Origin: Embleya scabrispora
GTDB lineage: Bacteria; Actinomycetota; Actinomycetes; Streptomycetales; Streptomycetaceae
Assembly (NCBI RefSeq): GCF_002024165.1
Contig: NZ_MWQN01000001.1
Span: 558,001-622,000 of the forward strand
Direction: 5' to 3'
Length of the DNA: 64,000 nt
Below are positions 1-64,000 of the stretch, one piece after another; positions within the stretch are counted from its first letter, which is position 1, and each line of letters opens with the position of its first letter. Below the pieces are notes generated by a model, which saw nothing but the letters and a program-made list of their open reading frames with translations, had not been told where the DNA came from and did no database searches. A program made the position numbers and the translations under genes.

Positions 1-149
1 GACGCCGCGGCGGTGGCCGTGGCCGCCCCGCCCCCGCTCTGGGAGGGCTTCGGCGAGCCGGACTTGCCGCCCCCGCCCCCGTCGCACCCCGCCAGCGCCA
101 GGGCCAGCACCGCGGCCAACGCCGGCGCGATCACCCCCGCACGCCGCAT
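1..149 (-). CDS. Lipoprotein, N-terminal part only
   Basis: The reverse strand opens with ATG at 149 and reads MRRAGVIAPALAAVLALALA, then Gly-Cys and a Gly/Ser/Pro/Thr-rich linker to the window edge. This is a classical lipoprotein signal: two arginines, an Ala/Leu hydrophobic core and a lipobox LAGC with the lipidated cysteine near residue 22. The low-complexity linker is typical of secreted actinobacterial lipoproteins. The functional domain lies outside the window, so no role can be assigned. It is divergent from the acyltransferase gene at 331. Confidence 0.6.
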   Translation of the reverse strand, partial: MRRAGVIAPALAAVLALALAGCDGGGGGKSGSPKPSQSGGGAATATAAA

Positions 150-330
150 GGATCCGAATCTCGGCACGGCTGTGCCCGATGTGCCCATCTGCGAGTTCCC
201 CCCTCGATATGTGCCGCCCGGACTCTAGCCGCCATCCCCGTCGCTGTCCGCCCGACCTCGGAGCCGGTACCGCTTTTCACGTTTCGCCGGGTATCTGGAC
301 CGGACCTCGGAACCGACCTACGGTGCCTGG

Positions 331-1737
331 ATGGACCGATTGAGCGCGATGGATGCCGGGTTCTACTTCGTCGAGGACGAGAACGTGCCGATGCACGTGG
401 GATCCGTGCTGATCTTCGACGGGCCCGCACCGTCGTACGGCGACGTGATCCGGCTGTTCGTCTCGAAGTTGCCGGAGGTGCCGCGCTATCGGCAGCGGGT
501 CCGCACGCTGCCGCTGCATCTGGGCCGCCCGGTGTGGGTGGACGACGAACACTTCCAGATCCTCTACCACGTGCGGCACACCGCGGTCCCCGCGCCGGGC
601 GGCGCCGACCAGGTGCGCAACCTCGCCGGCCGGCTGTTCGCGCAGCGGCTGGACCTGACCAAGCCGCTGTGGGAGGTCTGGCTGGTGGAGGGCCTGGCCG
701 ACGACCGCTGGGCGATCATCTCCAAGGTGCACCACTGCCTGATCGACGGCATCGCCGGCACCGACCTGCTGCAGATCCTGCTCGACTGGCGCAAGGACCC
801 GGAACCGCCCGAGGCCGACGAGTCGACGGACCCGTGGCTCCCGGAGCCCGCGCCGAGCACCGTCGATCTGATCGCGGACGGCCTTCGGGACGCCGTCGCC
901 GCGCCGATCAAGCACCTGGCGGCGGTGCCGGCGCTGGCTCGGGAGATGCGCAGCGGCTCGGAGTTGACCGACATCGTCCGGGCGCTGGCCCGCAGCCTGC
1001 CCGGCACCGCGAATCGGCTCCTGGAGACCTCGGCCGGCTCGCTCAACGGCTCGATCGGGCCGCATCGGCGCTGGGTGTGGGCCGATGCGGAGATCGCCGA
1101 GATCAAACGGATCCGGAAGGAGTTCGGCGGCACCGTCAACGACGTGATCCTGACCGCGATCACCCGGGGCTTCCGCGATCTGCTGGCCGGGCGGGGCGAG
1201 TTGACGTCGGATCAGGTGGTCCGCTCGCTGGTCCCGGTGTCGGTGCGCGCGCCGCGCGAGCGCAGGACGCTCAACAACCGGCTCAGCGCGATCCTGGTGA
1301 ACCTGCCGGTCGGCGAGGACGATCCGGCGGCCCGGCTCCGCTCGATCCGCGAGCAGATGGACGACCTCAAACGCAGCCGGCAGGCGGCCGGCGCCGATGT
1401 CCTCACCAATCTGGGCAACTTCGCCGCGCCGACCCTGCTGGCACTCGGCTCGCGCGCCGCGCTGCGCTTCCCCCAGCGCCTTTTGCAGACGCTCACCACC
1501 AACGTCCCGGGCCCGCGCGTCCCGCTGTACATGCTGGGCCGCCCGCTGCGCGAGCTCTACCCGTACGTCCCGATCGCCGCCACGATGCGCATCGGCGTCG
1601 GCGTCTTCTCCTACCTGGACCACGTCACCTTCGGCATCACCGCCGACTTCGACGCGGTCCCCGACGCCCAAACCCTCGCGGACGGAATCCGAGCGGGCAT
1701 CGACGAGCTGCTGGAAGCCGCGACCGCTTCCGCCTGA
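331..1737 (+). CDS. Wax ester synthase/diacylglycerol acyltransferase (WS/DGAT)
   Basis: 468 residues, normal for the family. The family transfers acyl groups from acyl-CoA to diacylglycerol or fatty alcohols, making triacylglycerol or wax ester storage lipid at the inner membrane. The catalytic HHxxxDG motif is HHCLIDG at residues 134-140. The family N-terminus (LSAMDAGF) and the C-terminal DUF1298 region (NVPGP from residue 391) are both present. The start at 331 gives the expected MDRLSAMDA beginning; the upstream SD is weak. It stands alone, followed 51 bp later by an alpha/beta hydrolase that could be co-transcribed. Confidence 0.9.
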   Translation: MDRLSAMDAGFYFVEDENVPMHVGSVLIFDGPAPSYGDVIRLFVSKLPEVPRYRQRVRTLPLHLGRPVWVDDEHFQILYHVRHTAVPAPGGADQVRNLAGRLFAQRLDLTKPLWEVWLVEGLADDRWAIISKVHHCLIDGIAGTDLLQILLDWRKDPEPPEADESTDPWLPEPAPSTVDLIADGLRDAVAAPIKHLAAVPALAREMRSGSELTDIVRALARSLPGTANRLLETSAGSLNGSIGPHRRWVWADAEIAEIKRIRKEFGGTVNDVILTAITRGFRDLLAGRGELTSDQVVRSLVPVSVRAPRERRTLNNRLSAILVNLPVGEDDPAARLRSIREQMDDLKRSRQAAGADVLTNLGNFAAPTLLALGSRAALRFPQRLLQTLTTNVPGPRVPLYMLGRPLRELYPYVPIAATMRIGVGVFSYLDHVTFGITADFDAVPDAQTLADGIRAGIDELLEAATASA

Positions 1738-1788
1738 ACACGCCGGGGGCGGCGGCCGGTCCGGGGACAGGGGCGGGAGAATGCCGGG

Positions 1789-2565
1789 ATGAGCGCTTCG
1801 CGGGACATTCTTGATCGGCCGGCTGCCGGGCCGGATCGTACGTTGCGGTACGGATCCGAGGCGGAGCAGGTCGTCGATCTCTGGCAGGCGCCGGGCAAGT
1901 CGCGGGGACTCGTCGTGGTGTTGCACGGGGGGTATTGGCGGGCCCGGTACGACCGGGGGTACACGTACTCGATGTGCGTCGCCTTGGCGGCCGAGGGGTA
2001 CACGGCGGCGACCGTCGAGTATCGCCGGGCCGGGCAGCCGGGGGGCGGCCGGCCCGGGACCTTCGAGGATGTCGCCGCCGCCGTCGATCTGTTGGCGGCG
2101 CAGGTTCGCGAACCGACGGTGCTGCTCGGCCACTCCGCCGGCGGACACCTGGCGGTGTGGGCCGCGCTCCGTGATCGGGTGCCGGCGGGCGGCCCGGGTC
2201 GGCTGTCCGCGCCGCCGGCCCTGGCGGGGGCGATCGCGCTGGGCGGTGTACTGGACCTGGACGCGGCGCTGGACCTGAACCTGGACGACGGGGCGGCGGC
2301 CGAGTTCCTGCCCGACCACTCCGAGCGAGTGCTCGCCGAGACCGACCCGGTCCGGCTGGCGGCCGGCGGGGCCGGCGGGCGCCGGCTGATCCTGCTGCAC
2401 GGCGACGCCGACGAGCAGGTCCCGATCGCGCTGAGTCGGACCTTCGCGGCCGTCTCGGGGGCGGACCTGCGCGAACTCCCGGACATCGGTCACTTCGAGC
2501 CGGTCGACCCGCTCTCGCCGGCCTGGCCGGAGGTCACCCGGGCGGTCGCCGACGTGCTGGGCTGA
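1789..2565 (+). CDS. Alpha/beta hydrolase, kynurenine formamidase-like
   Basis: 258-residue soluble hydrolase. The HGGYW oxyanion-hole motif lies at residues 46-50 and the nucleophile elbow GHSAGG at 114-119 (Ser116). The likely acid is in HGDAD (Asp206 or 208) and the base is His235. The HGG-x-W signature is shared with arylformamidases (kynurenine formamidase) and related BD-FAE esterases. No tryptophan-catabolic genes are nearby, so the substrate is open; a lipid or ester role beside the acyltransferase is equally possible. It is convergent with the EamA transporter, with 33 bp between the stop codons. Confidence 0.8.
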   Translation: MSASRDILDRPAAGPDRTLRYGSEAEQVVDLWQAPGKSRGLVVVLHGGYWRARYDRGYTYSMCVALAAEGYTAATVEYRRAGQPGGGRPGTFEDVAAAVDLLAAQVREPTVLLGHSAGGHLAVWAALRDRVPAGGPGRLSAPPALAGAIALGGVLDLDAALDLNLDDGAAAEFLPDHSERVLAETDPVRLAAGGAGGRRLILLHGDADEQVPIALSRTFAAVSGADLRELPDIGHFEPVDPLSPAWPEVTRAVADVLG

Positions 2566-2598
2566 TCGACGGCGGGCCCTTCGGCCGCCCGCCTCTGC

Positions 2599-3606
2599 TC
2601 AGTCCCGATTCGCCAGCAGCACCCCGACGCCGCCGATCGCGATCCCGGCCAGCGTGGTCACCCGCAACGACTGGTCGAGCAGGAGCCAGGCCAGGAGCGC
2701 GGTCGCGGCCGGCGTCAGGAAGAACAGCGTGCCGACCCGACTCGCCGAGGACCGCCGCAACATCAGGTTGAGCAGCGTGAACACCCCGATCGAGTTGACC
2801 AGCACCATCCACGCGAGCGTGCCGAGGAACGGCCCCCACGCGCCGATGTGCGGCGTCTCGAACAGCAGCGACCCCAGGCCGATGAACGGCGCGCTGACCA
2901 GGAACTGCACGGCCGTGCCGGTGCGCAGATCGACGTCCTGCACATAGCGCTTCTGGTACACCGTGCCCACGCTGAGCCCGAGCAGCCCGACCACGGCCAG
3001 CGCCAGCGCCGGGATCGACGTGCCGGCGGGGCCGGAGACGGCGAGCACGACCCCGATCGTGCCCAGGCCGAAGCCCAGCCACTGCCGAACGCTCACCCGC
3101 TCGCCGAGGACGCGCCCGGCCAACAGCGCGATCAGCACCGGATTGAGCCCCTGGACGAGGGCCGCCACGGCGGCGGACATGCCGAGCGACAGCGCCGTGT
3201 ACAGCGCGCCGAACTGGACCGCCTGGAACAGCAGTCCGGCCACCATCACATGGACGAGCCGTCGACCGCGCGGCCACGGCGCCCGCACGGCCAGGGCGAA
3301 CGCACCGAGCAGCGCTCCGGCGAGCACGAACCGGAAGAACATCAGCAACAACGGCGGCGCCGCGTCCACCCCGATCGCGGCGACGATGAACCCGCTGCTC
3401 CACAGCAGCACGAAAAGCGGCGCAACCGCCCTCCCGACCGCGTCCCTTCGCCGTTCCCGCCCGGGTTCTCGCCCGGGTTCTCGTCCGGTTTCCCGCTCGG
3501 TCCGACCCGGCGGGCGACCGACGGCCGTCGGTGCCGACCGGTCGCCCGGAGCGGCGTCCTGCCTGCCTGCCCGGGTGCTGTCCTGGGTGGTGTTCGCGGC
3601 GGTCAC
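2599..3606 (-). CDS. EamA/DMT-family exporter
   Basis: Membrane protein with about ten hydrophobic segments in two EamA halves, the drug/metabolite transporter fold that exports small metabolites or amino acids. I place the start at GTG 3606, which has GGGAG eight bases upstream (335 residues). A longer reading from GTG 3657 would cover a CCGGTTAC operator-like motif. The first 50 or so residues before the first membrane segment are polar and Arg-rich, with a short REPG repeat, probably a cytoplasmic tail of no conserved function. It is divergent from a CGNR regulator gene, which suggests that the regulator controls it. Confidence 0.85.
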   Translation of the reverse strand: MTAANTTQDSTRAGRQDAAPGDRSAPTAVGRPPGRTERETGREPGREPGRERRRDAVGRAVAPLFVLLWSSGFIVAAIGVDAAPPLLLMFFRFVLAGALLGAFALAVRAPWPRGRRLVHVMVAGLLFQAVQFGALYTALSLGMSAAVAALVQGLNPVLIALLAGRVLGERVSVRQWLGFGLGTIGVVLAVSGPAGTSIPALALAVVGLLGLSVGTVYQKRYVQDVDLRTGTAVQFLVSAPFIGLGSLLFETPHIGAWGPFLGTLAWMVLVNSIGVFTLLNLMLRRSSASRVGTLFFLTPAATALLAWLLLDQSLRVTTLAGIAIGGVGVLLANRD

Positions 3607-3641
3607 TGGACCCACTCCCGATCGACGTTGGAATAACTGCC

Positions 3642-3694
3642 CAATCCGGTTACTCACCCTGACCCGTCCGACACTAACCTGTCAAACCGGTTAC
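3642..3694. promoter_or_regulatory. CCGGTTAC repeats, candidate CGNR-regulator operator
   Basis: Two copies of CAAWCCGGTTAC (3642-3653 and 3683-3694, 11 of 12 bases identical, 41 bp apart) lie in the divergent EamA/CGNR promoter region. The second contains the perfect palindrome AACCGGTT at 3685-3692, twelve bases before the CGNR start. The block GTCAAACCGGTT also occurs upstream of the second CGNR gene (63319-63330, opposite strand). Function as an operator is inferred. Confidence 0.5.
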
Positions 3695-3703
3695 CATGAG
3701 GAC

Positions 3704-4264
3704 GTGGCATACACCTTCAGCGGCGGTGACGTCGCACTCGACCTGATCGGCACCGTCCAGGCGCGCCGCACCGAGGCGCGCGATCTCCTCGACACGCCGG
3801 CCTCGCTCGCGTCCTGGACGGTCGCGGCCGGCCTCGTGGACACGCTCCCGGCGGTGGACGAACAGGGGCTCGCGGACACGATCGAGCTGCGCGAGACGAT
3901 GTACCGGCTGGCCCTGGCCCGCGAGACACCGCCGGGGTACGCCGACCCCGACCGCGAGGCGCTCAACCGCCTGGCGGCCGGCGAGCCGGTGCGGGTCGCG
4001 CTCACCTCGGACGGCCTGGTGGAGCGCACCGGCGACCTCGCGGCGGTGCTGGCCGAGATCGCCCGCTCGGCGGTCACGTTGTTCGGCGGCCCGGACGCGG
4101 ACCGGATCAGGGAGTGCGAGGCGCCGCTCTGCACCCGCCTCTACGTGGACACCTCACGCCGCGGCAGCCGCCGCTGGTGCGACATGCGTCGCTGCGGAAA
4201 CCGGGCCAAGGCCGCCGCCTTCCGCGCCCGCCACCGCGACGAGCCGGAGCCCGCCGACGCCTGA
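3704..4264 (+). CDS. CGNR zinc-finger transcriptional regulator (ABATE domain)
   Basis: 186 residues. The N-terminal ABATE region carries the family opening (GGDVALDLIGTVQAR). The C-terminal CGNR zinc finger has likely ligands Cys138, Cys143, Cys159 and Cys164, followed by CGNRAK at 164-169. These proteins are thought to be DNA-binding stress-type regulators. The start is GTG 3704, preceded by GAGGA; an in-frame reading continues far upstream but is not coding-like. The gene is divergent from the EamA exporter and probably represses it or senses its substrate. A paralogue lies at 62694-63299. Confidence 0.87.
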   Translation: MAYTFSGGDVALDLIGTVQARRTEARDLLDTPASLASWTVAAGLVDTLPAVDEQGLADTIELRETMYRLALARETPPGYADPDREALNRLAAGEPVRVALTSDGLVERTGDLAAVLAEIARSAVTLFGGPDADRIRECEAPLCTRLYVDTSRRGSRRWCDMRRCGNRAKAAAFRARHRDEPEPADA

Positions 4265-4446
4265 GCGATCGGTGCGCGCCGTTGCGTCCGCAGGCGATCG
4301 TGGGTTCGTGGATCCGCGCGCCGATCCCCCGGCGCCGATCCGCACTCGTACGGCGCAGCCCCGAGCGCGGGCGCCCGTCCGCTCGACGACGATGGTTCGA
4401 TGACGTCGTCCCGGGTGCGGCCGCGCAGGCAAGGGCAGGCGCGGGC

Positions 4447-5211
4447 GTGACCGCCGTACTGGTCGCCGCCGGCGCCTTCCTGATGACCCTGCTCGGCGGC
4501 TGGGTGGCGCAGCGCATCGGCGATCGCCGCCATCTCGTCCTCGGTCTCGCCGCCGGACTCATGCTCGGCGTGGTCGCGTTCGACCTGCTGCCCGAGGCGT
4601 TGTCGGCGGCGGGTGGGCGGGTCGGCGGGGTGCCGCAGGCGTTGTTGATGTTCGTCCTGGGCTTCCTCGTACTGCACGTGGTCGAGCGTTCGGTGGCGAT
4701 CCACCGGGGCCACGAGGGCGAGTACGCCCCGCACGCCCACCAGCACGGCCCGACCATGGGCACCGACGGCCGGGTCAAGGGCATCGGACTGACCGCCGGC
4801 ATCGCGCTGGTCGGGCACAGCGTGATGGACGGCTTCGCGATCGGCGCGGCGTTCCAGGCCGGCACCACCGTGGGCACGACGGTGGCGATCGCGGTGGTGG
4901 CGCACGACTTCGCCGACGGCTTCAACACGTACACCGTCACCCGCTTGTACGGCAACGACCGCCGCCGGGCCCTGACCCTGCTGGGCGCGGACGCCCTCGC
5001 GCCGGTGGCCGGCGCGGCCGTCACGCTGGCGTTCACCATCCCGGAGCACGCGCTCGGTCTGTACCTGGGTTTCTTCGCCGGCTTCCTGCTCTACCTCGCC
5101 ACCGCCGACATCCTCCCCGAGGCGCACAGCCCACACCCGTCGGGCTCGACGCTGCTGTGCACGGTGGCGGGTGTGGGGTTTCTGTGGCTGGTCATCTCGT
5201 TGGCGCAGTAG
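4447..5211 (+). CDS. ZIP-family divalent metal transporter
   Basis: 254 residues with about eight membrane segments. ZIP signature helices carry HSVMDG (124-129) and HDFADG (153-158), corresponding to the metal-site histidines of TM4 and TM5. A His-rich cytoplasmic loop (HRGHE...HAHQH, about 87-100) lies between TM3 and TM4, typical of zinc-handling ZIPs. GTG 4447 fits where hydrophobic sequence begins; the upstream reading frame is non-coding in character. It probably imports zinc or another divalent metal. The 180 bp upstream holds no other gene, and I see no Zur-like box. Confidence 0.83.
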   Translation: MTAVLVAAGAFLMTLLGGWVAQRIGDRRHLVLGLAAGLMLGVVAFDLLPEALSAAGGRVGGVPQALLMFVLGFLVLHVVERSVAIHRGHEGEYAPHAHQHGPTMGTDGRVKGIGLTAGIALVGHSVMDGFAIGAAFQAGTTVGTTVAIAVVAHDFADGFNTYTVTRLYGNDRRRALTLLGADALAPVAGAAVTLAFTIPEHALGLYLGFFAGFLLYLATADILPEAHSPHPSGSTLLCTVAGVGFLWLVISLAQ

Positions 5212-5260
5212 GCGGTACGGGGTGCGCGGGTGCGGGTCGGCTCGCCGCTCGCCCCCGCCC

Positions 5261-5665
5261 TCAGCGAATCGAGCCCATCCGTTCGATCAGGTCCCAGCGG
5301 TTTCCGTACAGGTCGCGGAAGACGGCCACTATCCCGTACTTCTCCCGGCGCGGCGGTTCCTCGAAGACCACGCCCGCCGCCACCATGCGGGCGTGCTCGC
5401 GCGCGAAGTCGTCGGTGTACAGGAACAGTCCGACCCGGCCGCCCGTCTGGTCCCCCACCCGGGAGCGCTGCTCGTCGTCCACCGCCCTGGCCAGTAGTAC
5501 GGCCGCCTCGTTCGGCCCCGTGCCGGGCGGGGCGACCACGACCCAGCGTTTCCCGTCTTCCATCGGGGTGTCCTCGCGCAGGTCGAACCCGAGCGCGCCG
5601 GTATAGAACGTGATCGCCTCGTCGTAGTCCCGCACCACCACCGCGACCAGTCCGAGCCGATTCAT
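5261..5665 (-). CDS. VOC-family protein (glyoxalase/bleomycin-resistance fold)
   Basis: 134 residues with paired beta-alpha-beta-beta-beta modules: an N-terminal LVAVVVRDYDEAITFY start, and a C-terminal FRDLYGNRWDLIE strand carrying the usual metal-ligand Glu. ATG 5665 is chosen because the VOC fold begins right there; a 12-residue extension to 5701 is unlikely. Substrate is unknown: the family includes glyoxalases, ring-cleaving dioxygenases and drug-binding proteins. It is convergent with the ZIP gene. Confidence 0.8.
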   Translation of the reverse strand: MNRLGLVAVVVRDYDEAITFYTGALGFDLREDTPMEDGKRWVVVAPPGTGPNEAAVLLARAVDDEQRSRVGDQTGGRVGLFLYTDDFAREHARMVAAGVVFEEPPRREKYGIVAVFRDLYGNRWDLIERMGSIR

Positions 5666-5855
5666 CGGCCCACCCCGACCGGTACCCGTGTGGCAACGCA
5701 CTCGATGGTCATGCGGCCCAAGCTACCTTCCGGCTCTGCCATCCGGCCGGGACGGGTCGTCGACACACCGGCGGGTTGGTCCCGGCGGGCGCGGCGCGGC
5801 GCGCTTCCCCGGATTCCGCTGTGGGCGGACCTCCTTGCCTTCCCTTCGCATCGGC

Positions 5856-5869
5856 GTAACTTGAATTAC
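5856..5869. promoter_or_regulatory. GTAA-N6-TTAC inverted repeat at the RHH-like gene start
   Basis: GTAACTTGAATTAC ends one base before ATG 5870. No SD separates it from the start, so the mRNA may be leaderless and the repeat may be an autoregulatory site for the encoded RHH-like protein. This is inferred from position only. Confidence 0.3.
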
Positions 5870-6397
5870 ATGATTACAACGAAGCAGGAAGCAGTGCGCG
5901 GCTGGTTCACCGGACGCCTGCCCGAAAGCCTGTTCACCGCGCTGGTCGAGGTGACCGTCGACCGCGAGGAGATCACCGTCATCGGCCGCATCCCGGAGCC
6001 GGAACTCGCCGAGGAGGTCTCGACCGACGAGCGGGAGGCCGCGCTCGACGGCAGGATCGCCGAGTTCCGCGAGCGCACCCGCGAGGACCGCATGGCGGTG
6101 GCCCGCGAGGCCGAACGCCGCTTCGGCCGCAAGGTCTCGTGGGGCGTCGAGTGCGGCGGCACCCGCGCCCTGTACACCACCGTCTCCGTACCCGTGATGA
6201 CCCGGCTCCGTCAGCCCGAACGCCAGGTCCTGGACACCCTTGTCGCGGGGGGCGTCGCGCGCAGTCGCAGTGACGCGCTGGCCTGGTGTGTGCGCTTGGT
6301 GCAGCGCAACACCGACTCGTGGCTCGCCGACCTCCGCGACTCGTTGGAGCACGTCGAGCGGGTCCGCTCCCAGGGGCCCGGCACCCCCGGCGAGTAG
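5870..6397 (+). CDS. Uncharacterised protein with ribbon-helix-helix-like C-terminus
   Basis: 175 residues, strongly charged and soluble. Residues 1-100 form an acidic alpha/beta region with a Glu/Arg-rich helix (about 55-85). Residues 105-150 (TTVSVPVMTRLRQPERQVLDT onward) look like a beta strand followed by two helices, as in CopG/Arc-type RHH DNA-binding domains. I do not recognise the N-terminal domain. The start at ATG 5870 has no SD and is probably leaderless; in-frame upstream sequence is non-coding in character. It may autoregulate through the inverted repeat that abuts it. Confidence 0.7.
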   Translation: MITTKQEAVRGWFTGRLPESLFTALVEVTVDREEITVIGRIPEPELAEEVSTDEREAALDGRIAEFRERTREDRMAVAREAERRFGRKVSWGVECGGTRALYTTVSVPVMTRLRQPERQVLDTLVAGGVARSRSDALAWCVRLVQRNTDSWLADLRDSLEHVERVRSQGPGTPGE

Positions 6398-6513
6398 GGC
6401 CGGGTCATGCGCGTGTCATGCCCATCGCCGGAGGGGCGGCGGGCGTGGCACGCTGCGGCCGACCCCTCTCGGCCCGAGTGACACCCCGACGCTGCGATGC
6501 GAACAAGATCGGC

Positions 6514-6590
6514 GCTCGCAAACGAGAGCAGTGCTCTTGACTTGGAGCACCGGACGCAGAATGATGCTCTCAAGTGAGAGCAGCGCTCTC
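6514..6590. promoter_or_regulatory. Tandem 25-bp operator repeats over the YrdB-like promoter
   Basis: Two 25-bp direct repeats (6514-6538 and 6566-6590, 20 of 25 identical, 52 bp apart, about five helical turns) each contain a palindrome: AGAGCAGTGCTCT at 6525-6537 and AGAGCAGCGCTCT at 6577-6589. The second copy also holds GCTCTCAAGTGAGAGC (6566-6581), with perfect 7-bp arms. The upstream copy overlaps a TTGACT -35 (6537-6542), with a plausible -10 AATGAT at 6560-6565. The pattern is TetR-like, but no TetR gene is adjacent. Confidence 0.6.
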
Positions 6591-6611
6591 GCGCGTCACG
6601 GGGAGGCTCGC

Positions 6612-6962
6612 ATGAACGTGCTCTATTGGACCGCGATGTTGTTCCTGTTCCTCGCCGAGTTGGCCGCCGTCGCGGCCACCGCCTACTGGGGGTTCACGCT
6701 CGCCGCCGGTTGGCCGGTGCGAATCCTGGTCGGATCGGCCGCACCGACCGGAATGATCTTCCTCTGGGGTCGGTTCGCCGCCGCGAACAACGCCGATGCG
6801 CTGACCGGGCTTCCGCGCGTGTTGTTCGAGACCGCCTGGTGGGGCGCCGGCATCGTCGCGTTCGTCGCGGCGGGCCTGCTCCCCGGCGCGATCGGCGTCG
6901 CCGTGGCCCGCGTCACCGGCCTCGGCGCCCAGCGCGGCAAGGCCCACGCGGCACGCCGCTGA
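6612..6962 (+). CDS. YrdB-family small membrane protein (DUF2568)
   Basis: 116 residues with three to four hydrophobic helices. It matches the DUF2568/YrdB pattern: N-terminal LFLAELAAVAA, central WGRFAAA and LPRVLFETAWW. Its biochemical role is unknown. ATG 6612 has a strong SD, GGGAGG, just upstream; the longer open frame is not coding. Its promoter is overlaid by two TetR-like palindromic repeats, so it is probably tightly repressed. It is convergent with the aminoglycoside phosphotransferase-like gene, 27 bp apart. Confidence 0.83.
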   Translation: MNVLYWTAMLFLFLAELAAVAATAYWGFTLAAGWPVRILVGSAAPTGMIFLWGRFAAANNADALTGLPRVLFETAWWGAGIVAFVAAGLLPGAIGVAVARVTGLGAQRGKAHAARR

Positions 6963-6989
6963 GACGCGCCGCAGACCCGGTCCGGCGGC

Positions 6990-7988
6990 TCAGGCCAGGC
7001 GCCGGCGGAGCCAGTGCAGCGCGCCGTGGGCCTGGGCGCGTTGGAACGGGCGCAGGGTCGGGAGGCCGTGCGGGGCCGGCCGCAGGGAGTTCGCGGCGAA
7101 GAATCCGGCGGCGGCGGCCAGTACGGCGGTGATCCGGTCCGGTTCCACTCCCCGGCGGCCCAGATGGGCCTCGATCGGGTCGACGGCGGCGTCGCCGTTG
7201 TGCATGATCACGCTCGGCGCCATCAGGACCACGTCGATCCAGGACGCTCCGCGCACCGCCCACGGCCAGTCGACGAACACGACCCGGTCCGGGGTCAGCA
7301 GGATGTTGTCCGCGCGCAGGTCGCCGTGCACGAGCGCGGTGCCCTCGGCGGCGGTCGGCCAGTGCGCCTCGTGCGCGGCGATCCGGTCGACGTTGGCGCA
7401 CGTCCACGCGCCGAACGGCTCGGGGTCGAAGCCGCGTCGCCACGCCCCGAAGGTGACGCCCAGCGCCTCGGCGACGGTGGGCACCTCGATCGGGGACGGA
7501 TCCAGGACGGCGCCCAGGTCGGCACAGGCGGCCAGGACCCGGGTCAGGTCCTGCGGGCGCCAGGGCTGCGCCGGCGTGTGGCCGTCGATGTCCTCGAAGG
7601 CCAGTGCCACCCAGCCGTCGAGGTCGACCTCGGCGAGCAGGCGCGGCACGGGGGCGGTGGACGGGAGGGCGGCGGCGACCCTGGCCTCGGCCCGGTGCAG
7701 GGCGGGCGCGTCGGGGTTCGCGTCGGCGCCGACGGCCTTGACGAACGCCCTTCGGCCGTCCGCGAGTTCGACTCGGGCGGCGATGCCGGGCGAGAATCCG
7801 CCGACCTGGGTGACGGCCCGCACCACCCGGGCGCCGAGCCGCGCCTCGACCGCCGCGCGCAGCCCCTGCGGCGCGGCCTCCCACGGCACGCGCACCCCGG
7901 AGGCCACGGGCACGGCCTCGGGCATCCCGGGCGCCTCCGCCTCGGGCGACGTCGTACCAACCTGCTGTGCGCTGCTGTCGCCGGTCAT
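6990..7988 (-). CDS. Phosphotransferase, APH/choline-kinase fold
   Basis: 332 residues of the APH family. ATP-binding Lys84 is in FVKAVG, the catalytic loop HGDLRADN lies at 221-228, and the DFG-equivalent VDW at 239-241. It transfers phosphate from ATP to a hydroxyl of a small substrate. The nearest subgroup is uncharacterised actinobacterial phosphotransferases; aminoglycoside resistance should not be assumed. The first 30 residues are disordered (Thr/Glu/Ala/Pro), so Met22 is an alternative start. It is divergent from uppP. Confidence 0.82.
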   Translation of the reverse strand: MTGDSSAQQVGTTSPEAEAPGMPEAVPVASGVRVPWEAAPQGLRAAVEARLGARVVRAVTQVGGFSPGIAARVELADGRRAFVKAVGADANPDAPALHRAEARVAAALPSTAPVPRLLAEVDLDGWVALAFEDIDGHTPAQPWRPQDLTRVLAACADLGAVLDPSPIEVPTVAEALGVTFGAWRRGFDPEPFGAWTCANVDRIAAHEAHWPTAAEGTALVHGDLRADNILLTPDRVVFVDWPWAVRGASWIDVVLMAPSVIMHNGDAAVDPIEAHLGRRGVEPDRITAVLAAAAGFFAANSLRPAPHGLPTLRPFQRAQAHGALHWLRRRLA

Positions 7989-8031
7989 CGGACCAGGATT
8001 TCCGTCCGCCCGCGCCCGGGCAAATCGTTAT

Positions 8032-8067
8032 CCGTACCCGTACCCGTACCCGTACCCGTACCCGTAC
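8032..8067. repeat. (CCGTAC)6 tandem hexamer
   Basis: Six perfect copies of CCGTAC in the 278-bp interval between the phosphotransferase and uppP starts. Nothing else coding is visible there. The repeat may be hypervariable by slippage; its position suggests a possible effect on promoter spacing, which is inference. Confidence 0.9.
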
Positions 8068-8266
8068 CGGCACCGCGACCGCAATCGACGGCTCGGGTCC
8101 GCGCGCGGCCCGATCCGTGTCGTTCCGCGCCCGGATCCGCGCCGGCGGCTCCGCCGTTACCGTTCCGTCCAACTTCGGACATGTGATGTCCACCCGACCC
8201 ACCGTGGGCCGCCGCTACCGTGACGGCCATGATCCGCATCCCTGTTTCCCGCCCCGGAGTCGTCCG

Positions 8267-9106
8267 GTGATCGGTTGGTTCGAAGCCGTCGTACTCGGCT
8301 TGGTCCAGGGGCTCACCGAGTTCCTGCCGATCTCCTCCAGCGCGCATCTGCGCATCGTGTCGGCGTTCGCCGGCTGGGAGGACCCGGGTTCGGCGTTCAC
8401 CGCCGTGACCCAGATCGGGACGGAAAGCGCCGTCCTGATCTACTTTCGCAAGGACATCGGCAACATCGTCGGCACGTGGGTGAAGTCCCTGTACACGCCG
8501 TCGCTGCGCGGTGAACTCGACGCGCGCATGGGCTGGTACATCATCGTCGGCACGTTGCCCATCGGGGTACTCGGCCTGATCTTCCAGGACACGATCGAGA
8601 CCACGTTCCGCGATCTGCGGCTGATCGGCACCACGCTGATCGTGTTCGGTCTGATCCTGTTGGTCGCGGACCGGATGGCGCTGAACAACCGGGGCATGGA
8701 AAAGCTCAACGGCAAGGAGTCGCTCATCTACGGCTTCGCCCAGTCGCTGGCGCTGATCCCCGGCGTCTCCCGCTCGGGCGGTACGGTCACCGCGGGCCTG
8801 CTGATGGGGTATCGCCGCGAGGTCGCGGCGCGCTACTCGTTCCTGCTGGCCATCCCGGCGGTACTGGCCTCCGGCGGCCTGGAGTTGTTCAAGATCGGCG
8901 AGGGGCCGGCGCCGGCGTGGGGGCCGACGATCGTGGCCACGCTCGTGGCGTTCGTGGTCGGCTACGCGGCGATCGCCTGGTTCCTGAAGTTCATCAGCAC
9001 GCACAGCTTCACCGTGTTCGTCGCGTACCGCGTCGTCCTGGGCCTGGTCGTGCTCGGCCTGGTGATCTTCGGCGCCCTCGAGCCGACGGCGGGTGCCACG
9101 AAGTAG
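8267..9106 (+). CDS. uppP: Undecaprenyl-diphosphatase UppP (BacA)
   Basis: 279 residues, polytopic. It dephosphorylates undecaprenyl pyrophosphate at the outer face of the membrane, regenerating the lipid carrier for peptidoglycan; overproduction gives bacitracin resistance. The signatures are present: QGLTEFLPISSSAH (residues 14-27), with the catalytic Glu and Ser/His cluster, and PGVSRSG at 165-171. GTG 8267 is the start; it begins exactly at the conserved MIGWFEAVVLG. It stands alone as a monocistron. Confidence 0.95.
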   Translation: MIGWFEAVVLGLVQGLTEFLPISSSAHLRIVSAFAGWEDPGSAFTAVTQIGTESAVLIYFRKDIGNIVGTWVKSLYTPSLRGELDARMGWYIIVGTLPIGVLGLIFQDTIETTFRDLRLIGTTLIVFGLILLVADRMALNNRGMEKLNGKESLIYGFAQSLALIPGVSRSGGTVTAGLLMGYRREVAARYSFLLAIPAVLASGGLELFKIGEGPAPAWGPTIVATLVAFVVGYAAIAWFLKFISTHSFTVFVAYRVVLGLVVLGLVIFGALEPTAGATK

Positions 9107-9123
9107 ATCCGCGCCGCCCCGAA

Positions 9124-9137
9124 GAGCCGTTCGGCTC
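9124..9137. terminator. Small hairpin between convergent genes
   Basis: GAGCCGTTCGGCTC is a perfect inverted repeat, 18 bp after the uppP stop and in the 130-bp convergent gap. There is no T-run, so it would be a weak or actinobacterial-type terminator at most. Confidence 0.35.
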
Positions 9138-9236
9138 CGCCGCGTCCGCCCGTACGCCGGCATCGAACATCGTGTTCGCACGCCGCCGTCGTACACCGCG
9201 CGCACGGCGGAGCCGGACGGCTTCCCGTCGCTCGGG

Positions 9237-10046
9237 TCACCGGTCCCCGAGCATCGCGAACACGAAGGCCAGCCGCCGGTCGACCCACGGCGCCAGGATC
9301 CGGACCGGCTGCCCGTGCCCGTCCGTCGTCATCACCAGGTCGCCGGCCGCCTTCCAGGCGAGTACGCGCGGGCGTACCGCACCGATCGAACCATCGGGGC
9401 CGCCGAGCACGGTGTCGAAGGTCAGGCTCAGCGCGGTGTCCGCCGTGTGGGCGGCCAGGCGGCGTGGATCGGTCGTCGCGAAGAGGTTGCGGCCGACGAT
9501 CTCGGGCCGGCCGGGCTGGTCGATCCGCCAGGTGTGCTTGAGCGGTCGCCGGGTGGGCGGAATCCGCCGGATGGTGCCGACGGGTTCGCCGTCGGCGGCG
9601 CGGACCCGGTCGTGTCGTACGTCGTCGATCGTCTCGGCCGGGTCCACCGTGCAGAGCAGGTCGCCGTCGGGGAGGTACAACGAGCGGCGGTCGTTGCCGG
9701 CGAGCGCACACGGGGTGAAGAAGTCCCCCGGGCCACCGCCGCGCAGGATCCGCACGCCGACCCCGGAACCGGCCGGGCCGGACGTACGCCTTTTCGACGC
9801 GTCGCTCGACAACGGGCCGTAGCGGAACGCGGTGACGCGCTGCCAGGCGGGCGCGTCGGGGTCGAACCCGGCCGTCGGGTCCGGCTCCGAGGCGGGATCC
9901 GCGTCGAAGTCGCGCCCCGGATCGCCCGTCGCGACGGGATCCTCCGAGCCCGGTACCGACGCCGTATCCACCCCGGCCGTCGGCTCCGCCTCACCCCGTC
10001 CCCTGCGCCGCCCGAACACCATCCGACCCCGGTCCTCCTCCGTCAC
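9237..10046 (-). CDS. Hypothetical protein, possible LURP-one/scramblase-like fold
   Basis: 269 residues. The first 70 are disordered and rich in Asp, Pro, Gly and Glu. From about 70 onward is a regular beta-rich domain with repeated short strands (SLYLPDGDLLCTV, VGTIRRI, LKHTWRID, IVGRNLF). That pattern recalls tubby-like/LURP-one or scramblase-related folds, but I cannot confirm it. No signal peptide or membrane segment is seen. It lies 72 bp downstream of the anti-sigma-type kinase on the same strand and may be read through from it. Confidence 0.65.
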   Translation of the reverse strand: MTEEDRGRMVFGRRRGRGEAEPTAGVDTASVPGSEDPVATGDPGRDFDADPASEPDPTAGFDPDAPAWQRVTAFRYGPLSSDASKRRTSGPAGSGVGVRILRGGGPGDFFTPCALAGNDRRSLYLPDGDLLCTVDPAETIDDVRHDRVRAADGEPVGTIRRIPPTRRPLKHTWRIDQPGRPEIVGRNLFATTDPRRLAAHTADTALSLTFDTVLGGPDGSIGAVRPRVLAWKAAGDLVMTTDGHGQPVRILAPWVDRRLAFVFAMLGDR

Positions 10047-10118
10047 GACACGTCGACCCGCGCGCCGGTCGCACCGTCGTACGACCGGACCGCACGCGCT
10101 CGACCGTATCGGGCGGGC

Positions 10119-10586
10119 TCAGACCTCTCCGAGGTCGTCCCCCGCGTCGTCGCCGAAGTCGTCCTCGAAGTCCGCGCCGTAGTCCTCGCCGAAGTCCTCC
10201 TCGAACCCGGCGCACACCGCCTTGCGTCCGCCGCTGCGCAACTCGACCCGGAAGCGCCGGGTCAACGCGGCGACCACGAGCAGACCGCGGCCGGCCTCGG
10301 CGTCTTCCAACACCTCCACGGGGGACGGCAGCGAACACGGCAGGTGATCCAACACCTCGACCCACAACATCCGGCCGTGCAGCGACGCGGACACCTCGTA
10401 GTCGCCGTAGTCGCCGGCGTGCTCGACGGCGTTCGAGGCCAGTTCGGAGGTGACCCGGACCGGATCGTCGGACTCGAAACCGACCCGCTCGCAAAAGCGC
10501 CGCACGTGGGCCCGCGCGGCGGAGACGGTCTGCGGTTTCGACACCAGCCGTACGGTCGAACGTGTCCTGGACACTGTGGTGGCCAC
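10119..10586 (-). CDS. Anti-sigma-type ATP-binding protein (HATPase_c_2) with acidic tail
   Basis: 155 residues. This is the stand-alone GHKL ATPase domain of RsbW/SpoIIAB-like regulators common in streptomycetes. The N-box is ELASNAVEHA (48-57) and the G2-type loop AGRGL (98-102). These proteins bind ATP and sequester sigma factors or phosphorylate anti-anti-sigma partners. The start is GTG 10586, with an excellent SD (GGAGGGGGAG). Residues 129-155 are an unusual acidic tail built of repeated E/D-D-F/Y-G units. No cognate sigma factor or STAS antagonist is adjacent. Confidence 0.85.
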   Translation of the reverse strand: MATTVSRTRSTVRLVSKPQTVSAARAHVRRFCERVGFESDDPVRVTSELASNAVEHAGDYGDYEVSASLHGRMLWVEVLDHLPCSLPSPVEVLEDAEAGRGLLVVAALTRRFRVELRSGGRKAVCAGFEEDFGEDYGADFEDDFGDDAGDDLGEV

Positions 10587-10923
10587 GTCTCCCCCTCCAG
10601 TCGGTCGGGCTGCTGAGAGCACCGTGATCGAATACTTCCTGGAAACGGGCCCGAACTGCGATTTTCGGTCACCGATCGACCGCGATCTGGTAGAAAGCGC
10701 GGCAAGATCGGTGGACCACTTGGAAGTTACCGAATCCGAAGCCCTTCCGGGCGGATCGTTTGGCAAAGAAAACCGCGCGTCGGACCGGACATCCCATGCC
10801 CGGGGCGCCAACCGGCCGTCGCATCCCGGGAGTTCGTCGAAATCCCAGGTCAGCCTACCGAGCCGAGGGCAGTGGGTGCGGCCGAACGCGGGACGATCAC
10901 GCGTCGACGGAGCCTTTGATCAG
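10587..10923. other. Gene-free upstream region of the HATPase gene
   Basis: About 340 bp with no credible ORF. It must hold the promoter of the HATPase gene (minus strand) just upstream of the SD at 10590-10600. Base composition is less GC-extreme than its surroundings (for example 10617-10790), consistent with a regulatory leader. I could not pick a convincing -10/-35. Confidence 0.4.
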
Positions 10924-10972
10924 CGATGACGAACGCCCCGATCCCCACCGGGGATCGGGGCGTTCGTCATCG
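10924..10972. terminator. Perfect 23-bp-stem terminator hairpin
   Basis: A 23-bp perfect inverted repeat (10924-10946 and 10950-10972) with a 3-nt loop lies 25 bp downstream of the lipoprotein stop on the minus strand. It separates that operon from the HATPase promoter. There is no T-run, as is common for actinobacterial terminators. The stem is unusually long and free of mismatches. Confidence 0.85.
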
Positions 10973-10996
10973 GCGGCGAAGGTTCGAGGGGCCGGC

Positions 10997-11638
10997 TCAG
11001 AAGCGGATCGAGCGCTCGATCGACTCGATGTCCCGCAAGCGTTCGGTCGCGCCGCTCGGCGCCGAGGACAACATGTAGATCGGCACCGCGCCGGTGTCGA
11101 TCACGGTGACCCGGAGCCGGAACGGCGCCACGTTGCGGTCCTCGGGGGTGCTCTCGATGTCCATCAGCCACGCGTTGCGCCCGTCGAGGCGGGCCGCCTC
11201 GCTGGAGCGCACCACGTCCTGGGCCTTGGCGGGGTAGATCAGCTCGAGTTGGGCCCGGCCGATGGTCTCCGCCATCTCCGGCATCGATCGCGGTTTGGCG
11301 GTCACGTACGCCTTGGTGTCGACCACGCCGACCATGAACGTGCCGACCGGGTTGTTCGGGTCGGGCGTGGGCTTGGCCGTGGGGTCGGTCGTCTTCGGGT
11401 CGACGGTGGTGGCGACCGAGGAGTACAGGCCGACGATCGGATCCGGCGGCTTGGCGTACCAGCCCTGGGGCAGCACGTACGACACGTGCGCCTTCTCGTC
11501 GCGGATCTCGCCGGGCCGGGCCGAGCGCGTGGCCGCGGGCGGCGCCGACTCGCCGTCGGTGCCGGTGTCGTCGCCCGGTCCGCACGCGCCGACCGCGATC
11601 AGCGCGGCCAGCGTCGCTCCGAGGGCCGCGCGCCTCAT
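10997..11638 (-). CDS. Lipoprotein, uncharacterised
   Basis: 213 residues. The signal sequence has two Arg, a hydrophobic core and the lipobox AVGAC with the lipidated Cys19, then a Gly/Asp/Pro linker. The mature domain (about 45-213) looks like a small alpha/beta secreted domain (VSYVLPQGWYAKPP, NVAPFRLRVTVID) resembling the LpqN/T-like or PsbP-like fold; this is tentative. Its ATG overlaps the stop of the upstream TPR gene in an ATGA arrangement (11635-11638), so the two are translationally coupled. Confidence 0.8.
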   Translation of the reverse strand: MRRAALGATLAALIAVGACGPGDDTGTDGESAPPAATRSARPGEIRDEKAHVSYVLPQGWYAKPPDPIVGLYSSVATTVDPKTTDPTAKPTPDPNNPVGTFMVGVVDTKAYVTAKPRSMPEMAETIGRAQLELIYPAKAQDVVRSSEAARLDGRNAWLMDIESTPEDRNVAPFRLRVTVIDTGAVPIYMLSSAPSGATERLRDIESIERSIRF

Positions 11639-12450
11639 CCCAGGTCCTCCGCGTCGCCCCCGTCGACCTCCACGTCGCCCGCCTCGACCGCGGCCCGGTA
11701 GGCCGCCTCGACCTCGCTCGTGGCCGCGCCCTCCCGGTCGAGCAGGTGCGCGTACAGCAGGCGCGAGCCGGCCAGGTCGGCGTCGAGCGCGCGCCGGATG
11801 TGCTCCCGGGCGTCCTCGGTCCGGCCCGCGTCCAGTTCGGCGTCGCCGAGGTCGACCAGCGCGTCCTCCTGGCCCGCCTCGACCGCGCGGGTCAGCCAGG
11901 CGATGCCGTCGTCGACGGCGTCGCCGTTGAGCAGCAGTCGGCCGAGGTTGGCCATCGCGAACGCGTCGCCGGCCTCCGCCGCCGGGCGCAGCAGCGCCTC
12001 GGCCTCGGCGGCCCGGTCGAAGTCCTGGAGGAAGGCCGCGAAGTCGTTCGGCGCGTCGGGGTCGCCGGTCTCGATCGCCGAAACGTACCAGCGCTCGGCC
12101 GCGGCCGGCTCGTCGAGCGCGTCGGCGAGCAGGTTGGCGATCGGCAGCGCCCAGCGCGTCTCGCCCAGCCGGTGGCGGTCGATCAGCAGGTCGACCGCGG
12201 CCTCCGCCCGACCGGTGACCTCCAACAACTCGCTCAGCGCGTCCACGGCCTCCGTGTCGCCCTCCGCCAGCGCTTGGCGCAGCACCGCCTCGGCGGTCTC
12301 GTCGCCGCCCGCGAACATCAGTTCGCCGGCCTTGCGCCGGGCGTCGGGCGCACCGGCGTCGGCGGCCGCCAGGTAGAGCTCGACGGCGACGTCCATGCGT
12401 CCCTCGCGCACTGCTCGGTCGGCCTGGGCGAGGTGGTTCGTGCCGGACAT
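11635..12450 (-). CDS. TPR/Sel1-repeat protein
   Basis: 271 residues, almost entirely alpha-helical hairpins with the Ala-rich spacing of TPR/Sel1 repeats (for example AMANLGRLLLNGDAVDDGIA and DALVDLGDAELDAGRTEDAR). It is acidic and soluble with no signal peptide, presumably a protein-interaction scaffold. The start ATG 12450 follows a region with little SD. Its stop overlaps the start of the downstream lipoprotein gene, implying a joint function, perhaps at the cytoplasmic face of the membrane. Confidence 0.83.
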   Translation of the reverse strand: MSGTNHLAQADRAVREGRMDVAVELYLAAADAGAPDARRKAGELMFAGGDETAEAVLRQALAEGDTEAVDALSELLEVTGRAEAAVDLLIDRHRLGETRWALPIANLLADALDEPAAAERWYVSAIETGDPDAPNDFAAFLQDFDRAAEAEALLRPAAEAGDAFAMANLGRLLLNGDAVDDGIAWLTRAVEAGQEDALVDLGDAELDAGRTEDAREHIRRALDADLAGSRLLYAHLLDREGAATSEVEAAYRAAVEAGDVEVDGGDAEDLG

Positions 12451-12590
12451 GGTCCTGCTTTCGGATCGCGGGGCGTAGGCCCACGAGCCTGCCACATCAC
12501 CGGGCTTTCGACGTGGTCGGCACGGACGGTGCCGGGCTCCGCCGGGCGCCCGGCGAGTGCGTGCCGCCGCTCGGAGTCGAGCCCCGCCGC

Positions 12591-14045
12591 TCAGAACGGA
12601 TGCGGCGCGATCTCTCCCCGCATGGTCACCCACTGCGTCTCGGTGAACGCCTCGATGTTGGCCTCCGGACCGCCGAACCGGGCGCCCGTGCCCGACGCCG
12701 CCTGGCCACCGAAGGGGGCGTTGGCCTCGTCGTTGACCGTCTGGTCGTTGATGTGCACCAGGCCGGTGGGGATCGCGTCGGCGACGCGCATCGCCTGCCC
12801 GACGTCGCCGAGGATGCCGAGCGAGAGCCCGTACTCGCTGTTCCGGGCCAGCGCGATGGCCTCTTCCACGGTGTCGAACGGGACGACCGGCGCCACCGGT
12901 CCGAACACCTCGTCGGTGTACGCGGGCATCGTCGGCCGCACGTCCGCGAGCACGGTGGGCCGGTAGAACAGCCCCTCGTACGTGCCGCCGGCGGCCGGCC
13001 GCGCGCCCGCGGCCACGCTGTCCCGGACCAGGCCGTCGATCCGGCGCAGTTGCCGCTCGTCGATGATCGGGCCGAGTGCCACGTCCTCGGTCGCGGGGTC
13101 GCCGACCGGCAGGTGGTCGGCCTTCGCGGCCAGGGCCGCCACGTAGTCCGGGTACAGGCTCTCGTGGACGAGGTGGCGGCCGGTGGCCATGCAGATCTGG
13201 CCCTGGTGCAGGAAGGAGCCCCAGGCGCCGGCCGCCGCTGCGCGGTCCACGTCGGCGCCGGGGAGCACGATCAGCGCGTTGTTGCCGCCCAGTTCCAGGT
13301 GTGCGCGCTTGAGCAGGCGTCCACAGGCTTCGCCGATCCGGCGGCCGGCGGCGGTGGATCCGGTGAACGAGACGATCCGTACCTCGGGGGCGGACACCAG
13401 GGCCGCGCCCGTCTCGGCCCCGCCGGGCACCAGGTGCAGCACACCGGCGGGCAGGCCGGCCTCCTCCAGGATCCGGGCGAGCACCACACCGCCGCAGATC
13501 GCCGTGCGCGGGTCCGGCTTGAGCAGGACGGCATTGCCGAGCGCGAGCGCGGGCGCGACGGAGCGGATCGACAGGATCAGCGGGTAGTTGAACGGCGCGA
13601 TCACACCGACCACGCCCGCCGGACGGCGGCGGGCCAGGCTCCAGCGCGGCTGGGCCGACGGGAGCACCAGGCCCTGCGGATGCGCCGCGAGCGCCGACGC
13701 CTCGAAGCACTCGGCCGCGGCGAAGCCCACCTCGACGGACGCCTTGGCCGGGACCGATCCGGACTCGCGGACCAGCAGGCCCCGGATCTCCTCGGCGTGC
13801 CGCTCGAACAGCAGCCCCGCGCGGCGCAATACGGCGGCGCGCTCGTCGTACGGCCGGGCCGCCCAGTCGCCCTGCGCCGCGGCGGCGGCGGAAGCCGCGC
13901 GGGCGACGTCGGCGGGATCGGCCGCGCCGACCACACCCAGCACGTTCCCGGTCGCCGGCTCGACCGCCTCGTACGTCCCTCCGGACCCGGAGGTCCAGCG
14001 CCCGTCGAAGATCTTTCCGGTCCATGTGCCGTCGGCAAGCAACAT
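12591..14045 (-). CDS. Aldehyde dehydrogenase, benzaldehyde/vanillin dehydrogenase-like
   Basis: 484 residues. NAD(P)-dependent ALDH with oxyanion Asn153 (PFNYP), general base Glu251 in LELGGNNALIV, and nucleophile Cys285 in HQGQICMATGR. The overall pattern (long N-terminal LADGTWTGKIFDG, FTGSTAAGR) is closest to benzaldehyde/vanillin dehydrogenases, which oxidise aromatic aldehydes to acids. ATG 14045 has a perfect AGGAGGA SD nine bases upstream. It is divergent from the GNAT gene, and no aromatic-degradation partners are adjacent. Confidence 0.88.
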   Translation of the reverse strand: MLLADGTWTGKIFDGRWTSGSGGTYEAVEPATGNVLGVVGAADPADVARAASAAAAAQGDWAARPYDERAAVLRRAGLLFERHAEEIRGLLVRESGSVPAKASVEVGFAAAECFEASALAAHPQGLVLPSAQPRWSLARRRPAGVVGVIAPFNYPLILSIRSVAPALALGNAVLLKPDPRTAICGGVVLARILEEAGLPAGVLHLVPGGAETGAALVSAPEVRIVSFTGSTAAGRRIGEACGRLLKRAHLELGGNNALIVLPGADVDRAAAAGAWGSFLHQGQICMATGRHLVHESLYPDYVAALAAKADHLPVGDPATEDVALGPIIDERQLRRIDGLVRDSVAAGARPAAGGTYEGLFYRPTVLADVRPTMPAYTDEVFGPVAPVVPFDTVEEAIALARNSEYGLSLGILGDVGQAMRVADAIPTGLVHINDQTVNDEANAPFGGQAASGTGARFGGPEANIEAFTETQWVTMRGEIAPHPF

Positions 14046-14205
14046 GCGGCGTCCTCCTAGGCGATCGGCCGCGCGGGTCGCGGCGGACCTGCTCGAAACC
14101 TCGACGTGCCCGATACGCCGGGATGTTGCTACGGATGCCCCGCTCCCGAGCCGATTCCTTCCGCTCACCGGAAGGGTGGACGTGCCGATGTGATGGGGTG
14201 TCCCC

Positions 14206-15012
14206 ATGACCGACGCGACCTCGCCCGTGATCTCCCTCGGCTTCCGCACCGACCTGATGCTGCTCACCCTCCAGGGCAGCCGGGTCGAGGAGCGGGACGG
14301 CTACCGGGTCGTCCGTACGCCCGCCAACCCCACTTTCCACTGGGGCAACTTCCTCCTTCTGCCCGCTGCCCCGGCCCCCGGCACCGCGGCCCGCTGGGTG
14401 GACACCTTCCGCCGCGAATTCCCCGACGCGGACCACGTGGCCCTCGGCGTCGACGGCACGGACGGCGCCACCGGCGACCCGGCCGACCTCGCCGCCGCCG
14501 ATCTGCACGTCGAGCGCGGCACGGTCCTGACCGCCGCGTCCCTGCGCCCGCCGGCACGCCCCAACACGACCGCGACCTACCGCGTCGCCGACACCGACGA
14601 CGACTGGGCCCAGGCGCTCGCGCTCAACGAGGCCGGCAACACCGACTTCGAGCCCACCGCCTACCGCGAGTTCGCCGCCCGCCGGTTGGCCGGCTTCCGC
14701 GCCCTGCAGGAACGCGGCCACGGCGCCTGGTTCGGCGCCTTCGAGGACGGCCGACTCCGCGCCGGCCTGGGCCTGTTCACCGACGGTCGGGGCCTGGCCC
14801 GCTACCAGACCGTCGGCACCCACCCGGACCACCGCAACCGCGGCCTGGCCTCCGGCCTGGTCCACGCCGCCGCCGTCCACGCCGCGACGAACTGGTCCGC
14901 GACCACCTTGGTCATCGTCGCCGACCCCGACTATGTGGCCATCGACATCTACCGCCGCCTGGGCTTCACCGGCACGGAAACCCAGATCCAACTGCAGATC
15001 GTCCCCGCCTGA
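14206..15012 (+). CDS. GNAT-family N-acetyltransferase
   Basis: 268 residues. The C-terminal half is a GNAT domain with the acetyl-CoA-binding motif A, VGTHPDHRNRGLASGLV (about residues 204-220), and a final strand motif DIYRRLGF. The N-terminal half (1-115) looks like a degenerate second GNAT lobe, as in tandem-GNAT proteins. Acceptor substrate is unknown. It is convergent with the SDR gene. Confidence 0.82.
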   Translation: MTDATSPVISLGFRTDLMLLTLQGSRVEERDGYRVVRTPANPTFHWGNFLLLPAAPAPGTAARWVDTFRREFPDADHVALGVDGTDGATGDPADLAAADLHVERGTVLTAASLRPPARPNTTATYRVADTDDDWAQALALNEAGNTDFEPTAYREFAARRLAGFRALQERGHGAWFGAFEDGRLRAGLGLFTDGRGLARYQTVGTHPDHRNRGLASGLVHAAAVHAATNWSATTLVIVADPDYVAIDIYRRLGFTGTETQIQLQIVPA

Positions 15013-15131
15013 CCCACCCGCGCCCGAAGGATCAAACCTCGCCGGCCCGATCGGGAGGTCCACCCATCCGGTCCATCAGGGCGTACATGACGTCCACGCC
15101 GAGCCGCGGATTCGTGGCCGCCTGCCGGAGT

Positions 15132-15168
15132 CCTCCGGCCGAGGTGGCCTCGAAAGCCGGCCGGGCTG
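15132..15168 (-). repeat. Solitary copy of the intergenic repeat family
   Basis: Between the convergent GNAT and SDR genes (15013-15241). Read on the minus strand it gives AGCCCGGCCGGC, then TTTCGAGGCC and CACCTCGGCCGGAG. That is one alpha plus one partial beta module of the repeat arrays at 27.9, 55.9 and 59.0 kb, with one or two changes. A degenerate second copy follows at about 15171-15190. Confidence 0.7.
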
Positions 15169-15241
15169 ATGTGGCTTCGAGTGCAGGCCGGACCGGTGGG
15201 TGGTCTCGGCGGCGGGGCGGGTGTGCCGGGGCGGTGTGGGT

Positions 15242-15976
15242 TCACCAGGGGATCGGGCCGTCCTCGGTCAGGAAGGCGACCGTTGGGCCGTCCTCGCCCA
15301 CGGTTGCCATGTCGACCGCGACGGCTGCGCCGTCTTGTGCCGTGCGTGTTCCGGTGTGGCGGTTGAGGTCGGTTGCGCAGTAGCCGGGACTCACGGCGTT
15401 GACGAGGATCCCTTCGGCGCGCAGTTCGTTGGCGTAGAGCACGGTGATTGCGTTCAGCGCGCTTTTCGAGGTGCAGTAGGGGAGAAGGATCGACGAGTAG
15501 GCGGACCACGGGCTGCCCGGGTCGGCGAGGTGGGTGAGGGAGCCGAGTTCGCTGGACATGTTGACGATGCGTGCCGCGGCCGAGCGGCGGAGTAGCGGGA
15601 GCATGGCGTGGGTCACCGCGATGACGCCGAACACGTTGGTCTCGTAGACCTGCCGGACGGTGGCGGCGGGGGTTTCACTCGGCTTCAGCGGTCCGGTGGC
15701 GATCGCGGCGTTGTTGACGAGGATGTCGAGGCGGCCGAACGTGGCGTCGATGTGCTCGGCGGCGGCCCGGACCGAGGTCTCGTCGGTGACGTCCAGTGGT
15801 ACGAACCGTACGTCGGCGCCGTCGGCACGAAGCTCCTCGGCCGCCGCCTCGCCGCGCTCGGCGTCGCGCGCGCCGATCAGCACGGTGATGCCGAGGGCCG
15901 CGAGCCTGCGCGCCGTTTCCTTGCCGATGCCCTTGTTCGCGCCGGTGATCAGGGCGGTCTTCCGCGAAGTCGTCAT
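15242..15976 (-). CDS. Short-chain dehydrogenase/reductase (SDR)
   Basis: 244 residues, classical SDR. The cofactor motif TGANKGIG lies at 11-18, NNAA at 88-91, and the catalytic Ser region NMSSELG is followed by Tyr167 and Lys171 (YCTSK). Arg36 (GARDAE) suggests NADP(H) preference. It resembles carbonyl-reductase-like SDRs of streptomycetes; the physiological substrate is unknown. It is divergent from a LysR regulator 71 bp away, and so is its probable target. Confidence 0.9.
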   Translation of the reverse strand: MTTSRKTALITGANKGIGKETARRLAALGITVLIGARDAERGEAAAEELRADGADVRFVPLDVTDETSVRAAAEHIDATFGRLDILVNNAAIATGPLKPSETPAATVRQVYETNVFGVIAVTHAMLPLLRRSAAARIVNMSSELGSLTHLADPGSPWSAYSSILLPYCTSKSALNAITVLYANELRAEGILVNAVSPGYCATDLNRHTGTRTAQDGAAVAVDMATVGEDGPTVAFLTEDGPIPW

Positions 15977-16033
15977 GGCTCACAGCCTCCCCTCGACCAC
16001 GGGCGGCGGGGAAAGACCGGAAGGCTCTGGATC

Positions 16034-16048
16034 TATAGTCCACGGATA
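16034..16048. promoter_or_regulatory. Candidate LysR-box (TAT-N9-ATA)
   Basis: TATAGTCCACGGATA fits the T-N11-A dyad of LysR-type regulators and overlaps the LysR start codon, in the 71-bp gap shared with the divergent SDR gene. It would allow autorepression and SDR activation. Confidence 0.45.
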
Positions 16049-16995
16049 TGAGTGAGCTGGAGGTGCGGGAGCTGAGGTACTTCATCGCGGTCGCCGAGGA
16101 GCTGAACTTCAGCCGGGCCGCGGAACGCCTGGGTATGGCGCAGCCCCCGCTGTCGAAGGCGATCGCCCTGATGGAGTCCCGGCTCGGGGTGCGCCTGCTG
16201 GAGCGCACCACCCGGCAGGTGAGGTTGACCTCCGCCGGTCGGGTGCTGCTCGACCAGGCCCGGATCGCGGTCGACGCGGTGCACGCGGCGGCCCGGCGGG
16301 CACGCCGCGCCGGTCAGCCGACACCCCGGCTCGTCGTGGCGGTCAAGCCGGGAGGCGATGCGGGACTGCTGCGGGAGATCCTCGCCGCCTACCGGGGGGC
16401 GGGCGCGCAGCTGCCACCGCCCGAAGTCGTCGTCGCCGGCAGCGGAGAGCCGATCGCCATGTTGCGGGACGGCCGCGCCGACGTGGCGCTGCTGCGCAGC
16501 CCGTTCGACGGTCGAGGGCTGGATTCCCAGACGCTCGTGGTCGAGCCGCGACTGGCCGTCCTCCCCGCCGCGCACCGCCTGGCCGGACGCCGGCGACTGC
16601 GGCCGGCCGACCTCGAGGGCGAGCCGATCCCACGCTGGAAAGGGGCCGCCCCCGCCACCCTCGCCTACTACACGGGCTGCGACGGAGCGGAGGCAGGCGA
16701 CGGCCACCCGGGCTCGGCGCCGGCCGACCCTCCCGAGGGGCCGCTCGTGGCGAGCGTCGAGCAACTCTTGGAGGTGGTCGCGCTGGGCCAGGCGGTGGCG
16801 TTCCTGGCGCTGTCCACCACCAAGCGGTACCAGCGCCCGGACATCGCATATCGGCCGGTCACCGGCCTCAGCCCCAGCGCGGTCGTGGTCGCCTGGCCGG
16901 AGACCTCACGATCACCGGCCGTCGCCGCGTTCGTCCGAGCCGCCCACGACGTCGCCGCCGACCACCCCGACCACATGAGCGCACTGGCCTACTGA
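16048..16995 (+). CDS. LysR-family transcriptional regulator
   Basis: 315 residues. The N-terminal winged helix-turn-helix (1-60) is canonical: ELRYFIAVAEELNFSRAAER, then LGMAQPPLSKAI. It is followed by a two-lobe effector-binding domain (about 90-300). It presumably controls the divergent SDR gene in response to a small molecule. An inserted Gly/Glu/Asp-rich stretch near 210-235 is longer than usual. It is convergent with the zinc alcohol dehydrogenase of the glycerol operon. Confidence 0.92.
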   Translation: MSELEVRELRYFIAVAEELNFSRAAERLGMAQPPLSKAIALMESRLGVRLLERTTRQVRLTSAGRVLLDQARIAVDAVHAAARRARRAGQPTPRLVVAVKPGGDAGLLREILAAYRGAGAQLPPPEVVVAGSGEPIAMLRDGRADVALLRSPFDGRGLDSQTLVVEPRLAVLPAAHRLAGRRRLRPADLEGEPIPRWKGAAPATLAYYTGCDGAEAGDGHPGSAPADPPEGPLVASVEQLLEVVALGQAVAFLALSTTKRYQRPDIAYRPVTGLSPSAVVVAWPETSRSPAVAAFVRAAHDVAADHPDHMSALAY

Positions 16996-17017
16996 CCGGG
17001 GCGCGCATCCCCGGGGT

Positions 17018-18160
17018 CTACCGCCCGGCCGCGACCCCGGCCCCCGTGCGGATCACCTGGCGGATCGCCTCGCCGTTTGCCAGCGCCTCCATCGCCTCGT
17101 TCAGGTCGTCCAGTTCCACCGTGCCGGTGTGCAGCAGTTCGACCGGCATCTGCCCGGCCCGCCACAGGGCCAGGTAGCGGGGGATGTCGCGGCGGGGGAC
17201 CGCGTCGCCCATGTACGAGCCGATCAGGGACTTGCCCTCCCCGGCGAAGGCCAGGGCCGGCACCGCGTCCAGCCGCCGTCCCGGCGCGGGCAGGCCGACC
17301 GAGACCACCCGCCCGCCTCGGCCCACCGCGGCCAGGCAGTCCGCGATCACGGCCGCGCTGCCGACCGCCTCGACCACCACGTCCAAGCCGTCGCCGACCA
17401 GGTCACGGATCGCGTCGAGGGCCCGGTCCGGGTGGTACGCGTGCGACGCGCCGAGCCGCAGCGCCAGGTCGCGCTTCGCCGGGACCGGGTCGACCGCGAC
17501 GATCGGGTACGCCCCGGCCGCCCGCGCGCCGAGCACGGCGGACAGGCCGACCCCGCCCAGGCCGAACACCGCGACCGACTGGCCCGGACGTACCGCCGCC
17601 GTGTTGATCACCGCACCCGCCCCGGTCAGCACCGCGCAGCCGAACATCGACGCCACCTCGAACGGCACGTCGCGCGGGATCGGCACCACCGACTCCTGTG
17701 CCACCACGGCGAATTCGGCGAACGCGGACACCCCGAGCTGGTGGTGCACCACCGCGCCGCCCCCGTCTCGGAGCAGCGACGGCCCGTGCAGCAGCCCGCC
17801 CGAGCCGTTGGCCGCGGCGGCGGCCGAGCACAGCGCCGGCCGGCCCTCGTCGCACCGCACGCAGTGGCCGCAGCTGGGCACGAACACGAGCGCGACGTGC
17901 TCCCCCGGCGCGACCCGGTCCACCCCGGGTCCGACCGCCTCGACCACGCCGACGGCCTCGTGTCCGAGCGCCATCGGCAGCGGCCGGACCCGGTCGCCGT
18001 TGACCACGGACAGGTCGGAGTGGCACAGGCTCGCGGCGGCGATCCGGACCAGCACCTCACCCGCCCGCGGGTCGCCCAGTTCGACGTCCTCGATCGCGAC
18101 CGGCCGGCTCGTCCCGTACGGCCGGGCCTGCGAGGTCCCGCGCAGCACGGCGGCCCGCAT
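17018..18160 (-). CDS. Zinc-dependent medium-chain alcohol dehydrogenase
   Basis: 380 residues, MDR superfamily. Catalytic zinc ligands Cys46 and His67-Glu68 (GHEAVGVVEAVG) and the structural-zinc quartet Cys97/100/103/111 are intact. The Rossmann motif is GLGGVG. It resembles class III or NDMA-type alcohol dehydrogenases. It is the last gene of the glycerol operon, 2 bp after the ABM gene, so it may act on glycerol, a glycerol-derived aldehyde or another diol, but this is inference. Confidence 0.87.
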   Translation of the reverse strand: MRAAVLRGTSQARPYGTSRPVAIEDVELGDPRAGEVLVRIAAASLCHSDLSVVNGDRVRPLPMALGHEAVGVVEAVGPGVDRVAPGEHVALVFVPSCGHCVRCDEGRPALCSAAAAANGSGGLLHGPSLLRDGGGAVVHHQLGVSAFAEFAVVAQESVVPIPRDVPFEVASMFGCAVLTGAGAVINTAAVRPGQSVAVFGLGGVGLSAVLGARAAGAYPIVAVDPVPAKRDLALRLGASHAYHPDRALDAIRDLVGDGLDVVVEAVGSAAVIADCLAAVGRGGRVVSVGLPAPGRRLDAVPALAFAGEGKSLIGSYMGDAVPRRDIPRYLALWRAGQMPVELLHTGTVELDDLNEAMEALANGEAIRQVIRTGAGVAAGR

Positions 18161-18162
18161 CC

Positions 18163-18462
18163 TCACGGCGCCACCTCGCGCGGGGTCAGCCGCACCACGT
18201 CCCGGCTCACCAGCAGCGGCACCACCTTGCCGAGCACGATCTCCCGGAAGTGCGCGGAGGCGCAGTGCGCGGTGAAGTCGGCTTCGGCGTCGTACTCCTC
18301 GACGAGCACGATCGTCCGAGCCTCCTCGGTGCCCTGGTGCACCCGGTAGCTCCGGCAGCCGGGCTCGGCCAGCGAGTGACGGGTCATCTCGTCGAGCAGG
18401 GTCAATACCTCGTTCTGCGCGTCGGGGTGGGTGAGATAGCGGGCGACGACTACGTAACTCAA
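18163..18462 (-). CDS. ABM-domain protein (antibiotic biosynthesis monooxygenase family)
   Basis: 99 residues, a complete ferredoxin-like ABM domain (SYVVVARYLTHPDAQNEVLT, then EPGCRSYRVHQG and FREIVLGKVVP). Members include small oxygenases and YgiN-like quinol monooxygenases; many are of unknown activity. It sits 18 bp after glpP and 2 bp before the alcohol dehydrogenase, so it is part of the operon. Its presence in a glycerol operon is unusual. Confidence 0.85.
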   Translation of the reverse strand: MSYVVVARYLTHPDAQNEVLTLLDEMTRHSLAEPGCRSYRVHQGTEEARTIVLVEEYDAEADFTAHCASAHFREIVLGKVVPLLVSRDVVRLTPREVAP

Positions 18463-18480
18463 GGGGAGTTCTCCTACGTA

Positions 18481-19137
18481 CTACGGAGCGGAAGAAGCAG
18501 GGGGCGGGGGCGGCGCGGTCGCGCCGAGCCGGTCGCGCCGCAGGTCCCACAACCGGGGGTCGGACGTGGCCACGGCGACCGCGCCGAGCGCGAGTGCCGC
18601 GGCCGCGTCCTCGGCGGTCTCCACGAAGCCGGCCGCGACGAACGGCGACATCGCGCGTTTGGCCTCGGGGGTCATCCGGGCCACGATCGGCGACGGCATG
18701 ATCTCGACCAGGTCGGGGCCGCCGCGCGCGATCGCGTCGGTGCTGCGGCGCATGTTGGAGCGGTCGGTGACGAACACCTTCTGCATGGTCAGCAGCCCCA
18801 GCGGGCGGCCCTTCTCCATCAGCGAGAGTCGGGTGCTGACCATGCCGTGCGCGCCCATCGCCCTGAGGAATTCCAGCGCGCCCTTGTCCTGGGCCAGACC
18901 GGGGCAGCTGTCCACGTTGACGAACACCGTCTTGTTCGCCCGGCCGAGCAGCTGCACGATGTTCGGCAGCTGCCCGACCGGGATGGACGCGAGGATGCAC
19001 ACCTGTGCGGACGCGCCGAGGAAGTTCTGCAGGCGCTGGGGTCCGATGATCGACGCGATCACGGGTACCTCGGCGAAGGCGGACGAGAGCACGGAGGACA
19101 TCCGGGGCGCGCTCGCGGGGCGTCGACTGGCGTTCAT
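18481..19137 (-). CDS. glpP: GlpP-like glycerol-3-phosphate-responsive antiterminator
   Basis: 218 residues, matching GlpP over the whole TIM-barrel-like domain: VNVDSCPGL, MVSTRLSL, FVTDRSNM, PDLVEIMPSPI, AAGFVETAEDA and AVATSDPRLWDL. In Bacillus GlpP binds glp leader mRNA when glycerol 3-phosphate is present and prevents termination. The C-terminal 15 residues are a Pro/Ala tail. The gene lies 28 bp after the FAD oxidase and within the glycerol operon, whose leader contains alternative hairpins (25567-25645) that could be its target. Confidence 0.88.
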   Translation of the reverse strand: MNASRRPASAPRMSSVLSSAFAEVPVIASIIGPQRLQNFLGASAQVCILASIPVGQLPNIVQLLGRANKTVFVNVDSCPGLAQDKGALEFLRAMGAHGMVSTRLSLMEKGRPLGLLTMQKVFVTDRSNMRRSTDAIARGGPDLVEIMPSPIVARMTPEAKRAMSPFVAAGFVETAEDAAAALALGAVAVATSDPRLWDLRRDRLGATAPPPPPASSAP

Positions 19138-19165
19138 GACCTACCTGGACTGGGTCTCGGCCGCC

Positions 19166-20707
19166 TCACGCGTCGAAGCGGTTGGGCAGGCCCAGTTTGC
19201 CAGGATTGAGTATTCCGGCCGGGTCGAGGGTCGCCTTGACCTTGGCGAACGTGTCGAACCCGGCACCGAGCGCGGCGGGCAGGTACGGGCCGCGCAGCAG
19301 TCCGCAGCCGTGGTGGTGGCTGAGCGCGGCGCCGTGCCGGATCAGCACCTCGTTGGCCGCGTCCCACACCGCGCGGTACCAGTCGCGGCGCCGGGGCCGG
19401 TCCACGTCGCCGCGCAGCGAGAAGTAGACGCACGCGCCGTCGGTGTACGCGTGCGACTGGTGGGCGGAGGCCGCGAGTGTGCCGGGCACCGCCTGGATCG
19501 CCGCCACCACCTCGTCGTACACCTCGCCGAGCGCGGTCCACGATCCGGCCATCTCCAGCGTGTCGGCGACGAAGCCGGGCCCCGGGGTGAAGCCGTCGGA
19601 GGACTTGCCGACCAGCATGCGGTCCCTCAGCCAGCGTTCGAACACCGCGTCGCTGTCCAGTTCGGGACCGTAGCTCAGGCAGACCTCCTCGCTGACCTTC
19701 AGCATCGCGTCGACCAGGATCGGGTCGCCCTCGTCGGCGATCAGCAGGAGGTTGGTCTCGGGGTGGTCGAAGTGCACCCCGCTCTCCAGCTTGTCGTACA
19801 GGCGCAACACCGCAGGGGTGGCGCCGCGCTGCATGATCTTGCGGCACGCGTCCAGGCCCTCGGCGAAGGTGTCGAAGCCGAACGCGAGCGCCTTGGCGTA
19901 GGTGGGCAGCGGGTGCACCCGGATGCGCGCGGAGACGATCACGCCGAGCGTGCCCTCCGAACCGATGAAGATCTGCCGCAGGTCGGGGCCGGTGGCCGCG
20001 CGCGGGTAGTCGCCGTAGGTGGCGCGGGTGCCGTCGGCGTGCACCACGTCGATGCCGACGACCATGTCCTCGATCTTGCCGTAGCGCGTGGAGAGTTGGC
20101 CCGCGCCGCGGCAGGCGATCCAGCCGCCGACGGTGGAGACGGCGAAGGCGGACGGCCAGTGGCCGGTGGTCACGCCGTGGGTTTCCTGCAGTTCCTTTTC
20201 GAACAGGTCGCCGAACATGCCGGCCTCGACGTCGACGACGAGCGATTCGGCGTCGAAGGAGACGATGCGGTTCAGGCCGCACAGGTCGAGCACAACGCCG
20301 CCGTGCACGGGCAGCGCCGCGCCGGTGACGTTGCTGCGGCCGGCGGAGGCGGTGACCGGGATGCCGGCGGCGTGGCAGATCCGCAGTACGGCGGCCACCT
20401 GGTCGGCGTCGACGACCTCGACGATCACCGCGTCGGGGGTGGCGGGGCGGCCGTCGGTCTCACCGATCATGGTGCCGGCCCACCAGTCGCGGGTACGGGC
20501 GACCACGTCGTCGCGGTCGGTGTACACGGCCTCGGCCACGCCGCGCAGGTCCTCGATCACCTGTGCGGGCACCTCGACCACGCGGCCCTGGAGCGAGGCG
20601 TCGCCGGTGCCGATCGGGGTGTTCTTGGCCCACTTGGCCGGGGTGGGCGCGCCCACGATGTAGTCGCCGCGGTTGAACGGGTTGGTGATGGTCTGCCTGC
20701 TGATCAC
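19166..20707 (-). CDS. FAD-binding oxidase, alkyl-DHAP synthase-like
   Basis: 513 residues: an FAD-binding_4 domain (about 90-270, with SAGRSNVTGAALPVHGG and GSEGTLGVI) and a C-terminal FAD-oxidase domain ending in the HHHG motif (464-467) typical of alkylglycerone-phosphate synthases. That family includes AGPS and bacterial relatives of unknown substrate. The start is GTG 20707, with AAGGAG upstream, overlapping the glpD stop (GTGA). Context suggests it acts on a glycerol- or glycerol-phosphate-derived compound, perhaps as an alternative oxidase or in ether-lipid-like chemistry. Confidence 0.85.
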   Translation of the reverse strand: MISRQTITNPFNRGDYIVGAPTPAKWAKNTPIGTGDASLQGRVVEVPAQVIEDLRGVAEAVYTDRDDVVARTRDWWAGTMIGETDGRPATPDAVIVEVVDADQVAAVLRICHAAGIPVTASAGRSNVTGAALPVHGGVVLDLCGLNRIVSFDAESLVVDVEAGMFGDLFEKELQETHGVTTGHWPSAFAVSTVGGWIACRGAGQLSTRYGKIEDMVVGIDVVHADGTRATYGDYPRAATGPDLRQIFIGSEGTLGVIVSARIRVHPLPTYAKALAFGFDTFAEGLDACRKIMQRGATPAVLRLYDKLESGVHFDHPETNLLLIADEGDPILVDAMLKVSEEVCLSYGPELDSDAVFERWLRDRMLVGKSSDGFTPGPGFVADTLEMAGSWTALGEVYDEVVAAIQAVPGTLAASAHQSHAYTDGACVYFSLRGDVDRPRRRDWYRAVWDAANEVLIRHGAALSHHHGCGLLRGPYLPAALGAGFDTFAKVKATLDPAGILNPGKLGLPNRFDA

Positions 20708-22419
20708 TGCGCGGCTCCTTGGGGTGCGATCACTGCGGATGTGGGTTCTTCGGGCTCGCCGAGCAGGACCGCCTTCTCGTGCCGCACGGCGGCGAGGTAG
20801 TCGGCGACCTGGCGGTCGATCTGCGCGGCGGTCAGGCCCAGTTCGGCGCCGAGGAGGCGGCCGACCTCGGGGGCCGCGGCGGCCGAGGCGTCGCGGGCGA
20901 ACAGGCGCGAGCGGGTGCGTCGGGAGAGCACGTCGTCCACCGAGCGGGCCATCTCGGACCGGGCCGCGTAGACGACCTCGGCCCTGATGTACGGCATGCC
21001 CGCGACCACCGGCTCGGCGAGCGCGGGGTCCTCGGCGAGCAGGTCGGAGACGAAGCGGGCCTCGGTGCCGTAGCGCTCGCCCAGGTGTGCGGCCAGGCCG
21101 CCGGACGCGGCGACCGCTTCGGCGTCGTAGCCGGCGCCGCCGATCAGCGGCAGGTTGGTGGTGCGGCTGCGGCCCTTGCGGCCCAGGACCTGCATCACCT
21201 TGTCGATCACCAGTTCGCCCATGTGCCGGCTGGTGGTGAGCTTGCCGCCGGTGACGGTGACCATGCCGCCGCGGCCGACCGAGATGTGGTGGTCGCGGCT
21301 CATGTCGAGGGTGGCGCCCTCCTTGCCGCCGACCAGCGGACGCAGGCCGCCGATGCTGCCGATCACGTCGTCCGGGGTGAGCCGGCCCTCGAACGCGGTG
21401 TTGGCGCCTTCGAGCAGGAACTCCATCTCCGGGCGGGTGCAGTGCACGTCGTCGATCGAGCCGCGGTAGTCCTCGTCCGTGGTACCGAGCACGACCGCGT
21501 CGCCCCAGCGGGTGCAGGTGGCGCGGCGGGCCCGACCCGGGATGGGCACGGTGACCGTGCAGTCGATCCGGACCTTGTGCCACGGCACCACGATGTGCAC
21601 GCCCTTGGCGGGTCGTACCTGCCGTCGGTGGTCGTCGTCGGCCAGCCCGTCGACGGTGTCGCTCCACACGCCGGTGGCGTTGACCACGGCGGAGGCGCGC
21701 ACGTCGAAGCGCTCGCCGTCGACCTCGATCCGGGCCCCGGCGGCGCGGCCGCGCTCGGTCAGGATCCGGTCCACCGCGGCGCCGTTGAGCACGGTGGCGC
21801 CCAGCGCGGCCGCGGTGCGCACGATGGTCAGCACCAGGCGGGCGTCGTCGGCGCGGCCGTCGAAGTACATCAGCCCGCCCCGCAGGTGGTCCGCGCGCAG
21901 CGTCGGCGCGTGGGCCAGCACCTCGTCGACGGTCAGCCGCTGGTGCAGCTTGCCGATCCGCCAGCCGCCGACCAGGTCGTAGGTCCACAGCAGGCCCTCG
22001 AAGCCCTTGGCGAGCCGGGCGTCGAAGACGCCCTCCTTCTCCAGGATCGGGAACAGGAACGGCAGCCGGTGCACCAGGTGCGGCGCGTTCTTGCGGAAGC
22101 GGTGTCTTTCCAGGAGCGAGTGGCGGACCAGGTTGACGTTGCCCTGCTCGATGTAGCGCAGGCCGCCGTGCACCATCTTCGACGACTTGGAGGAGGTCCC
22201 GGAGGCGAAGTCGTCCTTCTCCACCAGGGCCACGTCCAGGCCGCGCGAGGCCGCGTCGAGCGCGGCGTAGGCGCCGGTGACGCCGCCGCCGACGACGAGC
22301 ACGTCGAAGCGGTGGTCCGCGAGTCGGTGCTTGGCCCGGCCGCGGTCGAGAAGCAGCGGGGTGCCTCTCGTGGCCGCAGCCGACGCCCGTCGTGGCTTGC
22401 GGGCGGGCATCGAAATCAC
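20704..22419 (-). CDS. glpD: Glycerol-3-phosphate dehydrogenase, FAD-dependent
   Basis: About 571 residues. It oxidises glycerol 3-phosphate to DHAP and feeds electrons to quinone. The N-terminal dinucleotide motif is VVGGGVTGAYAALDAASRG; KSSKMVHGGLRYIEQGN and WGDAVVLGTTDEDY are GlpD signatures, and the C-terminal DUF4369-like helical cap is present. I prefer GTG 22419, which has AGGAG six bases upstream; TTG 22425 touches the SD. It overlaps the next gene by 4 bp. Together with glpK it forms the standard glycerol route. Confidence 0.93.
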   Translation of the reverse strand: MISMPARKPRRASAAATRGTPLLLDRGRAKHRLADHRFDVLVVGGGVTGAYAALDAASRGLDVALVEKDDFASGTSSKSSKMVHGGLRYIEQGNVNLVRHSLLERHRFRKNAPHLVHRLPFLFPILEKEGVFDARLAKGFEGLLWTYDLVGGWRIGKLHQRLTVDEVLAHAPTLRADHLRGGLMYFDGRADDARLVLTIVRTAAALGATVLNGAAVDRILTERGRAAGARIEVDGERFDVRASAVVNATGVWSDTVDGLADDDHRRQVRPAKGVHIVVPWHKVRIDCTVTVPIPGRARRATCTRWGDAVVLGTTDEDYRGSIDDVHCTRPEMEFLLEGANTAFEGRLTPDDVIGSIGGLRPLVGGKEGATLDMSRDHHISVGRGGMVTVTGGKLTTSRHMGELVIDKVMQVLGRKGRSRTTNLPLIGGAGYDAEAVAASGGLAAHLGERYGTEARFVSDLLAEDPALAEPVVAGMPYIRAEVVYAARSEMARSVDDVLSRRTRSRLFARDASAAAAPEVGRLLGAELGLTAAQIDRQVADYLAAVRHEKAVLLGEPEEPTSAVIAPQGAAQ

Positions 22420-22485
22420 AATCAACTCCTGGGGTCTGTCCGGCGGTTCACGGTTCGCGCCGCCGGGTCGTACGGGCGGTTCGGC

Positions 22486-24009
22486 TCAGGCGGGGTAGCC
22501 GGCGAGCACGCTTCGCCAGGCGGCGCGCTGTGCGGCGCGCCGGTCGGGGGTGGTGGTCGGTTCGAAGATCCGGCCTCGCGGTTGCGCCTCGACCACCTCG
22601 TCGAGCGAGGACCACAGGCCCTCGCGTACGCCCGCCAGGTAGGCGGTGCCGCGCAGGCTGGCGGTGGCCGAGTCGGCGGCGCGCTCGATCGGCAGGCCGA
22701 CCAGGTCGGCCTGGATCTGCATGAGGGTGTCGCTGCCGGCCACCCCGCCGCCCACCCGAAGGCGGGCGAACGGGGCCTGCATGGTGGCGGCGACGCCGTC
22801 GATCAGGTCGCACACGGAGTGCGCGATCCCGTCCAGCACGGCCCGGGCCACATCGGCCCGGGTGGTGGCCAGGGTCAGCCCGCCGAGCGCGGCCCGCGCC
22901 TCGGGCCGCCACTCGGGGGTGCGGATCCCGGCGAGCGCGGGCACGAACCACTCGCGCGGACCCGCGCCGGTGACGCTCGCGGCGAGTTCGCCGATCTCGG
23001 CCGGCGAGGCGAACAGGCCCAGGTCGTCGCACAGCCAGCGCAGCGCGGAGCCGGTGGTCGAGCAGTACGCCTCCAGGCTGAAGTGTGTGGTGTCGCCCTG
23101 GCGCCACCCGGGCTGGGCGAGCACGCCGGCGATGCCCGGCACCGGCATCGCCGGGGTGCGGCCGGTGGCCGCGTCCACGAAGGTGCCGGTGCCGTACATG
23201 CACATCCCCTGGCCGGCGGCCAGTCCGCCCAGCGCGAGCAGCGCCGCGTGCTGGTCGCCCATCACCGCCGCCAACGGCAGCTCCACGCCGAGCAGTTCGG
23301 GGTCGGTGCGGCCGTAACCGAGGTCGTCGTCGGCGAACAGGTCCGGGAGCAGTTCGAGCGGGTAGCCCAAGTGCTCGATCCACTCGCGGTCCCACGCGTG
23401 TTCGCGCAGCAGGTAGGCGCCGATCGAGCCGGCGTTGCTCGCCGAGACCGCGTGCGCGGCACCGCCGGTGAAGCGCCAGGCCAGCCAGGTGTCCACGGTG
23501 CCGAACACGAGCGTGCCCGCCTTGTACGCCTCGGCCACCTCGGGCCGCTCGGCGATCTGCCGCGCGGCCCAGTGGAACGGCGCCCTGCTGCCCACCGGGC
23601 GGCCCAGCCGGGCGAGCAGCCGCTCGTCCCACTCGGCCTCGTAGCCGAGCAGGTCCCGGGCGTAGCGGCGGTCCTGCCACACGCACGCCGGCACCAGCGG
23701 CAGGCCGGTGCGCCGGTCCCACAACATCGCGGTGGCCCGCTGGGTGGACAGCGCGAGCGCGACGATCTCCACGCCGTCGGCGCGGGCCCCGGCCAGGGCC
23801 TCGCGGCACACGTCGAGGGTGGCCGACCAGATCTCCATCGGGTCCTGCTCGACCGAGTCCTCGTCGGGGTGGTCCACGGCGATCGTGCGATACGCCAGGT
23901 GGGTGACCGCCCCGGAGTCCTGCACGACTCCGGCGCGGGTCCCGGTGGTGCCCTCGTCCACGGACAGGATGCCCAGGCGCCGGCCGGGGTGGTGCAACGT
24001 CTTCGTCAT
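22486..24009 (-). CDS. glpK: Glycerol kinase (FGGY family)
   Basis: 507 residues, two-domain FGGY kinase. ATP-dependent phosphorylation of glycerol to glycerol 3-phosphate is inferred from the N-terminal DEGTTGTRAGVV, the GDQHAALLALGG and MYGTGTF motifs, and the operon. Some classical GlpK signatures are altered (DEGTTGTR rather than QGTTSSR), so a related polyol kinase cannot be excluded. The start is ATG 24009, five bases after AAAGGG; GTG 24012 is an alternative. It lies between the MFS and glpD genes. Confidence 0.87.
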   Translation of the reverse strand: MTKTLHHPGRRLGILSVDEGTTGTRAGVVQDSGAVTHLAYRTIAVDHPDEDSVEQDPMEIWSATLDVCREALAGARADGVEIVALALSTQRATAMLWDRRTGLPLVPACVWQDRRYARDLLGYEAEWDERLLARLGRPVGSRAPFHWAARQIAERPEVAEAYKAGTLVFGTVDTWLAWRFTGGAAHAVSASNAGSIGAYLLREHAWDREWIEHLGYPLELLPDLFADDDLGYGRTDPELLGVELPLAAVMGDQHAALLALGGLAAGQGMCMYGTGTFVDAATGRTPAMPVPGIAGVLAQPGWRQGDTTHFSLEAYCSTTGSALRWLCDDLGLFASPAEIGELAASVTGAGPREWFVPALAGIRTPEWRPEARAALGGLTLATTRADVARAVLDGIAHSVCDLIDGVAATMQAPFARLRVGGGVAGSDTLMQIQADLVGLPIERAADSATASLRGTAYLAGVREGLWSSLDEVVEAQPRGRIFEPTTTPDRRAAQRAAWRSVLAGYPA

Positions 24010-24033
24010 CACAGCCCTTTCGGTGCGATATCT

Positions 24034-24060
24034 CCGCTTGATCCGCTTGATCCGCTTGAT
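24034..24060. repeat. (CCGCTTGAT)3 tandem nonamer
   Basis: Three perfect copies of CCGCTTGAT in the 82-bp gap between the MFS stop and the glpK start. They could form part of an intercistronic mRNA structure; no function is known. Confidence 0.85.
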
Positions 24061-24091
24061 CCGAGTGCGAGTCTCGCGTGACGGACCCGCC

Positions 24092-25555
24092 TCAGCGGGT
24101 GACCAACGCGGGGTTCGCGGGCCCGGCCGACGGCGCGGCGATGGTCGGCACGTTCGGGTCCTCGTCGGGCGAGACGGCCCGGGTCGGGTCCCAGCGGATC
24201 GCCAGGCACGTGAGCAGGCCCAGCAGCGGGACGACGGCCAGGACCATGAAGGTCTTGTCCAGCCCGATGCCGTCCTTGATCTGCGGGAACAGGTACAGCC
24301 CGGCCACGCTGCCGAAACTGCCGATCATCCCGGTCACGCCGGTGCCCAGGGTGCGCACCTCGCTGCGGTAGGACAGCGCGGCGATCGACTTGCCGTTGGC
24401 GCCGGGGCCGGCGGAGTGACAGAAGATGAACAGCGCCGGGAGGATGAAGGCGATCCAGGTGGGCACCCGGTCGAAGGTCAGCCCCATGCCGAGCAGCATC
24501 ACGAACACGCCGCCGAAGCCGATCGCCGAACTGATCCGCAGGCCGAGCCGGCGGGCGAAGTACGCGGAGAGCAGGCCGCCGACGATGCCGAAGGCGTTGA
24601 ACACCATCGAGCCGATGGTGGCCTTCTCGAAGCTGTTGCCGAAGATGGCCAGGCTGATCACCGGCAGATACCAGCCGACCGCGAAGTACTGCATGGACTG
24701 GCCGAGCGAGATCGCCGAGGACAGCAGGGTGCGCGGCAGGTACGAGCCGCGGAACAGGATCCCGGCCTGCTTCATCCCCACGTTCGGCGGCGCCTCCTCC
24801 GCGTCCGCCTTGTCGGGCACGGCGCCGGCGACGGTCGGGGCGGCGGCGACCGCCTCGATGCCGTAGATGCGGCGCAGGTTGCGGACCGCGTCCTCCAGTC
24901 GGCCCTTCGTGGCCAGCCAGGTGGGGCTCTCCACCAAAAACGCCCACTGGAGCAGGAACAGGGCCAGCGCGATCACCCCGGCCGAGCCGACCGACCAGCG
25001 CCAGATGTCGGCGCCCACGTCGAACTTGAAGCAGATCAGGGTGAGCAGCAGATTGCCGGTGGTGGCGATGTACCAGATGCCCTGCCACAGGTTGAGCCGG
25101 CCGCGCAGCGACTTGGGCGTGTACTCGGCGAGCAGCGCCATCGCCACCGCGAAGTCGACGCCGTAGGCCACGCCGACCAGGACCCGGCCGATCCACACCA
25201 CGAGGAAGTCGTCGGCGGTGGCCGCGATCACCGCGCCGGCCAGCGCGAACAGCTTGGCCAGGAGCAGTGGGGGCACCCGGCCGATCCGGGTGGCCAGCCA
25301 GCCGCCGATCGGGTTGAACAGGATGGCCAGCGCGGGTGCGGTGGCGGTGAGGATGGAGACCTGGGTGCTGCTCAGGTCCATCTGCTTGGTCATCGGGGCG
25401 AGCCCGGCGCCCAGTGCGGCGTTGGAGTACGCGTCGAGGAAGAGTCCCCCGAACACGAGGAACCAGATGACCCCGGACCGGCCGGAGATCGTCCCCTGCC
25501 GGTCGATGAGCGCGACGACGTCCTTGACGCCTCTGACGCTCGGCTGCTGTGCCAT
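24092..25555 (-). CDS. MFS transporter of the glycerol operon
   Basis: 487 residues, 12 membrane helices, sugar-porter/SP-like MFS with WLATRIGRVPPLLLAKLFAL in the loop 2-3 position and an RGRL-type motif (KSLRGRLNLWQG) in the loop 4-5 region. It is the first gene of the operon and occupies the place normally held by the GlpF channel, so it probably imports glycerol or a related polyol or glycerophosphodiester by symport. ATG 25555 has a GAGGA SD that can be sequestered by a leader hairpin. A central hydrophilic loop (about 225-265) is long. Confidence 0.87.
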   Translation of the reverse strand: MAQQPSVRGVKDVVALIDRQGTISGRSGVIWFLVFGGLFLDAYSNAALGAGLAPMTKQMDLSSTQVSILTATAPALAILFNPIGGWLATRIGRVPPLLLAKLFALAGAVIAATADDFLVVWIGRVLVGVAYGVDFAVAMALLAEYTPKSLRGRLNLWQGIWYIATTGNLLLTLICFKFDVGADIWRWSVGSAGVIALALFLLQWAFLVESPTWLATKGRLEDAVRNLRRIYGIEAVAAAPTVAGAVPDKADAEEAPPNVGMKQAGILFRGSYLPRTLLSSAISLGQSMQYFAVGWYLPVISLAIFGNSFEKATIGSMVFNAFGIVGGLLSAYFARRLGLRISSAIGFGGVFVMLLGMGLTFDRVPTWIAFILPALFIFCHSAGPGANGKSIAALSYRSEVRTLGTGVTGMIGSFGSVAGLYLFPQIKDGIGLDKTFMVLAVVPLLGLLTCLAIRWDPTRAVSPDEDPNVPTIAAPSAGPANPALVTR

Positions 25556-25566
25556 GTTCCCGTCCT

Positions 25567-25645
25567 CGGAAAAAAGGACCGGTCGGTGACACGCGAGCGC
25601 TAACGCGTAGGAGGGCACAGCGAAGCCACCGACAGGTGGTCTTCG
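25567..25645 (-). promoter_or_regulatory. Structured 5' leader of the glycerol operon, candidate GlpP target
   Basis: In the minus-strand leader, a hairpin CGAAG(A)CCACC-TGTC-GGTGGCTTCG occupies 25645-25621. Its loop-proximal GUCGGUG (25633-25627) is also complementary to CACCGAC at 25588-25582, immediately before a U6 run (25575-25570). Next, GUCCU can pair with AGGAC and hide the SD of the MFS gene. The pairings are mutually exclusive, as in antitermination leaders. Seen in sequence; role inferred from glpP in the operon. Confidence 0.4.
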
Positions 25646-25729
25646 TCTGTTCCTGCCAAAGAATGCTCTGGACCCTAGGAGGGACATCCGGGGGTGTCAA
25701 GGGTGGCGGTCGAGGGCGAAGATGGGGGA

Positions 25730-26722
25730 ATGATCCACTCTGCCGCCGAGAACCGTTACCAATCCATGCGCTATCGCCGTGCCGGACGCAGCGGGGTCGA
25801 GTTGCCCGCGGTCTCGCTCGGGTTGTGGCACAACTTCGGGGACACCCAGCCCATGGAGGTCCAGCGGGCGGTGTTGCGCCGCGCCTTCGACCTCGGGGTG
25901 ACGCACTTCGACCTGGCGAACAACTACGGGCCGCCGTACGGGTCGGCCGAGGCCAATTTCGGGGTGCACTTCCGGGCCGATTTCCGGCCCTACCGCGACG
26001 AGCTGTTCATCGCCTCCAAGGCCGGCTGGGACATGTGGCCGGGGCCGTACGGCAACGGCGGTTCGCGCAAATACCTGCTGGCCAGCCTGGACCAGTCGCT
26101 GGGTCGGATGGGGCTGGACTACGTCGACGTCTTCTACTCGCACCGCTACGACCCGGACACCCCGTTGGAAGAGACGATGGGCGCGCTGGACACGGCGGTT
26201 CGGTCCGGGCGCGCGCTGTACGCCGGCATTTCCAACTACGGTCCGGACGAGCACCGCCGGGCCGTGCGGATTCTGCGCGACCTCGGCACTCCGGTACTGC
26301 TCAACCAGTCGGCGTACTCGATCCTGAACCGCGAGCCGGAGCGCGGTGTCCTGGACGCGGTCGGCGAGACCGGAACCGCGTTGATCGCGTATTCCCCGTT
26401 GGCCCAGGGCCTGTTGACGGACCGCTACCTGAACGGCGTGCCGGCCGACTCGCGCATGGCGGTGGGCCACTTCCTCACCGAGGACGCCCTCACCGAGGAG
26501 CGCCTGACCCTGCTGCGCGCGCTGAACAAGCTCGCCGGCGACCGCGGCCAGACCCTGGCCCAACTCGCCCTCACCTGGATCCTGCGCGACCCGAGGGTGG
26601 TGTCGGTCATCGTCGGGGCGAGCAGCGTGCGGCAGTTGGAGCAAAACCTGTCCGCGGTCGGCCAACCCGACCTCACCGAGCCGGAGATCGCCGAAATCGA
26701 CCGCCTCTGCGCACAGCTCTGA
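25730..26722 (+). CDS. Aldo/keto reductase, YghZ-like
   Basis: 330 residues, AKR fold. The catalytic tetrad is in place: Asp61, Tyr66 (FDLANNYGPPYG), Lys97 (ASKAGWDMWPGPYG) and His138 (FYSHRYDPD). The long SKAGWDMWPGPYGNGGSRKY loop is characteristic of L-glyceraldehyde-3-phosphate reductases (YghZ) that reduce triose and methylglyoxal aldehydes. ATG 25730 follows GGGGG. It is divergent from the glycerol operon, consistent with detoxifying C3 aldehydes made during glycerol use. Confidence 0.9.
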   Translation: MIHSAAENRYQSMRYRRAGRSGVELPAVSLGLWHNFGDTQPMEVQRAVLRRAFDLGVTHFDLANNYGPPYGSAEANFGVHFRADFRPYRDELFIASKAGWDMWPGPYGNGGSRKYLLASLDQSLGRMGLDYVDVFYSHRYDPDTPLEETMGALDTAVRSGRALYAGISNYGPDEHRRAVRILRDLGTPVLLNQSAYSILNREPERGVLDAVGETGTALIAYSPLAQGLLTDRYLNGVPADSRMAVGHFLTEDALTEERLTLLRALNKLAGDRGQTLAQLALTWILRDPRVVSVIVGASSVRQLEQNLSAVGQPDLTEPEIAEIDRLCAQL

Positions 26723-26762
26723 CCGGCCGCATACGCGGGGGCGGCCACGCCCGCCGCACACT

Positions 26763-26809
26763 CCGCCGCCCCGACTCGCCGGCTGCCCGCCGTCGGGTCG
26801 GGGCGGCGG
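26763..26809. terminator. Bidirectional terminator hairpin
   Basis: Perfect 13-bp arms, CCGCCGCCCCGAC (26763-26775) and GTCGGGGCGGCGG (26797-26809), with a 21-nt loop, between the convergent aldo/keto reductase and VOC genes. A factor-independent or structure-assisted stop for both transcripts. Confidence 0.75.
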
Positions 26810-26816
26810 CCGCTTG

Positions 26817-27185
26817 TCAGGTGCGGTCGTGGAGGGTGACGTGGTAGCCGTCGGGGTCGGCGAAGGTGAAGGTCCGGCCGAAGGGGCCGTCGATCGGCGC
26901 GGCGACAACGGTGTGACCGTCGGCGACGAGGGCGTCGTGGATGGCCTGGACGTCGGTGGCGTGGAGCCAGATCGCGGCACCGATGCCGGGCCGGGCGGCG
27001 GACGCGAGATCGGTGCCGGGAACGATGTCGCGCAGCGCGAACGCGATCGGCTTCGTCTCGAAGACGACGGCGTGCGGGGGGCCGGCCGGCGAGCGCACGA
27101 GGCCGAGGTAGCGCTCGTAGAACGCCTGCGAAACGTCGAGGTCACGCACCTGGAGCGAGATGAAGTCGGGGCCGGTGGCGGGCAT
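26817..27185 (-). CDS. VOC-family protein under MarR control
   Basis: 122 residues, glyoxalase/bleomycin-resistance fold: FISLQVRDLDVSQAFYERYLG at the start and FTFADPDGYHVTLHD at the end with a metal-ligand-type residue. ATG 27185 has AAGGAG nine bases upstream; the longer open frame is not coding. It is divergent from a MarR gene with two operator palindromes between them, so it is the probable regulated gene and may bind or modify the ligand that MarR senses. Confidence 0.87.
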   Translation of the reverse strand: MPATGPDFISLQVRDLDVSQAFYERYLGLVRSPAGPPHAVVFETKPIAFALRDIVPGTDLASAARPGIGAAIWLHATDVQAIHDALVADGHTVVAAPIDGPFGRTFTFADPDGYHVTLHDRT

Positions 27186-27205
27186 GGCGATACTCCTTCG
27201 TTGCA

Positions 27206-27249
27206 TGTCAGGTTTCTGACACACACCAAGGTATGTCAGAATCCTGACA
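27206..27249. promoter_or_regulatory. Two MarR operators, TGTCAG-N4-CTGACA
   Basis: TGTCAGGTTTCTGACA at 27206-27221 and TGTCAGAATCCTGACA at 27234-27249 have identical 6-bp arms, with centres 28 bp apart. The second overlaps the marR start codon. Their placement in a 63-bp divergent gap indicates coordinated repression of both genes. Confidence 0.85.
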
Positions 27250-27707
27250 TGAGTCAAAGCGATGCCGGCGTCGACCTGGACACATCCCTGGGCTACCTGC
27301 TGAAAGAGGCTTCGAGCGCCCTGCGCGCAGCCATGGAGGAGGTGCTGCGGCCCCTGGGGATGAGCGTGACGCACTACTCCTGCCTCGAACTGCTGGCCCA
27401 GCGCCCGGGCCTGTCCAACTCCGAACTCGCGCGCGGCGCGTTCGTGACCCGGCAGACGATGAACGTCCTGCTCCAGGCCCTGGAACGAGACGGCTACGTG
27501 ACCAGACCGGCGGAGGCGCCCGTCGGAAAGGCCCTCCCGGCGAGACTCACCCGCAGAGGCCGCCAAAGCCTGGAAAGGGCGACCACGGCGGTGCGCTCCG
27601 TCGAACTCAAAATGCTGACCGGCATGACCGAACAGGAACAATCAGCCGCATTCCGCAGCCTGCGGAGCATGATCAACGCCCTGAACAACCCCACGGAAGC
27701 CCCATAG
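27249..27707 (+). CDS. MarR-family transcriptional regulator
   Basis: 152 residues. Winged-helix MarR: dimer helices at both ends, recognition region NSELARGAFVTRQTMNVLLQ (about 60-80) and a wing with RLTRRGRQ. The start is ATG 27249, embedded in the second operator, which implies autorepression. The divergent VOC gene is the evident partner. Downstream lies a 735-bp gene-free repeat array. Confidence 0.92.
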   Translation: MSQSDAGVDLDTSLGYLLKEASSALRAAMEEVLRPLGMSVTHYSCLELLAQRPGLSNSELARGAFVTRQTMNVLLQALERDGYVTRPAEAPVGKALPARLTRRGRQSLERATTAVRSVELKMLTGMTEQEQSAAFRSLRSMINALNNPTEAP

Positions 27708-27945
27708 CCCACCGGGCGCAGCCAACGATGCCCTGACTCGACGGCAACTCCCCACCAAATCGCGGCACTTCGCGCCCCGGAAGGCTCCAGCCACTCACCA
27801 TGGCATCCAACAACACCTGCCAAGCACCGACCGGCACGCGGCCCCCTCCGCCAGCACCCGAAGGTGGAAAGAACTCGCCGAACGACGCCGCCGCCACACC
27901 GAGGAACCCATCAGCCCAGCCAAATCAGCCCCGCTGGGAGCCGAA
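27708..27945. other. Gene-free stretch before repeat array A
   Basis: No credible ORF or hairpin of note. It includes moderately repeated Pro/Ser-coding-like sequence only, leading into the array. Confidence 0.4.
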
Positions 27946-28420
27946 CAGCCCGCCCGGCGCAAGAGCCCAAATCAGCCCCGCCGGCGTTTGAGGCGAACCA
28001 GCCCGGCCGGCGCTTGAGGCCGCCTCGGCCGCAGGCCGGGCCACCCAGCCCGCCCGGCGCAAGAGCCCAAATCAGCCCCGCCGGCGCTTGAGGCAAACCA
28101 GCCCGGCCGGCGCTTGAGGCCGCCTCGGCCGCAGGCCGGGCCACTCAGCCCGCCCGGCGCAAGAGGCCAGATCAGCCTCGCCGGCGTTTGAGGCGAACCA
28201 GCCCGCCCGGCGCAAGAGCCCAAATCAGCCCCGCCGGCGCTTGAGGCGAAACAGCCCGGCCGGCGCTTGAGGCCGCCTCGGCCGCAGGCCGGGCCACTCA
28301 GCCCGCCCGGCGCAAGACCCCAAATCAGCCCCGCCGGCGCTTGAGGCGAAACAGCCCGGCCGGCGCTTGAGGCCGCCTCGGCCGCAGGCCGGGCCACTCA
28401 GCCCGGCCGGCGCATGAGGC
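27946..28420. repeat. Repeat array A, 100-bp higher-order period
   Basis: Built from modules AGCCCGCCCGGCGCAAGAG... (27 bp), AGCCCCGCCGGCGCTTGAGG... (26 bp), AGCCCGGCCGGCGCTTGAGG... (22 bp) and GCCTCGGCCGCAGGCCGGG... (25 bp). These add to a 100-bp unit. The CGGCGC ends fall at 27960, 28060, 28160, 28213, 28313 and 28413: exact 100-bp steps, with one shortened 53-bp step. It lies between convergent marR and HAD genes. All frames are open, so ORFs called here are artefacts. Confidence 0.92.
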
Positions 28421-28442
28421 CAAGCGGCCCACCCGACACCCG

Positions 28443-29108
28443 TCACGCCCTCGCAAGCAGCGCCGGCCGCAGGTCATCCAGCCCGACCACCGCAAGCGAG
28501 GCGACCACACGCCGCCCCGGAGCAGCCACGATCGACGCAGTCGTCCGCACCGCGACCACCCCGCACCCGGCCGCCTCCGCCGACGCCACGCCGACCACCG
28601 TGTCCTCGACCGCGACGCACGCGCTCGGCTCGACCCCGAGCGCGGTCGCCGCGGCCAGATAAGGGGCGGGGTCGGGCTTGGTCCGCGCGACGTCCTCCGC
28701 CGCGACGGTGACCGCGAAACGCGCCGACCCCAACGCGTCCCGCACCAGGTCCACCACGTGCCGCGGCGACGCGGACACGATGGCCAACGGCACCTCCGCC
28801 TCGGCCAGCGCGTCCAGCAGGGCCACGACGCCCGGCAGCGGCTCGATCCGACCCCGCACCCGGTCGGTGAACGCCGCGTCCAGCGCGTCGGACAATTCGT
28901 GCACGCACGGCCCCTCCGGCACCACCGCGTGCAGGTAGGTCGCGGTGTGCTCGATGGCATGGCCCACCACGTCGGCCGTGTCGGTCGGTCCCAGCGCGTA
29001 GCCGACCCGGCCGGCCACGTCCTCCACCGCCTCCCACCACAACTGCTCGGTGTCGACGAGCGTGCCGTCCATGTCGAACAGCACGGCGGCGGGCAGGACG
29101 CTGGACAC
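28443..29108 (-). CDS. HAD-superfamily phosphatase, beta-phosphoglucomutase-like
   Basis: 221 residues, HAD subclass IA. Motif I is FDMDGTLVDTE with nucleophile and acid Asp, motif II is VSASPRH, motif III Lys is in ARTKPDP and motif IV is VAVEDTVVGVASA. An alpha-helical cap lies between motifs I and II. It acts on sugar phosphates or similar (beta-PGM, phosphoglycolate phosphatase and DOG phosphatase are relatives). The start is GTG 29108 with poor SD. It stands alone. Confidence 0.87.
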   Translation of the reverse strand: MSSVLPAAVLFDMDGTLVDTEQLWWEAVEDVAGRVGYALGPTDTADVVGHAIEHTATYLHAVVPEGPCVHELSDALDAAFTDRVRGRIEPLPGVVALLDALAEAEVPLAIVSASPRHVVDLVRDALGSARFAVTVAAEDVARTKPDPAPYLAAATALGVEPSACVAVEDTVVGVASAEAAGCGVVAVRTTASIVAAPGRRVVASLAVVGLDDLRPALLARA

Positions 29109-29187
29109 ACTGACTCGTTTCGACGCGATTCGCTGCGTGGAGCGCGGACGTCCCGACCCTCTCAGCCCGACGTGAGCACAGTGCCAA

Positions 29188-29226
29188 GGCCGGGTTGCGG
29201 GCGCGTGAACGTGTGCGAACCCGGCC
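29188..29226. terminator. Inverted repeat downstream of the BNR gene
   Basis: GGCCGGGTT (29188-29196) and AACCCGGCC (29218-29226), with perfect 9-bp arms and a 21-nt loop, 31 bp after the minus-strand BNR stop codon. A plausible transcription terminator. Confidence 0.6.
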
Positions 29227-29256
29227 GTCGCACAGCGCGGCGGCAACGCGACGGCA

Positions 29257-30342
29257 CTACACCACCGCGGCGCGCAACGACAGTACGTCGGGCAGGTGTT
29301 GGGCGATGCGCTCCCAGTGGTCGCCGCTGTGGTGCCCCCGATAGATCTCGCCGCTGCGCGAGCCGAAATACAGGCTGGTGACCTCGGCGTCGTCGGCGCA
29401 CATCGCATCCCGCAGGACCGCCGTCCAGAAGCCGTCGGGCAGGCCGTCGGACAACGCGGTCCAGGACTCGCCGGCATCGTCGCTGCGATAGACCCGACAG
29501 CGGCCGTCGATCGGAAAGCGCATCGCGTCGGCGGTGAGCGGGACCACGTATACGGTGTCCGGTCGGCGCGGGTGCACCACGATCGTGAAGCCGAAGTCGG
29601 CCGGCAGCCCCTCGGCGATCGACTGCCATGTCGCGCCCGCGTCGTCGCTGCGGTAGACCCCGTGGTGGTTCTGCAGGAACAGCCGGTCGGGCCGCTCCGG
29701 ATGCCGGGCCACCTTGTGGACGCACTGGCCGTATTCCGGATACTCGTCCGGCTGGAAGCTGACGTGGATCCCGGTGTTGGACGGATTCCAACTGGCCCCG
29801 CCGTCCTCGGTGACGTAGACCCCGCCGGTGGACATCGCCACCACGATCCGGCGCGGGTCGGTGGGGTGCGGCAGCACGGTGTGGATCGCCTGGCCCCCGA
29901 AGCCGGCCCCCCAGTGCGGACGGTGCGGGTGGTCCCACAACGCGCGGACCAGTTCGAAGGAGCGCCCGCCGTCGGCGGAGCGGAACAGCGCCGACGGCTC
30001 CACGCCGGCGTAGACCACGTCGGGCTCGGCACCGGCCCCCGGCACCAGTTGCCACACCCGTTCGACCGACGCGCCGGCGTCGGCCGGGAAGCCGACCCGC
30101 CCCAGGTCCGGCTCGCGCCAGGTGGCGCCGAGGTCGTCGCTGGTGACCACGACCGGGCCGAAGTGCTCGTTCACCACGCCCGCCATCACCCGGGGCGCCG
30201 GCCCGCGCGTGTCGATCGCGACCGAGTAGACGCCGGTCATCGGATGGTGCGGCCCGGTGAACTCCCAGGGCTCGGCGCCGTGAGAGCGACCGATCCACAG
30301 ACCCTTGCGGGTGCCGACGGCGAGCAGGACGGACTTCGTCAC
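29257..30342 (-). CDS. BNR/Asp-box beta-propeller protein
   Basis: 361 residues. At least five Asp-box motifs (SDDLGATW, SADGGRSF, TEDGGASW, SDDAGATW, SDDAGESW) spaced through the chain indicate a sialidase/sortilin-type beta-propeller. There is no signal peptide and no catalytic sialidase Arg triad that I can identify, so it is probably cytoplasmic and of unknown function. The family is widespread in actinobacteria as 'exo-alpha-sialidase-like' or 'photosystem-assembly-like' protein. Confidence 0.82.
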   Translation of the reverse strand: MTKSVLLAVGTRKGLWIGRSHGAEPWEFTGPHHPMTGVYSVAIDTRGPAPRVMAGVVNEHFGPVVVTSDDLGATWREPDLGRVGFPADAGASVERVWQLVPGAGAEPDVVYAGVEPSALFRSADGGRSFELVRALWDHPHRPHWGAGFGGQAIHTVLPHPTDPRRIVVAMSTGGVYVTEDGGASWNPSNTGIHVSFQPDEYPEYGQCVHKVARHPERPDRLFLQNHHGVYRSDDAGATWQSIAEGLPADFGFTIVVHPRRPDTVYVVPLTADAMRFPIDGRCRVYRSDDAGESWTALSDGLPDGFWTAVLRDAMCADDAEVTSLYFGSRSGEIYRGHHSGDHWERIAQHLPDVLSLRAAVV

Positions 30343-30449
30343 GATGACCTCCAGGCAGCGATTCCCAGGTGGGAAACGCTACGCGCCACCGGTGACATTC
30401 GCCCGATTCGACGCTCTTGTCGGTCTGATTCCCCCGGGCAGGCGCCGCC

Positions 30450-30812
30450 CTACGGCAGCGGGCGCCGGCCCGCGAAGCCCAGGTCGGTGCGGTGGTACCA
30501 GCCCAGTTCCCGGTCCCCCTCCAACCAGCACAACAACACCGGTACGCCGTCCAGGTCGGCGGGGAAGTCGACGAGCAGCGGTGCGAAGCCCTTGAGTTCC
30601 GCGCCGGTCTGCTGGATTCGGGTCATCAGGTCGTCGAGCCGCGCCTGCATGCCCTTGAGCTCCGGCAGGCCGCCCAGTTCGGTACGGGTCCCACCCGGCT
30701 CCAGCGCCGCGGCCAACTCCGCCGCGTCCGCGCGCACCACGATCAGTTCGTCCAGTACCGGCATCAGCCGGGCCAACTCCGCGCGTGCCTCGTCCACCGT
30801 GAACAGACCCAT
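30450..30812 (-). CDS. DUF2203 family protein
   Basis: 120 residues. Matches DUF2203: FTVDEARAELARLMPVL at the N-terminus, a long helical coiled middle and LVDFPADLDGVPVLLCW followed by GWYHRTDLGFAGRRPL at the C-terminus. Function unknown. ATG 30812 starts at the conserved MGLFTVDEA. Confidence 0.85.
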   Translation of the reverse strand: MGLFTVDEARAELARLMPVLDELIVVRADAAELAAALEPGGTRTELGGLPELKGMQARLDDLMTRIQQTGAELKGFAPLLVDFPADLDGVPVLLCWLEGDRELGWYHRTDLGFAGRRPLP

Positions 30813-30912
30813 GGCGCACAGCCTCCCATGTCCGCCGGGGACCGGCGTCGGCGCCGGGCCGCCGGGCGGCGCGTCCGGGGAGTCGGCCCGGGGCCCCGGC
30901 GTCGGACGGAGG

Positions 30913-31113
30913 CTAGACGCCCGGCCAGGAGCCGTGGTTGGTGTGCACGCCGAGGACGCCCCCGGAGGCTTCGGCGCGCGTCGTGTTGTCCCGCTCGATG
31001 CGCAGACCGTCGTGCGTCGCGGTCCGGGTGCGCGCGCGATCGCGCAGGCCGAGGAAGACGATCAGTACACCGACGACGAGCAGCAGGTCGGTGACGATGA
31101 AGACGGTGATCAC
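30913..31113 (-). CDS. Small single-pass membrane protein
   Basis: 66 residues from GTG 31113, which has GGGAG five bases upstream. One hydrophobic helix (residues 2-20) is followed by a basic cytoplasmic-type RDRARTR stretch and a polar tail. I know no family for it. It lies 48 bp downstream of the XRE-TPR gene on the same strand and may be its partner. Confidence 0.55.
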   Translation of the reverse strand: MITVFIVTDLLLVVGVLIVFLGLRDRARTRTATHDGLRIERDNTTRAEASGGVLGVHTNHGSWPGV

Positions 31114-31161
31114 GGCGACTCCCGGGGAGTGGATCGGCGGCCGGGCGACCCGGGCCACCCC

Positions 31162-32364
31162 TTACATGATCCATGCCCGTTCCGACCGGGTCGACCCCTT
31201 TCCCGCGCAGCGGGCCGCCAGCGCGCGCAATCGGGCCTCGTCGCCGTCCACCGAGGAGTCCAGGCGCAGGATCTCCTGGACGAAGGTGCGATTGATCGGT
31301 CGGCAGCGGATCTCCTGGGCCGCCGCGACCTCGGCGTCGAGCAGCGCGGTGACCGCCTCGCCGCGCCGGCCCAGCGCGGCCAGTGCCCGGGCGAGGTCGA
31401 TCAGGTGCCGGGCCTGCCTGCCGCGCGGCAGCACGGCGAGCGCGGTCGGGTCCAGTCGGCCGTCGACGGCGCGCCCGTACTCGCCGAGCAGCACATGCGC
31501 CGTGACCCGGTACAGCGGCACCTGGATCGCGCCGGGATCGATCCGCTCCGCCGCGTCGAGGAGGTCGCGTGTGCCCGAACGATCGCCGAGCCGCGCGGTG
31601 GCCAACGCGGCGCCCAGGCGCAGGGTACGCAGCGCCGCCCGGCCGGCCGCGCCGCACGGGCCCAGCGCGGCGGCCAGGTCCGCCTCCACCTCCAGGGCGA
31701 ACTCGGCGGCGGCCCCGGCCCCTTCGTGCCCGACCATGGCCGCGGTCAGCCGGTCGGCGGCGCGCGCGAGCACCACCGCGTCGCCGCTGCGCCCGGCCGC
31801 GGTGACCGCCCGGTCGGCGGCGCGCCACGCCAGGTCGGCGTCGCCGAACACGTGCGCCGCGGCGGCCGCCAGGGTCAGCGCGCCGGCGCGCACCACCATC
31901 GGCGCGAGCGGGTCCGCCGCCCCCTCTCCGACCGACGCGGCTCCGATCCCCACCAGCATCGGCGGCACCACACGGTCCAGGCACAGGTAGTCGGCCGCGG
32001 CGTACGCGGTCCAGCCGTACGCCAACTCTCGCCGCAGCACCCCGAGGTCGGGCGGCTCGACGGGAGCGCCGGCGGTCGGCGCGAGGTCCGCCCGGCGCAG
32101 CGCGACCCGGACCGCCGCGAGCGGATCGTGGTCGACGCCCTCCCGGTTCGGCTCGGGAGGCAGCAGGCGGTCGATCCCGATGTGCAGGACGACCGCCGCC
32201 CGGGCGAGTACCGACAGCCGTGGGTCGGCCTGCCGGTGGCCGGCCTCCACGTCCTCGACCCAGCGCACCGATCGGCCCATCAGCCGGGCGAATTCGGCCT
32301 GGGTCAGGCCCCTGCGCGTGCGCCAGTACGCGATCTGCCGGCCGATCCCACCCACCGTGTGCAT
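31162..32364 (-). CDS. XRE-family regulator with TPR-like C-terminal domain
   Basis: 400 residues. The N-terminal XRE helix-turn-helix is at about 8-60 (IAYWRTRRGLTQAEFARLMG, then RSVRWVEDVEAG). The remaining 320 residues are Ala/Leu-rich helical repeats of the TPR type, as in streptomycete regulators that sense peptides or cellular state. ATG 32364 has AAGGAG. Its upstream region contains the palindrome ACCGAATGCGCGTTCGGT, a likely autoregulatory site. It is divergent from the conservon. Confidence 0.87.
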   Translation of the reverse strand: MHTVGGIGRQIAYWRTRRGLTQAEFARLMGRSVRWVEDVEAGHRQADPRLSVLARAAVVLHIGIDRLLPPEPNREGVDHDPLAAVRVALRRADLAPTAGAPVEPPDLGVLRRELAYGWTAYAAADYLCLDRVVPPMLVGIGAASVGEGAADPLAPMVVRAGALTLAAAAAHVFGDADLAWRAADRAVTAAGRSGDAVVLARAADRLTAAMVGHEGAGAAAEFALEVEADLAAALGPCGAAGRAALRTLRLGAALATARLGDRSGTRDLLDAAERIDPGAIQVPLYRVTAHVLLGEYGRAVDGRLDPTALAVLPRGRQARHLIDLARALAALGRRGEAVTALLDAEVAAAQEIRCRPINRTFVQEILRLDSSVDGDEARLRALAARCAGKGSTRSERAWIM

Positions 32365-32388
32365 GCCGTACCCACTCCTTGGGGTAGC

Positions 32389-32406
32389 ACCGAATGCGCG
32401 TTCGGT
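32389..32406. promoter_or_regulatory. Palindrome ACCGAA-N6-TTCGGT upstream of the XRE gene
   Basis: Perfect 6-bp arms, 25-42 bp upstream of the XRE start, at promoter or +1 distance. A probable operator of the XRE regulator. Confidence 0.5.
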
Positions 32407-32477
32407 AACCTATGTGCGGAATCCACTCCGCCGCTCGTCGTTTCTGCGCTGTATGTGACGCACGGGTAGGAAGTTCC

Positions 32478-32494
32478 CCACGCACACTGCGTGG
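32478..32494. promoter_or_regulatory. Palindrome CCACGCA-N3-TGCGTGG upstream of the conservon
   Basis: Perfect 7-bp arms, 84-100 bp before the sensor-kinase start and in the divergent region shared with the XRE gene. Candidate regulator site or conservon promoter element. Confidence 0.45.
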
Positions 32495-32577
32495 ATTGTG
32501 TCGGGTGCCTCACCGGTACCTTCGGCCGGGTCGCGGCAACCGCAATTTCGGGCCCGGTTGCCCTTGCGGGAGAGTCG

Positions 32578-35232
32578 ATGAGAAAACTGATGCGCGCCCC
32601 TCGGGCCGACCGGACCGGGGCGGCTCGCTCGCGGCCGCGTCGGACCTTCACCATTCGGACCCTGCTGGTCCTGCTGACCGTGGTGCCCCTGGTGTCGATG
32701 GTCGCCCTGTGGGCGATCGCGACCTACCGGCTCGCGGATCACGCGAGCGGTTTGGACAACGAGGTCTCCGTGGCCGAACGGGCGGGCACGCCCAGCTACA
32801 ACACGATGATCTCGCTCCAGGCCGAACGGCGGCTGACGGCCGCCTGGATGGCCAAGCCCGCCCCCGCGGCGGCCGACGCGCTGCGCGCGCAGCGGGTCAA
32901 GACCGACGAGGCCGTGAAGCAGTTCGTCGCCTTCGCCAAGAGCGGCGCGCGCGAGACCCCGGGCAACGCGGTGCGCCGCGCCCGCGAGGTCGCCGCGGAA
33001 CTGGCGCAACTCCCCGACGCGCGCCGCCAGGTGGACTCCATCGGCGCGATCGGCCGGGACCGCTGGCTGAAGTTCTATACGAGTCAGATCGCCGATCAGA
33101 TCTCGGTGGTCCAAGCGCTGGCCGAGACCTCCGACACCGACGTCACCTACGCCGGGCAGTTCCTGGTCATCCAGTTCCGCGCCGGGGAGGCGCTGGCGCA
33201 GGAGGACACGCTGGTGTCGTTCTCGCTGCCCTCCGGGCGGCTGAGCCAGCCGGACTACGCCGCGTTCGTGCAGAACGTGGGGGTGCGCCGGCACTCGATC
33301 GACGACGAGATCGAGCCCTTCCTGCCGCCCGCGTCACGGGCCGGCTATCTGGCGCTCACCCAGACCCCGGCCTGGCACGACCTGGTCTCGATGGAGAACG
33401 CGATCATCGCGACGGTCGACGCGCCGCGCGAGGCGCGCGCCGCCGGCAGCGGTATCCCGATCCCGGCCGAACTGGCCAGCTGGCGCAGCGTTCTCGACCG
33501 ACTCGCCGAGCCGGCCTCGGCCTTCGACTTCGCCCGCGTGGACCAGGTGTTCGCGGCCGGCGACGAGGCCACCTCGGACACCTGGAACCAGGTGTACCTG
33601 CTCAGCGCGATCGGCCTCGCCTTCGTGGTGATCGGCGGCGTGTTGTGCTGGCGGATCACCCGGGCGGTGCGGCGGCGGTTGTTCCTGCTGCGCGACGCGA
33701 CGGTGGAACTGGGCACGCACCGGCTGCCGATGGTCATCGAACGGCTGCAACGCGGCGAGCGGGTCGACCTCGCGGTCGAGGCGCCGGAGGTGGACGCGGG
33801 TCGGGACGAGATCGGCCAGGTCGCCTCCGCGTTCAACGCCGCGCAGCGCGCGGCGCTGGACGGCGCGGTACAACTGGCCCGACAGCGCGAGGGCTTCGCG
33901 AAGGTCTTCGTCAACACGGCGTTGCGCACCCAATCGCTGGTGAACCGTCAGATCGGCGAGTTGGACACGATGGAGCGCCGGCACCAGGACCCGGAGCTGC
34001 TGCGCGAGTTGTTCACCATCGACCATCTGGCCACCCGACTGCGGCGATACGAGGAGAACCTCGTGGTGCTCACCGGCAACCGACCGGGCCGACGCTGGAG
34101 TCGACCGGTCCGCATCGTGGACGTGGTGCGCGGCGCGGTCGGCGAGGTGGAGGACTACCACCGGGTCGAGGTGTACTCGGATCCGGACGTGCAGCTGTCC
34201 GGGCCGGCCGTGGGCGGGGTGATCCACCTGCTGGCCGAACTCGTGGAGAACGCCACGATGTTCTCGCCGCCGGACACGCCGGTGCATGTGCGCGCGGCGG
34301 CGGTGGCCAAGGGGGTGGCGATCGAGATCGAGGACCGCGGCCTGGGCATGTCCGAGGCCGAATACGAGTCGGCCAACCGGCAGTTGGCGGTGCCGACCAC
34401 GTTCGACGTGATCGCGCTCGCCGAGGACGTGCGGATGGGCCTGTTCGTGGTCGCCCAGCTGGCCGACCGGCTGGGCGTCGGCGTGACGTTGCGGCCGTCG
34501 CCGTACGGCGGCACGCTGGCCATCGTGTTCCTGCCCGACGAGCTGATCACCCGCGAGGGCGGCGCCCCCGACGAACCGGACCGCGCGGCGGCGCCGTTCG
34601 AGCCGGCGACGGCGATCGTCGCGGCGGCACAACCGGCTTCGGAGCCGAACTCGGCCACGACGCACGAGGCGGACGAAGGCCCCGGTTTCGTACCGGAGTC
34701 GCCGGGTCGACCGCACCCCGAACCGGTGGTGCGCTCGCTGGACCGGATACCGATGCCGGCCGAACGCGCCGAGCCCGCACCCGCCGAACCCGACGTGTCG
34801 GTACGCCCGACCGCGCCGGCGGGCACCGACCCCGGTCCCGTCCCCGCCCCGGAGCCGGCCTCGACCCCGGCTCCGAGGCACGCGCGCCCGGCGCCCACGA
34901 CCGCACCCGCCGTCGAGGAGACCACCCCCGACGGCCGCCGCGCGCTGCCCCGCCGGGTACGCCAGCGCAATCTGCCGATGCCACTGCGTACCGAGACCGC
35001 CACCACGAGCGAGGGAGGGGTGCGAACCGAGGCGAAGCCCTCCTCACCGCGGGAAGCTGCGGCTACCTTGTCCTCGTTCCGATTCGCGAGCCAACGCGCG
35101 CGCGAGGCATCCGAACCGACCGCGGCCGACGACGAGTCCGCGATCGCGACCGAACCCGGAACCGGGACCGAGCCCGCTCCGGGCCCGCGCCCCGCCGCCG
35201 GAAGCACCACGCACCCTGGGGAACCGTCATGA
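32578..35232 (+). CDS. Conservon sensor histidine kinase (nitrate/sulfonate-sensing, CvnA type)
   Basis: 884 residues. TM1 is at about 27-50 and the extracytoplasmic nitrate/sulfonate-sensing domain at about 50-330. TM2 is VYLLSAIGLAFVVIGGVLCW, followed by HAMP-like and dimerisation regions (FTIDHLATRLRRYEENLVVL). The GHKL ATPase has N-box LLAELVENATMFSPP and G1 DRGLGM. The C-terminal 300 residues are Pro/Glu/Thr-rich and disordered. No canonical H-box HExxT is seen, normal for CvnA. ATG 32578 has GGGAGAG. It overlaps the roadblock gene by 4 bp. Confidence 0.92.
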   Translation: MRKLMRAPRADRTGAARSRPRRTFTIRTLLVLLTVVPLVSMVALWAIATYRLADHASGLDNEVSVAERAGTPSYNTMISLQAERRLTAAWMAKPAPAAADALRAQRVKTDEAVKQFVAFAKSGARETPGNAVRRAREVAAELAQLPDARRQVDSIGAIGRDRWLKFYTSQIADQISVVQALAETSDTDVTYAGQFLVIQFRAGEALAQEDTLVSFSLPSGRLSQPDYAAFVQNVGVRRHSIDDEIEPFLPPASRAGYLALTQTPAWHDLVSMENAIIATVDAPREARAAGSGIPIPAELASWRSVLDRLAEPASAFDFARVDQVFAAGDEATSDTWNQVYLLSAIGLAFVVIGGVLCWRITRAVRRRLFLLRDATVELGTHRLPMVIERLQRGERVDLAVEAPEVDAGRDEIGQVASAFNAAQRAALDGAVQLARQREGFAKVFVNTALRTQSLVNRQIGELDTMERRHQDPELLRELFTIDHLATRLRRYEENLVVLTGNRPGRRWSRPVRIVDVVRGAVGEVEDYHRVEVYSDPDVQLSGPAVGGVIHLLAELVENATMFSPPDTPVHVRAAAVAKGVAIEIEDRGLGMSEAEYESANRQLAVPTTFDVIALAEDVRMGLFVVAQLADRLGVGVTLRPSPYGGTLAIVFLPDELITREGGAPDEPDRAAAPFEPATAIVAAAQPASEPNSATTHEADEGPGFVPESPGRPHPEPVVRSLDRIPMPAERAEPAPAEPDVSVRPTAPAGTDPGPVPAPEPASTPAPRHARPAPTTAPAVEETTPDGRRALPRRVRQRNLPMPLRTETATTSEGGVRTEAKPSSPREAAATLSSFRFASQRAREASEPTAADDESAIATEPGTGTEPAPGPRPAAGSTTHPGEPS

Positions 35233-35687
35233 CGAACACGCACGATCTCGCCGGCGGCATGGCCACCACCGCGACCGACAGCCGCCTGGACTGGCTGTTG
35301 ACCGACCTGGTCAAGCGCGTCCACCAGACGCGGCACGCGATCGTGCTGTCCGAGGACGGCCTGCTGATGAGCCGGTCCGAGACCATCCCGCGCGACGACG
35401 CCGAGCAGTTGGCCGCCGCGGCGGCCGGCCTGCAGAGCCTGGCCCGCAGCATCGGCCGCGGTTTCGCGGGTGGGTCGGTGCGCCAAACGCTGGTCGAGAT
35501 GGACGACGCCTTCCTCTTCCTCACCGCCGCGGGCACCGGCGCGCATCTGGCCGTGCTCGCCGAACAGAGCGCCGACGTGGGCGTGGTCGCGTTCGAGATG
35601 AACATGCTGGTGAAGAAGGTCGGCGAATACCTCGGCACCCGGCCACGCGGTGACGAGGGCGGCACTCGAACCGGCGGTCGAGCGTGA
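35229..35687 (+). CDS. Roadblock/LC7 protein (CvnB type)
   Basis: 152 residues; roadblock/LC7 fold (LDWLLTDLVKRVHQTRHAIV, LSEDGLLMSRS, VGVVAFEMNMLVKKVGEYL). In conservons it interacts with the GTPase and kinase to form a membrane-associated, G-protein-like switch. The start ATG overlaps the kinase stop (ATGA) and its stop overlaps the next GTG, so translation is coupled. Confidence 0.93.
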   Translation: MTNTHDLAGGMATTATDSRLDWLLTDLVKRVHQTRHAIVLSEDGLLMSRSETIPRDDAEQLAAAAAGLQSLARSIGRGFAGGSVRQTLVEMDDAFLFLTAAGTGAHLAVLAEQSADVGVVAFEMNMLVKKVGEYLGTRPRGDEGGTRTGGRA

Positions 35688-36118
35688 GATCCGGATGGGA
35701 TCAGTCCTGGGACGAGGACGCGAGCCCGGTGGTGCGCCCGTACACGCTCACCCGGGGGCGGACCAAGGCGGTGCGCGACGCGGACCTGACCCTGATCACC
35801 CTGGTGACCACGGTCGACCCGGACGAGCCCGCGGTCCGGGCCCCCGGGCCCGACGAGTCGTCCCCGGGGCCGCGGCGCAAGCCCCGTGACGGGCGCGGCC
35901 GCCAACCCGAGCATCAGCGGATCCTGGAGTTGTGCCGGGAACCGCAGGCCGTCGCCGAGGTGGCGGCCCTGATCGATCTGCCGGTGAGCATCACCAAGGT
36001 GCTCGTCGACGACCTGCTCCGCGACGGCCTGGTGACCGTGCGCGCCCCGCTGGCCCTGGCCCGCACCCCCGATACCGCCCTGTTGAAAAAGGTACGTGAT
36101 GGTCTCCTTCGGCTCTGA
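35684..36118 (+). CDS. DUF742 protein (CvnC type)
   Basis: 144 residues. DUF742: VVRPYTLTRGRT followed by LITLVTTV, then a winged-helix-like half (RILELCREPQAVAEVAALID, LPVSITKVLVDDLL). GTG 35684 overlaps the roadblock stop. It is the third conservon component. The central segment (about 45-75) is Pro/Arg-rich. Confidence 0.9.
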   Translation: MRSGWDQSWDEDASPVVRPYTLTRGRTKAVRDADLTLITLVTTVDPDEPAVRAPGPDESSPGPRRKPRDGRGRQPEHQRILELCREPQAVAEVAALIDLPVSITKVLVDDLLRDGLVTVRAPLALARTPDTALLKKVRDGLLRL

Positions 36119-36716
36119 CCGACTGCCCGAGCGTGCGGCGGCGGTCAAGATCCTGATCGCGGGCGGATTCGGGGTCGGCAAGACCACGCTGGTCGGCACG
36201 GTCAGCGAGGTTCCGCCACTGCACACCGAGGAGATGATGACCGAGGTCGGTGTCGGCGTGGACGACACCGTCGGCATCGAGGCCAAGTCGCGCACCACGG
36301 TCGCGCTCGACTTCGGCCGCATCACCCTGTCCGAGGAACTGGTCCTGTACCTGTTCGGCGCGCCCGGACAGGAACGGTTCTGGTCGTTGTGGCACGACCT
36401 GGCGATCGGCGCGCTGGGCGCGATCGTGCTGGTGGACACCCGCCGTCTGGAAGCCGGTTTCGGCAGCATCGACTTCTTCGAGCGGCGCGGCATCCCCTTC
36501 GTGGTCGCGATCAACCGCTTCGACGAGGCGGTGGAGTACACCGTCGACGAGGTCCGCGACGCGCTCGACCTCGATCCCGAGGTGCCGATCGTCCCGTGCG
36601 ACGTGCGTACGCGCGGGTCGGGGCGCGACGTACTGCTCGCGCTCGTCGACCACCTCCTCGGCGTTCCGGTGTCGGCCGGCGCCGGCCGGGCCCCGGCCGG
36701 CGCGGCCGGCGTGTGA
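36099..36716 (+). CDS. Conservon GTP-binding protein (CvnD type)
   Basis: 205 residues; small Ras-like GTPase. P-loop GGFGVGKTT, switch-II GAPGQERF, and NRFD in place of NKxD as in CvnD/MglA-type proteins. It completes the conservon, a signalling module that in Streptomyces influences development and secondary metabolism. I prefer ATG 36099 (six bases after AAAAAGG) over GTG 36096. It overlaps the DUF742 gene by 20 bp and converges on geosmin synthase 22 bp later. Confidence 0.92.
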   Translation: MVSFGSDRLPERAAAVKILIAGGFGVGKTTLVGTVSEVPPLHTEEMMTEVGVGVDDTVGIEAKSRTTVALDFGRITLSEELVLYLFGAPGQERFWSLWHDLAIGALGAIVLVDTRRLEAGFGSIDFFERRGIPFVVAINRFDEAVEYTVDEVRDALDLDPEVPIVPCDVRTRGSGRDVLLALVDHLLGVPVSAGAGRAPAGAAGV

Positions 36717-36738
36717 GATCCGATCGATCGCGTCGGGG

Positions 36739-40168
<3,430 letters not shown>

Positions 40169-40197
40169 CGGTGCGCTCCGACGCCTGATGGCCGATC

Positions 40198-40239
40198 AAA
40201 AAACGCCCGACGGCCGACCGTTCGGCCGACCGTCGGGCG
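40198..40239 (-). terminator. Intrinsic terminator of the VWA gene
   Basis: Stem CGCCCGAC (40204-40211) with GTCGGGCG (40232-40239), plus inner stem GGCCGA/TCGGCC around CCGT, and a 4-nt bulge. On the minus strand it is followed by six U (A6 at 40198-40203). The only clear rho-independent terminator with a U-run that I see. Confidence 0.85.
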
Positions 40240-40269
40240 CGCTCGGGGATACGCCCGGATGAGGCGCGG

Positions 40270-41565
40270 CTAGACCAGCGCGTCCACCGGGTCCGCGGCC
40301 AGGACACCGGCCGTGATCGCCTCGTTCAGCCATTCCGGGAATTCCAGGAGGAGTTGGTCGTACAGCTCCGCGTCACCGAGCGTCCGCGGATCCTGCCCGG
40401 CGTGGAAGAAGCCGGCGTTGTCCACCACGCGCTGCTCCGGCACGGTGAGTTCGTCCAGCTTGCGCAGGAAGTCGAAGCCCTTGGACTCGGGGTCGCCGAA
40501 ACCGAGGAACTGCCAGAAGATCGGCAACCCGGCCGTGTCGCACAGCGCCTTCGCGGCGGCCGGCCGGCTCGTCGGCGCGCCGTCGGTCTGGAAGATCACC
40601 AGGGCGGGGTCGGTGCTCCCGGACGCGCGGTAGTGCTCGACCACCCGGGCGATCGCACAGTGGTAGTTGGTCCGGCCCATGTGCCCGTAGGAGCCGTGCA
40701 GTTCCTCGATCCGGCCCGCCTGGTTGCCGGGGTCGAGGTCGGCGACGCCGTCGATGTCGGTGGAGAAGAACACCAGCGGGACGACGGCCTCGCCCAGTTG
40801 CCCGGACAGCGCCAACGTCTGATCGGCCAGGTGCTGGACGGTGCCGTCCTTGTAGTACGAGCGCATCGAGCCGGAGCGGTCCAGGACGAGGTAGACCACG
40901 ACGCTGCGGCCGGTGAGACCGCACTTGGCCACGGCCGCCGCGGCGGCCTCGGCGCGTCCCGAGGTCGTGGGCACCGGCTCCTCGGCGCGGGCGGACGGGA
41001 CGGGGGCGACCGCGGTGGGCGTCGCGGCCGGGGTCGGCTCGGTCTCGGCGGCGGGCGCCTCGGGCTCCGCCGGCGCGGACTCGACCTCGGCGGTCGGCGT
41101 GCCGACCACCTCGGCCTCGATCGGCTCCGCCTCGTCGCGGGTCGTGATCGACTGCGCCGGTACGGGAATCGACACCGGGGCCGGCTCGGCGGCGACCGAC
41201 TGCGCCCGGGACTCGGGGATGACCACCGTCTCGGCGACGACGGGCTCGGGCTCGGGTACCCGCACCGGCTCGGGTTCGGGTACGTGGACCTGCACCGGCT
41301 CGGGCTCGGATACCCGCACGGGCTCGGGCTCCGGTTCCGGTTTCGTCAAGGCCGGCGGTTCCGGGACGAACTCCGGCTCCGGCGTGGTCGGCGCGTCCGA
41401 CGTGTGGTTCGCCTCCGCTGCCGTGCTCGCCTCGACCACCGTGGCCGGCTCCGGTGCGGGGCGTACCGCCGACTCCTCGACCGCGTCCGTCGCCCGGGGT
41501 GTCTCCGCCGTCTCGCGGGACGCCCGCGAACGAAAGACGTTGCGCAGCAGACTCCTCAAACCCAT
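40270..41565 (-). CDS. VWA-domain protein with long Pro/Glu-rich N-terminus (TerF-like)
   Basis: 431 residues. Residues 33-205 are low-complexity, with repeated PEPEPV units (about 78-110). Residues 220-425 are a von Willebrand A domain with an intact MIDAS: DRSGSM (229-234) and TDGAPTS. The relatives are TerF/TerY-type VWA proteins of tellurium-resistance-like stress systems. The start ATG 41565 has AAGGA. It is a monocistron with a good intrinsic terminator; no other ter genes are in view. Confidence 0.85.
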   Translation of the reverse strand: MGLRSLLRNVFRSRASRETAETPRATDAVEESAVRPAPEPATVVEASTAAEANHTSDAPTTPEPEFVPEPPALTKPEPEPEPVRVSEPEPVQVHVPEPEPVRVPEPEPVVAETVVIPESRAQSVAAEPAPVSIPVPAQSITTRDEAEPIEAEVVGTPTAEVESAPAEPEAPAAETEPTPAATPTAVAPVPSARAEEPVPTTSGRAEAAAAAVAKCGLTGRSVVVYLVLDRSGSMRSYYKDGTVQHLADQTLALSGQLGEAVVPLVFFSTDIDGVADLDPGNQAGRIEELHGSYGHMGRTNYHCAIARVVEHYRASGSTDPALVIFQTDGAPTSRPAAAKALCDTAGLPIFWQFLGFGDPESKGFDFLRKLDELTVPEQRVVDNAGFFHAGQDPRTLGDAELYDQLLLEFPEWLNEAITAGVLAADPVDALV

Positions 41566-41705
41566 CGGCGAATCCTTACCTGTGTGAGGGACGCCGCCCC
41601 GATCATCAGGACGGTTACGTAAGGCTAGTCATGGCGCCGGCCGCCCGGCGGCCGACCCGCGCGTACGACACCCGACCGCCCCCCGAACAGCCGAAGGGTT
41701 GCCTC

Positions 41706-42229
41706 TCACACACCGGCGAGCAGCACGAACGCCGCGTCCACGGCGGCGCAGGCGGCGGCCACGTCCTCGTCGGTGAGCGCCGCCGAGACGAACCGGCACG
41801 CCGAACCGGCCGCGTCGACGTGAGGCCGCGCGCCGAGCGGATCGCCCCCTGAATGGCCTCCGACCCCGAGTCGGCGAACCGGACGAGGTCGGCGCACGGG
41901 ATCATCGCCCGCATGGTTTCCGCCAGTTCGATCTCCGGAATGGTGCCCGCACCGAACATGGTGCCGCCGGCCGACACCTCGGCCACCGCCGAGGCGATCC
42001 GCGGATCGGCGTGCCCCATCACCGCGCAGCCGTACGAATTCAGGTAGTCGACATACTCGTTCCCGTCCACGTCCCAAATGTGCGCGGCCTTTCCGTGCGC
42101 GATATACAGCGGATAGGGATAGGACCCGGTGGTGATGATCCGACCGGACGAGGTCGTTCCGCCCGCCAGGGATCGACGGGCGCGGTGGAAAAGCGCCCGG
42201 CTGGTTTCGGTCGACTCGGCCGAGAGCAC
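41706..42229 (-). pseudogene. Class III aminotransferase (glutamate-1-semialdehyde aminomutase-like), internally deleted
   Basis: From GTG 42229 the frame reads a typical GSAM-type N-terminus: RALFHRARRSLAGG, HGKAAHIWDVDGNEYVDYLN, MGHADPRIASAVAE, FADSGSEAIQGAIRSARG. It then meets the C-terminal piece (FVSAALTDEDVAAACAAVDA) in a different frame, ending at 41706. About 250 residues between them, including the PLP lysine, are missing. So it cannot be functional. Upstream ATG 42457 with GAGGAAA SD is in the same frame, but the sequence between looks non-coding or frameshifted. Confidence 0.8.
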
Positions 42230-42749
42230 GAAATTCGCCACCTTTGCCCGCGACGCCCGTCGGCGGCGCCGCGTGGGTTCTCTCCGCCGCCGGCCGTCCC
42301 GGCCGCCCGGGATCCCGCGCTCGCCCGGATCGAGCGCGCGCGGCCCCGGATCCGCTCGACGGCCGCTTCGAGCCGGGACATCGGCCGGTCCGGCGAAGAA
42401 TCCGGCGCCTCCGGATATCCCGGCTCCGCGAATGTGTCGATCCGTTGTCGGGCACATGGAATTTCCTCGCGTCGGTCGTGTCTCGATGTCGGTCGGGCGG
42501 GCGGTCGCGAAAAGCGGAGCATCGTCTCGCATTTCCTGGGAAAAACCACGTGACCGAACGGAAAACGGAGCCCGATCGAACCGATACGAGAAATATCCTG
42601 GAGCGGGCCGATTCATGCACGGGCCCGGCGGATCGGCCGGATCGCTCCCCCGGCCGACCGCCCCGACCGCGCACCCCGACCGCGCACCCCGGGGCGGTTT
42701 CCCGCCACGCGGCGAGGAAACCGACTGCCGGCCGCCGGGCCCGGCGGGT
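42230..42749. other. Gene-free region upstream of the aminotransferase remnant
   Basis: 520 bp without a convincing gene. A strong SD and ATG (42457-42468, minus strand) precede an Arg-rich frame; another frame reads SRLEAAVERIRGRARSIRA, which looks more protein-like. This suggests a further frameshifted remnant of the aminotransferase operon. Confidence 0.35.
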
Positions 42750-43172
42750 TCAGCCGAGGAAGGTCAACCGCACCGTGCGGTCCGGATTGTCCCGGTTGGT
42801 ATCGACCATCGTGACCGACTGCCAGGTGCCCAGCGCGAGTTCGCCCGCGATCACCGGCAGGGTCGCGTGGGGCGGGACCAGCGCGGGCAGCACGTGATCG
42901 CGTCCGTGGCCGGGGCTGCCGTGTCGGTGTCGCCACCGGTCGTCGGCCGGCAGCAGATCCGCGAGCAGTGCGAGCAGGTCCTCGTCACTGCCCGCGCCGG
43001 TCTCCAGGATCGCCACCCCGGCGGTCGCGTGCGGCACGAAAACGTTCAGCAATCCGTCCCGCCCCGCCGCCGCCTCGCGCAGGAATCGCGCACACGTCCC
43101 GGTCAGGTCGTACACCCGCTCGTGCCGCCCGGTACTGACCTCGAACACCCGCGACACATTCGTCTCCGCCAT
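42750..43172 (-). CDS. YjbQ family protein (UPF0047)
   Basis: 140 residues. The family hallmarks are LLNVFVPHATAGVAIL, the conserved HGSPGHGRDHVLPAL and LALGTWQSVTMVDTN. E. coli YjbQ has weak thiamine-phosphate-synthase-like activity; the physiological role is unclear. ATG 43172 has GGGGGG. It is divergent from the HxlR gene. Confidence 0.9.
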   Translation of the reverse strand: MAETNVSRVFEVSTGRHERVYDLTGTCARFLREAAAGRDGLLNVFVPHATAGVAILETGAGSDEDLLALLADLLPADDRWRHRHGSPGHGRDHVLPALVPPHATLPVIAGELALGTWQSVTMVDTNRDNPDRTVRLTFLG

Positions 43173-43274
43173 CCCCCCATGCTCGCCCGAACGTCGCCCG
43201 ACGCGGCGCAGCCACACGCTCTCCCGGCGGATTCCTTTGCCTTCGGCCGAATACGTACGGACAATGTGCGGCAG

Positions 43275-43293
43275 TACCTACCTGTCGGTAAGG
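43275..43293. promoter_or_regulatory. Candidate HxlR operator
   Basis: TACCTACCTGTCGGTAAGG, with TACC-N4-GGTA at its centre (43279-43290), lies 25-43 bp upstream of hxlR, in the promoter region shared with the divergent yjbQ gene. HxlR/DUF24 proteins recognise such short AT/GC palindromes; this is inferred. Confidence 0.4.
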
Positions 43294-43317
43294 CAGTGTC
43301 CGAGGAGGGGGAGGCGC

Positions 43318-43686
43318 ATGGCCCGGCGCTACCAGTGCGGTCTCGATGCCGCCATGGACGTCATCGGTGGCAAGTGGAAGGCGCTGATCCTGTGGGCGCT
43401 GCACACCGAGGATCGGCGGTTCGGGGAGTTGCGGCGCGCGGTGCCCGGGATCAGCGAGAAGATGCTGATCCAGCAGTTGCGCGAGATGGAGAGTCGGGGC
43501 ATCGTGCACCGCGAGGTGTATCGGGAGGTCCCGCCGAAGGTGGTCTACTCGCTGACCCCGCTGGGCGAGTCGCTGAACGAGGCGCTGTTGCCGCTGGGCG
43601 TGTGGGGCCGGGACCACGAGGAGCAGATCGCCGCCACCGCGCCCTCGACGACCGCGACCCCGGACCCCGCGCGGCCCGCCGCCTAG
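43318..43686 (+). CDS. HxlR-family (DUF24) transcriptional regulator
   Basis: 122 residues, winged helix with the HxlR signature: CGLDAAMDVIGGKWKALILW, FGELRRAVPGISEKMLIQQL and VPPKVVYSLTPLG. The single Cys7 near the N-terminus is the redox- or electrophile-sensing residue of many DUF24 regulators. ATG 43318 has GAGGAGGGGGAGG. It is the first gene before the cyclitol cluster, in the same direction (190 bp before the cyclase), and is a candidate cluster regulator. Confidence 0.9.
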   Translation: MARRYQCGLDAAMDVIGGKWKALILWALHTEDRRFGELRRAVPGISEKMLIQQLREMESRGIVHREVYREVPPKVVYSLTPLGESLNEALLPLGVWGRDHEEQIAATAPSTTATPDPARPAA

Positions 43687-43785
43687 AGGTCGTTTCCGGG
43701 CGAAGTTTCCGGAATCGGCGAATGCCCGGGAATAGCGTCGAACGGTCTGCTATACCCGCGCGGGCGCACTCTGGGTGAGTCGTTG

Positions 43786-43815
43786 TTGACTTTTCGTAGC
43801 ACCCGCCGTAATTAT
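43786..43815 (+). promoter_or_regulatory. Promoter of the cyclase/kinase operon
   Basis: TTGACT (43786-43791), an 18-bp spacer and AATTAT (43810-43815) form a good housekeeping-sigma promoter in a locally AT-rich 190-bp gap. It lies 61 bp upstream of the cyclase start. Confidence 0.6.
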
Positions 43816-43876
43816 TTCGGCAGCGAATATCCGGATTGTCTGCGACGTCTTCGTTGAGCTGCCGGGGTGTGAATAT

Positions 43877-45067
43877 ATGACCGAATACGTCCGAGTGTCC
43901 GAACAGCTGGCGCTGCCTCGCGGCCGGGTCGAACCGATCATGGCCACCGCTCGGCGGCTCGACACATATCCGGTCCATGTCTGCCTCGACGAGAACACCG
44001 CGCTCGCGCACCTGTGCGCCGAGATCGACGGTCGCCGGGTCGCGCTGGTCACCGACGACACCGTGCTCGCGCTGCACGCACGCCGCCTGGCCGAACGCCT
44101 GACCGCCGCGGGACTCGACGTGGTCGCCACCTCCTTCCCGGCCGGCGAGGCCAGCAAGAGCCTGCGCACCGCGAGCGCACTGCTCGACTGGCTGGCCGAA
44201 ACCTCGCTGGTACGCCGGGACATCCTGCTCGCGGTCGGCGGCGGCGTGGTGATGGACACCGTCGGCTGGGTGGCCAGCGCGTACATGCGCGGACTGCCGT
44301 ACATCAACGTGCCCACCACGCTGCTCGCGCACGTGGACGCGGCCCTGGGCGGCAAGGTGGCCATCGACCACCCGTCCGCGAAGAACCTGATCGGCGCCTT
44401 CTACCAACCCCGCGCGGTGGTCTCCAACGTCGGCTATCTGAGCACCCAGGACGATCGTGGACTGCGCGCCGGACTGGCCGAGGCGATCAAGACCGGGATC
44501 ATCGCCTCGCCCGAGTTGTTCGAGCTGATCGAGCACCGGCACGCGGCCGTACTGGCCGCCGACCCCGGGCCCACCGCCGCCCTGGTACACGCCTCCAGCG
44601 TGCTCAAGTGCCGCCTGATCGCCCGCGATCCGTACGAGCGGGACCTGCGCCGGCCGCTGAACTTCGGGCACACCATCGGACACGCCGTGGAGACCGCGAC
44701 CGGCTACGGCCCGGTCCTGCACGGCGAGGCGGTCGCCTTCGGGATGGCCTGCGCGGCGCGCATCGCCGCACGCCGCGGGTTGCTCGACCCGACCCTGCTC
44801 GCCCGGGTGACCGGACTCCTGGACCGGGTGCGGCTGCCCACCACGCTCGCCGCGCTGCCCGCCCCGCTCGATCCGGCGACCACCGTCGAAGCCCTGGGGC
44901 AGATCCGCAAGATCCGGGACGGCCGACTGCGCTTCGTGCTGCCCACCGCACTCGGCGAGACGGTGATCACCGACGACGTCACCGACGAGGAGATCCACGC
45001 CGCGCTCGTGGTCTCCGCCGAATCCGAGGCCACCTTGGCGCGCACCCACGGAGGAACCGATGGCTGA
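43877..45067 (+). CDS. Sugar-phosphate cyclase, DHQS superfamily (2-epi-5-epi-valiolone/valiolone synthase-like)
   Basis: 396 residues. NAD-binding GGGVVMD (121-127), probable zinc ligands Glu202 (LAEAIK), His265 (NFGHTIGHA) and His282 (LHGEA), and catalytic Lys160. The superfamily cyclises heptulosonate or sedoheptulose 7-phosphate. The substrate loop reads GGKVAID (158-164) instead of the GGKTGIN of dehydroquinate synthases, while AKNLIGAFYQP (168-178) is DHQS-like. Context with a pseudoglycosyltransferase favours a C7-cyclitol synthase acting on sedoheptulose 7-phosphate. It overlaps the PfkB gene by 8 bp. Confidence 0.8.
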   Translation: MTEYVRVSEQLALPRGRVEPIMATARRLDTYPVHVCLDENTALAHLCAEIDGRRVALVTDDTVLALHARRLAERLTAAGLDVVATSFPAGEASKSLRTASALLDWLAETSLVRRDILLAVGGGVVMDTVGWVASAYMRGLPYINVPTTLLAHVDAALGGKVAIDHPSAKNLIGAFYQPRAVVSNVGYLSTQDDRGLRAGLAEAIKTGIIASPELFELIEHRHAAVLAADPGPTAALVHASSVLKCRLIARDPYERDLRRPLNFGHTIGHAVETATGYGPVLHGEAVAFGMACAARIAARRGLLDPTLLARVTGLLDRVRLPTTLAALPAPLDPATTVEALGQIRKIRDGRLRFVLPTALGETVITDDVTDEEIHAALVVSAESEATLARTHGGTDG

Positions 45068-45962
45068 ACCCGCCGGGCTGGATGTGTTCGTGGTCGGCGG
45101 GGTGGGTGTGGACATCATCGTACGGGTACCCGAACTCCCCTTGCCGATAAGCGACTTCAAGGTGCCGCCGATCCGCAGTTATGTCGCGCACACCGGCAAC
45201 GGGGTGGCCTTGGGCTGTCGGGCGTTGGGGCTGCGCACACATCTCGCCGCCGTGCTCGGGGACGACCCGGAGGCGGACTTCGTGCTCGCGCACTACGCGC
45301 GGCACGGCCTGTCCTTCGCGCATGCCACCGACCGGGCCGGCACTCCGCGCAGTGTGAACCTGGTCGGCCCGGACGGCGAACGACTCTCGCTGCACGACAG
45401 TCGGTTGCCGAAAGACCTGGTGGTCGACCCCGATCTGTATCGCCCCGCGCTGGCCCGGACCCGGCACGCGCACGTGTCGATCGGCGGCTGGTCGCGGGCC
45501 GCGCTGGCGGAGGCGGTCGAGGCGGGTGTGTCCACCTCGACCGACCTGCACGGCTGGGACGGGAAGGACCCCGGCCGGGCCGACTTCGCCTACGGGGCCG
45601 AACTGGTGTTCACCTCCACCAACCGGCTCGGCGACCGGGTCGAGGAGGCCGCGCGGGACCTGCTCGCCCGGGGCCGGGCCAAGATCGTGGTCGCGATGGC
45701 GGGTGGTCGGGGCAGCTATCTGGTGGTGCCGGATCGGCCGCTGTGGCACGTACCGGCGCTGGCCATGCGAGCCGACGAGGTGGTGGACACCAACGGGGCC
45801 GGGGACAGCTACGTCTCCGGCTTCCTGTACGCCTACCTCGCCGGCCGCGACTGGGCCGGCTGCGCGGCGGCGGGCACCCACGCGGGGGCGCACGCGGTCC
45901 GCACGGCCGGTACGCACACGTCGTTCATCACGGCGGAAGAGCTGGATCGTGCGGTGTCCTGA
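45060..45962 (+). CDS. PfkB-family kinase, probable cyclitol kinase
   Basis: 300 residues, ribokinase fold. VVGGVGVDIIVRVPELP at the start and the anion-hole signature DTNGAGDSYVSGF (243-255) with catalytic Asp249. It is coupled to the cyclase by an 8-bp overlap, so it probably phosphorylates the C7 cyclitol, a step done by a ROK-type kinase (ValC) in validamycin biosynthesis. The 3' end overlaps the convergent nucleotidyltransferase gene by 35 bp. Confidence 0.85.
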   Translation: MAEPAGLDVFVVGGVGVDIIVRVPELPLPISDFKVPPIRSYVAHTGNGVALGCRALGLRTHLAAVLGDDPEADFVLAHYARHGLSFAHATDRAGTPRSVNLVGPDGERLSLHDSRLPKDLVVDPDLYRPALARTRHAHVSIGGWSRAALAEAVEAGVSTSTDLHGWDGKDPGRADFAYGAELVFTSTNRLGDRVEEAARDLLARGRAKIVVAMAGGRGSYLVVPDRPLWHVPALAMRADEVVDTNGAGDSYVSGFLYAYLAGRDWAGCAAAGTHAGAHAVRTAGTHTSFITAEELDRAVS

Positions 45963-47100
45963 CCGGCTCGGAGGGCGGCTCGGGACGGGCGGGCGCCGTG
46001 CCGGCTCCGGGTGGCGTCGTGCCCCCGGGCGGGGTCGGCGTCAGGATCCCGCTCGGGGTGACGATGGCATCGCGGACCGTACTGCCGGCGGCGACCGTGG
46101 CGCCCGGCAACACCACCGAACGCAGTACGGTCGCGCCCGGTTCGAGGGAACAGCCCGGGTGGAGCACACTGCCCTCGACCCGCGTCCCCGGTGGTGTGCC
46201 GATGCCGAGCAGACTGCCGTCGGCGTACCGGGGAAACCCCTCCCCCAGGCCCGCGAGGGTGCGCGGCAGCAGTTCGGCGGGGATCGGATGCGGCCGGTCG
46301 AGCAGCCGCAACTGCTCGTCCCGGTAACGCTCGACGGTGCCGATGTCGGCCCAGTGGTCGGCCACCCGATACGCCGTCACCCGGTCGCCCCGGGCGATCA
46401 TCGCGGGCAGTACGTCGCGGCTGATGTCGTGTTGCCAGCCTGCCTCGCCGCGTCCGGCCAGCGTCGCCAACACCTCGCGCAGCGCGGCGATCCGGAACAC
46501 GCAGAACGCGGTGAACACCAGGTCGGAGGTCGGCCGCGCGGGCTTTTCGACCAGGGCCCGGACCCGGCCGTCGGGATCGGCCTCGACCATGCCGAACAGG
46601 TGCACCCAGCGGCGCTCGATGCGCTGTACGCCGATCGTGCAGTCGGCGTCGGCGGCACGATGCGCGGCGAGCATCGGCGCGTAGTCGAACACGTAGACGT
46701 GGTCCGCGTGTTGGATCAGCAGATCGCGCGCACCCGGCGCGAACAGGTATTCCGCGTTGGCCAACAGCGCGTCGGCGGTGCCGCGTTCGGCGGGCCGGGC
46801 GGGCAGGATCGCGCCGGGGCCGGATCGGGCCAGGGTGTCGTGCGGGCCGAAGTGCAGCCGGGTCCCCGGGGATTCGTCCCAGTGCGCGATCAGGTGCCGA
46901 ACCAGGTCGGACTCGCGGTGCTGGGAGAGCAGGACCAGCTCGGGCAGGCCGGAGCGGACCGCGTTGGCCACGCTGAAGTCGACCAGGCGGCAGCTCGCGG
47001 CGTACGGGACGAGCGGTTTGCAGACGGTCGCGGTGAGCGGGCCCATGCGCTCGCCCAGGCCGCCCGCGAGCAGGCCGCCGCGTACTCCGTCGAGCGTCAC
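45928..47100 (-). CDS. Nucleotidyltransferase, GlgC/ValB-like
   Basis: 390 residues. N-terminal nucleotidyltransferase fold with LAGGLGERMGPLTATVCKPLVP (pyrophosphorylase signature, residues 11-32, Lys28 region), and EKP for sugar phosphate binding. The C-terminal left-handed beta-helix (PGTRVEGSVLHPGCSLEPGA) resembles ADP-glucose pyrophosphorylase. In validamycin the homologue ValB makes the GDP-valienol donor for the pseudoglycosyltransferase. Start GTG 47100 overlaps the TIM-barrel stop (GTGA). Confidence 0.85.
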   Translation of the reverse strand: MTLDGVRGGLLAGGLGERMGPLTATVCKPLVPYAASCRLVDFSVANAVRSGLPELVLLSQHRESDLVRHLIAHWDESPGTRLHFGPHDTLARSGPGAILPARPAERGTADALLANAEYLFAPGARDLLIQHADHVYVFDYAPMLAAHRAADADCTIGVQRIERRWVHLFGMVEADPDGRVRALVEKPARPTSDLVFTAFCVFRIAALREVLATLAGRGEAGWQHDISRDVLPAMIARGDRVTAYRVADHWADIGTVERYRDEQLRLLDRPHPIPAELLPRTLAGLGEGFPRYADGSLLGIGTPPGTRVEGSVLHPGCSLEPGATVLRSVVLPGATVAAGSTVRDAIVTPSGILTPTPPGGTTPPGAGTAPARPEPPSEPVRTPHDPALPP

Positions 47101-48131
47101 CAGGTCCGCCCCGGGGCGACGCCGGCGGGGATCAGCGCGCGCAGCAGCGTCAGCGAATTGGCGAGGCCCTGCTCCGTCGGCAGTAGGGCGTCCTCGTGTT
47201 CCACGTAGATCACTCCCCGGTAGTCGTCGTCGAGCAGCGCGGCCACGATGGCCGGCCAGGGCAGGGCACCGGCGCCGAGGGCGCGGAACCGGATCGCCGG
47301 GCCCGGACCGTAGCGCGACCAGCCCGCGCCGCGCGGCGGTTCGGTGTCGGACCAGCGCTGGAGGTCCTTGGCGTGCACGGCGGCCAGTCGCCGGCCCCAG
47401 CCGCGAACGCAGGCCACCGGGTCGTATCCGATGGCGGCGAGGTTGGCGGGGTCCACGCACAGGTGCACCCCGCTCGCGCCGGAGAGCAGCGCCCGGGTGC
47501 TGGCCGGGTCGTACGCGACCTGCTTGGGATGCGGCTCGATCACCACGCGTACGCCCAGCGTGTCCGCCAACTCCAGCACCGGGCGCGCGGCGTGCACCCA
47601 CGCGTCCACGTTGTCCTGCCAACTCACCTCGCTGCCCGACCAGGACAACCAGCGGGCCAGATCGGGCACGCCCAGCATCAGCCGCACCAGCGGCGCGCCC
47701 ACCCCGGCGGCGAACCGCACCGTCCCGAGCGCGGCGCGCACCCCGAACGCCCGCTTGGCCTCGGCGCTGCCGGCCAACACCGCGTCGGTATGCGGCCCGT
47801 GCGGGCCCAGCACGAGTTGGGTGTCCCGGCTGTTGCTCACACACCCGATCGCGACGCCGGCGGCGGCACACCGCTCCCGCACGTCGCGCTGATGGCGCGG
47901 ATCCTCGAGGCGGGCCGCGTCCACCAGCGCGAAGCCACGATCGACCGGCAGGTCGACCACGCCCACGCCGACGTCCCGGGCCACCGCCAACGCCCCCGCC
48001 AGTCCGAACGGCGCCAGCGCGGCAAGGCAGATCCCGAGCCGAATGGGCCCGGCACCGGGGGCGGCTCGGGCCGGGGGCGGGGCGGGTGGGGCGGGGTTCT
48101 GGTCCTCGGCTCCGGTGGGGCTTCGGGTCAT
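47097..48131 (-). CDS. Xylose-isomerase-like TIM-barrel protein
   Basis: 344 residues; AP endonuclease 2/IolE-IolI fold. Likely metal ligands are Glu and His residues in VVIEPHPKQVAYDP, HLCVDPAN, VHAKDLQRW and IYVEHED. This family includes inosose epimerases, keto-sugar isomerases and 2-keto-myo-inositol isomerases. In this cluster it is a good candidate for the cyclitol epimerase step that ValD (a VOC protein) does in validamycin; that is inference. ATG 48131 follows GAGGGGGA. It is 35 bp after the kinase gene and coupled to the nucleotidyltransferase. Confidence 0.83.
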   Translation of the reverse strand: MTRSPTGAEDQNPAPPAPPPARAAPGAGPIRLGICLAALAPFGLAGALAVARDVGVGVVDLPVDRGFALVDAARLEDPRHQRDVRERCAAAGVAIGCVSNSRDTQLVLGPHGPHTDAVLAGSAEAKRAFGVRAALGTVRFAAGVGAPLVRLMLGVPDLARWLSWSGSEVSWQDNVDAWVHAARPVLELADTLGVRVVIEPHPKQVAYDPASTRALLSGASGVHLCVDPANLAAIGYDPVACVRGWGRRLAAVHAKDLQRWSDTEPPRGAGWSRYGPGPAIRFRALGAGALPWPAIVAALLDDDYRGVIYVEHEDALLPTEQGLANSLTLLRALIPAGVAPGRTW

Positions 48132-48166
48132 CGGCGGTCCCCCTCGTTCGGTTGCGGCTCGCTTCC

Positions 48167-49080
48167 TCACAGGTGGCGGATGTGTGCCCAACCCTTGGGC
48201 GGTGAACCCTCGTTCGCCCGCAGGGCGGCGTACACCGCGTCCACCGGATCGGCGATCACGGTCGGCGACGCGGCCGCGCCGAGTTCGGTGACGACGCGCC
48301 GGCTCAGCTCGGCCGCGTACGGCGGACACCCCCGGAACACACCGCCGTTGAGCACGACATGCCAGGTGCCGCTCAGGCCCGCCGCGTCCCGGGCCGCGCG
48401 GACCCCGTCGATCAGATCGTCGAGGCCGGCCCGCACCACCTCGCCCGCCACCGCGTCGCCCGCCTGCCACGCCGCGCACACCTCGGGCGCCAACGCGGCC
48501 ACCGCGCTCTTGGGAAACGGCTCCGCGGCCAGCCGGCGGGCCAGTTCGCGCGGCCCCCGGGCGGCGAACAGCGTGGTCGGCCGCCCGCGCCCGTCCGCAC
48601 CGCGTACGGCGGCCCGCAATCCGGCCGCGCCGAGCGCGTACGCGCTGCCCTCGTCGCTGCCCAGGTACTCGCAGCCCCCGATCACCACCGGCGGCCCCGC
48701 GTCCGGCCCGGAACCCGCCACGCAGGCCGACCCGGTCCCGGCCACCACGACCACCCCCGCCCGGCCGTCGGCGGCGCGAGCAGCAGCGGCGGTACGTCCC
48801 CGGAGACCACCAGCCGCCCCGCCAGGCCGTGTTCGCGCGCCAGCACCGCCAATCGATCGATCTCCGCCGGCACGGTGTCCATGGTGATCGCGGCGCTCGC
48901 GAACCAGCCCAGCGCGGGCGCCCCGGCCAGGTCCGCGGCGATCTCGGCCAGCAACCGCGCCAACGTCGCCTCGGCCGCCGCGCCCGCCGACGCGGGATTC
49001 ACCGACCCCCGGGTGTACCGCGTGTCGCCCACCCTGGCCGTGGTCCGCGTGCCGCCGGCGTCGATCGCCCAGTACTCCAC
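48167..49080 (-). pseudogene. BadF/BadG-type ATPase (N-acetylglucosamine-kinase-like), frameshifted
   Basis: The N-terminal half from GTG 49080 (YWAIDAGGTRTTARVGDTRY, up to VVSGDVPPLLLA) and the C-terminal half (VVVVAGTGSACVAGSGPDAG, GSDEGSAYALG, HVVLNGGVF) lie in different frames. They join cleanly if one base is added near 48768-48782, where GCG CCG CCG should read GCG GCC GCC. Both halves are otherwise intact ASKHA kinase. It is therefore a fresh single-base deletion or a sequencing error, in the middle of the cyclitol cluster; it would be the second kinase (a 1-kinase). Confidence 0.8.
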
Positions 49081-49213
49081 CGTCGAAAGCCTCCGCAGTC
49101 CGTCGAAATCGCCCGCCGCCGGTCACGCTATCGGTGCCGAGGGCCGGCTCGGGGTAGTGGTGGGAAGATACGGTGGGCGACACTCTCGGTCACCTGGAAT
49201 GGACGGAGTGTGC

Positions 49214-50536
49214 ATGCGAAACGGCGGCGGTGTGCTCGGTCTGCTTGCCCCGGCGACGAGTTGGGGGCTGTTCTGGGGTGGTTGGGCCGCGCTGCTGCCC
49301 ACCCTTCAGGACGAACTCGGGTTGGACGACGGGAAACTCGGTCTGGCGCTGTTCGCGGTCCCGGTCGCGGCGGTCCCCGCGATGTTGCTGACCGGGCCGC
49401 TCGCGCGGCGGCTCGGCCCGCGTACGTTGCCCCTGGTCACCCTCGGGTTCGCGCTCGGCACGCTCGCCGTCGCGGTGGCCGGGTCGCGCTGGACGTTCGC
49501 CGCCGCGCTGTTGCTGATCGGCGCGACCAGCGGGGCGATCGAGGTGGCGCTCAACGCCACCACCGCCGCGCGCGAGGCGCTGACCGGTGAGCGGCTGTTC
49601 CATCGGGTCCAGGCGGCCACCCCGCTCGCGATGGTCCTGGCCGCCCCGGCGGTCGGTCTCGCGCTGCACGCGGGGGTGTCGGCGCGGGCGATCCTGGTGA
49701 CCATCGCCGTACTGGTCGCGCTGAGCGCGGCGGCGGCGATCGACCGCCGGCGCTGGCAGGAGGAGGCCGCCGAACCCGGATCGGCGCGCGCCGAGCGGGC
49801 GAACGGCCGTCTCCTGATCGCCCTTTCGGTGGTCGGCGCGGTCGGCGGCACGGTGCTGCTGATGGAGAACACCGTCGAGCAGTGGGGTGCGATCCACCTC
49901 ACCGACAACCTCCACACCGGTCCGTTCCTCGCCTCGTGCGGCCCGGCGGTCTACATGGCGGGCCTGTCCGCCGGCCGACTGCTCGCCCAGTGGCGCGGCG
50001 AACGGGTCGGCGACGCCCCGCTGATCCTCGGCGGCGGCGCGCTCGGCGGCCTGGGCCTGGCGCTCGCGGCGGCGGCCTGGTCCACCCCGACCACGCTCGC
50101 CGGCTTCGCGCTCGCGGGCGTCGGGTTGGCGCCGGTGTTGCCCACGCTGCTCGCCGCGACCGGTCGCGCGGTCGCCCCGAGCCTTCGCCCGCAGGCGATC
50201 TCGCTCGTCACCACCGTGTCCTACGCCGGATTCCTCGGCGCCCCGCCGCTGGTCGGCACCCTGGCCGGCCGGCTGGGTCTGGGCACGGTCCTCGGCGTCG
50301 TGGCGCTGTGCGGGGTGGTGGTGATGGTGGGCGCGCGGTCGTTGCGGCTGCTGCCCGCGGAGGCCGGCCCGGGCACGTGCGACCCGGACGGCGCTTCCGA
50401 CGATCCGGGCGGTTCCGGTGGCTCCGGTGGCTCCGGTGGCTCCGGTGGCTCCGGCGAAGGTGACCGCGCCGAGGGTGTTCGTTCCGACCCACCGCACCAC
50501 CCACGACCGTCGCGTCGGAAGGGAGTCGCCCGATGA
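49214..50536 (+). CDS. MFS exporter of the cyclitol cluster
   Basis: 440 residues, about 12 membrane helices, of the small MFS subfamily seen in metabolite export (SWGLFWGGWAALLPTLQDEL, TLLAATGRAVAPSL). Its likely role is export of the cluster product. ATG 49214 has GGAG five bases upstream. The C-terminal tail after TM12 holds five tandem GGS units (DNA 9-mer repeat 50411-50455) and a basic end. It overlaps the epimerase gene by 4 bp (ATGA). Confidence 0.85.
   Translation: MRNGGGVLGLLAPATSWGLFWGGWAALLPTLQDELGLDDGKLGLALFAVPVAAVPAMLLTGPLARRLGPRTLPLVTLGFALGTLAVAVAGSRWTFAAALLLIGATSGAIEVALNATTAAREALTGERLFHRVQAATPLAMVLAAPAVGLALHAGVSARAILVTIAVLVALSAAAAIDRRRWQEEAAEPGSARAERANGRLLIALSVVGAVGGTVLLMENTVEQWGAIHLTDNLHTGPFLASCGPAVYMAGLSAGRLLAQWRGERVGDAPLILGGGALGGLGLALAAAAWSTPTTLAGFALAGVGLAPVLPTLLAATGRAVAPSLRPQAISLVTTVSYAGFLGAPPLVGTLAGRLGLGTVLGVVALCGVVVMVGARSLRLLPAEAGPGTCDPDGASDDPGGSGGSGGSGGSGGSGEGDRAEGVRSDPPHHPRPSRRKGVAR
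50411..50455. repeat. (GGYTCCGGY)5 tandem nonamer, encodes GGS linker
   Basis: Five 9-bp units within the 3' end of the MFS gene. They encode a (GGS)5 flexible linker at the C-terminus. Copy number could vary in frame. Confidence 0.9.
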
Positions 50537-51600
50537 CCCGGGTCCTGCTGTTCGGATCGGGGTACATAGCCGGCCACGTCGGCACCCGGTTGACCCGCCT
50601 CGGTCACGGCGTCGTGCTCGGTTCGCGCCGGCGCCCCCGCACCCCGGAGACCCGGGGGCTGCGCTGGCTTCCGGTGGACGTGGCCGATCCGCGCGAGGTG
50701 CGCACGGTGGTCGACGCGGTCCGTCCCGACGCCGTGGTGGCCGCGCACGGGCCCTCGGACATCACCCGGTGCGAGGCCGATCCGGCGGGCGCGGCCGCCG
50801 TGCACGTCGCCGGTGCCCGCCACGTGGTGGCGGCGCTGGCCGGGCGGCCCGCGCGGATGGTGTTGATCTCCACGGACAACGTCTTCCCGGGCCACGCGGA
50901 CAGTTGCGCCGAGTCCGCGCCGACCTCGCCCGCCAACGCCTACGGGCGGGCCAAGCTCGCCGCCGAGGCCGCCTACCTGTCCGGCGGTGACGCGCTCGTG
51001 TTGCGGGTCAGCCTGGTGTACGGCTGGGACCGGGCCGGGCTGCGGCCGAACTTCTTCACCACGTGCGCCGAACGGCTCGGCGCGGGCGCGCCCGTGGCGG
51101 TGCCGGACGGGCACTGGAACACCCCGGTGCTGGTCGACGACGTCGCGGCCTGGACCGCCGCCCTGCTCGACTCGCCGCACACGGGCGTGGTGCATCTGGG
51201 CGGGCCGCGGCGGTTGTCCCGGGTGCAGTGGGCCCGGCACATCGCGGCGGTGCACGGCGTGGACCCGGCGCTGGTGACCGCCGTGCCACAGCGGGACACC
51301 GGGTACGCGTGCCGCCCGCGCAACGCGTGCCTGCACAGCGAACGTGCCGCGCACCTGCCCGAATTGCGCGGCCTGGATCCGGTGGACGTGTTCGCGGCCG
51401 ACGCCGCGCTGATCGCCACCGCGGTCGGGCCGACGGGCTCGATCGGGTCCTGCGGCCTGCCCGGTTCGACCGCCGACCCGAACACCCTCGCGCCGCCGCG
51501 CGCCACCCTCGACACCTCGGCCGACCTCGATGCCTCGGCCGCTCTCGACGCTTCAGCCGCTCTCGACGCTTCAGCCGTTCTCGGAAGGGACCAGCCCTGA
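50533..51600 (+). CDS. RmlD-like SDR (NAD(P)-dependent reductase/epimerase)
   Basis: 355 residues, extended SDR. The dinucleotide motif is GSGYIAGH (8-15), with a STDNVF strand and catalytic Tyr137 and Lys141 (YGRAK). Closest in pattern to dTDP-4-dehydrorhamnose reductase/NAD epimerases. In the cluster it could reduce a cyclitol ketone. The last 30 residues are four 6-residue LDASA-type repeats followed by a short tail. The start ATG overlaps the MFS stop and its TGA overlaps the next ATG by one base. Confidence 0.83.
   Translation: MTRVLLFGSGYIAGHVGTRLTRLGHGVVLGSRRRPRTPETRGLRWLPVDVADPREVRTVVDAVRPDAVVAAHGPSDITRCEADPAGAAAVHVAGARHVVAALAGRPARMVLISTDNVFPGHADSCAESAPTSPANAYGRAKLAAEAAYLSGGDALVLRVSLVYGWDRAGLRPNFFTTCAERLGAGAPVAVPDGHWNTPVLVDDVAAWTAALLDSPHTGVVHLGGPRRLSRVQWARHIAAVHGVDPALVTAVPQRDTGYACRPRNACLHSERAAHLPELRGLDPVDVFAADAALIATAVGPTGSIGSCGLPGSTADPNTLAPPRATLDTSADLDASAALDASAALDASAVLGRDQP
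51505..51576. repeat. 18-bp x 4 tandem repeat in the SDR 3' end
   Basis: Four 18-bp units, the last two identical (GCTCTCGACGCTTCAGCC), encode TLDTSA-DLDASA-ALDASA-ALDASA at the C-terminus of the SDR. An in-frame expansion that would not disturb the fold. Confidence 0.9.
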
Positions 51601-53036
51601 TGGACCGTCATCTGTTCCTAGCCAGCAAGCGTGCCGCAGTCAGCTTCGCCCCCGATCCGGTGACCGGCGCGCTGCGTCCCTGGCTCGCGCCCGGCGGCAC
51701 CGGAAACGTGGTCGCCGAACAGGCGGGTGTGCTCGACGTGACCTGGATCGCCAGCGCGGACACCGACGACGATCATCGAGCGGCCCGGGAGAACCCGAAC
51801 GGTCTGAGTCTGCGCCTGCGTTCGGGCCGCGACATCCGGGTCCGGCTGCTGCGGCACGACCGGGAGACCTTCGACGTCGTGCAGAACTTCATGACCGCGC
51901 AGCTGATGTGGGCCGCGAACAACTACGGCTGGGACCGGTGGACCACGCCGACCTTCGGCGCCGAGACCTACACCGCCCTGGAGCGATTCACCGAGTTCAC
52001 CGAGGACTTCGCCGGTGCCCTGCTCGCCGACTCGGCCGACGTCGCCGATCCGGTGTACCTGGTGCACGACTACCAACTCGTCGGCGTACCGGCTCGATTG
52101 CGTGCGGTGCGGGCGACCGCGCCGATCCTGCTGTTCGTGCACATCCCCTGGCCCTCGCCCGACTACTGGCGGATCCTGCCCCGGGCACTGCGGGTGGGCC
52201 TGCTCGAAGGCATGTTGCCGGCGACCACGATCGGCTTCTTCGCCGAGCGGTGGTGCCGCAACTTCCTGGACTGCGTGGCGGATCTGATACCCGACGCCGA
52301 CGTGGACCGCAACGCGGGGGTGATCCGGTGGCGCGGCCGGCGCACGGGGGTGCGCACCATGCCGCTCGGCTACAGCCCGCGCGCGCTCGACGCGGACCAT
52401 CCCCGCCTGCCGGCGGGGATCGCCGAGTGGGCGGGCGACGCGCCCCTGGTGGTGCACAGCGGCCGGACCGACCCGATGAAGAACGCCGAACGCGCCGTCC
52501 GGGCCTTCGTGTCCGCCCATCGCCGGGATCCCCGGGTGCGGTCCTCCCGCATGCTGGTCCGGATGAATCCGAACCGGCTCTACGTCGAGGCGAACGCCGA
52601 CTACGTCCGGCGGGTGGAGTACACGATCGCCGAGGCGAACGCCGAACTGGGCCCCGACACCGTGCGGTTGCACTGCGACAACGAGGTCGAGCACACCATC
52701 GGCTGCTTCCGCCGAGCCGACGTGCTGATCTTCAACTCGACGGTGGACGGCCAGAATCTGAGCACCTTCGAGGCTCCACTGGTCAACGAGCGCGACGCGG
52801 ACGTGATTCTGTCCGAGATGTGCGGCGCGGCGGAGATCCTGGCCCCGGTCTGCCGCACGATCAACCCGTTCGACCTGGTGGAGCAGGCCGACGCGCTGAT
52901 CGCCGCGCTGACCGCGTCCTCCGCCGAACGGGCGGCGGCGGCCGAGCGGCGGCGCAAGGTGGCCGAGCCGTGGACGCTGGAGGCGTGGGTCCGCACCCAA
53001 CTGGAGCGGCTCGACGCGGATCACCGCGATGACTGA
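51600..53036 (+). CDS. GT20 pseudoglycosyltransferase, VldE/ValL-like
   Basis: 478 residues, GT-B fold of the trehalose-6-phosphate synthase family. Motifs are HDYQLVGVPARLR (156-168), LFVHIPWPSPDYWR (178-191), MLPATTIGFFAERWCRNF (205-222), HSGRTDPMKNAERAV (286-300), VRMNPNRLYV (320-329) and FNSTVDGQNLSTFEAPLVNE (378-397). These, together with the overall length, closely follow validoxylamine A 7'-phosphate synthase (VldE/ValL), which joins an NDP-cyclitol to an aminocyclitol phosphate through a C-N bond. This is the key enzyme of the cluster. Confidence 0.92.
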   Translation: MDRHLFLASKRAAVSFAPDPVTGALRPWLAPGGTGNVVAEQAGVLDVTWIASADTDDDHRAARENPNGLSLRLRSGRDIRVRLLRHDRETFDVVQNFMTAQLMWAANNYGWDRWTTPTFGAETYTALERFTEFTEDFAGALLADSADVADPVYLVHDYQLVGVPARLRAVRATAPILLFVHIPWPSPDYWRILPRALRVGLLEGMLPATTIGFFAERWCRNFLDCVADLIPDADVDRNAGVIRWRGRRTGVRTMPLGYSPRALDADHPRLPAGIAEWAGDAPLVVHSGRTDPMKNAERAVRAFVSAHRRDPRVRSSRMLVRMNPNRLYVEANADYVRRVEYTIAEANAELGPDTVRLHCDNEVEHTIGCFRRADVLIFNSTVDGQNLSTFEAPLVNERDADVILSEMCGAAEILAPVCRTINPFDLVEQADALIAALTASSAERAAAAERRRKVAEPWTLEAWVRTQLERLDADHRDD

Positions 53037-54375
53037 GTCGGCCGAGGAGCGCGCCGCCGCGACCGTCGGGGTCGCGCAATACCGGCTGGGCGACGCGCAG
53101 TTGGTACGCGGCGAGGGGATCCGCTCGTGGGACGCGAGCGGCCGGGAATACCTGGACTGCGTGTCCGGGACGTTCAATCTGATCCTCGGCCACCACCATC
53201 CCGAGGTGATGGCCGCCGTCCGGGCCCAGACCGAGGAACTGGTCTTCGCCTCTTCGTCGTTCCGCACCGAGTCGACCGACCGCCTGATGCGCGACCTGGT
53301 CGCTCTGGCCCCGCCGGGCCTGACCCGGGTGAACCTGCGCAGCAGCGGCGGCTCGACCGCCAACGAGGGTGCGATCCGGATCGCCCAGCACCACACCGGC
53401 CGGCGCGACGTGATCGTGCCGTTCCGGGGCCACGTCGGCCAGACCATCGCCGCCGCCGCGTACAACGGCAGCAGTCGTATGCGGGCGCCGTTCCACATGC
53501 CGCCGCTCGGCGCGGTACACGTGCCCGACGCCTACTGCTTCCGCTGCTTCTACCGGCAGACCCCGGACAGTTGCGGCATGTTGTGCGTGAGCCGGATCGA
53601 GGATTTCATCACGTACGCCAGTTCGGGCAGCGTGGCGTGTGTCCTGATCGAGCCGATCAGCGGAATGGGCGGCAACATCGTGCCGCCGCCGGGTTATTTC
53701 CCGGCCCTGCGGGCCCTGTGCGACGAGCACGGAATCGTGTTGATCTTCGACGAGATCCAGACCGCGTTCGGCCGCACGGGACAGATGTTCGCGGCCGATC
53801 TGTTCGGCGTGGTGCCGCACATGATGACCGTCTCGAAGGGGCTGACCGGCAGCGGACTGCCGCTCGCGGCGATCCTGACCGAGGAGCGCATGGCCGACTG
53901 GGACCGCTCGCTGCACGGCTTCACCTACGGCGGCCACAACCTGGCCGCCGCGGCGGCGGTCAAGACGCTGGAGATCGTCCGGCGGCCGGGCTTCCTGGAG
54001 AACGTACGCCGGACCGGCGCGATCCTGACCGAGCGGCTGGGGGCTCTGCGGCGGGAGCACCCGATGCTCGGCGACGTGCGTGGGCCCGGGCTGATGCTCG
54101 GCCTCGAACTGGTGCGCCCGGACGGGGGCAAGGCTCCGGAGCTCGCGCACGCGTTCCAGCGCGCGCTGCACGCACGGGGTGTACTGACCCGGGTCTCCGA
54201 GCACGGGCTCGGCAATGTCATCGAACTGCGTCCGCCGCTGATCCTGACCCCGGCGGAGGCGCATCTGATCGCCGACCGGTTCGGCGAGGCGCTGGCGGTG
54301 GTGGCCGCCGAAGCGGTCGGGCGCACCACACACGCGCCCCGAGTCGGCACCGCTCGCCCGGATCGGGCGGGATGA
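53029..54375 (+). CDS. Class III aminotransferase, ValM-like
   Basis: 448 residues, fold type I PLP enzyme. GSTANEGAIRIAQ, LIEPISGMGGNIVPP, IFDEIQTAFGRTGQMFA and the PLP lysine 270 in VSKGLTG are all present. It should install the amine on the cyclitol ketone, as ValM does in validamycin. It overlaps the pseudoglycosyltransferase gene by 8 bp. An insertion at about 160-185 (CFRCFYRQTPDSCGMLC) has four cysteines, an unusual cluster. Confidence 0.9.
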   Translation: MTESAEERAAATVGVAQYRLGDAQLVRGEGIRSWDASGREYLDCVSGTFNLILGHHHPEVMAAVRAQTEELVFASSSFRTESTDRLMRDLVALAPPGLTRVNLRSSGGSTANEGAIRIAQHHTGRRDVIVPFRGHVGQTIAAAAYNGSSRMRAPFHMPPLGAVHVPDAYCFRCFYRQTPDSCGMLCVSRIEDFITYASSGSVACVLIEPISGMGGNIVPPPGYFPALRALCDEHGIVLIFDEIQTAFGRTGQMFAADLFGVVPHMMTVSKGLTGSGLPLAAILTEERMADWDRSLHGFTYGGHNLAAAAAVKTLEIVRRPGFLENVRRTGAILTERLGALRREHPMLGDVRGPGLMLGLELVRPDGGKAPELAHAFQRALHARGVLTRVSEHGLGNVIELRPPLILTPAEAHLIADRFGEALAVVAAEAVGRTTHAPRVGTARPDRAG

Positions 54376-55382
54376 GGGTCGAGTTGGGCCCGCACGGCCC
54401 GCACCTGCGGCTCGGCCGACCGCACCCGCCGAAGGGCGAACACCGGGTGCGGATCCGGGTGGAGTTGGCCGGCCTGTGCCGCTCCGACCTGAAGGAGGTG
54501 GCCCGCGAGCGGCACGGTCCCAGTCAGTTCGGCCACGAACTGGTCGGCGTGGTCGCCGAGTCCACTTTGCCCGAGGCGCTGCCGGTCGGTGCCCGGGTGG
54601 CCCTCGATCCCAATGTGCCGCTCGCGCGCACCAGCGGCTTCGCGACCGAGATGTACGCGGCCGGCCCGGCCGACCGGCTGACCGCCGCGCTGCCCCGGAT
54701 TCCGGCCGAACTCTCCGACCGGCAGGCGGTCTTCGCCGAACCGCTGGCCTGCGCCGAACACTGCGTCGCGGCCCTGGTCGGGCACACCGGCGTCCCGCTG
54801 CTCGGTCGGCGCGTGGTGGTGTTCGGCGCGGGCGCGGCCGGTCTGTGGATCGCCCGCCTCGCCGAACTCGCGGGGGCCGAGGTCACGTTGGCCAATCGCA
54901 GCACCGACCGCACCGAGTTCCTGCGGGCGCGCGGCTTCGAGGTACGACCGACCGTGGGCCTGCCGGCATCGGCCTTCGCGGTCGCCGTGATCGCGACCAG
55001 CTTCGTGCGCCCGGAGATTCTGGCCGAGGCTCTGCGCACGCTCGTCCCAGACGGGCTGGCCCTGCTCTACGGCGGCACCGCCCCGGGGGACCGGCTCCCG
55101 GACCTGGCCTGCGATCTGGACCGGGTCCGGCGTCGCGAGCAGGCGGTGCGCACCACCTGGGCCGGTCGGCCGGTCACCGTGGCCGGCAGCTACGGCACCG
55201 GTCGCGCCGACTTCGCCGCCGCGCTGGCGGTGTTGCCGAAGCTGCCCGTGGAGCGCCTGGTGACCGCGGAGATCACGCTCGCCGAACTCCCGGCCGTACT
55301 GCGCGCACAGGTGAGCGGTCGGCCGCTGGGCAAGACACTGATCCGACCGCGAGCCGCGACCGCCTCGATGAACGCCACGTAG
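54372..55382 (+). CDS. Medium-chain dehydrogenase/reductase, ValN-like
   Basis: 336 residues, MDR fold. Catalytic zinc ligands Cys36 and His55-Glu56 (FGHELVGV) and NADP-binding FGAGAAGLW are seen. The four-cysteine structural zinc loop of alcohol dehydrogenases is missing. In validamycin biosynthesis ValN reduces valienone 7-phosphate to validone 7-phosphate; this protein is the candidate equivalent. It overlaps the aminotransferase gene by 4 bp (ATGA), the last gene of the plus-strand operon. Confidence 0.85.
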   Translation: MRVELGPHGPHLRLGRPHPPKGEHRVRIRVELAGLCRSDLKEVARERHGPSQFGHELVGVVAESTLPEALPVGARVALDPNVPLARTSGFATEMYAAGPADRLTAALPRIPAELSDRQAVFAEPLACAEHCVAALVGHTGVPLLGRRVVVFGAGAAGLWIARLAELAGAEVTLANRSTDRTEFLRARGFEVRPTVGLPASAFAVAVIATSFVRPEILAEALRTLVPDGLALLYGGTAPGDRLPDLACDLDRVRRREQAVRTTWAGRPVTVAGSYGTGRADFAAALAVLPKLPVERLVTAEITLAELPAVLRAQVSGRPLGKTLIRPRAATASMNAT

Positions 55383-55392
55383 GATCCCGGAC

Positions 55393-55803
55393 ATGACGAT
55401 CCTCTTGGGGAATTCCGCCCGCAAGCTGCTCGACGCCGCACACCCGGCCGTACTGGCCACCGTGAACCGGGACGGCAGCCCGCAGACCTCGGTGGTGTGG
55501 GTGGGTCGCGACGGCAACGACATCCTGATCTCCACCCAGGCCGGCCGGCTCAAGGACCGCAACCTGCGCCGCGACCCGCGCGCGAGCCTGACCATCTACG
55601 ATCCCGCCGACTTAGACGTCTACGTCGAGATACGCGGCACCACCACGATCACCGAGGACATCGGCCGCCGACTCGCGGTCGAACTGGCCGAAAAGTACGA
55701 GGGCCCCGGCGCCGGCACCGAATACCTCAACCTCCCACCGGAGTCGATCCGCGTAATCATACGCCTGACCCCAACCCGAATCACCGGCACCGCAACCAAC
55801 TGA
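55393..55803 (+). CDS. PPOX-class FMN/F420-dependent protein
   Basis: 136 residues, split-barrel fold typical of F420- or FMN-binding actinobacterial oxidoreductases (LLDAAHPAVLATVNRDGSPQ, VGRDGNDILIST, LKDRNLRRDPRASLTIYDP). Leu74 is encoded by TTA (55612-55614), the rare codon that makes translation depend on bldA tRNA in streptomycetes. It starts 10 bp after the reductase gene and may be co-transcribed with the cyclitol operon. Confidence 0.85.
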   Translation: MTILLGNSARKLLDAAHPAVLATVNRDGSPQTSVVWVGRDGNDILISTQAGRLKDRNLRRDPRASLTIYDPADLDVYVEIRGTTTITEDIGRRLAVELAEKYEGPGAGTEYLNLPPESIRVIIRLTPTRITGTATN

Positions 55804-55856
55804 ACCCCACCCCCGACACAGCACAACTCCAGCCCAACCAACCCTCAAAGCCCCCT

Positions 55857-56345
55857 CAACCGGAGGCCGGGTCCCCCAGCCCGGCCGGCACTTGAGGCCA
55901 CCTCGGCCGAAGTCCGGTCAACCCAGCCCCGCCGGCGCATGAGACCAAACAGCCCGGCCGGCGTTTGAGGCCACCTCGGCCGGAGGCCGGTCAACCCAGC
56001 CCCGCCGGCGTTTGAGGCCAAGTAGCCCGGCCGGCGTTTGAGGCCAAGCAGCCTGGCCGGCGCTTGAGGCCACCTCGGCCGAAGGCCGGGTCAACCCAGC
56101 CCCGCCGGCGCATGAGACCAAACAGCCCGGCCGGCGCATGAGGCCAAACAGCCCGGCCGGCGTTTGAGGCCAAGCAGCCTGGCCGGCGTTTGAGGCCACC
56201 TCGGCCGGAGGCCGGGTCAACCCAGCCCCGCCGGCGCTTGAGGCCAAACAGCCCGGCCGGCGTTTGAGGCCACCTCGGCCGGAGGCCAGGTCCCCCACAG
56301 CCCGGCCGGCGCATGAGGCCCAGCGAGACCGGCCCACCCGGCAAA
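55857..56345. repeat. Repeat array B, 26-bp modules
   Basis: About 13 copies of CAGCCCGGCCGGCGYTTGAG-type alpha modules, alternating with ACCTCGGCCGRAGGCCGG-type beta modules. Most modules are 26 bp. Beta modules can fold into CGGCC-GAA-GGCCG hairpins. The interval 55804-56397 has no credible gene; all ORFs there are repeat artefacts. It lies after the PPOX stop and before the kinase-like gene at 56398. Confidence 0.92.
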
Positions 56346-56397
56346 CTCCCGGTAATCCACGCGCGCGGCGCCCGCCACCTCCGTACGCTGCAAGACC

Positions 56398-56892
56398 ATG
56401 CGCAAGATCGTCGTCGTCGGCGTCAGCCGAACCGGCAGGCCCGAGTTGGCCGAAGCCCTGGGCACCCGACTCGACCTCCCCGTCACCCACCTGGACACCC
56501 TGTACCACCGGGAGGATCGAACCACCGCCCCGCCCGACGAGTTCGCCGACGCGCAACGCGCGCTGATCGCCCGGCCCCGCTGGATCGTGGTCGGCAACTA
56601 CGCCTCCACACTGCCGATCCGGCTGAGGGCGGCGGACACCGTGGTCTTCCTCGATATCCATCCGCCGGCCGCGATCACCGCGATCCTGGCCCGCCGCCGG
56701 CATCCCGAACCAAGCGATCACGACCGGCTCGACCCCGGCGTCCTGCGCTCCGTCCTGGCCTACCGGCACTCGGTCCGCCCCCGGGTGCGCCGACTGCTCG
56801 CCGCCCACTCCGCGCCGGACGTCCCCGTACACACCTTCACCACCCGTCGCGCCGCCGACCGCTGGCTCGCCGGCCTGCCGGCGAGCGGCTGA
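56398..56892 (+). CDS. Adenylate-kinase-like P-loop protein with degenerate P-loop
   Basis: 164 residues. Overall pattern of the FlaR/topology-modulation/AAA-17-type nucleoside kinases: VTHLDTLYHRED, WIVVGNYASTLPIRLRAADTVVFLDI and ARRRHPEPSD. But the Walker A position reads GVSRTGRPELA: the Lys and Ser/Thr of GxxxxGK[ST] are gone. It is probably not an ATPase; a regulatory or binding role is possible. ATG 56398 is the only good start. It is convergent with the Lrp gene. Confidence 0.8.
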   Translation: MRKIVVVGVSRTGRPELAEALGTRLDLPVTHLDTLYHREDRTTAPPDEFADAQRALIARPRWIVVGNYASTLPIRLRAADTVVFLDIHPPAAITAILARRRHPEPSDHDRLDPGVLRSVLAYRHSVRPRVRRLLAAHSAPDVPVHTFTTRRAADRWLAGLPASG

Positions 56893-56911
56893 ACCGGCAA
56901 CGGGCGCGCGG

Positions 56912-57445
56912 TCAGCGGCTGTCGCGCTGGTCCAGGCCCGACCCCGGCGCTATCTCCGGCGCGTCGAGCAGCGAGGACTCGACGCCGCCGACGCCCCAGC
57001 CGTACGCGAGCTTGTGCACCTCCAGCACGAAGAAGGAGTCGGTGGAGAGCACCCCGTCGATCAACAGCAGGCGCCGGTTGAGCAGGTCGGTGAAGTGGTC
57101 GGTGTCCCGGCAGATCACCTCGACCATCACGTCGTACTGCCCGGCGACCATCACCACGTACGACGTCTCGGGCAACTCGCGCAGTTCCCGGCACACTTCC
57201 CGGGCGCTGCCGGGCCGTACCCGCATGCCGATCATCGCGAGCCGGTCGAACCCGATGGTGAGCGGGTTGGCGATGCCTACGATCTGGAGCGTCCCGCTCT
57301 CCTCCAGGCGCTGCACCCGATAGCGCACCGAGGACGCCGGGATGCCCAGGTCCTCGGCGATCTGCTTGTACGCGCGCCGGCCGTCGGCCTGGAGGATGGC
57401 GATGATGCGCCGGTCGATGTCGTCCAGCGGGCCTGCAGGGGTCAT
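56912..57445 (-). CDS. Lrp/AsnC-family regulator
   Basis: 177 residues: N-terminal HTH (DDIDRRIIAILQADGRRAY, IPASSVRYRVQRLEE; about 7-50) and a RAM ligand domain (ETSYVVMVAGQYDVMVEVIC). ATG 57445 has GGAG seven bases upstream; ATG 57514 is a possible longer start. It is 113 bp downstream of the oxidase gene on the same strand, and its likely targets are the amine-catabolic genes that follow. Confidence 0.9.
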   Translation of the reverse strand: MTPAGPLDDIDRRIIAILQADGRRAYKQIAEDLGIPASSVRYRVQRLEESGTLQIVGIANPLTIGFDRLAMIGMRVRPGSAREVCRELRELPETSYVVMVAGQYDVMVEVICRDTDHFTDLLNRRLLLIDGVLSTDSFFVLEVHKLAYGWGVGGVESSLLDAPEIAPGSGLDQRDSR

Positions 57446-57558
57446 GCGGCTGCTCCGGGTCTGCTGCGGCGCCGGGTTCGGCGCGTGTACCTGTTCCTGA
57501 TCTCCGGCGGCCATCTTCCCCTGTTCCCGCCGGTCCCCGGATCCGGCGCCCGCGTGGT

Positions 57559-58956
57559 TCACGAGTCGAAGCCCAGTCCGAGCCGGTCCAGTGAGCGCAG
57601 CCACAGGTTGCGTCGGCCGTGCGCGTCCTCGCGGGCCATCGACCAGCGGGTGGCCTGGATGCCGATCCAGCGCGCGGGCTCGGGCGGGAACGGAATCGGC
57701 TTGCGCTTGATCATGGCGAGTTCGGTACGTTCCGACCGGGTGCCGGCGAGCAGGTCCAACATCACCTCGGCGCCGAACCGGGTGGCCCCGACGCCGAGTC
57801 CGGTGAAGCCGAGCGCGTAGCCGACCCGGCCGGCCGCGGCCGTGCCGGCGAACATGCAGAACCGGGTGGTCGAGTCGATCACGCCGCCCCACGCGTGCGA
57901 GAAGGCGACGTCGGCGAGCGGCGGGAAGGTCGCGGCGAACTGCTCGGCGAGGATGTCGAAGGTCTCCGGGCGCTGGGTCAGCGCCTCGTCGACCCTGCTG
58001 CCGAACGGGTAGATGGCGTCGTAGCCGCCCCACAGGATGCGGTTGTCGGCGGTCTTGCGCAGGTAGTGGAACTGGTTGCCCGCGTCGGTGACGCCGTGCT
58101 CGCCGGTCCAGCCGATCGCGGCGAGTTGTTCGTCCGTCAGCGGCTCGGTGGTGAGCGCGTAGTCGTACACCGGGACCATGCTCAGACCGAGCCGGCGCAG
58201 CAGCGGCGGGTAGATGTTGGTGGCGAGCGCGACCCGGCGGGCGGCGACGAGCCCGTAGGCGGTGCTCAGCCGGACCGCGTCGGCGGGCTTGGTGTCGATC
58301 GCGGTGACCTCGGTACGCTCGACGATCCGCACACCGGCGTCCAGGCAGGCTCGGCGCAGCCCCCAGACCAGGCGCGCGGGATCCAGGAGCGCGTAGTCGG
58401 GCTGCCACACGCCCGCCGCCCACAGCGGCGAGTCGACGTAGCCGCGCAGCGCGTCCCCTTCCAGGTATTCGGCCTTCTCCCCATACCGATGGGCAACCCC
58501 CACCGACGCCCGCAGGGACTCGGCCTGCCAGGGAGTGGCGGCAACGGCGACCTTGCCGGTACGCCCGAATCCACACTCGATCTCATGCGTGTCCAGGTCA
58601 CGCTCGAACGCATCGAGGTTGCGCGCGCCCAGGCGCTGCAACGTATCGATCTCGTCCGGCCACCGCTGCAGCCCGTTGGCCAGCCCATGGGTGAGACTCG
58701 GCGAACAGAACCCCCCGTTGCGCCCGCTGGCGGCATGTCCACAGGTGCCCTGCTCGAGCACGAGCACATCCCGCCCGGGATCGCGCTGCTTGGCGATCAA
58801 CGCGGTCCAGAGCCCGGTATACCCGCCACCAACCACGGCCAGATCGACCCGAACGTCCCCTACGAGCCGCGCCAATGGCTCGGGACGCTCGATCCGATCC
58901 AACCAAAACGGTTCCTGGGCAGCATCACGCAAGGCAATGCGGTGACTCGGGCTCAT
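57559..58956 (-). CDS. FAD-dependent amine/amino-acid oxidase, DadA/PuuB-like
   Basis: 465 residues. FAD motif VVGGGYTGLWTALIAKQ (41-57), CGHAASGRNGGF, and a C-terminal GFTGLGVGATR. The N-terminal FWLDRIERPEPLARL and the whole pattern resemble gamma-glutamylputrescine oxidoreductase (PuuB) and related D-amino-acid/amine oxidases. With the aldehyde dehydrogenase and permease nearby, it probably oxidises a polyamine- or amine-derived substrate to an aldehyde. Confidence 0.87.
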   Translation of the reverse strand: MSPSHRIALRDAAQEPFWLDRIERPEPLARLVGDVRVDLAVVGGGYTGLWTALIAKQRDPGRDVLVLEQGTCGHAASGRNGGFCSPSLTHGLANGLQRWPDEIDTLQRLGARNLDAFERDLDTHEIECGFGRTGKVAVAATPWQAESLRASVGVAHRYGEKAEYLEGDALRGYVDSPLWAAGVWQPDYALLDPARLVWGLRRACLDAGVRIVERTEVTAIDTKPADAVRLSTAYGLVAARRVALATNIYPPLLRRLGLSMVPVYDYALTTEPLTDEQLAAIGWTGEHGVTDAGNQFHYLRKTADNRILWGGYDAIYPFGSRVDEALTQRPETFDILAEQFAATFPPLADVAFSHAWGGVIDSTTRFCMFAGTAAAGRVGYALGFTGLGVGATRFGAEVMLDLLAGTRSERTELAMIKRKPIPFPPEPARWIGIQATRWSMAREDAHGRRNLWLRSLDRLGLGFDS

Positions 58957-59005
58957 GCGGTTCCCTACGGGGTAGTGACCGGTATTCCAAAGGCAGCCAA
59001 ATTCG

Positions 59006-59447
59006 CCCTCAACCGCCGGCCGGGGCTGTCGGCCTCAAACGCCGGCCGGGCTACTTGGCCTCAAACGCCGGCCCGGCTCAAGTGGCCTCAATCGCCGGCC
59101 CGGCTATCTGGCCTCAAGCGCCGGCCAGGCTTTTGGCCTCAAACGCCGGCCGGGCTATCCATCGCTCGGTCCGCGAAATCCAGCCCGGCCGGCGTTTGAG
59201 GCCACCTCGGCCGAAGGCCGGGTCAACCCAGCCCAGCCGGCGCGGGAGGCCAAACAGCCCGGCCGGCGTTTGAGGCCACCTCGGCCGAAGGCCGGGTCAA
59301 CCCAGCCCAGCCGGCGCGGGAGGCCAAACAGCCCGGCCGGCGTTTGAGGCCAAACAGCCCGGCCGGCGTTTGAGGCCACCTCGGCCGGAGGCCGGGTTAC
59401 TCAGCCCGGCCGGCGATTGAGGCCAAAAGCCTGACCGGCGATCGAGG
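59006..59447. repeat. Repeat array C, two arms in opposite orientation with 74-bp duplication
   Basis: Left arm (59006-59158): six alpha modules in reverse orientation (GGCCTCAAACGCCGGCCGGG). Right arm (59181-59447): forward alpha and beta modules. Positions 59181-59254 and 59255-59328 are a perfect 74-bp tandem duplication. The two arms flank a 22-bp unique core and could form a large cruciform. The interval 58957-59456 lacks genes. Confidence 0.92.
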
Positions 59448-59456
59448 CCCGGGCGT

Positions 59457-60905
59457 TTACAGGTTGATCACACCCGTGCGGAGATCGGACATGTCCAAGA
59501 GCGTGTGCTTGCCCCCGATCCGCCCCCACCCCGTACCCCGATTCCCGGCCCCGCCGAACGGCATGTTCACGTCCCAAAAACACGTGCTGTCGTTCACCAC
59601 GACCTGCCCCACCGCCATCTCCTCCACAAACCGATACGCCGCCCGCATACTCCGCGTGAACACCGCCCCCTGAAGCCCCAACTTGTCGTCGTTCGCCAGG
59701 CGCAACGCATCGTCCTCGTCCACCGCCGTGATGATCGGCACCACCGGCCCGAACGACTCCTCCCGCGACAGCAGACTGTCCACGGGAACCTCGTCCACCA
59801 CGGTGAACTCGTAGTACAGCTCGGTCGGCATCCCCACCCGGCGCTTGCCGCCCAACAGCACCTTCGCGCCCCGCTCGTGCGCATCCGCGATGTGCCGATC
59901 CATCTTCGCGGCCACACCCTCGTTGTTCAGCGACCCCAGATTCGTGGCCGCATCGAACGGGTCACCGAGCACCACATCCTCGGCGGCCCGCAACACCGCC
60001 GCCACGAACGCGTCGTGCACCGCGTCGACCACGATCACCCGCTCGGTGGCGCAGCAGACCTGCCCGGCGCACAGGTACGCGCCGTACACCGCGGCCTTGG
60101 CGGCGGCAGCCAGGTCGGCGTCCTCCAGCACGACGAGCGGCCCGTTGCCGGAGCACTCCATGATCGAGCGCTTGAGCCCGGCGGCGGCCTGGATCTTGGC
60201 GCCGGTGGCGGAGGACCCGATGAAGCCGATCGCGTCGATGCCGTCGTGCCGCACGAGCGCGTCGCCCGTGGCGCCCTCGCCCGGGAGGATGTTGATCAGG
60301 CCCTCGGGCACCCCGGCGGCGACGAACGCCTCCATCGCCTTGAGCACCGTCAGCGGCGTGTTGGCCGGCGGCTTGACCACGTGCGCGTTGCCCGTGGCCA
60401 GCCCCGGGGCGACGAACTCGGCGAGCATGAGCAGCGGGAAGTTCCAGGGGGTGATGATGCCCCAGGTGCCGACCGGCGCGTAGAAGGTCCACATGCGCTT
60501 CGTACCGTCGGTGGAGGGCATCGTCTCGCCGTGCAGCCGGACCGCGTCCTCGGCGTGCAGGTGGAAGAGCTGCGCGGCCTCCTCGATGTCGGCGACCGAC
60601 TCGGCGAGGGGCTTGCCCTGCTCCAGCGTCTGGAGGCGGGCCAGCTCGTCGACCCGCTTGGTGATCTCGTCGCCGATGCGGTGACACAACTCCGCGCGCT
60701 GCCAGACGTTGACCCTGGCCCACGCGCGCTGCGCGGTGTTGGCGGCGCCGACGGCCCGGTCCAGGTCGGCGGCGGTGGGCACCGGGACGGTGGCCACGTG
60801 CTCGCCGGTGACCGGGCTGATCACGTCGTAGCCCTCGGTGCCGGAGCCGTCGACGTAGGCGCCGTTGATGAAGAACTGGTGGCGGGCGGGGCCGTTGCTG
60901 CTCAT
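59457..60905 (-). CDS. Aldehyde dehydrogenase (aminobutyraldehyde-type)
   Basis: 482 residues, ALDH superfamily. Oxyanion Asn155 (TPWNFPLLM), Glu250 (MECSGNGPLVV in place of ELGGKNP), nucleophile Cys284 in GQVCCATERV. NAD-dependent oxidation of aldehyde to acid; with the FAD oxidase and Lrp, it suggests degradation of an amine (for example putrescine to GABA). ATG 60905 starts the conserved FFINGAYVDG. It is divergent from the APC permease gene. Confidence 0.88.
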   Translation of the reverse strand: MSSNGPARHQFFINGAYVDGSGTEGYDVISPVTGEHVATVPVPTAADLDRAVGAANTAQRAWARVNVWQRAELCHRIGDEITKRVDELARLQTLEQGKPLAESVADIEEAAQLFHLHAEDAVRLHGETMPSTDGTKRMWTFYAPVGTWGIITPWNFPLLMLAEFVAPGLATGNAHVVKPPANTPLTVLKAMEAFVAAGVPEGLINILPGEGATGDALVRHDGIDAIGFIGSSATGAKIQAAAGLKRSIMECSGNGPLVVLEDADLAAAAKAAVYGAYLCAGQVCCATERVIVVDAVHDAFVAAVLRAAEDVVLGDPFDAATNLGSLNNEGVAAKMDRHIADAHERGAKVLLGGKRRVGMPTELYYEFTVVDEVPVDSLLSREESFGPVVPIITAVDEDDALRLANDDKLGLQGAVFTRSMRAAYRFVEEMAVGQVVVNDSTCFWDVNMPFGGAGNRGTGWGRIGGKHTLLDMSDLRTGVINL

Positions 60906-60954
60906 GCGGGGGGATCCCTCTCTGTCCTCGGGCGGCGTGGGTTCAGACTTCATC

Positions 60955-60997
60955 AGCAACTTTGACCTGTCAATAGATCTCAATGAGCAACTTCGAC
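60955..60997. promoter_or_regulatory. AGCAACTTYGAC direct repeats in the ALDH/permease promoter region
   Basis: AGCAACTTTGAC (60955-60966) and AGCAACTTCGAC (60986-60997), 31 bp apart (three helical turns), flank TTGACA on the minus strand (60973-60968), the likely -35 of the ALDH gene. Candidate sites for the Lrp-family regulator; inferred. Confidence 0.4.
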
Positions 60998-61031
60998 GGC
61001 CATCATTTGTCGAACGAACAAACAACAACCC

Positions 61032-61061
61032 TTGACGTGGTTGAAAACCCGGATCTATAAC
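61032..61061 (+). promoter_or_regulatory. Promoter of the APC permease
   Basis: TTGACG (61032-61037), 18-bp spacer, TATAAC (61056-61061), in a locally AT-rich stretch. The leader to the start at 61199 is about 130 nt. Confidence 0.65.
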
Positions 61062-61198
61062 AGGGCCATCAGCAGGGCAACCGGCAGGTCCGACGACGGC
61101 GCCGACAGCAGCGCGTCCGGAGCCCGCGACTCCCTCCCCCAAGCGGCCGTCCCCCGGGAACCTCCACCGGCCGCTCCCACCCCGCGAAGGGGAAACGT

Positions 61199-62659
61199 AT
61201 GTCCGCAGCACCACAACCGGCCGCGCCCGGCTCGACCGGTACCGCCGCCGACACCGTGGCCGACCCGCCCGCGCTCGCCAAGAAGATGCGCTGGTACGAC
61301 GGCTTCGCGATGTCCCTGACCATGCCCGCCGCGCTGATCGCCTCGCTCGGCGCCTCGATCGGCGGCCTCGGCGCGTGGGGCGCGATCGCCCTGTGGGCCG
61401 GTTCGATGCTCCTGGCCACGATCGCCAACTGGATCTACACCGAGTTGGCCGCGATGTTCCCCGAGTCGTCCGGCGGAATCGCGCACTACGCGACCGAGGG
61501 TTGGAAGAAGCGCGCGCCGTTCGTCGGCCCTTTGGCCAGCATCGGCTATTGGTTTCCCTGGACCACCGCGCTGTCCGTGTACGCGGGCATCATCGGCTCG
61601 CTGGTCCAGGCCCAGTGGTTCCAGGGCCAGGACTGGACCCTGGATCTGGGCTTCGCCGAGCTGACCTTCCCGATCGTGGTCGGCATCGCGGTGATCGTGC
61701 TGCTCTTCGGCGCGGCGATGTTCGGCCTGCACGTCGCGATGTGGGTCGTCTACGTCACCGGCGGCATGCTGCTCGTCCCGCTCGTGGTGTTCATCGTGCT
61801 GCCGTTCGCCAGTGGCGACTGGAGCGCGAGCAACCTGCACTGGAATCTGCACGGCGCGGCCGGCATCCGCGAGTCGCTGGTGTGGCTGTACGTGATGGCC
61901 TGGACGTCGTTCGGCGTCGAGGTCTGCGCGACGTTCGCCCCGGAGTACAAGGACACCGTCAAGGACACCTCGCGGGCGCTGCGCGCGGGTGTGCTGTTCT
62001 CGCTCGGCGTGTTCATCCTGCTGCCGCTGGCGCTGGCCGGCTACGTCGGCGAGGAGAAGATCGGGCTCGACCCGACCACGTTCTACGTCGGCGCGTTCAA
62101 CGACCTGGTGGGCGGCGCGGCCGACCTGATGGTGGTCTTCCTGATCGCCTCGCTGCTGCTGATCATGATCACCGGCCTGGCCGACGGCTCGCGCGTGCTC
62201 TACAACATGGGCAAGGAGGGCACCACGATCAAGCAGGTCGGCGTGCTCAACCGGCGCGGCGTGCCGGCGCGGGCGCTGATGATCGCCCTCGTGGTCAACG
62301 TGGTCATCCTGATCGCGCTCAAGACCCCGCTCGCGATCATCGTGACCGGCAACCTGGGCTACATCCTCACCCACGTACTGGCCATCTCGGGCTTCGCCAT
62401 GCTGCGCAGGGACCGCCCGGACCTGCCCCGACCGATCCGGCTGCCGAGCTTCTTCGTCCCGCTGGCCTGGCTGCTCGCCGCTTTCCTGGCCGTGGTGTTG
62501 GTGGTCGGTGCGACCGGCTTCTCCATCACCGGCTACGGCGGCTTCAAGGAACTGGGCATCGCCTGCGGGGTGTTGATCGTCGGCGTGGCGCTCTGGCTCT
62601 ACCGCACCAGGGTCCAGGACCCGCGCGACGCGGCACACGTGGGTACGGCCGAACGGTAG
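61199..62659 (+). CDS. APC-superfamily amino acid/amine permease
   Basis: 486 residues with about 12 membrane helices. TM1 begins DGFAMSLTMPAALIASLGASIGG, and TM6 carries WLYVMAWTSFGVEVCATFAPEYKD, both typical of the APC family. It probably imports the amine or amino acid handled by the oxidase and aldehyde dehydrogenase next to it. ATG 61199 has AAGGGGA. Its 3' end is 34 bp from the convergent CGNR gene. Confidence 0.9.
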   Translation: MSAAPQPAAPGSTGTAADTVADPPALAKKMRWYDGFAMSLTMPAALIASLGASIGGLGAWGAIALWAGSMLLATIANWIYTELAAMFPESSGGIAHYATEGWKKRAPFVGPLASIGYWFPWTTALSVYAGIIGSLVQAQWFQGQDWTLDLGFAELTFPIVVGIAVIVLLFGAAMFGLHVAMWVVYVTGGMLLVPLVVFIVLPFASGDWSASNLHWNLHGAAGIRESLVWLYVMAWTSFGVEVCATFAPEYKDTVKDTSRALRAGVLFSLGVFILLPLALAGYVGEEKIGLDPTTFYVGAFNDLVGGAADLMVVFLIASLLLIMITGLADGSRVLYNMGKEGTTIKQVGVLNRRGVPARALMIALVVNVVILIALKTPLAIIVTGNLGYILTHVLAISGFAMLRRDRPDLPRPIRLPSFFVPLAWLLAAFLAVVLVVGATGFSITGYGGFKELGIACGVLIVGVALWLYRTRVQDPRDAAHVGTAER

Positions 62660-62693
62660 TTCCGATCGGCCGGCCGCCGTTCGCGTCCCCGTT

Positions 62694-63299
62694 TCACGAG
62701 GCGGTGTGCAGGTTCTGTTTCGGAGTTCGGCCCGTTTGCTTCTTTGCCCGGTTGCCGCAGGTGTTCATCGAGCACCAACGGCGGGTGCCGGGGCGGGATT
62801 CGTCCAGGAACAGGGCTCCGCAGAGCGGGCCGGCGCAGGCTCTGACGCGGGTGATCGCGTCGGAGTCGACCAGGTCGATCGCGTCCCGGGCGACCAGCGA
62901 CAGGGTGGCGGAGAGTGGGTCCGGCGCGCTCCAGCGCACCCGCCCCCACGCGTCCACCGCCGGGGCCGGGGTCACGGCGGCGGCGGCGCGGTTGACCCGC
63001 TCTCGGCCCACGGATCGCCAGGCGGCCAACCCCTCGCCCCGGCAGGCCACCACGATCAGTTCGTGGATGGCCTCGCGCAACTGCCGGGCGTCGGCCACCG
63101 ATACGGCGGCGAAGGGGGCGACGGCGACGATCCCGCCGCCCGGGCCGAACTGCCGTACCCACGCGAACAGGGCTTCCGCGTCCGGTAGTTCCTCGACCTC
63201 CTGCGGCGTACCCCGGCGGCTCAGGGTGCGGATGAAGTCCAGGGCGAGCCGGCCCGCTCCGTGGCGGAATCGACGGGTGTCGGCGGCGGATCGCGGCAT
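62694..63299 (-). CDS. CGNR zinc-finger regulator, second copy
   Basis: 201 residues. The ABATE region (RLALDFIRTLSRRGTPQEVEEL) and the CGNR zinc finger (CAGPLC, RRWCSMNTCGNRAKK; CGNR at 181-184) match the paralogue at 3704-4264. The start is ATG 63299; an open frame upstream to 63569 is not coding. The promoter region contains GTCAAACCGGTT in the same orientation relative to the gene as at the first copy. It is convergent with the permease and may regulate it, or itself. Confidence 0.87.
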   Translation of the reverse strand: MPRSAADTRRFRHGAGRLALDFIRTLSRRGTPQEVEELPDAEALFAWVRQFGPGGGIVAVAPFAAVSVADARQLREAIHELIVVACRGEGLAAWRSVGRERVNRAAAAVTPAPAVDAWGRVRWSAPDPLSATLSLVARDAIDLVDSDAITRVRACAGPLCGALFLDESRPGTRRWCSMNTCGNRAKKQTGRTPKQNLHTAS

Positions 63300-63318
63300 A
63301 CCCGACAGCGTACTCGCG

Positions 63319-63336
63319 AACCGGTTTGACCGGTAT
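63319..63336. promoter_or_regulatory. Shared CGNR-gene motif (AACCGGTT palindrome and ACCGGT)
   Basis: On the minus strand it reads TACCGGTCAAACCGGTT, containing the GTCAAACCGGTT block also found at 3681-3692 before the other CGNR gene. The perfect palindrome AACCGGTT is at 63319-63326, 20 bp upstream of the start. Confidence 0.5.
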
Positions 63337-63370
63337 GGCCCGGAACGCCGGCGCGGAGTACCGCGACCGG

Positions 63371-64000
63371 CTATTCGGGGGCCGCCGCGATCCGGTCGCG
63401 CAGTTCCAGATAGCGGCCGCGGCGATCCGGGCGGGCGTGCGCGGCGGCCTTGCGCAGTGCCGGCAGGACCGCGACCCCGATCCGGGCCAGGCCCTCGCCG
63501 GCGGCTTCGCGGATCACCGGGTCGGCGTCCGCGAACAGGGTGATCAGGGACGGCACGGCCGGCTGCCAACCGGCGTGCGACAGCGTGCGGATCGCGCCTC
63601 GGACGACGTCCCGTCGCGGATCGTCGAGCAACTGCTCGGTGTGTCGCAGGTATTCGGTGCGGTCGAGCACCCGCCGCGAGATCCGGTGTGCGTGCAGGCG
63701 CACACGCGGGTGCGCGTGACCGAGCAACTCGGCGACCAGGGCGCGTACTTCCGGATCGGCGCCGTGTTCGTCGGCGAGCCGGGACAGCGCCCGTCGGGCC
63801 TGCTCGGGGGCGTCGGCCCTTACCGTGGCGATCAGTCCGTCGCGGGTGGGGCGCTCGGCACCGGGCGGCACGGTCCGGGTGCGCAGCGACACCAGGGCAA
63901 GGCCGTTGCGATCGGGGCCGGGTGCGCGGAGTACGCCGCCGACCAGGGTCAATCGGTCGGCGAGCGCCATGCGCCCCTCGGCGCGCAGCCGGCGTACGGT
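63371..64000 (-). CDS. HEAT-repeat protein, probably truncated by the window edge
   Basis: The readable frame continues past ATG 63970 to the edge (TVRRLRAEGR before the Met), with helix-like sequence, so the true start is probably outside. HEAT/PBS-lyase-type helical repeats: ALSRLADEHGADPEVRALVA, HAHPRVRLHAHRISRRVL and FADADPVIREAAGEGLARIG. Function unknown; it resembles actinobacterial proteins used as scaffolds. If ATG 63970 is the start, its SD (GAGGGG) is unusually close. Confidence 0.65.
   Translation of the reverse strand, partial: TVRRLRAEGRMALADRLTLVGGVLRAPGPDRNGLALVSLRTRTVPPGAERPTRDGLIATVRADAPEQARRALSRLADEHGADPEVRALVAELLGHAHPRVRLHAHRISRRVLDRTEYLRHTEQLLDDPRRDVVRGAIRTLSHAGWQPAVPSLITLFADADPVIREAAGEGLARIGVAVLPALRKAAAHARPDRRGRYLELRDRIAAAPE

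Follow-up and report, generated by a model that had tools for sequence, protein, structure and literature searches.

Embleya scabrispora carries a gene cluster whose content points to validoxylamine A or its 7'-phosphate, a trehalase inhibitor, as the probable product of an EVS-type pseudosugar pathway. The cluster lies in the window (the whole 64,000-nucleotide stretch of DNA that was analyzed). All of the genes named in the initial annotation, namely a sugar-phosphate cyclase, two kinases, a nucleotidyltransferase, a TIM barrel, an SDR, a GT20 protein, an aminotransferase and an MDR reductase, were recovered in the window, from the cyclase at 43877 through the MDR reductase ending at 55382, and an MFS gene that was absent from that list can be added. 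The features are as follows.

43237..43686 (start may be 43318), + strand: HxlR-type regulator, candidate regulator of the cluster (Pfam PF01638, 110 bits)
43877..45067, + strand: sugar-phosphate cyclase, predicted EVS type (DHQ_synthase family)
45060..45962, + strand: PfkB kinase of AcbK/Mak1 type (best PDB matches 6wb4 and 6wb7)
45928..47100, - strand: GlgC-like nucleotidyltransferase, predicted valienol-1-phosphate guanylyltransferase (PF00483, 115 bits)
47097..48131, - strand: xylose-isomerase-like TIM barrel (PF01261, 92 bits)
48167..49080, - strand: BadF/NagK-like kinase, predicted cyclitol 7-kinase, frameshifted (C-terminal piece PF01869, 48 bits)
about 49214..50536 (start codon uncertain), + strand: MFS transporter, predicted exporter (PF07690, 77 bits)
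50533..51600, + strand: RmlD-like SDR, ValK homologue (PF04321, 125 bits)
51600..53036, + strand: GT20 pseudoglycosyltransferase of VldE/ValL type (70% identity to VldE)
53029..54375, + strand: class III aminotransferase, ValM homologue (PF00202, 278 bits)
54372..55382, + strand: MDR-family reductase, ValN homologue (PF08240, 35.5 bits)
55393..55803, + strand: small protein, PPOX-type flavin/F420-like by eye, 10 bp 3' of the MDR gene

The cluster is real. The SDR and GT20 genes co-occur in all 26 other loci, one of which (L025) is of the validamycin type, and the nucleotidyltransferase and the aminotransferase are each found in 23 of the 26; the loci that lack one are truncated at a contig end. 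Co-directional neighbors overlap by 1, 4, 4, 4, 8 and 8 bp, so the overlaps of 1-8 bp first annotated hold for these pairs but not for the convergent PfkB and nucleotidyltransferase genes, which share 35 bp at their 3' ends. Compared with E. hyalina, differences at third codon positions exceed those at first and second positions together in all 8 of the ORFs measured, although the margin is narrow for the SDR. Co-occurrence, overlaps and third-position bias together imply that the set did not arise by chance. An HxlR-type gene is likewise placed 5' of the cyclase in the E. hyalina and E. scabrispora loci, and the MFS protein has 94% identity in E. hyalina and 52-58% in six of the 11 group B loci. 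The small protein encoded 3' of the MDR gene is probably outside the core of the cluster; of the 26 other loci, only the two from Embleya gave a homologue. Searches of the window for tRNA genes and Rfam families produced no matches.

The cyclase was initially assigned the function of ValA in an EEVS route, which its sequence does not support. It has only 34% identity to ValA of L025; it forms one clade (SH-aLRT 95) with the cyclases of 25 relatives, separate from 16 AroB proteins, and ValA falls outside this clade on a long branch. Within the cyclase tree group A is poorly supported (SH-aLRT 24) and its branch is distinct from that of group B. K244 is found in 26 of 26 cluster cyclases and R258 in 25 of 26, as in AroB, whereas ValA has M and Q; at I343-R344, invariant in all 26, the 16 AroB proteins have D-K. 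The window cyclase also scores above the cut-off of the AroB model (323.9 against 305), but it is not the only DHQS-like protein of the genome, since a second one (C1:744050) is placed among the AroB proteins; a plain DHQS reading of the cluster cyclase, which lies outside that clade, was dropped for this reason. Each of six group A genomes searched encodes a cluster-type cyclase (70-85% identity) and a separate AroB-like one (33-38%). The putative Actinosynnema mirum genome (G800), which has three further cyclase-family genes, encodes in its matching cluster a cyclase with 55% identity to that of the window and 98% to that of L026, itself included in the tree. A. mirum is what we take to be the organism of 2-epi-valiolone synthase (EVS). 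The window cyclase is predicted to be an EVS, neither an EEVS nor a housekeeping AroB, from its membership of the clade that includes the cyclase of the putative A. mirum cluster, which is itself equated with EVS by its gene position. EVS is described in a passage of PMC5133447 as a clade liable to be mistaken for DHQS.

The GT20 protein is of the VldE type, as annotated from the outset. It has 70% identity to VldE (3t5t, 3vdm, 4f97) and scores 735-740 bits against VldE/ValL entries (VldE 740), compared to at most 131 bits for any trehalose-phosphate synthase. In the tree it groups with VldE, apart from the two other GT20 proteins of the genome; it lies outside the validamycin sub-branch and closest to other Embleya enzymes. 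At all 19 active-site positions in the residue list of PMC3441724 and PMC3288074, it has the same residue as the VldE/ValL-type protein of L025, retaining the guanine residues R321, N323 and T366 and the donor/acceptor residues D158, N325, R326, D383 and others (N325 and R326 belonging to the acceptor site). Identification of this protein as OtsA was dropped because of its score of 110.4 bits against a cut-off of 564.85 (TIGR02400), the guanine-specific residues and the two other GT20 proteins.

The genes that feed this coupling are validamycin-like only in part. The SDR, aminotransferase and MDR reductase have 62%, 71% and 52% identity, respectively, to those of L025, and the nucleotidyltransferase has 47% identity to ValB of L025 and 64% to its counterpart in G800. 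PgmA and ValB yield GDP-valienol in vitro, according to an excerpt of PMC12041759. In the window, tblastn (E<=1e-6) gave no match to the kinase ValC, the VOC epimerase ValD, the glucosyltransferase ValG or the phosphatase ValO of L025, in keeping with the earlier listing of ValD, ValG and the phosphatase as missing; a generic HAD gene at about 28.5-29.1 kb has only 29% identity to a relative's phosphatase. The C7N-aminocyclitol gene set is supported, but it does not read as a trimmed version of the validamycin cluster.

From sequence comparison, ValA, ValC and ValD are predicted to be replaced by the EVS, the BadF kinase and the TIM barrel, respectively. PfkB had been proposed for ValC and the TIM barrel for ValD; the latter assignment stays, but the BadF kinase is the better ValC replacement. 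The TIM barrel model (pLDDT 85) has as its nearest folds 2zds, the 8ro4 hydratase, the Art22 isomerase and psicose 3-epimerases, a hydratase thus standing beside epimerases. Residues E199, D227, H253 and E313 are invariant in 21 of 21 sequences. The protein is predicted to be a C2 epimerase, or alternatively a dehydratase, acting on 2-epi-valiolone. In group B, the Actinosynnema branch, the kinase and the TIM barrel are fused into one protein; in the window they are separate genes. Both kinases are present, but the BadF kinase is not a single open frame in the window assembly: its pieces are in different frames, and BLASTN against E. hyalina (925 columns) shows a single 1-bp gap there. Of the 25 relatives compared, 24 have both pieces in a single open frame (in two of them the locus is truncated at a contig end), and both named Embleya loci are among these 24.

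The best PDB matches of PfkB are Mak1 (6wb4, 260 bits) and AcbK (6wb7, 201 bits), with the next at 55 bits, and for this match it was dropped as a ValC replacement. Mak1 inactivates acarbose (an extract of PMC9053282), and by analogy PfkB is probably a self-protection 7-kinase. Of the 14 genomes in group A, 13 encode an AcbK-like kinase (at least 58% identity), and the 11 loci of group B yielded no PfkB. Conversely, nine of the 11 Streptomycetaceae genomes of group A gave no match to a ValO-like phosphatase at E<=1e-15, two having a weak match (43-46%), and the ValO-like HAD of L026 had no match in the window's own genome at the same threshold. Exceptions to this exchange are two Allokutzneria genomes with both enzymes and the metagenome-assembled genome L013 without PfkB. 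The need for self-protection stays a candidate idea because the sole Pfam trehalase-family match in the genome is marginal (22.2 bits against a cut-off of 21).

In the pathway proposed here, whose step order is drawn from homology throughout, the cyclase would convert sedoheptulose 7-phosphate to 2-epi-valiolone, the TIM-barrel enzyme would epimerize C2 to give valiolone, and the BadF kinase would phosphorylate C7. Loss of water would yield valienone 7-phosphate, the junction with the validamycin route, and the SDR would reduce this to valienol 7-phosphate. A housekeeping phosphoglucomutase could then shift the phosphate to C1 for conversion to GDP-valienol by the GlgC-like enzyme, and the MDR reductase and aminotransferase could supply validamine 7-phosphate. 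The GT20 protein would join GDP-valienol and validamine 7-phosphate through a C-N bond with retention, and the MFS protein would export the product. The gene set thus favors the N-linked pseudodisaccharide that had been expected. Before export, PfkB may act intracellularly on the completed inhibitor, phosphorylating its valienyl C7-OH and so shielding the producer's trehalose metabolism, and in the Streptomycetaceae branch it would occupy the place of the ValO-like phosphatase of other branches.

Because the 7-kinase is either frameshifted or misread in the window, the pathway may be silent or rely on PfkB. Decay of the cluster in this strain, with a real frameshift and no product, carries a minor but appreciable probability and is compatible with the proposed pathway in the relatives: the two kinase pieces differ in frame and the alignment with E. 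hyalina has that single 1-bp gap, but the other ORFs are open with their excess of third-position differences, a discrepancy of one base in GC-rich sequence could stem from misreading, and the kinase is intact in the two named Embleya loci. There is a smaller chance that the early and middle steps are as proposed and the end product is another one: an epimer of validoxylamine, an analogue bridged by oxygen, or a pseudodisaccharide built on a different acceptor. Such a product might be stored or exported in phosphorylated form. The absence of a ValO-like match from most Streptomycetaceae genomes of group A, the prevalence of the AcbK-like kinase and the separation of their cyclase branch from group B are consistent with this, as is the ability of ValL to couple GDP-valienol with valienol 7-phosphate via a C-O bond (a portion of PMC12041759); the identities of cyclase and nucleotidyltransferase to those of G800 (55% and 64%) make another stereochemical outcome possible. 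On the other side, the GT20 protein has the VldE residue at every active-site position, and an aminotransferase and a reductase for an amino acceptor are present.

That the cluster is a reduced validamycin cluster proper, with an EEVS cyclase and with the barrel and PfkB standing in for ValD and ValC, is improbable. The resemblance of the late genes to those of L025 favors it, but the cyclase is distant from ValA and differs from it at K244 and R258, no PfkB turned up in the 11 loci of group B, and PfkB is AcbK/Mak1-like where ValC is ROK-like (part of PMC9200736). Trehalose or glucosylglycerol-type metabolism, with an ordinary OtsA and a spare DHQS, is hardly credible: the Pfam and NCBIfam names and the AroB cut-off fit, but the OtsA score, the guanine-specific residues and the additional GT20 and DHQS proteins of the genome do not.

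The EVS-type pseudosugar cluster is no oddity, as the family is present in at least 25 other genomes and its Actinosynnema branch is tied to validoxylamine A (an excerpt of PMC7570522). In trees made from ORFs that were called by a purpose-made codon-usage score and not with standard gene-finding software (9-14 rows for group A and 11 for group B depending on the gene, with loci lacking a called ORF dropping out, L028 omitted because its GT20, SDR and MFS are fragments, and the tested clades chosen after earlier trees were known), ValK, ValL, ValM and ValN of validamycin nest inside the EVS-type family and ValB does not, which makes the validamycin cluster look chimeric, assembled from two sources. 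A joint reading, held tentatively as somewhat short of probable, is that the EVS-type cluster is the older and commoner GT20 validoxylamine route of actinomycetes; that validamycin derives from a Streptomycetaceae-branch EVS-type cluster that lost its EVS/epimerase/kinase/nucleotidyltransferase arm, gained valABCD from an EEVS-type donor resembling the G385 cluster and kept valKLMN; and that in the same branch an AcbK-type self-protection kinase took the place of the end-of-pathway phosphatase, with the inhibitor then being retained or exported as a phosphate. Among the titles and abstract openings of the matches listed in the literature on cluster evolution, none concerns a chimeric origin of the validamycin cluster, and none of the literature matches listed links Embleya to validamycin, validoxylamine, a trehalase inhibitor or an aminocyclitol. 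Validoxylamine-type trehalase inhibitors underlie the crop fungicide validamycin, and the family adds 25 more loci whose early pathway is a different one that would lead into the identical C-N coupling. The natural kinase-barrel fusion points to the sought C2 epimerase, the family offers a candidate self-resistance kinase, and the trees open the question of how the validamycin cluster originated to testing, as two arms with different histories, and suggest which of the early and late modules have already proved exchangeable in nature.

Among known systems, the A. mirum-type cluster is closely comparable. Asamizu (2013) reportedly described an alternative biosynthetic pathway to pseudosugars in A. 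mirum. Validoxylamine A is given as an Actinosynnema product in a passage of PMC7570522 that credits Asamizu 2013. The putative A. mirum genome shares with the window the cyclase clade, nucleotidyltransferase, BadF kinase, TIM barrel and SDR, as well as the GT20 protein (66%), aminotransferase (69%), MDR reductase and MFS transporter. It differs in gene order, in its single kinase-barrel protein, in a ValO-like HAD near the cluster (the window has no ValO match at E<=1e-6) and in a region where no AcbK-type kinase was matched. The validamycin cluster (S. hygroscopicus; L025) has ValK, ValL, ValM and ValN homologues of 52-71% identity in the same order and a ValB-like enzyme at 47%, but its ValC, ValD, ValG and ValO are without a match in the window and its ValA has 34% identity to the cyclase. 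AcbK and Mak1 (6wb7, 6wb4) align over nearly the full length of PfkB, which sits in a validoxylamine-type and not an acarbose-type cluster. To our knowledge, AcbS, the pseudoglycosyltransferase of acarbose, is not a GT20 protein. A section of PMC9200736 describes AcbS as a homologue of the glycosyltransferase AcbI that acts on 4-amino-DGG, and the acarbose cluster as containing, besides this pseudoglycosyltransferase, several cyclitol kinases including AcbK and a GlgC-like nucleotidyltransferase.

Ten genes co-localised at 43.2-55.8 kb of the window quite probably constitute, to judge from their sequences, a validoxylamine cluster of the 2-epi-valiolone synthase (EVS) type. The enzyme class and product class proposed in the initial annotation are retained, but its route is replaced by an EVS-type route, the cyclase not being ValA, the 2-epi-5-epi-valiolone synthase (EEVS) of validamycin.

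43.2-55.8 kb, first five of the ten genes: cyclase, PfkB kinase, GlgC-like nucleotidyltransferase, TIM-barrel protein, BadF kinase
43.2-55.8 kb, other five genes: MFS transporter, SDR, GT20 protein, class III aminotransferase, MDR reductase

The stop/start overlaps previously claimed between these genes were confirmed at 1-8 bp, and the PfkB kinase and nucleotidyltransferase genes overlap tail to tail by 35 bp. The BadF kinase gene is damaged in the window assembly, where it is split over two frames; its alignment with E. hyalina has one 1-bp gap in 925 aligned columns, and the pieces lie in a single frame in 24 of the 25 relatives compared (two of these 24 being cut by contig ends). A large two-domain terpene cyclase-like protein, which by eye we take to resemble geosmin synthase, is encoded at 36739-39063 on the minus strand.

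The GT20 protein is, by its sequence, a VldE, to which it has 70% identity; its nearest counterparts in named Embleya are those of E. hyalina (98% identity) and E. scabrispora (90%), and the host is accordingly treated as an Embleya. The possibility that it is OtsA, a trehalose-6-phosphate synthase, is ruled out by a PDB sequence search (735-740 bits to VldE/ValL entries versus 131 bits to the best trehalose-phosphate synthase) and by the genome's own OtsA-like protein (L043), which differs at Q96, R321, N323, N325 and other active-site positions. The active-site comparison covered 19 positions described in the papers on the product complex and on ValL (PMC3441724, PMC3288074); at all 19 the window residue is that of the VldE/ValL-type protein in the validamycin-type locus L025. 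Two further GT20 proteins are encoded in the window's genome, whose single Pfam trehalase-family hit is of marginal score.

A pattern-based scan of 84,980 GTDB genomes, which is confined to stretches carrying either of two peptide patterns and so gives a lower bound, found at least 26 related loci: 14 window-like (group A), 11 of the Actinosynnema-type branch (group B) and one of validamycin type (L025). Group A is represented in Embleya, Streptomyces, Kitasatospora, Streptantibioticus, Streptacidiphilus, Allokutzneria and two MAGs, and group B in Actinosynnema, Saccharothrix, Umezawaea, Actinoallomurus and Actinomadura. The kinase and barrel of group B were called as a single open frame of 621-820 residues in nine of 11 loci, the remaining two being cut by contig ends; BadF kinase-TIM barrel fusions occur at L012, L017, L018, L019, L021-L024, L026 and L104. 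GT20 matches at E<=1e-60 were found in 13 of 394 Streptomycetaceae genomes, one of them at 45%. The GT20, SDR and MFS genes of L028 (Streptacidiphilus sp. 4-A2, also G073) appear as fragments, reflecting either decay of the cluster or an error of assembly. Beside the cluster are a 500-aa protein in L006, L007, L012 and L017 and a 284-aa protein in L006, L007, L009 and L012, judged by eye to be an oxidoreductase of the GMC type and a flavoprotein of the LLM class, respectively, and possibly tailoring enzymes.

The cyclase, which has 34% identity to the validamycin cyclase, is evidently not ValA. The solved structures nearest to it are DHQ synthases (227 bits) and then ValA (4p53, 161 bits), and it scores above the cut-off of the AroB model; a separate DHQS is encoded elsewhere in the genome. 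All six group A genomes searched have one 70-85% relative of the window cyclase plus one 33-38% relative, and among the matches listed from 396 genomes across the phylum, none except the window itself exceeds 46% identity. In a tree from a quick search, subject to a warning of long branches meeting, a single clade (SH-aLRT 95) unites the window cyclase with 25 cluster cyclases to the exclusion of 16 AroB, and ValA stands alone on a long branch. Members of this clade share K244 (26/26) and R258 (25/26) with AroB, where ValA has M and Q, and have their own T128 and I343-R344 (each 26/26), where AroB has L and D-K (16/16). According to a passage of PMC5133447, a clade of confirmed EVS would be taken for DHQS.

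By elimination, the TIM-barrel protein is predicted to be the C2 epimerase required by the EVS product. E199, D227, H253 and E313, which we take to be metal ligands of the fold, are kept in 21 aligned homologues. The folds nearest to its AlphaFold model (pLDDT 85) are SCO6571, 2-hydroxy-3-keto-glucal hydratase, Art22 isomerase and psicose/tagatose 3-epimerases; the protein may alternatively be a dehydratase.

A PDB sequence search placed the PfkB protein nearest to the acarbose kinases Mak1 (260 bits) and AcbK (201 bits), the next chain scoring 55 bits. Mak1 inactivates acarbose (PMC9053282), and AcbK is named as acarbose 7-kinase in part of PMC9200736. All but one of the 14 group A genomes searched have PfkB relatives of at least 58%; three of the 14 (G068, G086 and G101) were counted as group A for having a GT20 of 75-80% and the kinase at most 7 kb away. 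Of the four group B genomes, one has a best match of 54% on another contig, two have 36% and 34%, and one has none; the best match in the validamycin genome is 47%, also on another contig. Because group B clusters manage with the BadF kinase alone, the PfkB kinase would function in self-protection and the BadF kinase would fill the ValC role, which had earlier been given to PfkB. A ValO-like HAD of at least 56% is present in four of four group B genomes, the validamycin genome and two Allokutzneria; none was found at E<=1e-15 in nine of 11 Streptomycetaceae group A genomes, the other two having 43-46%. From its position in L025 and its family, this HAD would be ValO itself.

In carefully built trees, four validamycin proteins (SDR, GT20, aminotransferase and MDR; L025, L094) fall within group A, next to L027 and L014. 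An AU comparison of groups named once the first trees were known rejected topologies that keep validamycin out of group A (SDR, p 0.046, which is marginal; GT20, p 0.0004; aminotransferase, p 0.0002; MDR, p 6e-6). Grouping of the validamycin nucleotidyltransferase (ValB) with L027 was rejected (p 1.9e-71), as was grouping with L027 and L014 (p 1.65e-6); its nearest relative, at 70%, is in genome G385. None of the 25 other loci yielded a relative of the validamycin kinase or epimerase at E<=1e-6. The late genes of validamycin thus lie within group A but ValB, the cyclase, the kinase and the epimerase do not, so that valKLMN and valABCD seem to have separate histories, and the validamycin cluster looks chimeric, as if assembled from two sources. 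The direction, with validamycin as the derived state, rests on parsimony and on a root that G385 and OtsA fix in one tree, that of GT20.

G385 has a separate EEVS-type cluster (L092 and L095; G385:C1:528741-546076) with a cyclase 53% identical to ValA, the above ValB relative, a ROK-like kinase (31-36% to ValC), an AcbK-like kinase, and trehalose-phosphatase-like and TreT-like genes. Its GT20 protein, 45% identical to that of the window, keeps R321, N323 and T366, but its residues at positions 12 and 325 are P and H. A blastp search of called ORFs for this aminotransferase family alone found no class III aminotransferase relative at E<=1e-6 in G385 505-560 kb; the cluster may be the transaminase-less intermediate that was expected, and not found, by PMC12041759.

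The Actinosynnema-type genome G800, treated as A. mirum, has at 2.206-2.220 Mb a cluster of cyclase, fused kinase-barrel, nucleotidyltransferase, MFS, SDR, GT20, aminotransferase, MDR and ValO-like HAD. EVS was reportedly discovered in A. mirum, in a 2012 JACS paper, and Amir_2000 is presumably the locus tag connected with it. G800 has three further cyclase-family genes, so that the identity of its cluster cyclase with this EVS is likely rather than proven; G800 and G791 each yield four cyclase-family matches at E<=1e-40, one of which is 98% identical to the cluster cyclase of A. pretiosum. Confidence in the EVS-type assignment of the window cluster is slightly tempered by the tentative link between EVS and A. 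mirum and by a ValL less strict than first taken. A passage of PMC7570522 cites Asamizu 2013 for validoxylamine A as a product of Actinosynnema. The A. mirum-type cluster has kinase and barrel fused and a ValO-like HAD, whereas the window cluster is distinguished by its AcbK-type kinase and by encoding the BadF kinase and the barrel in two genes.
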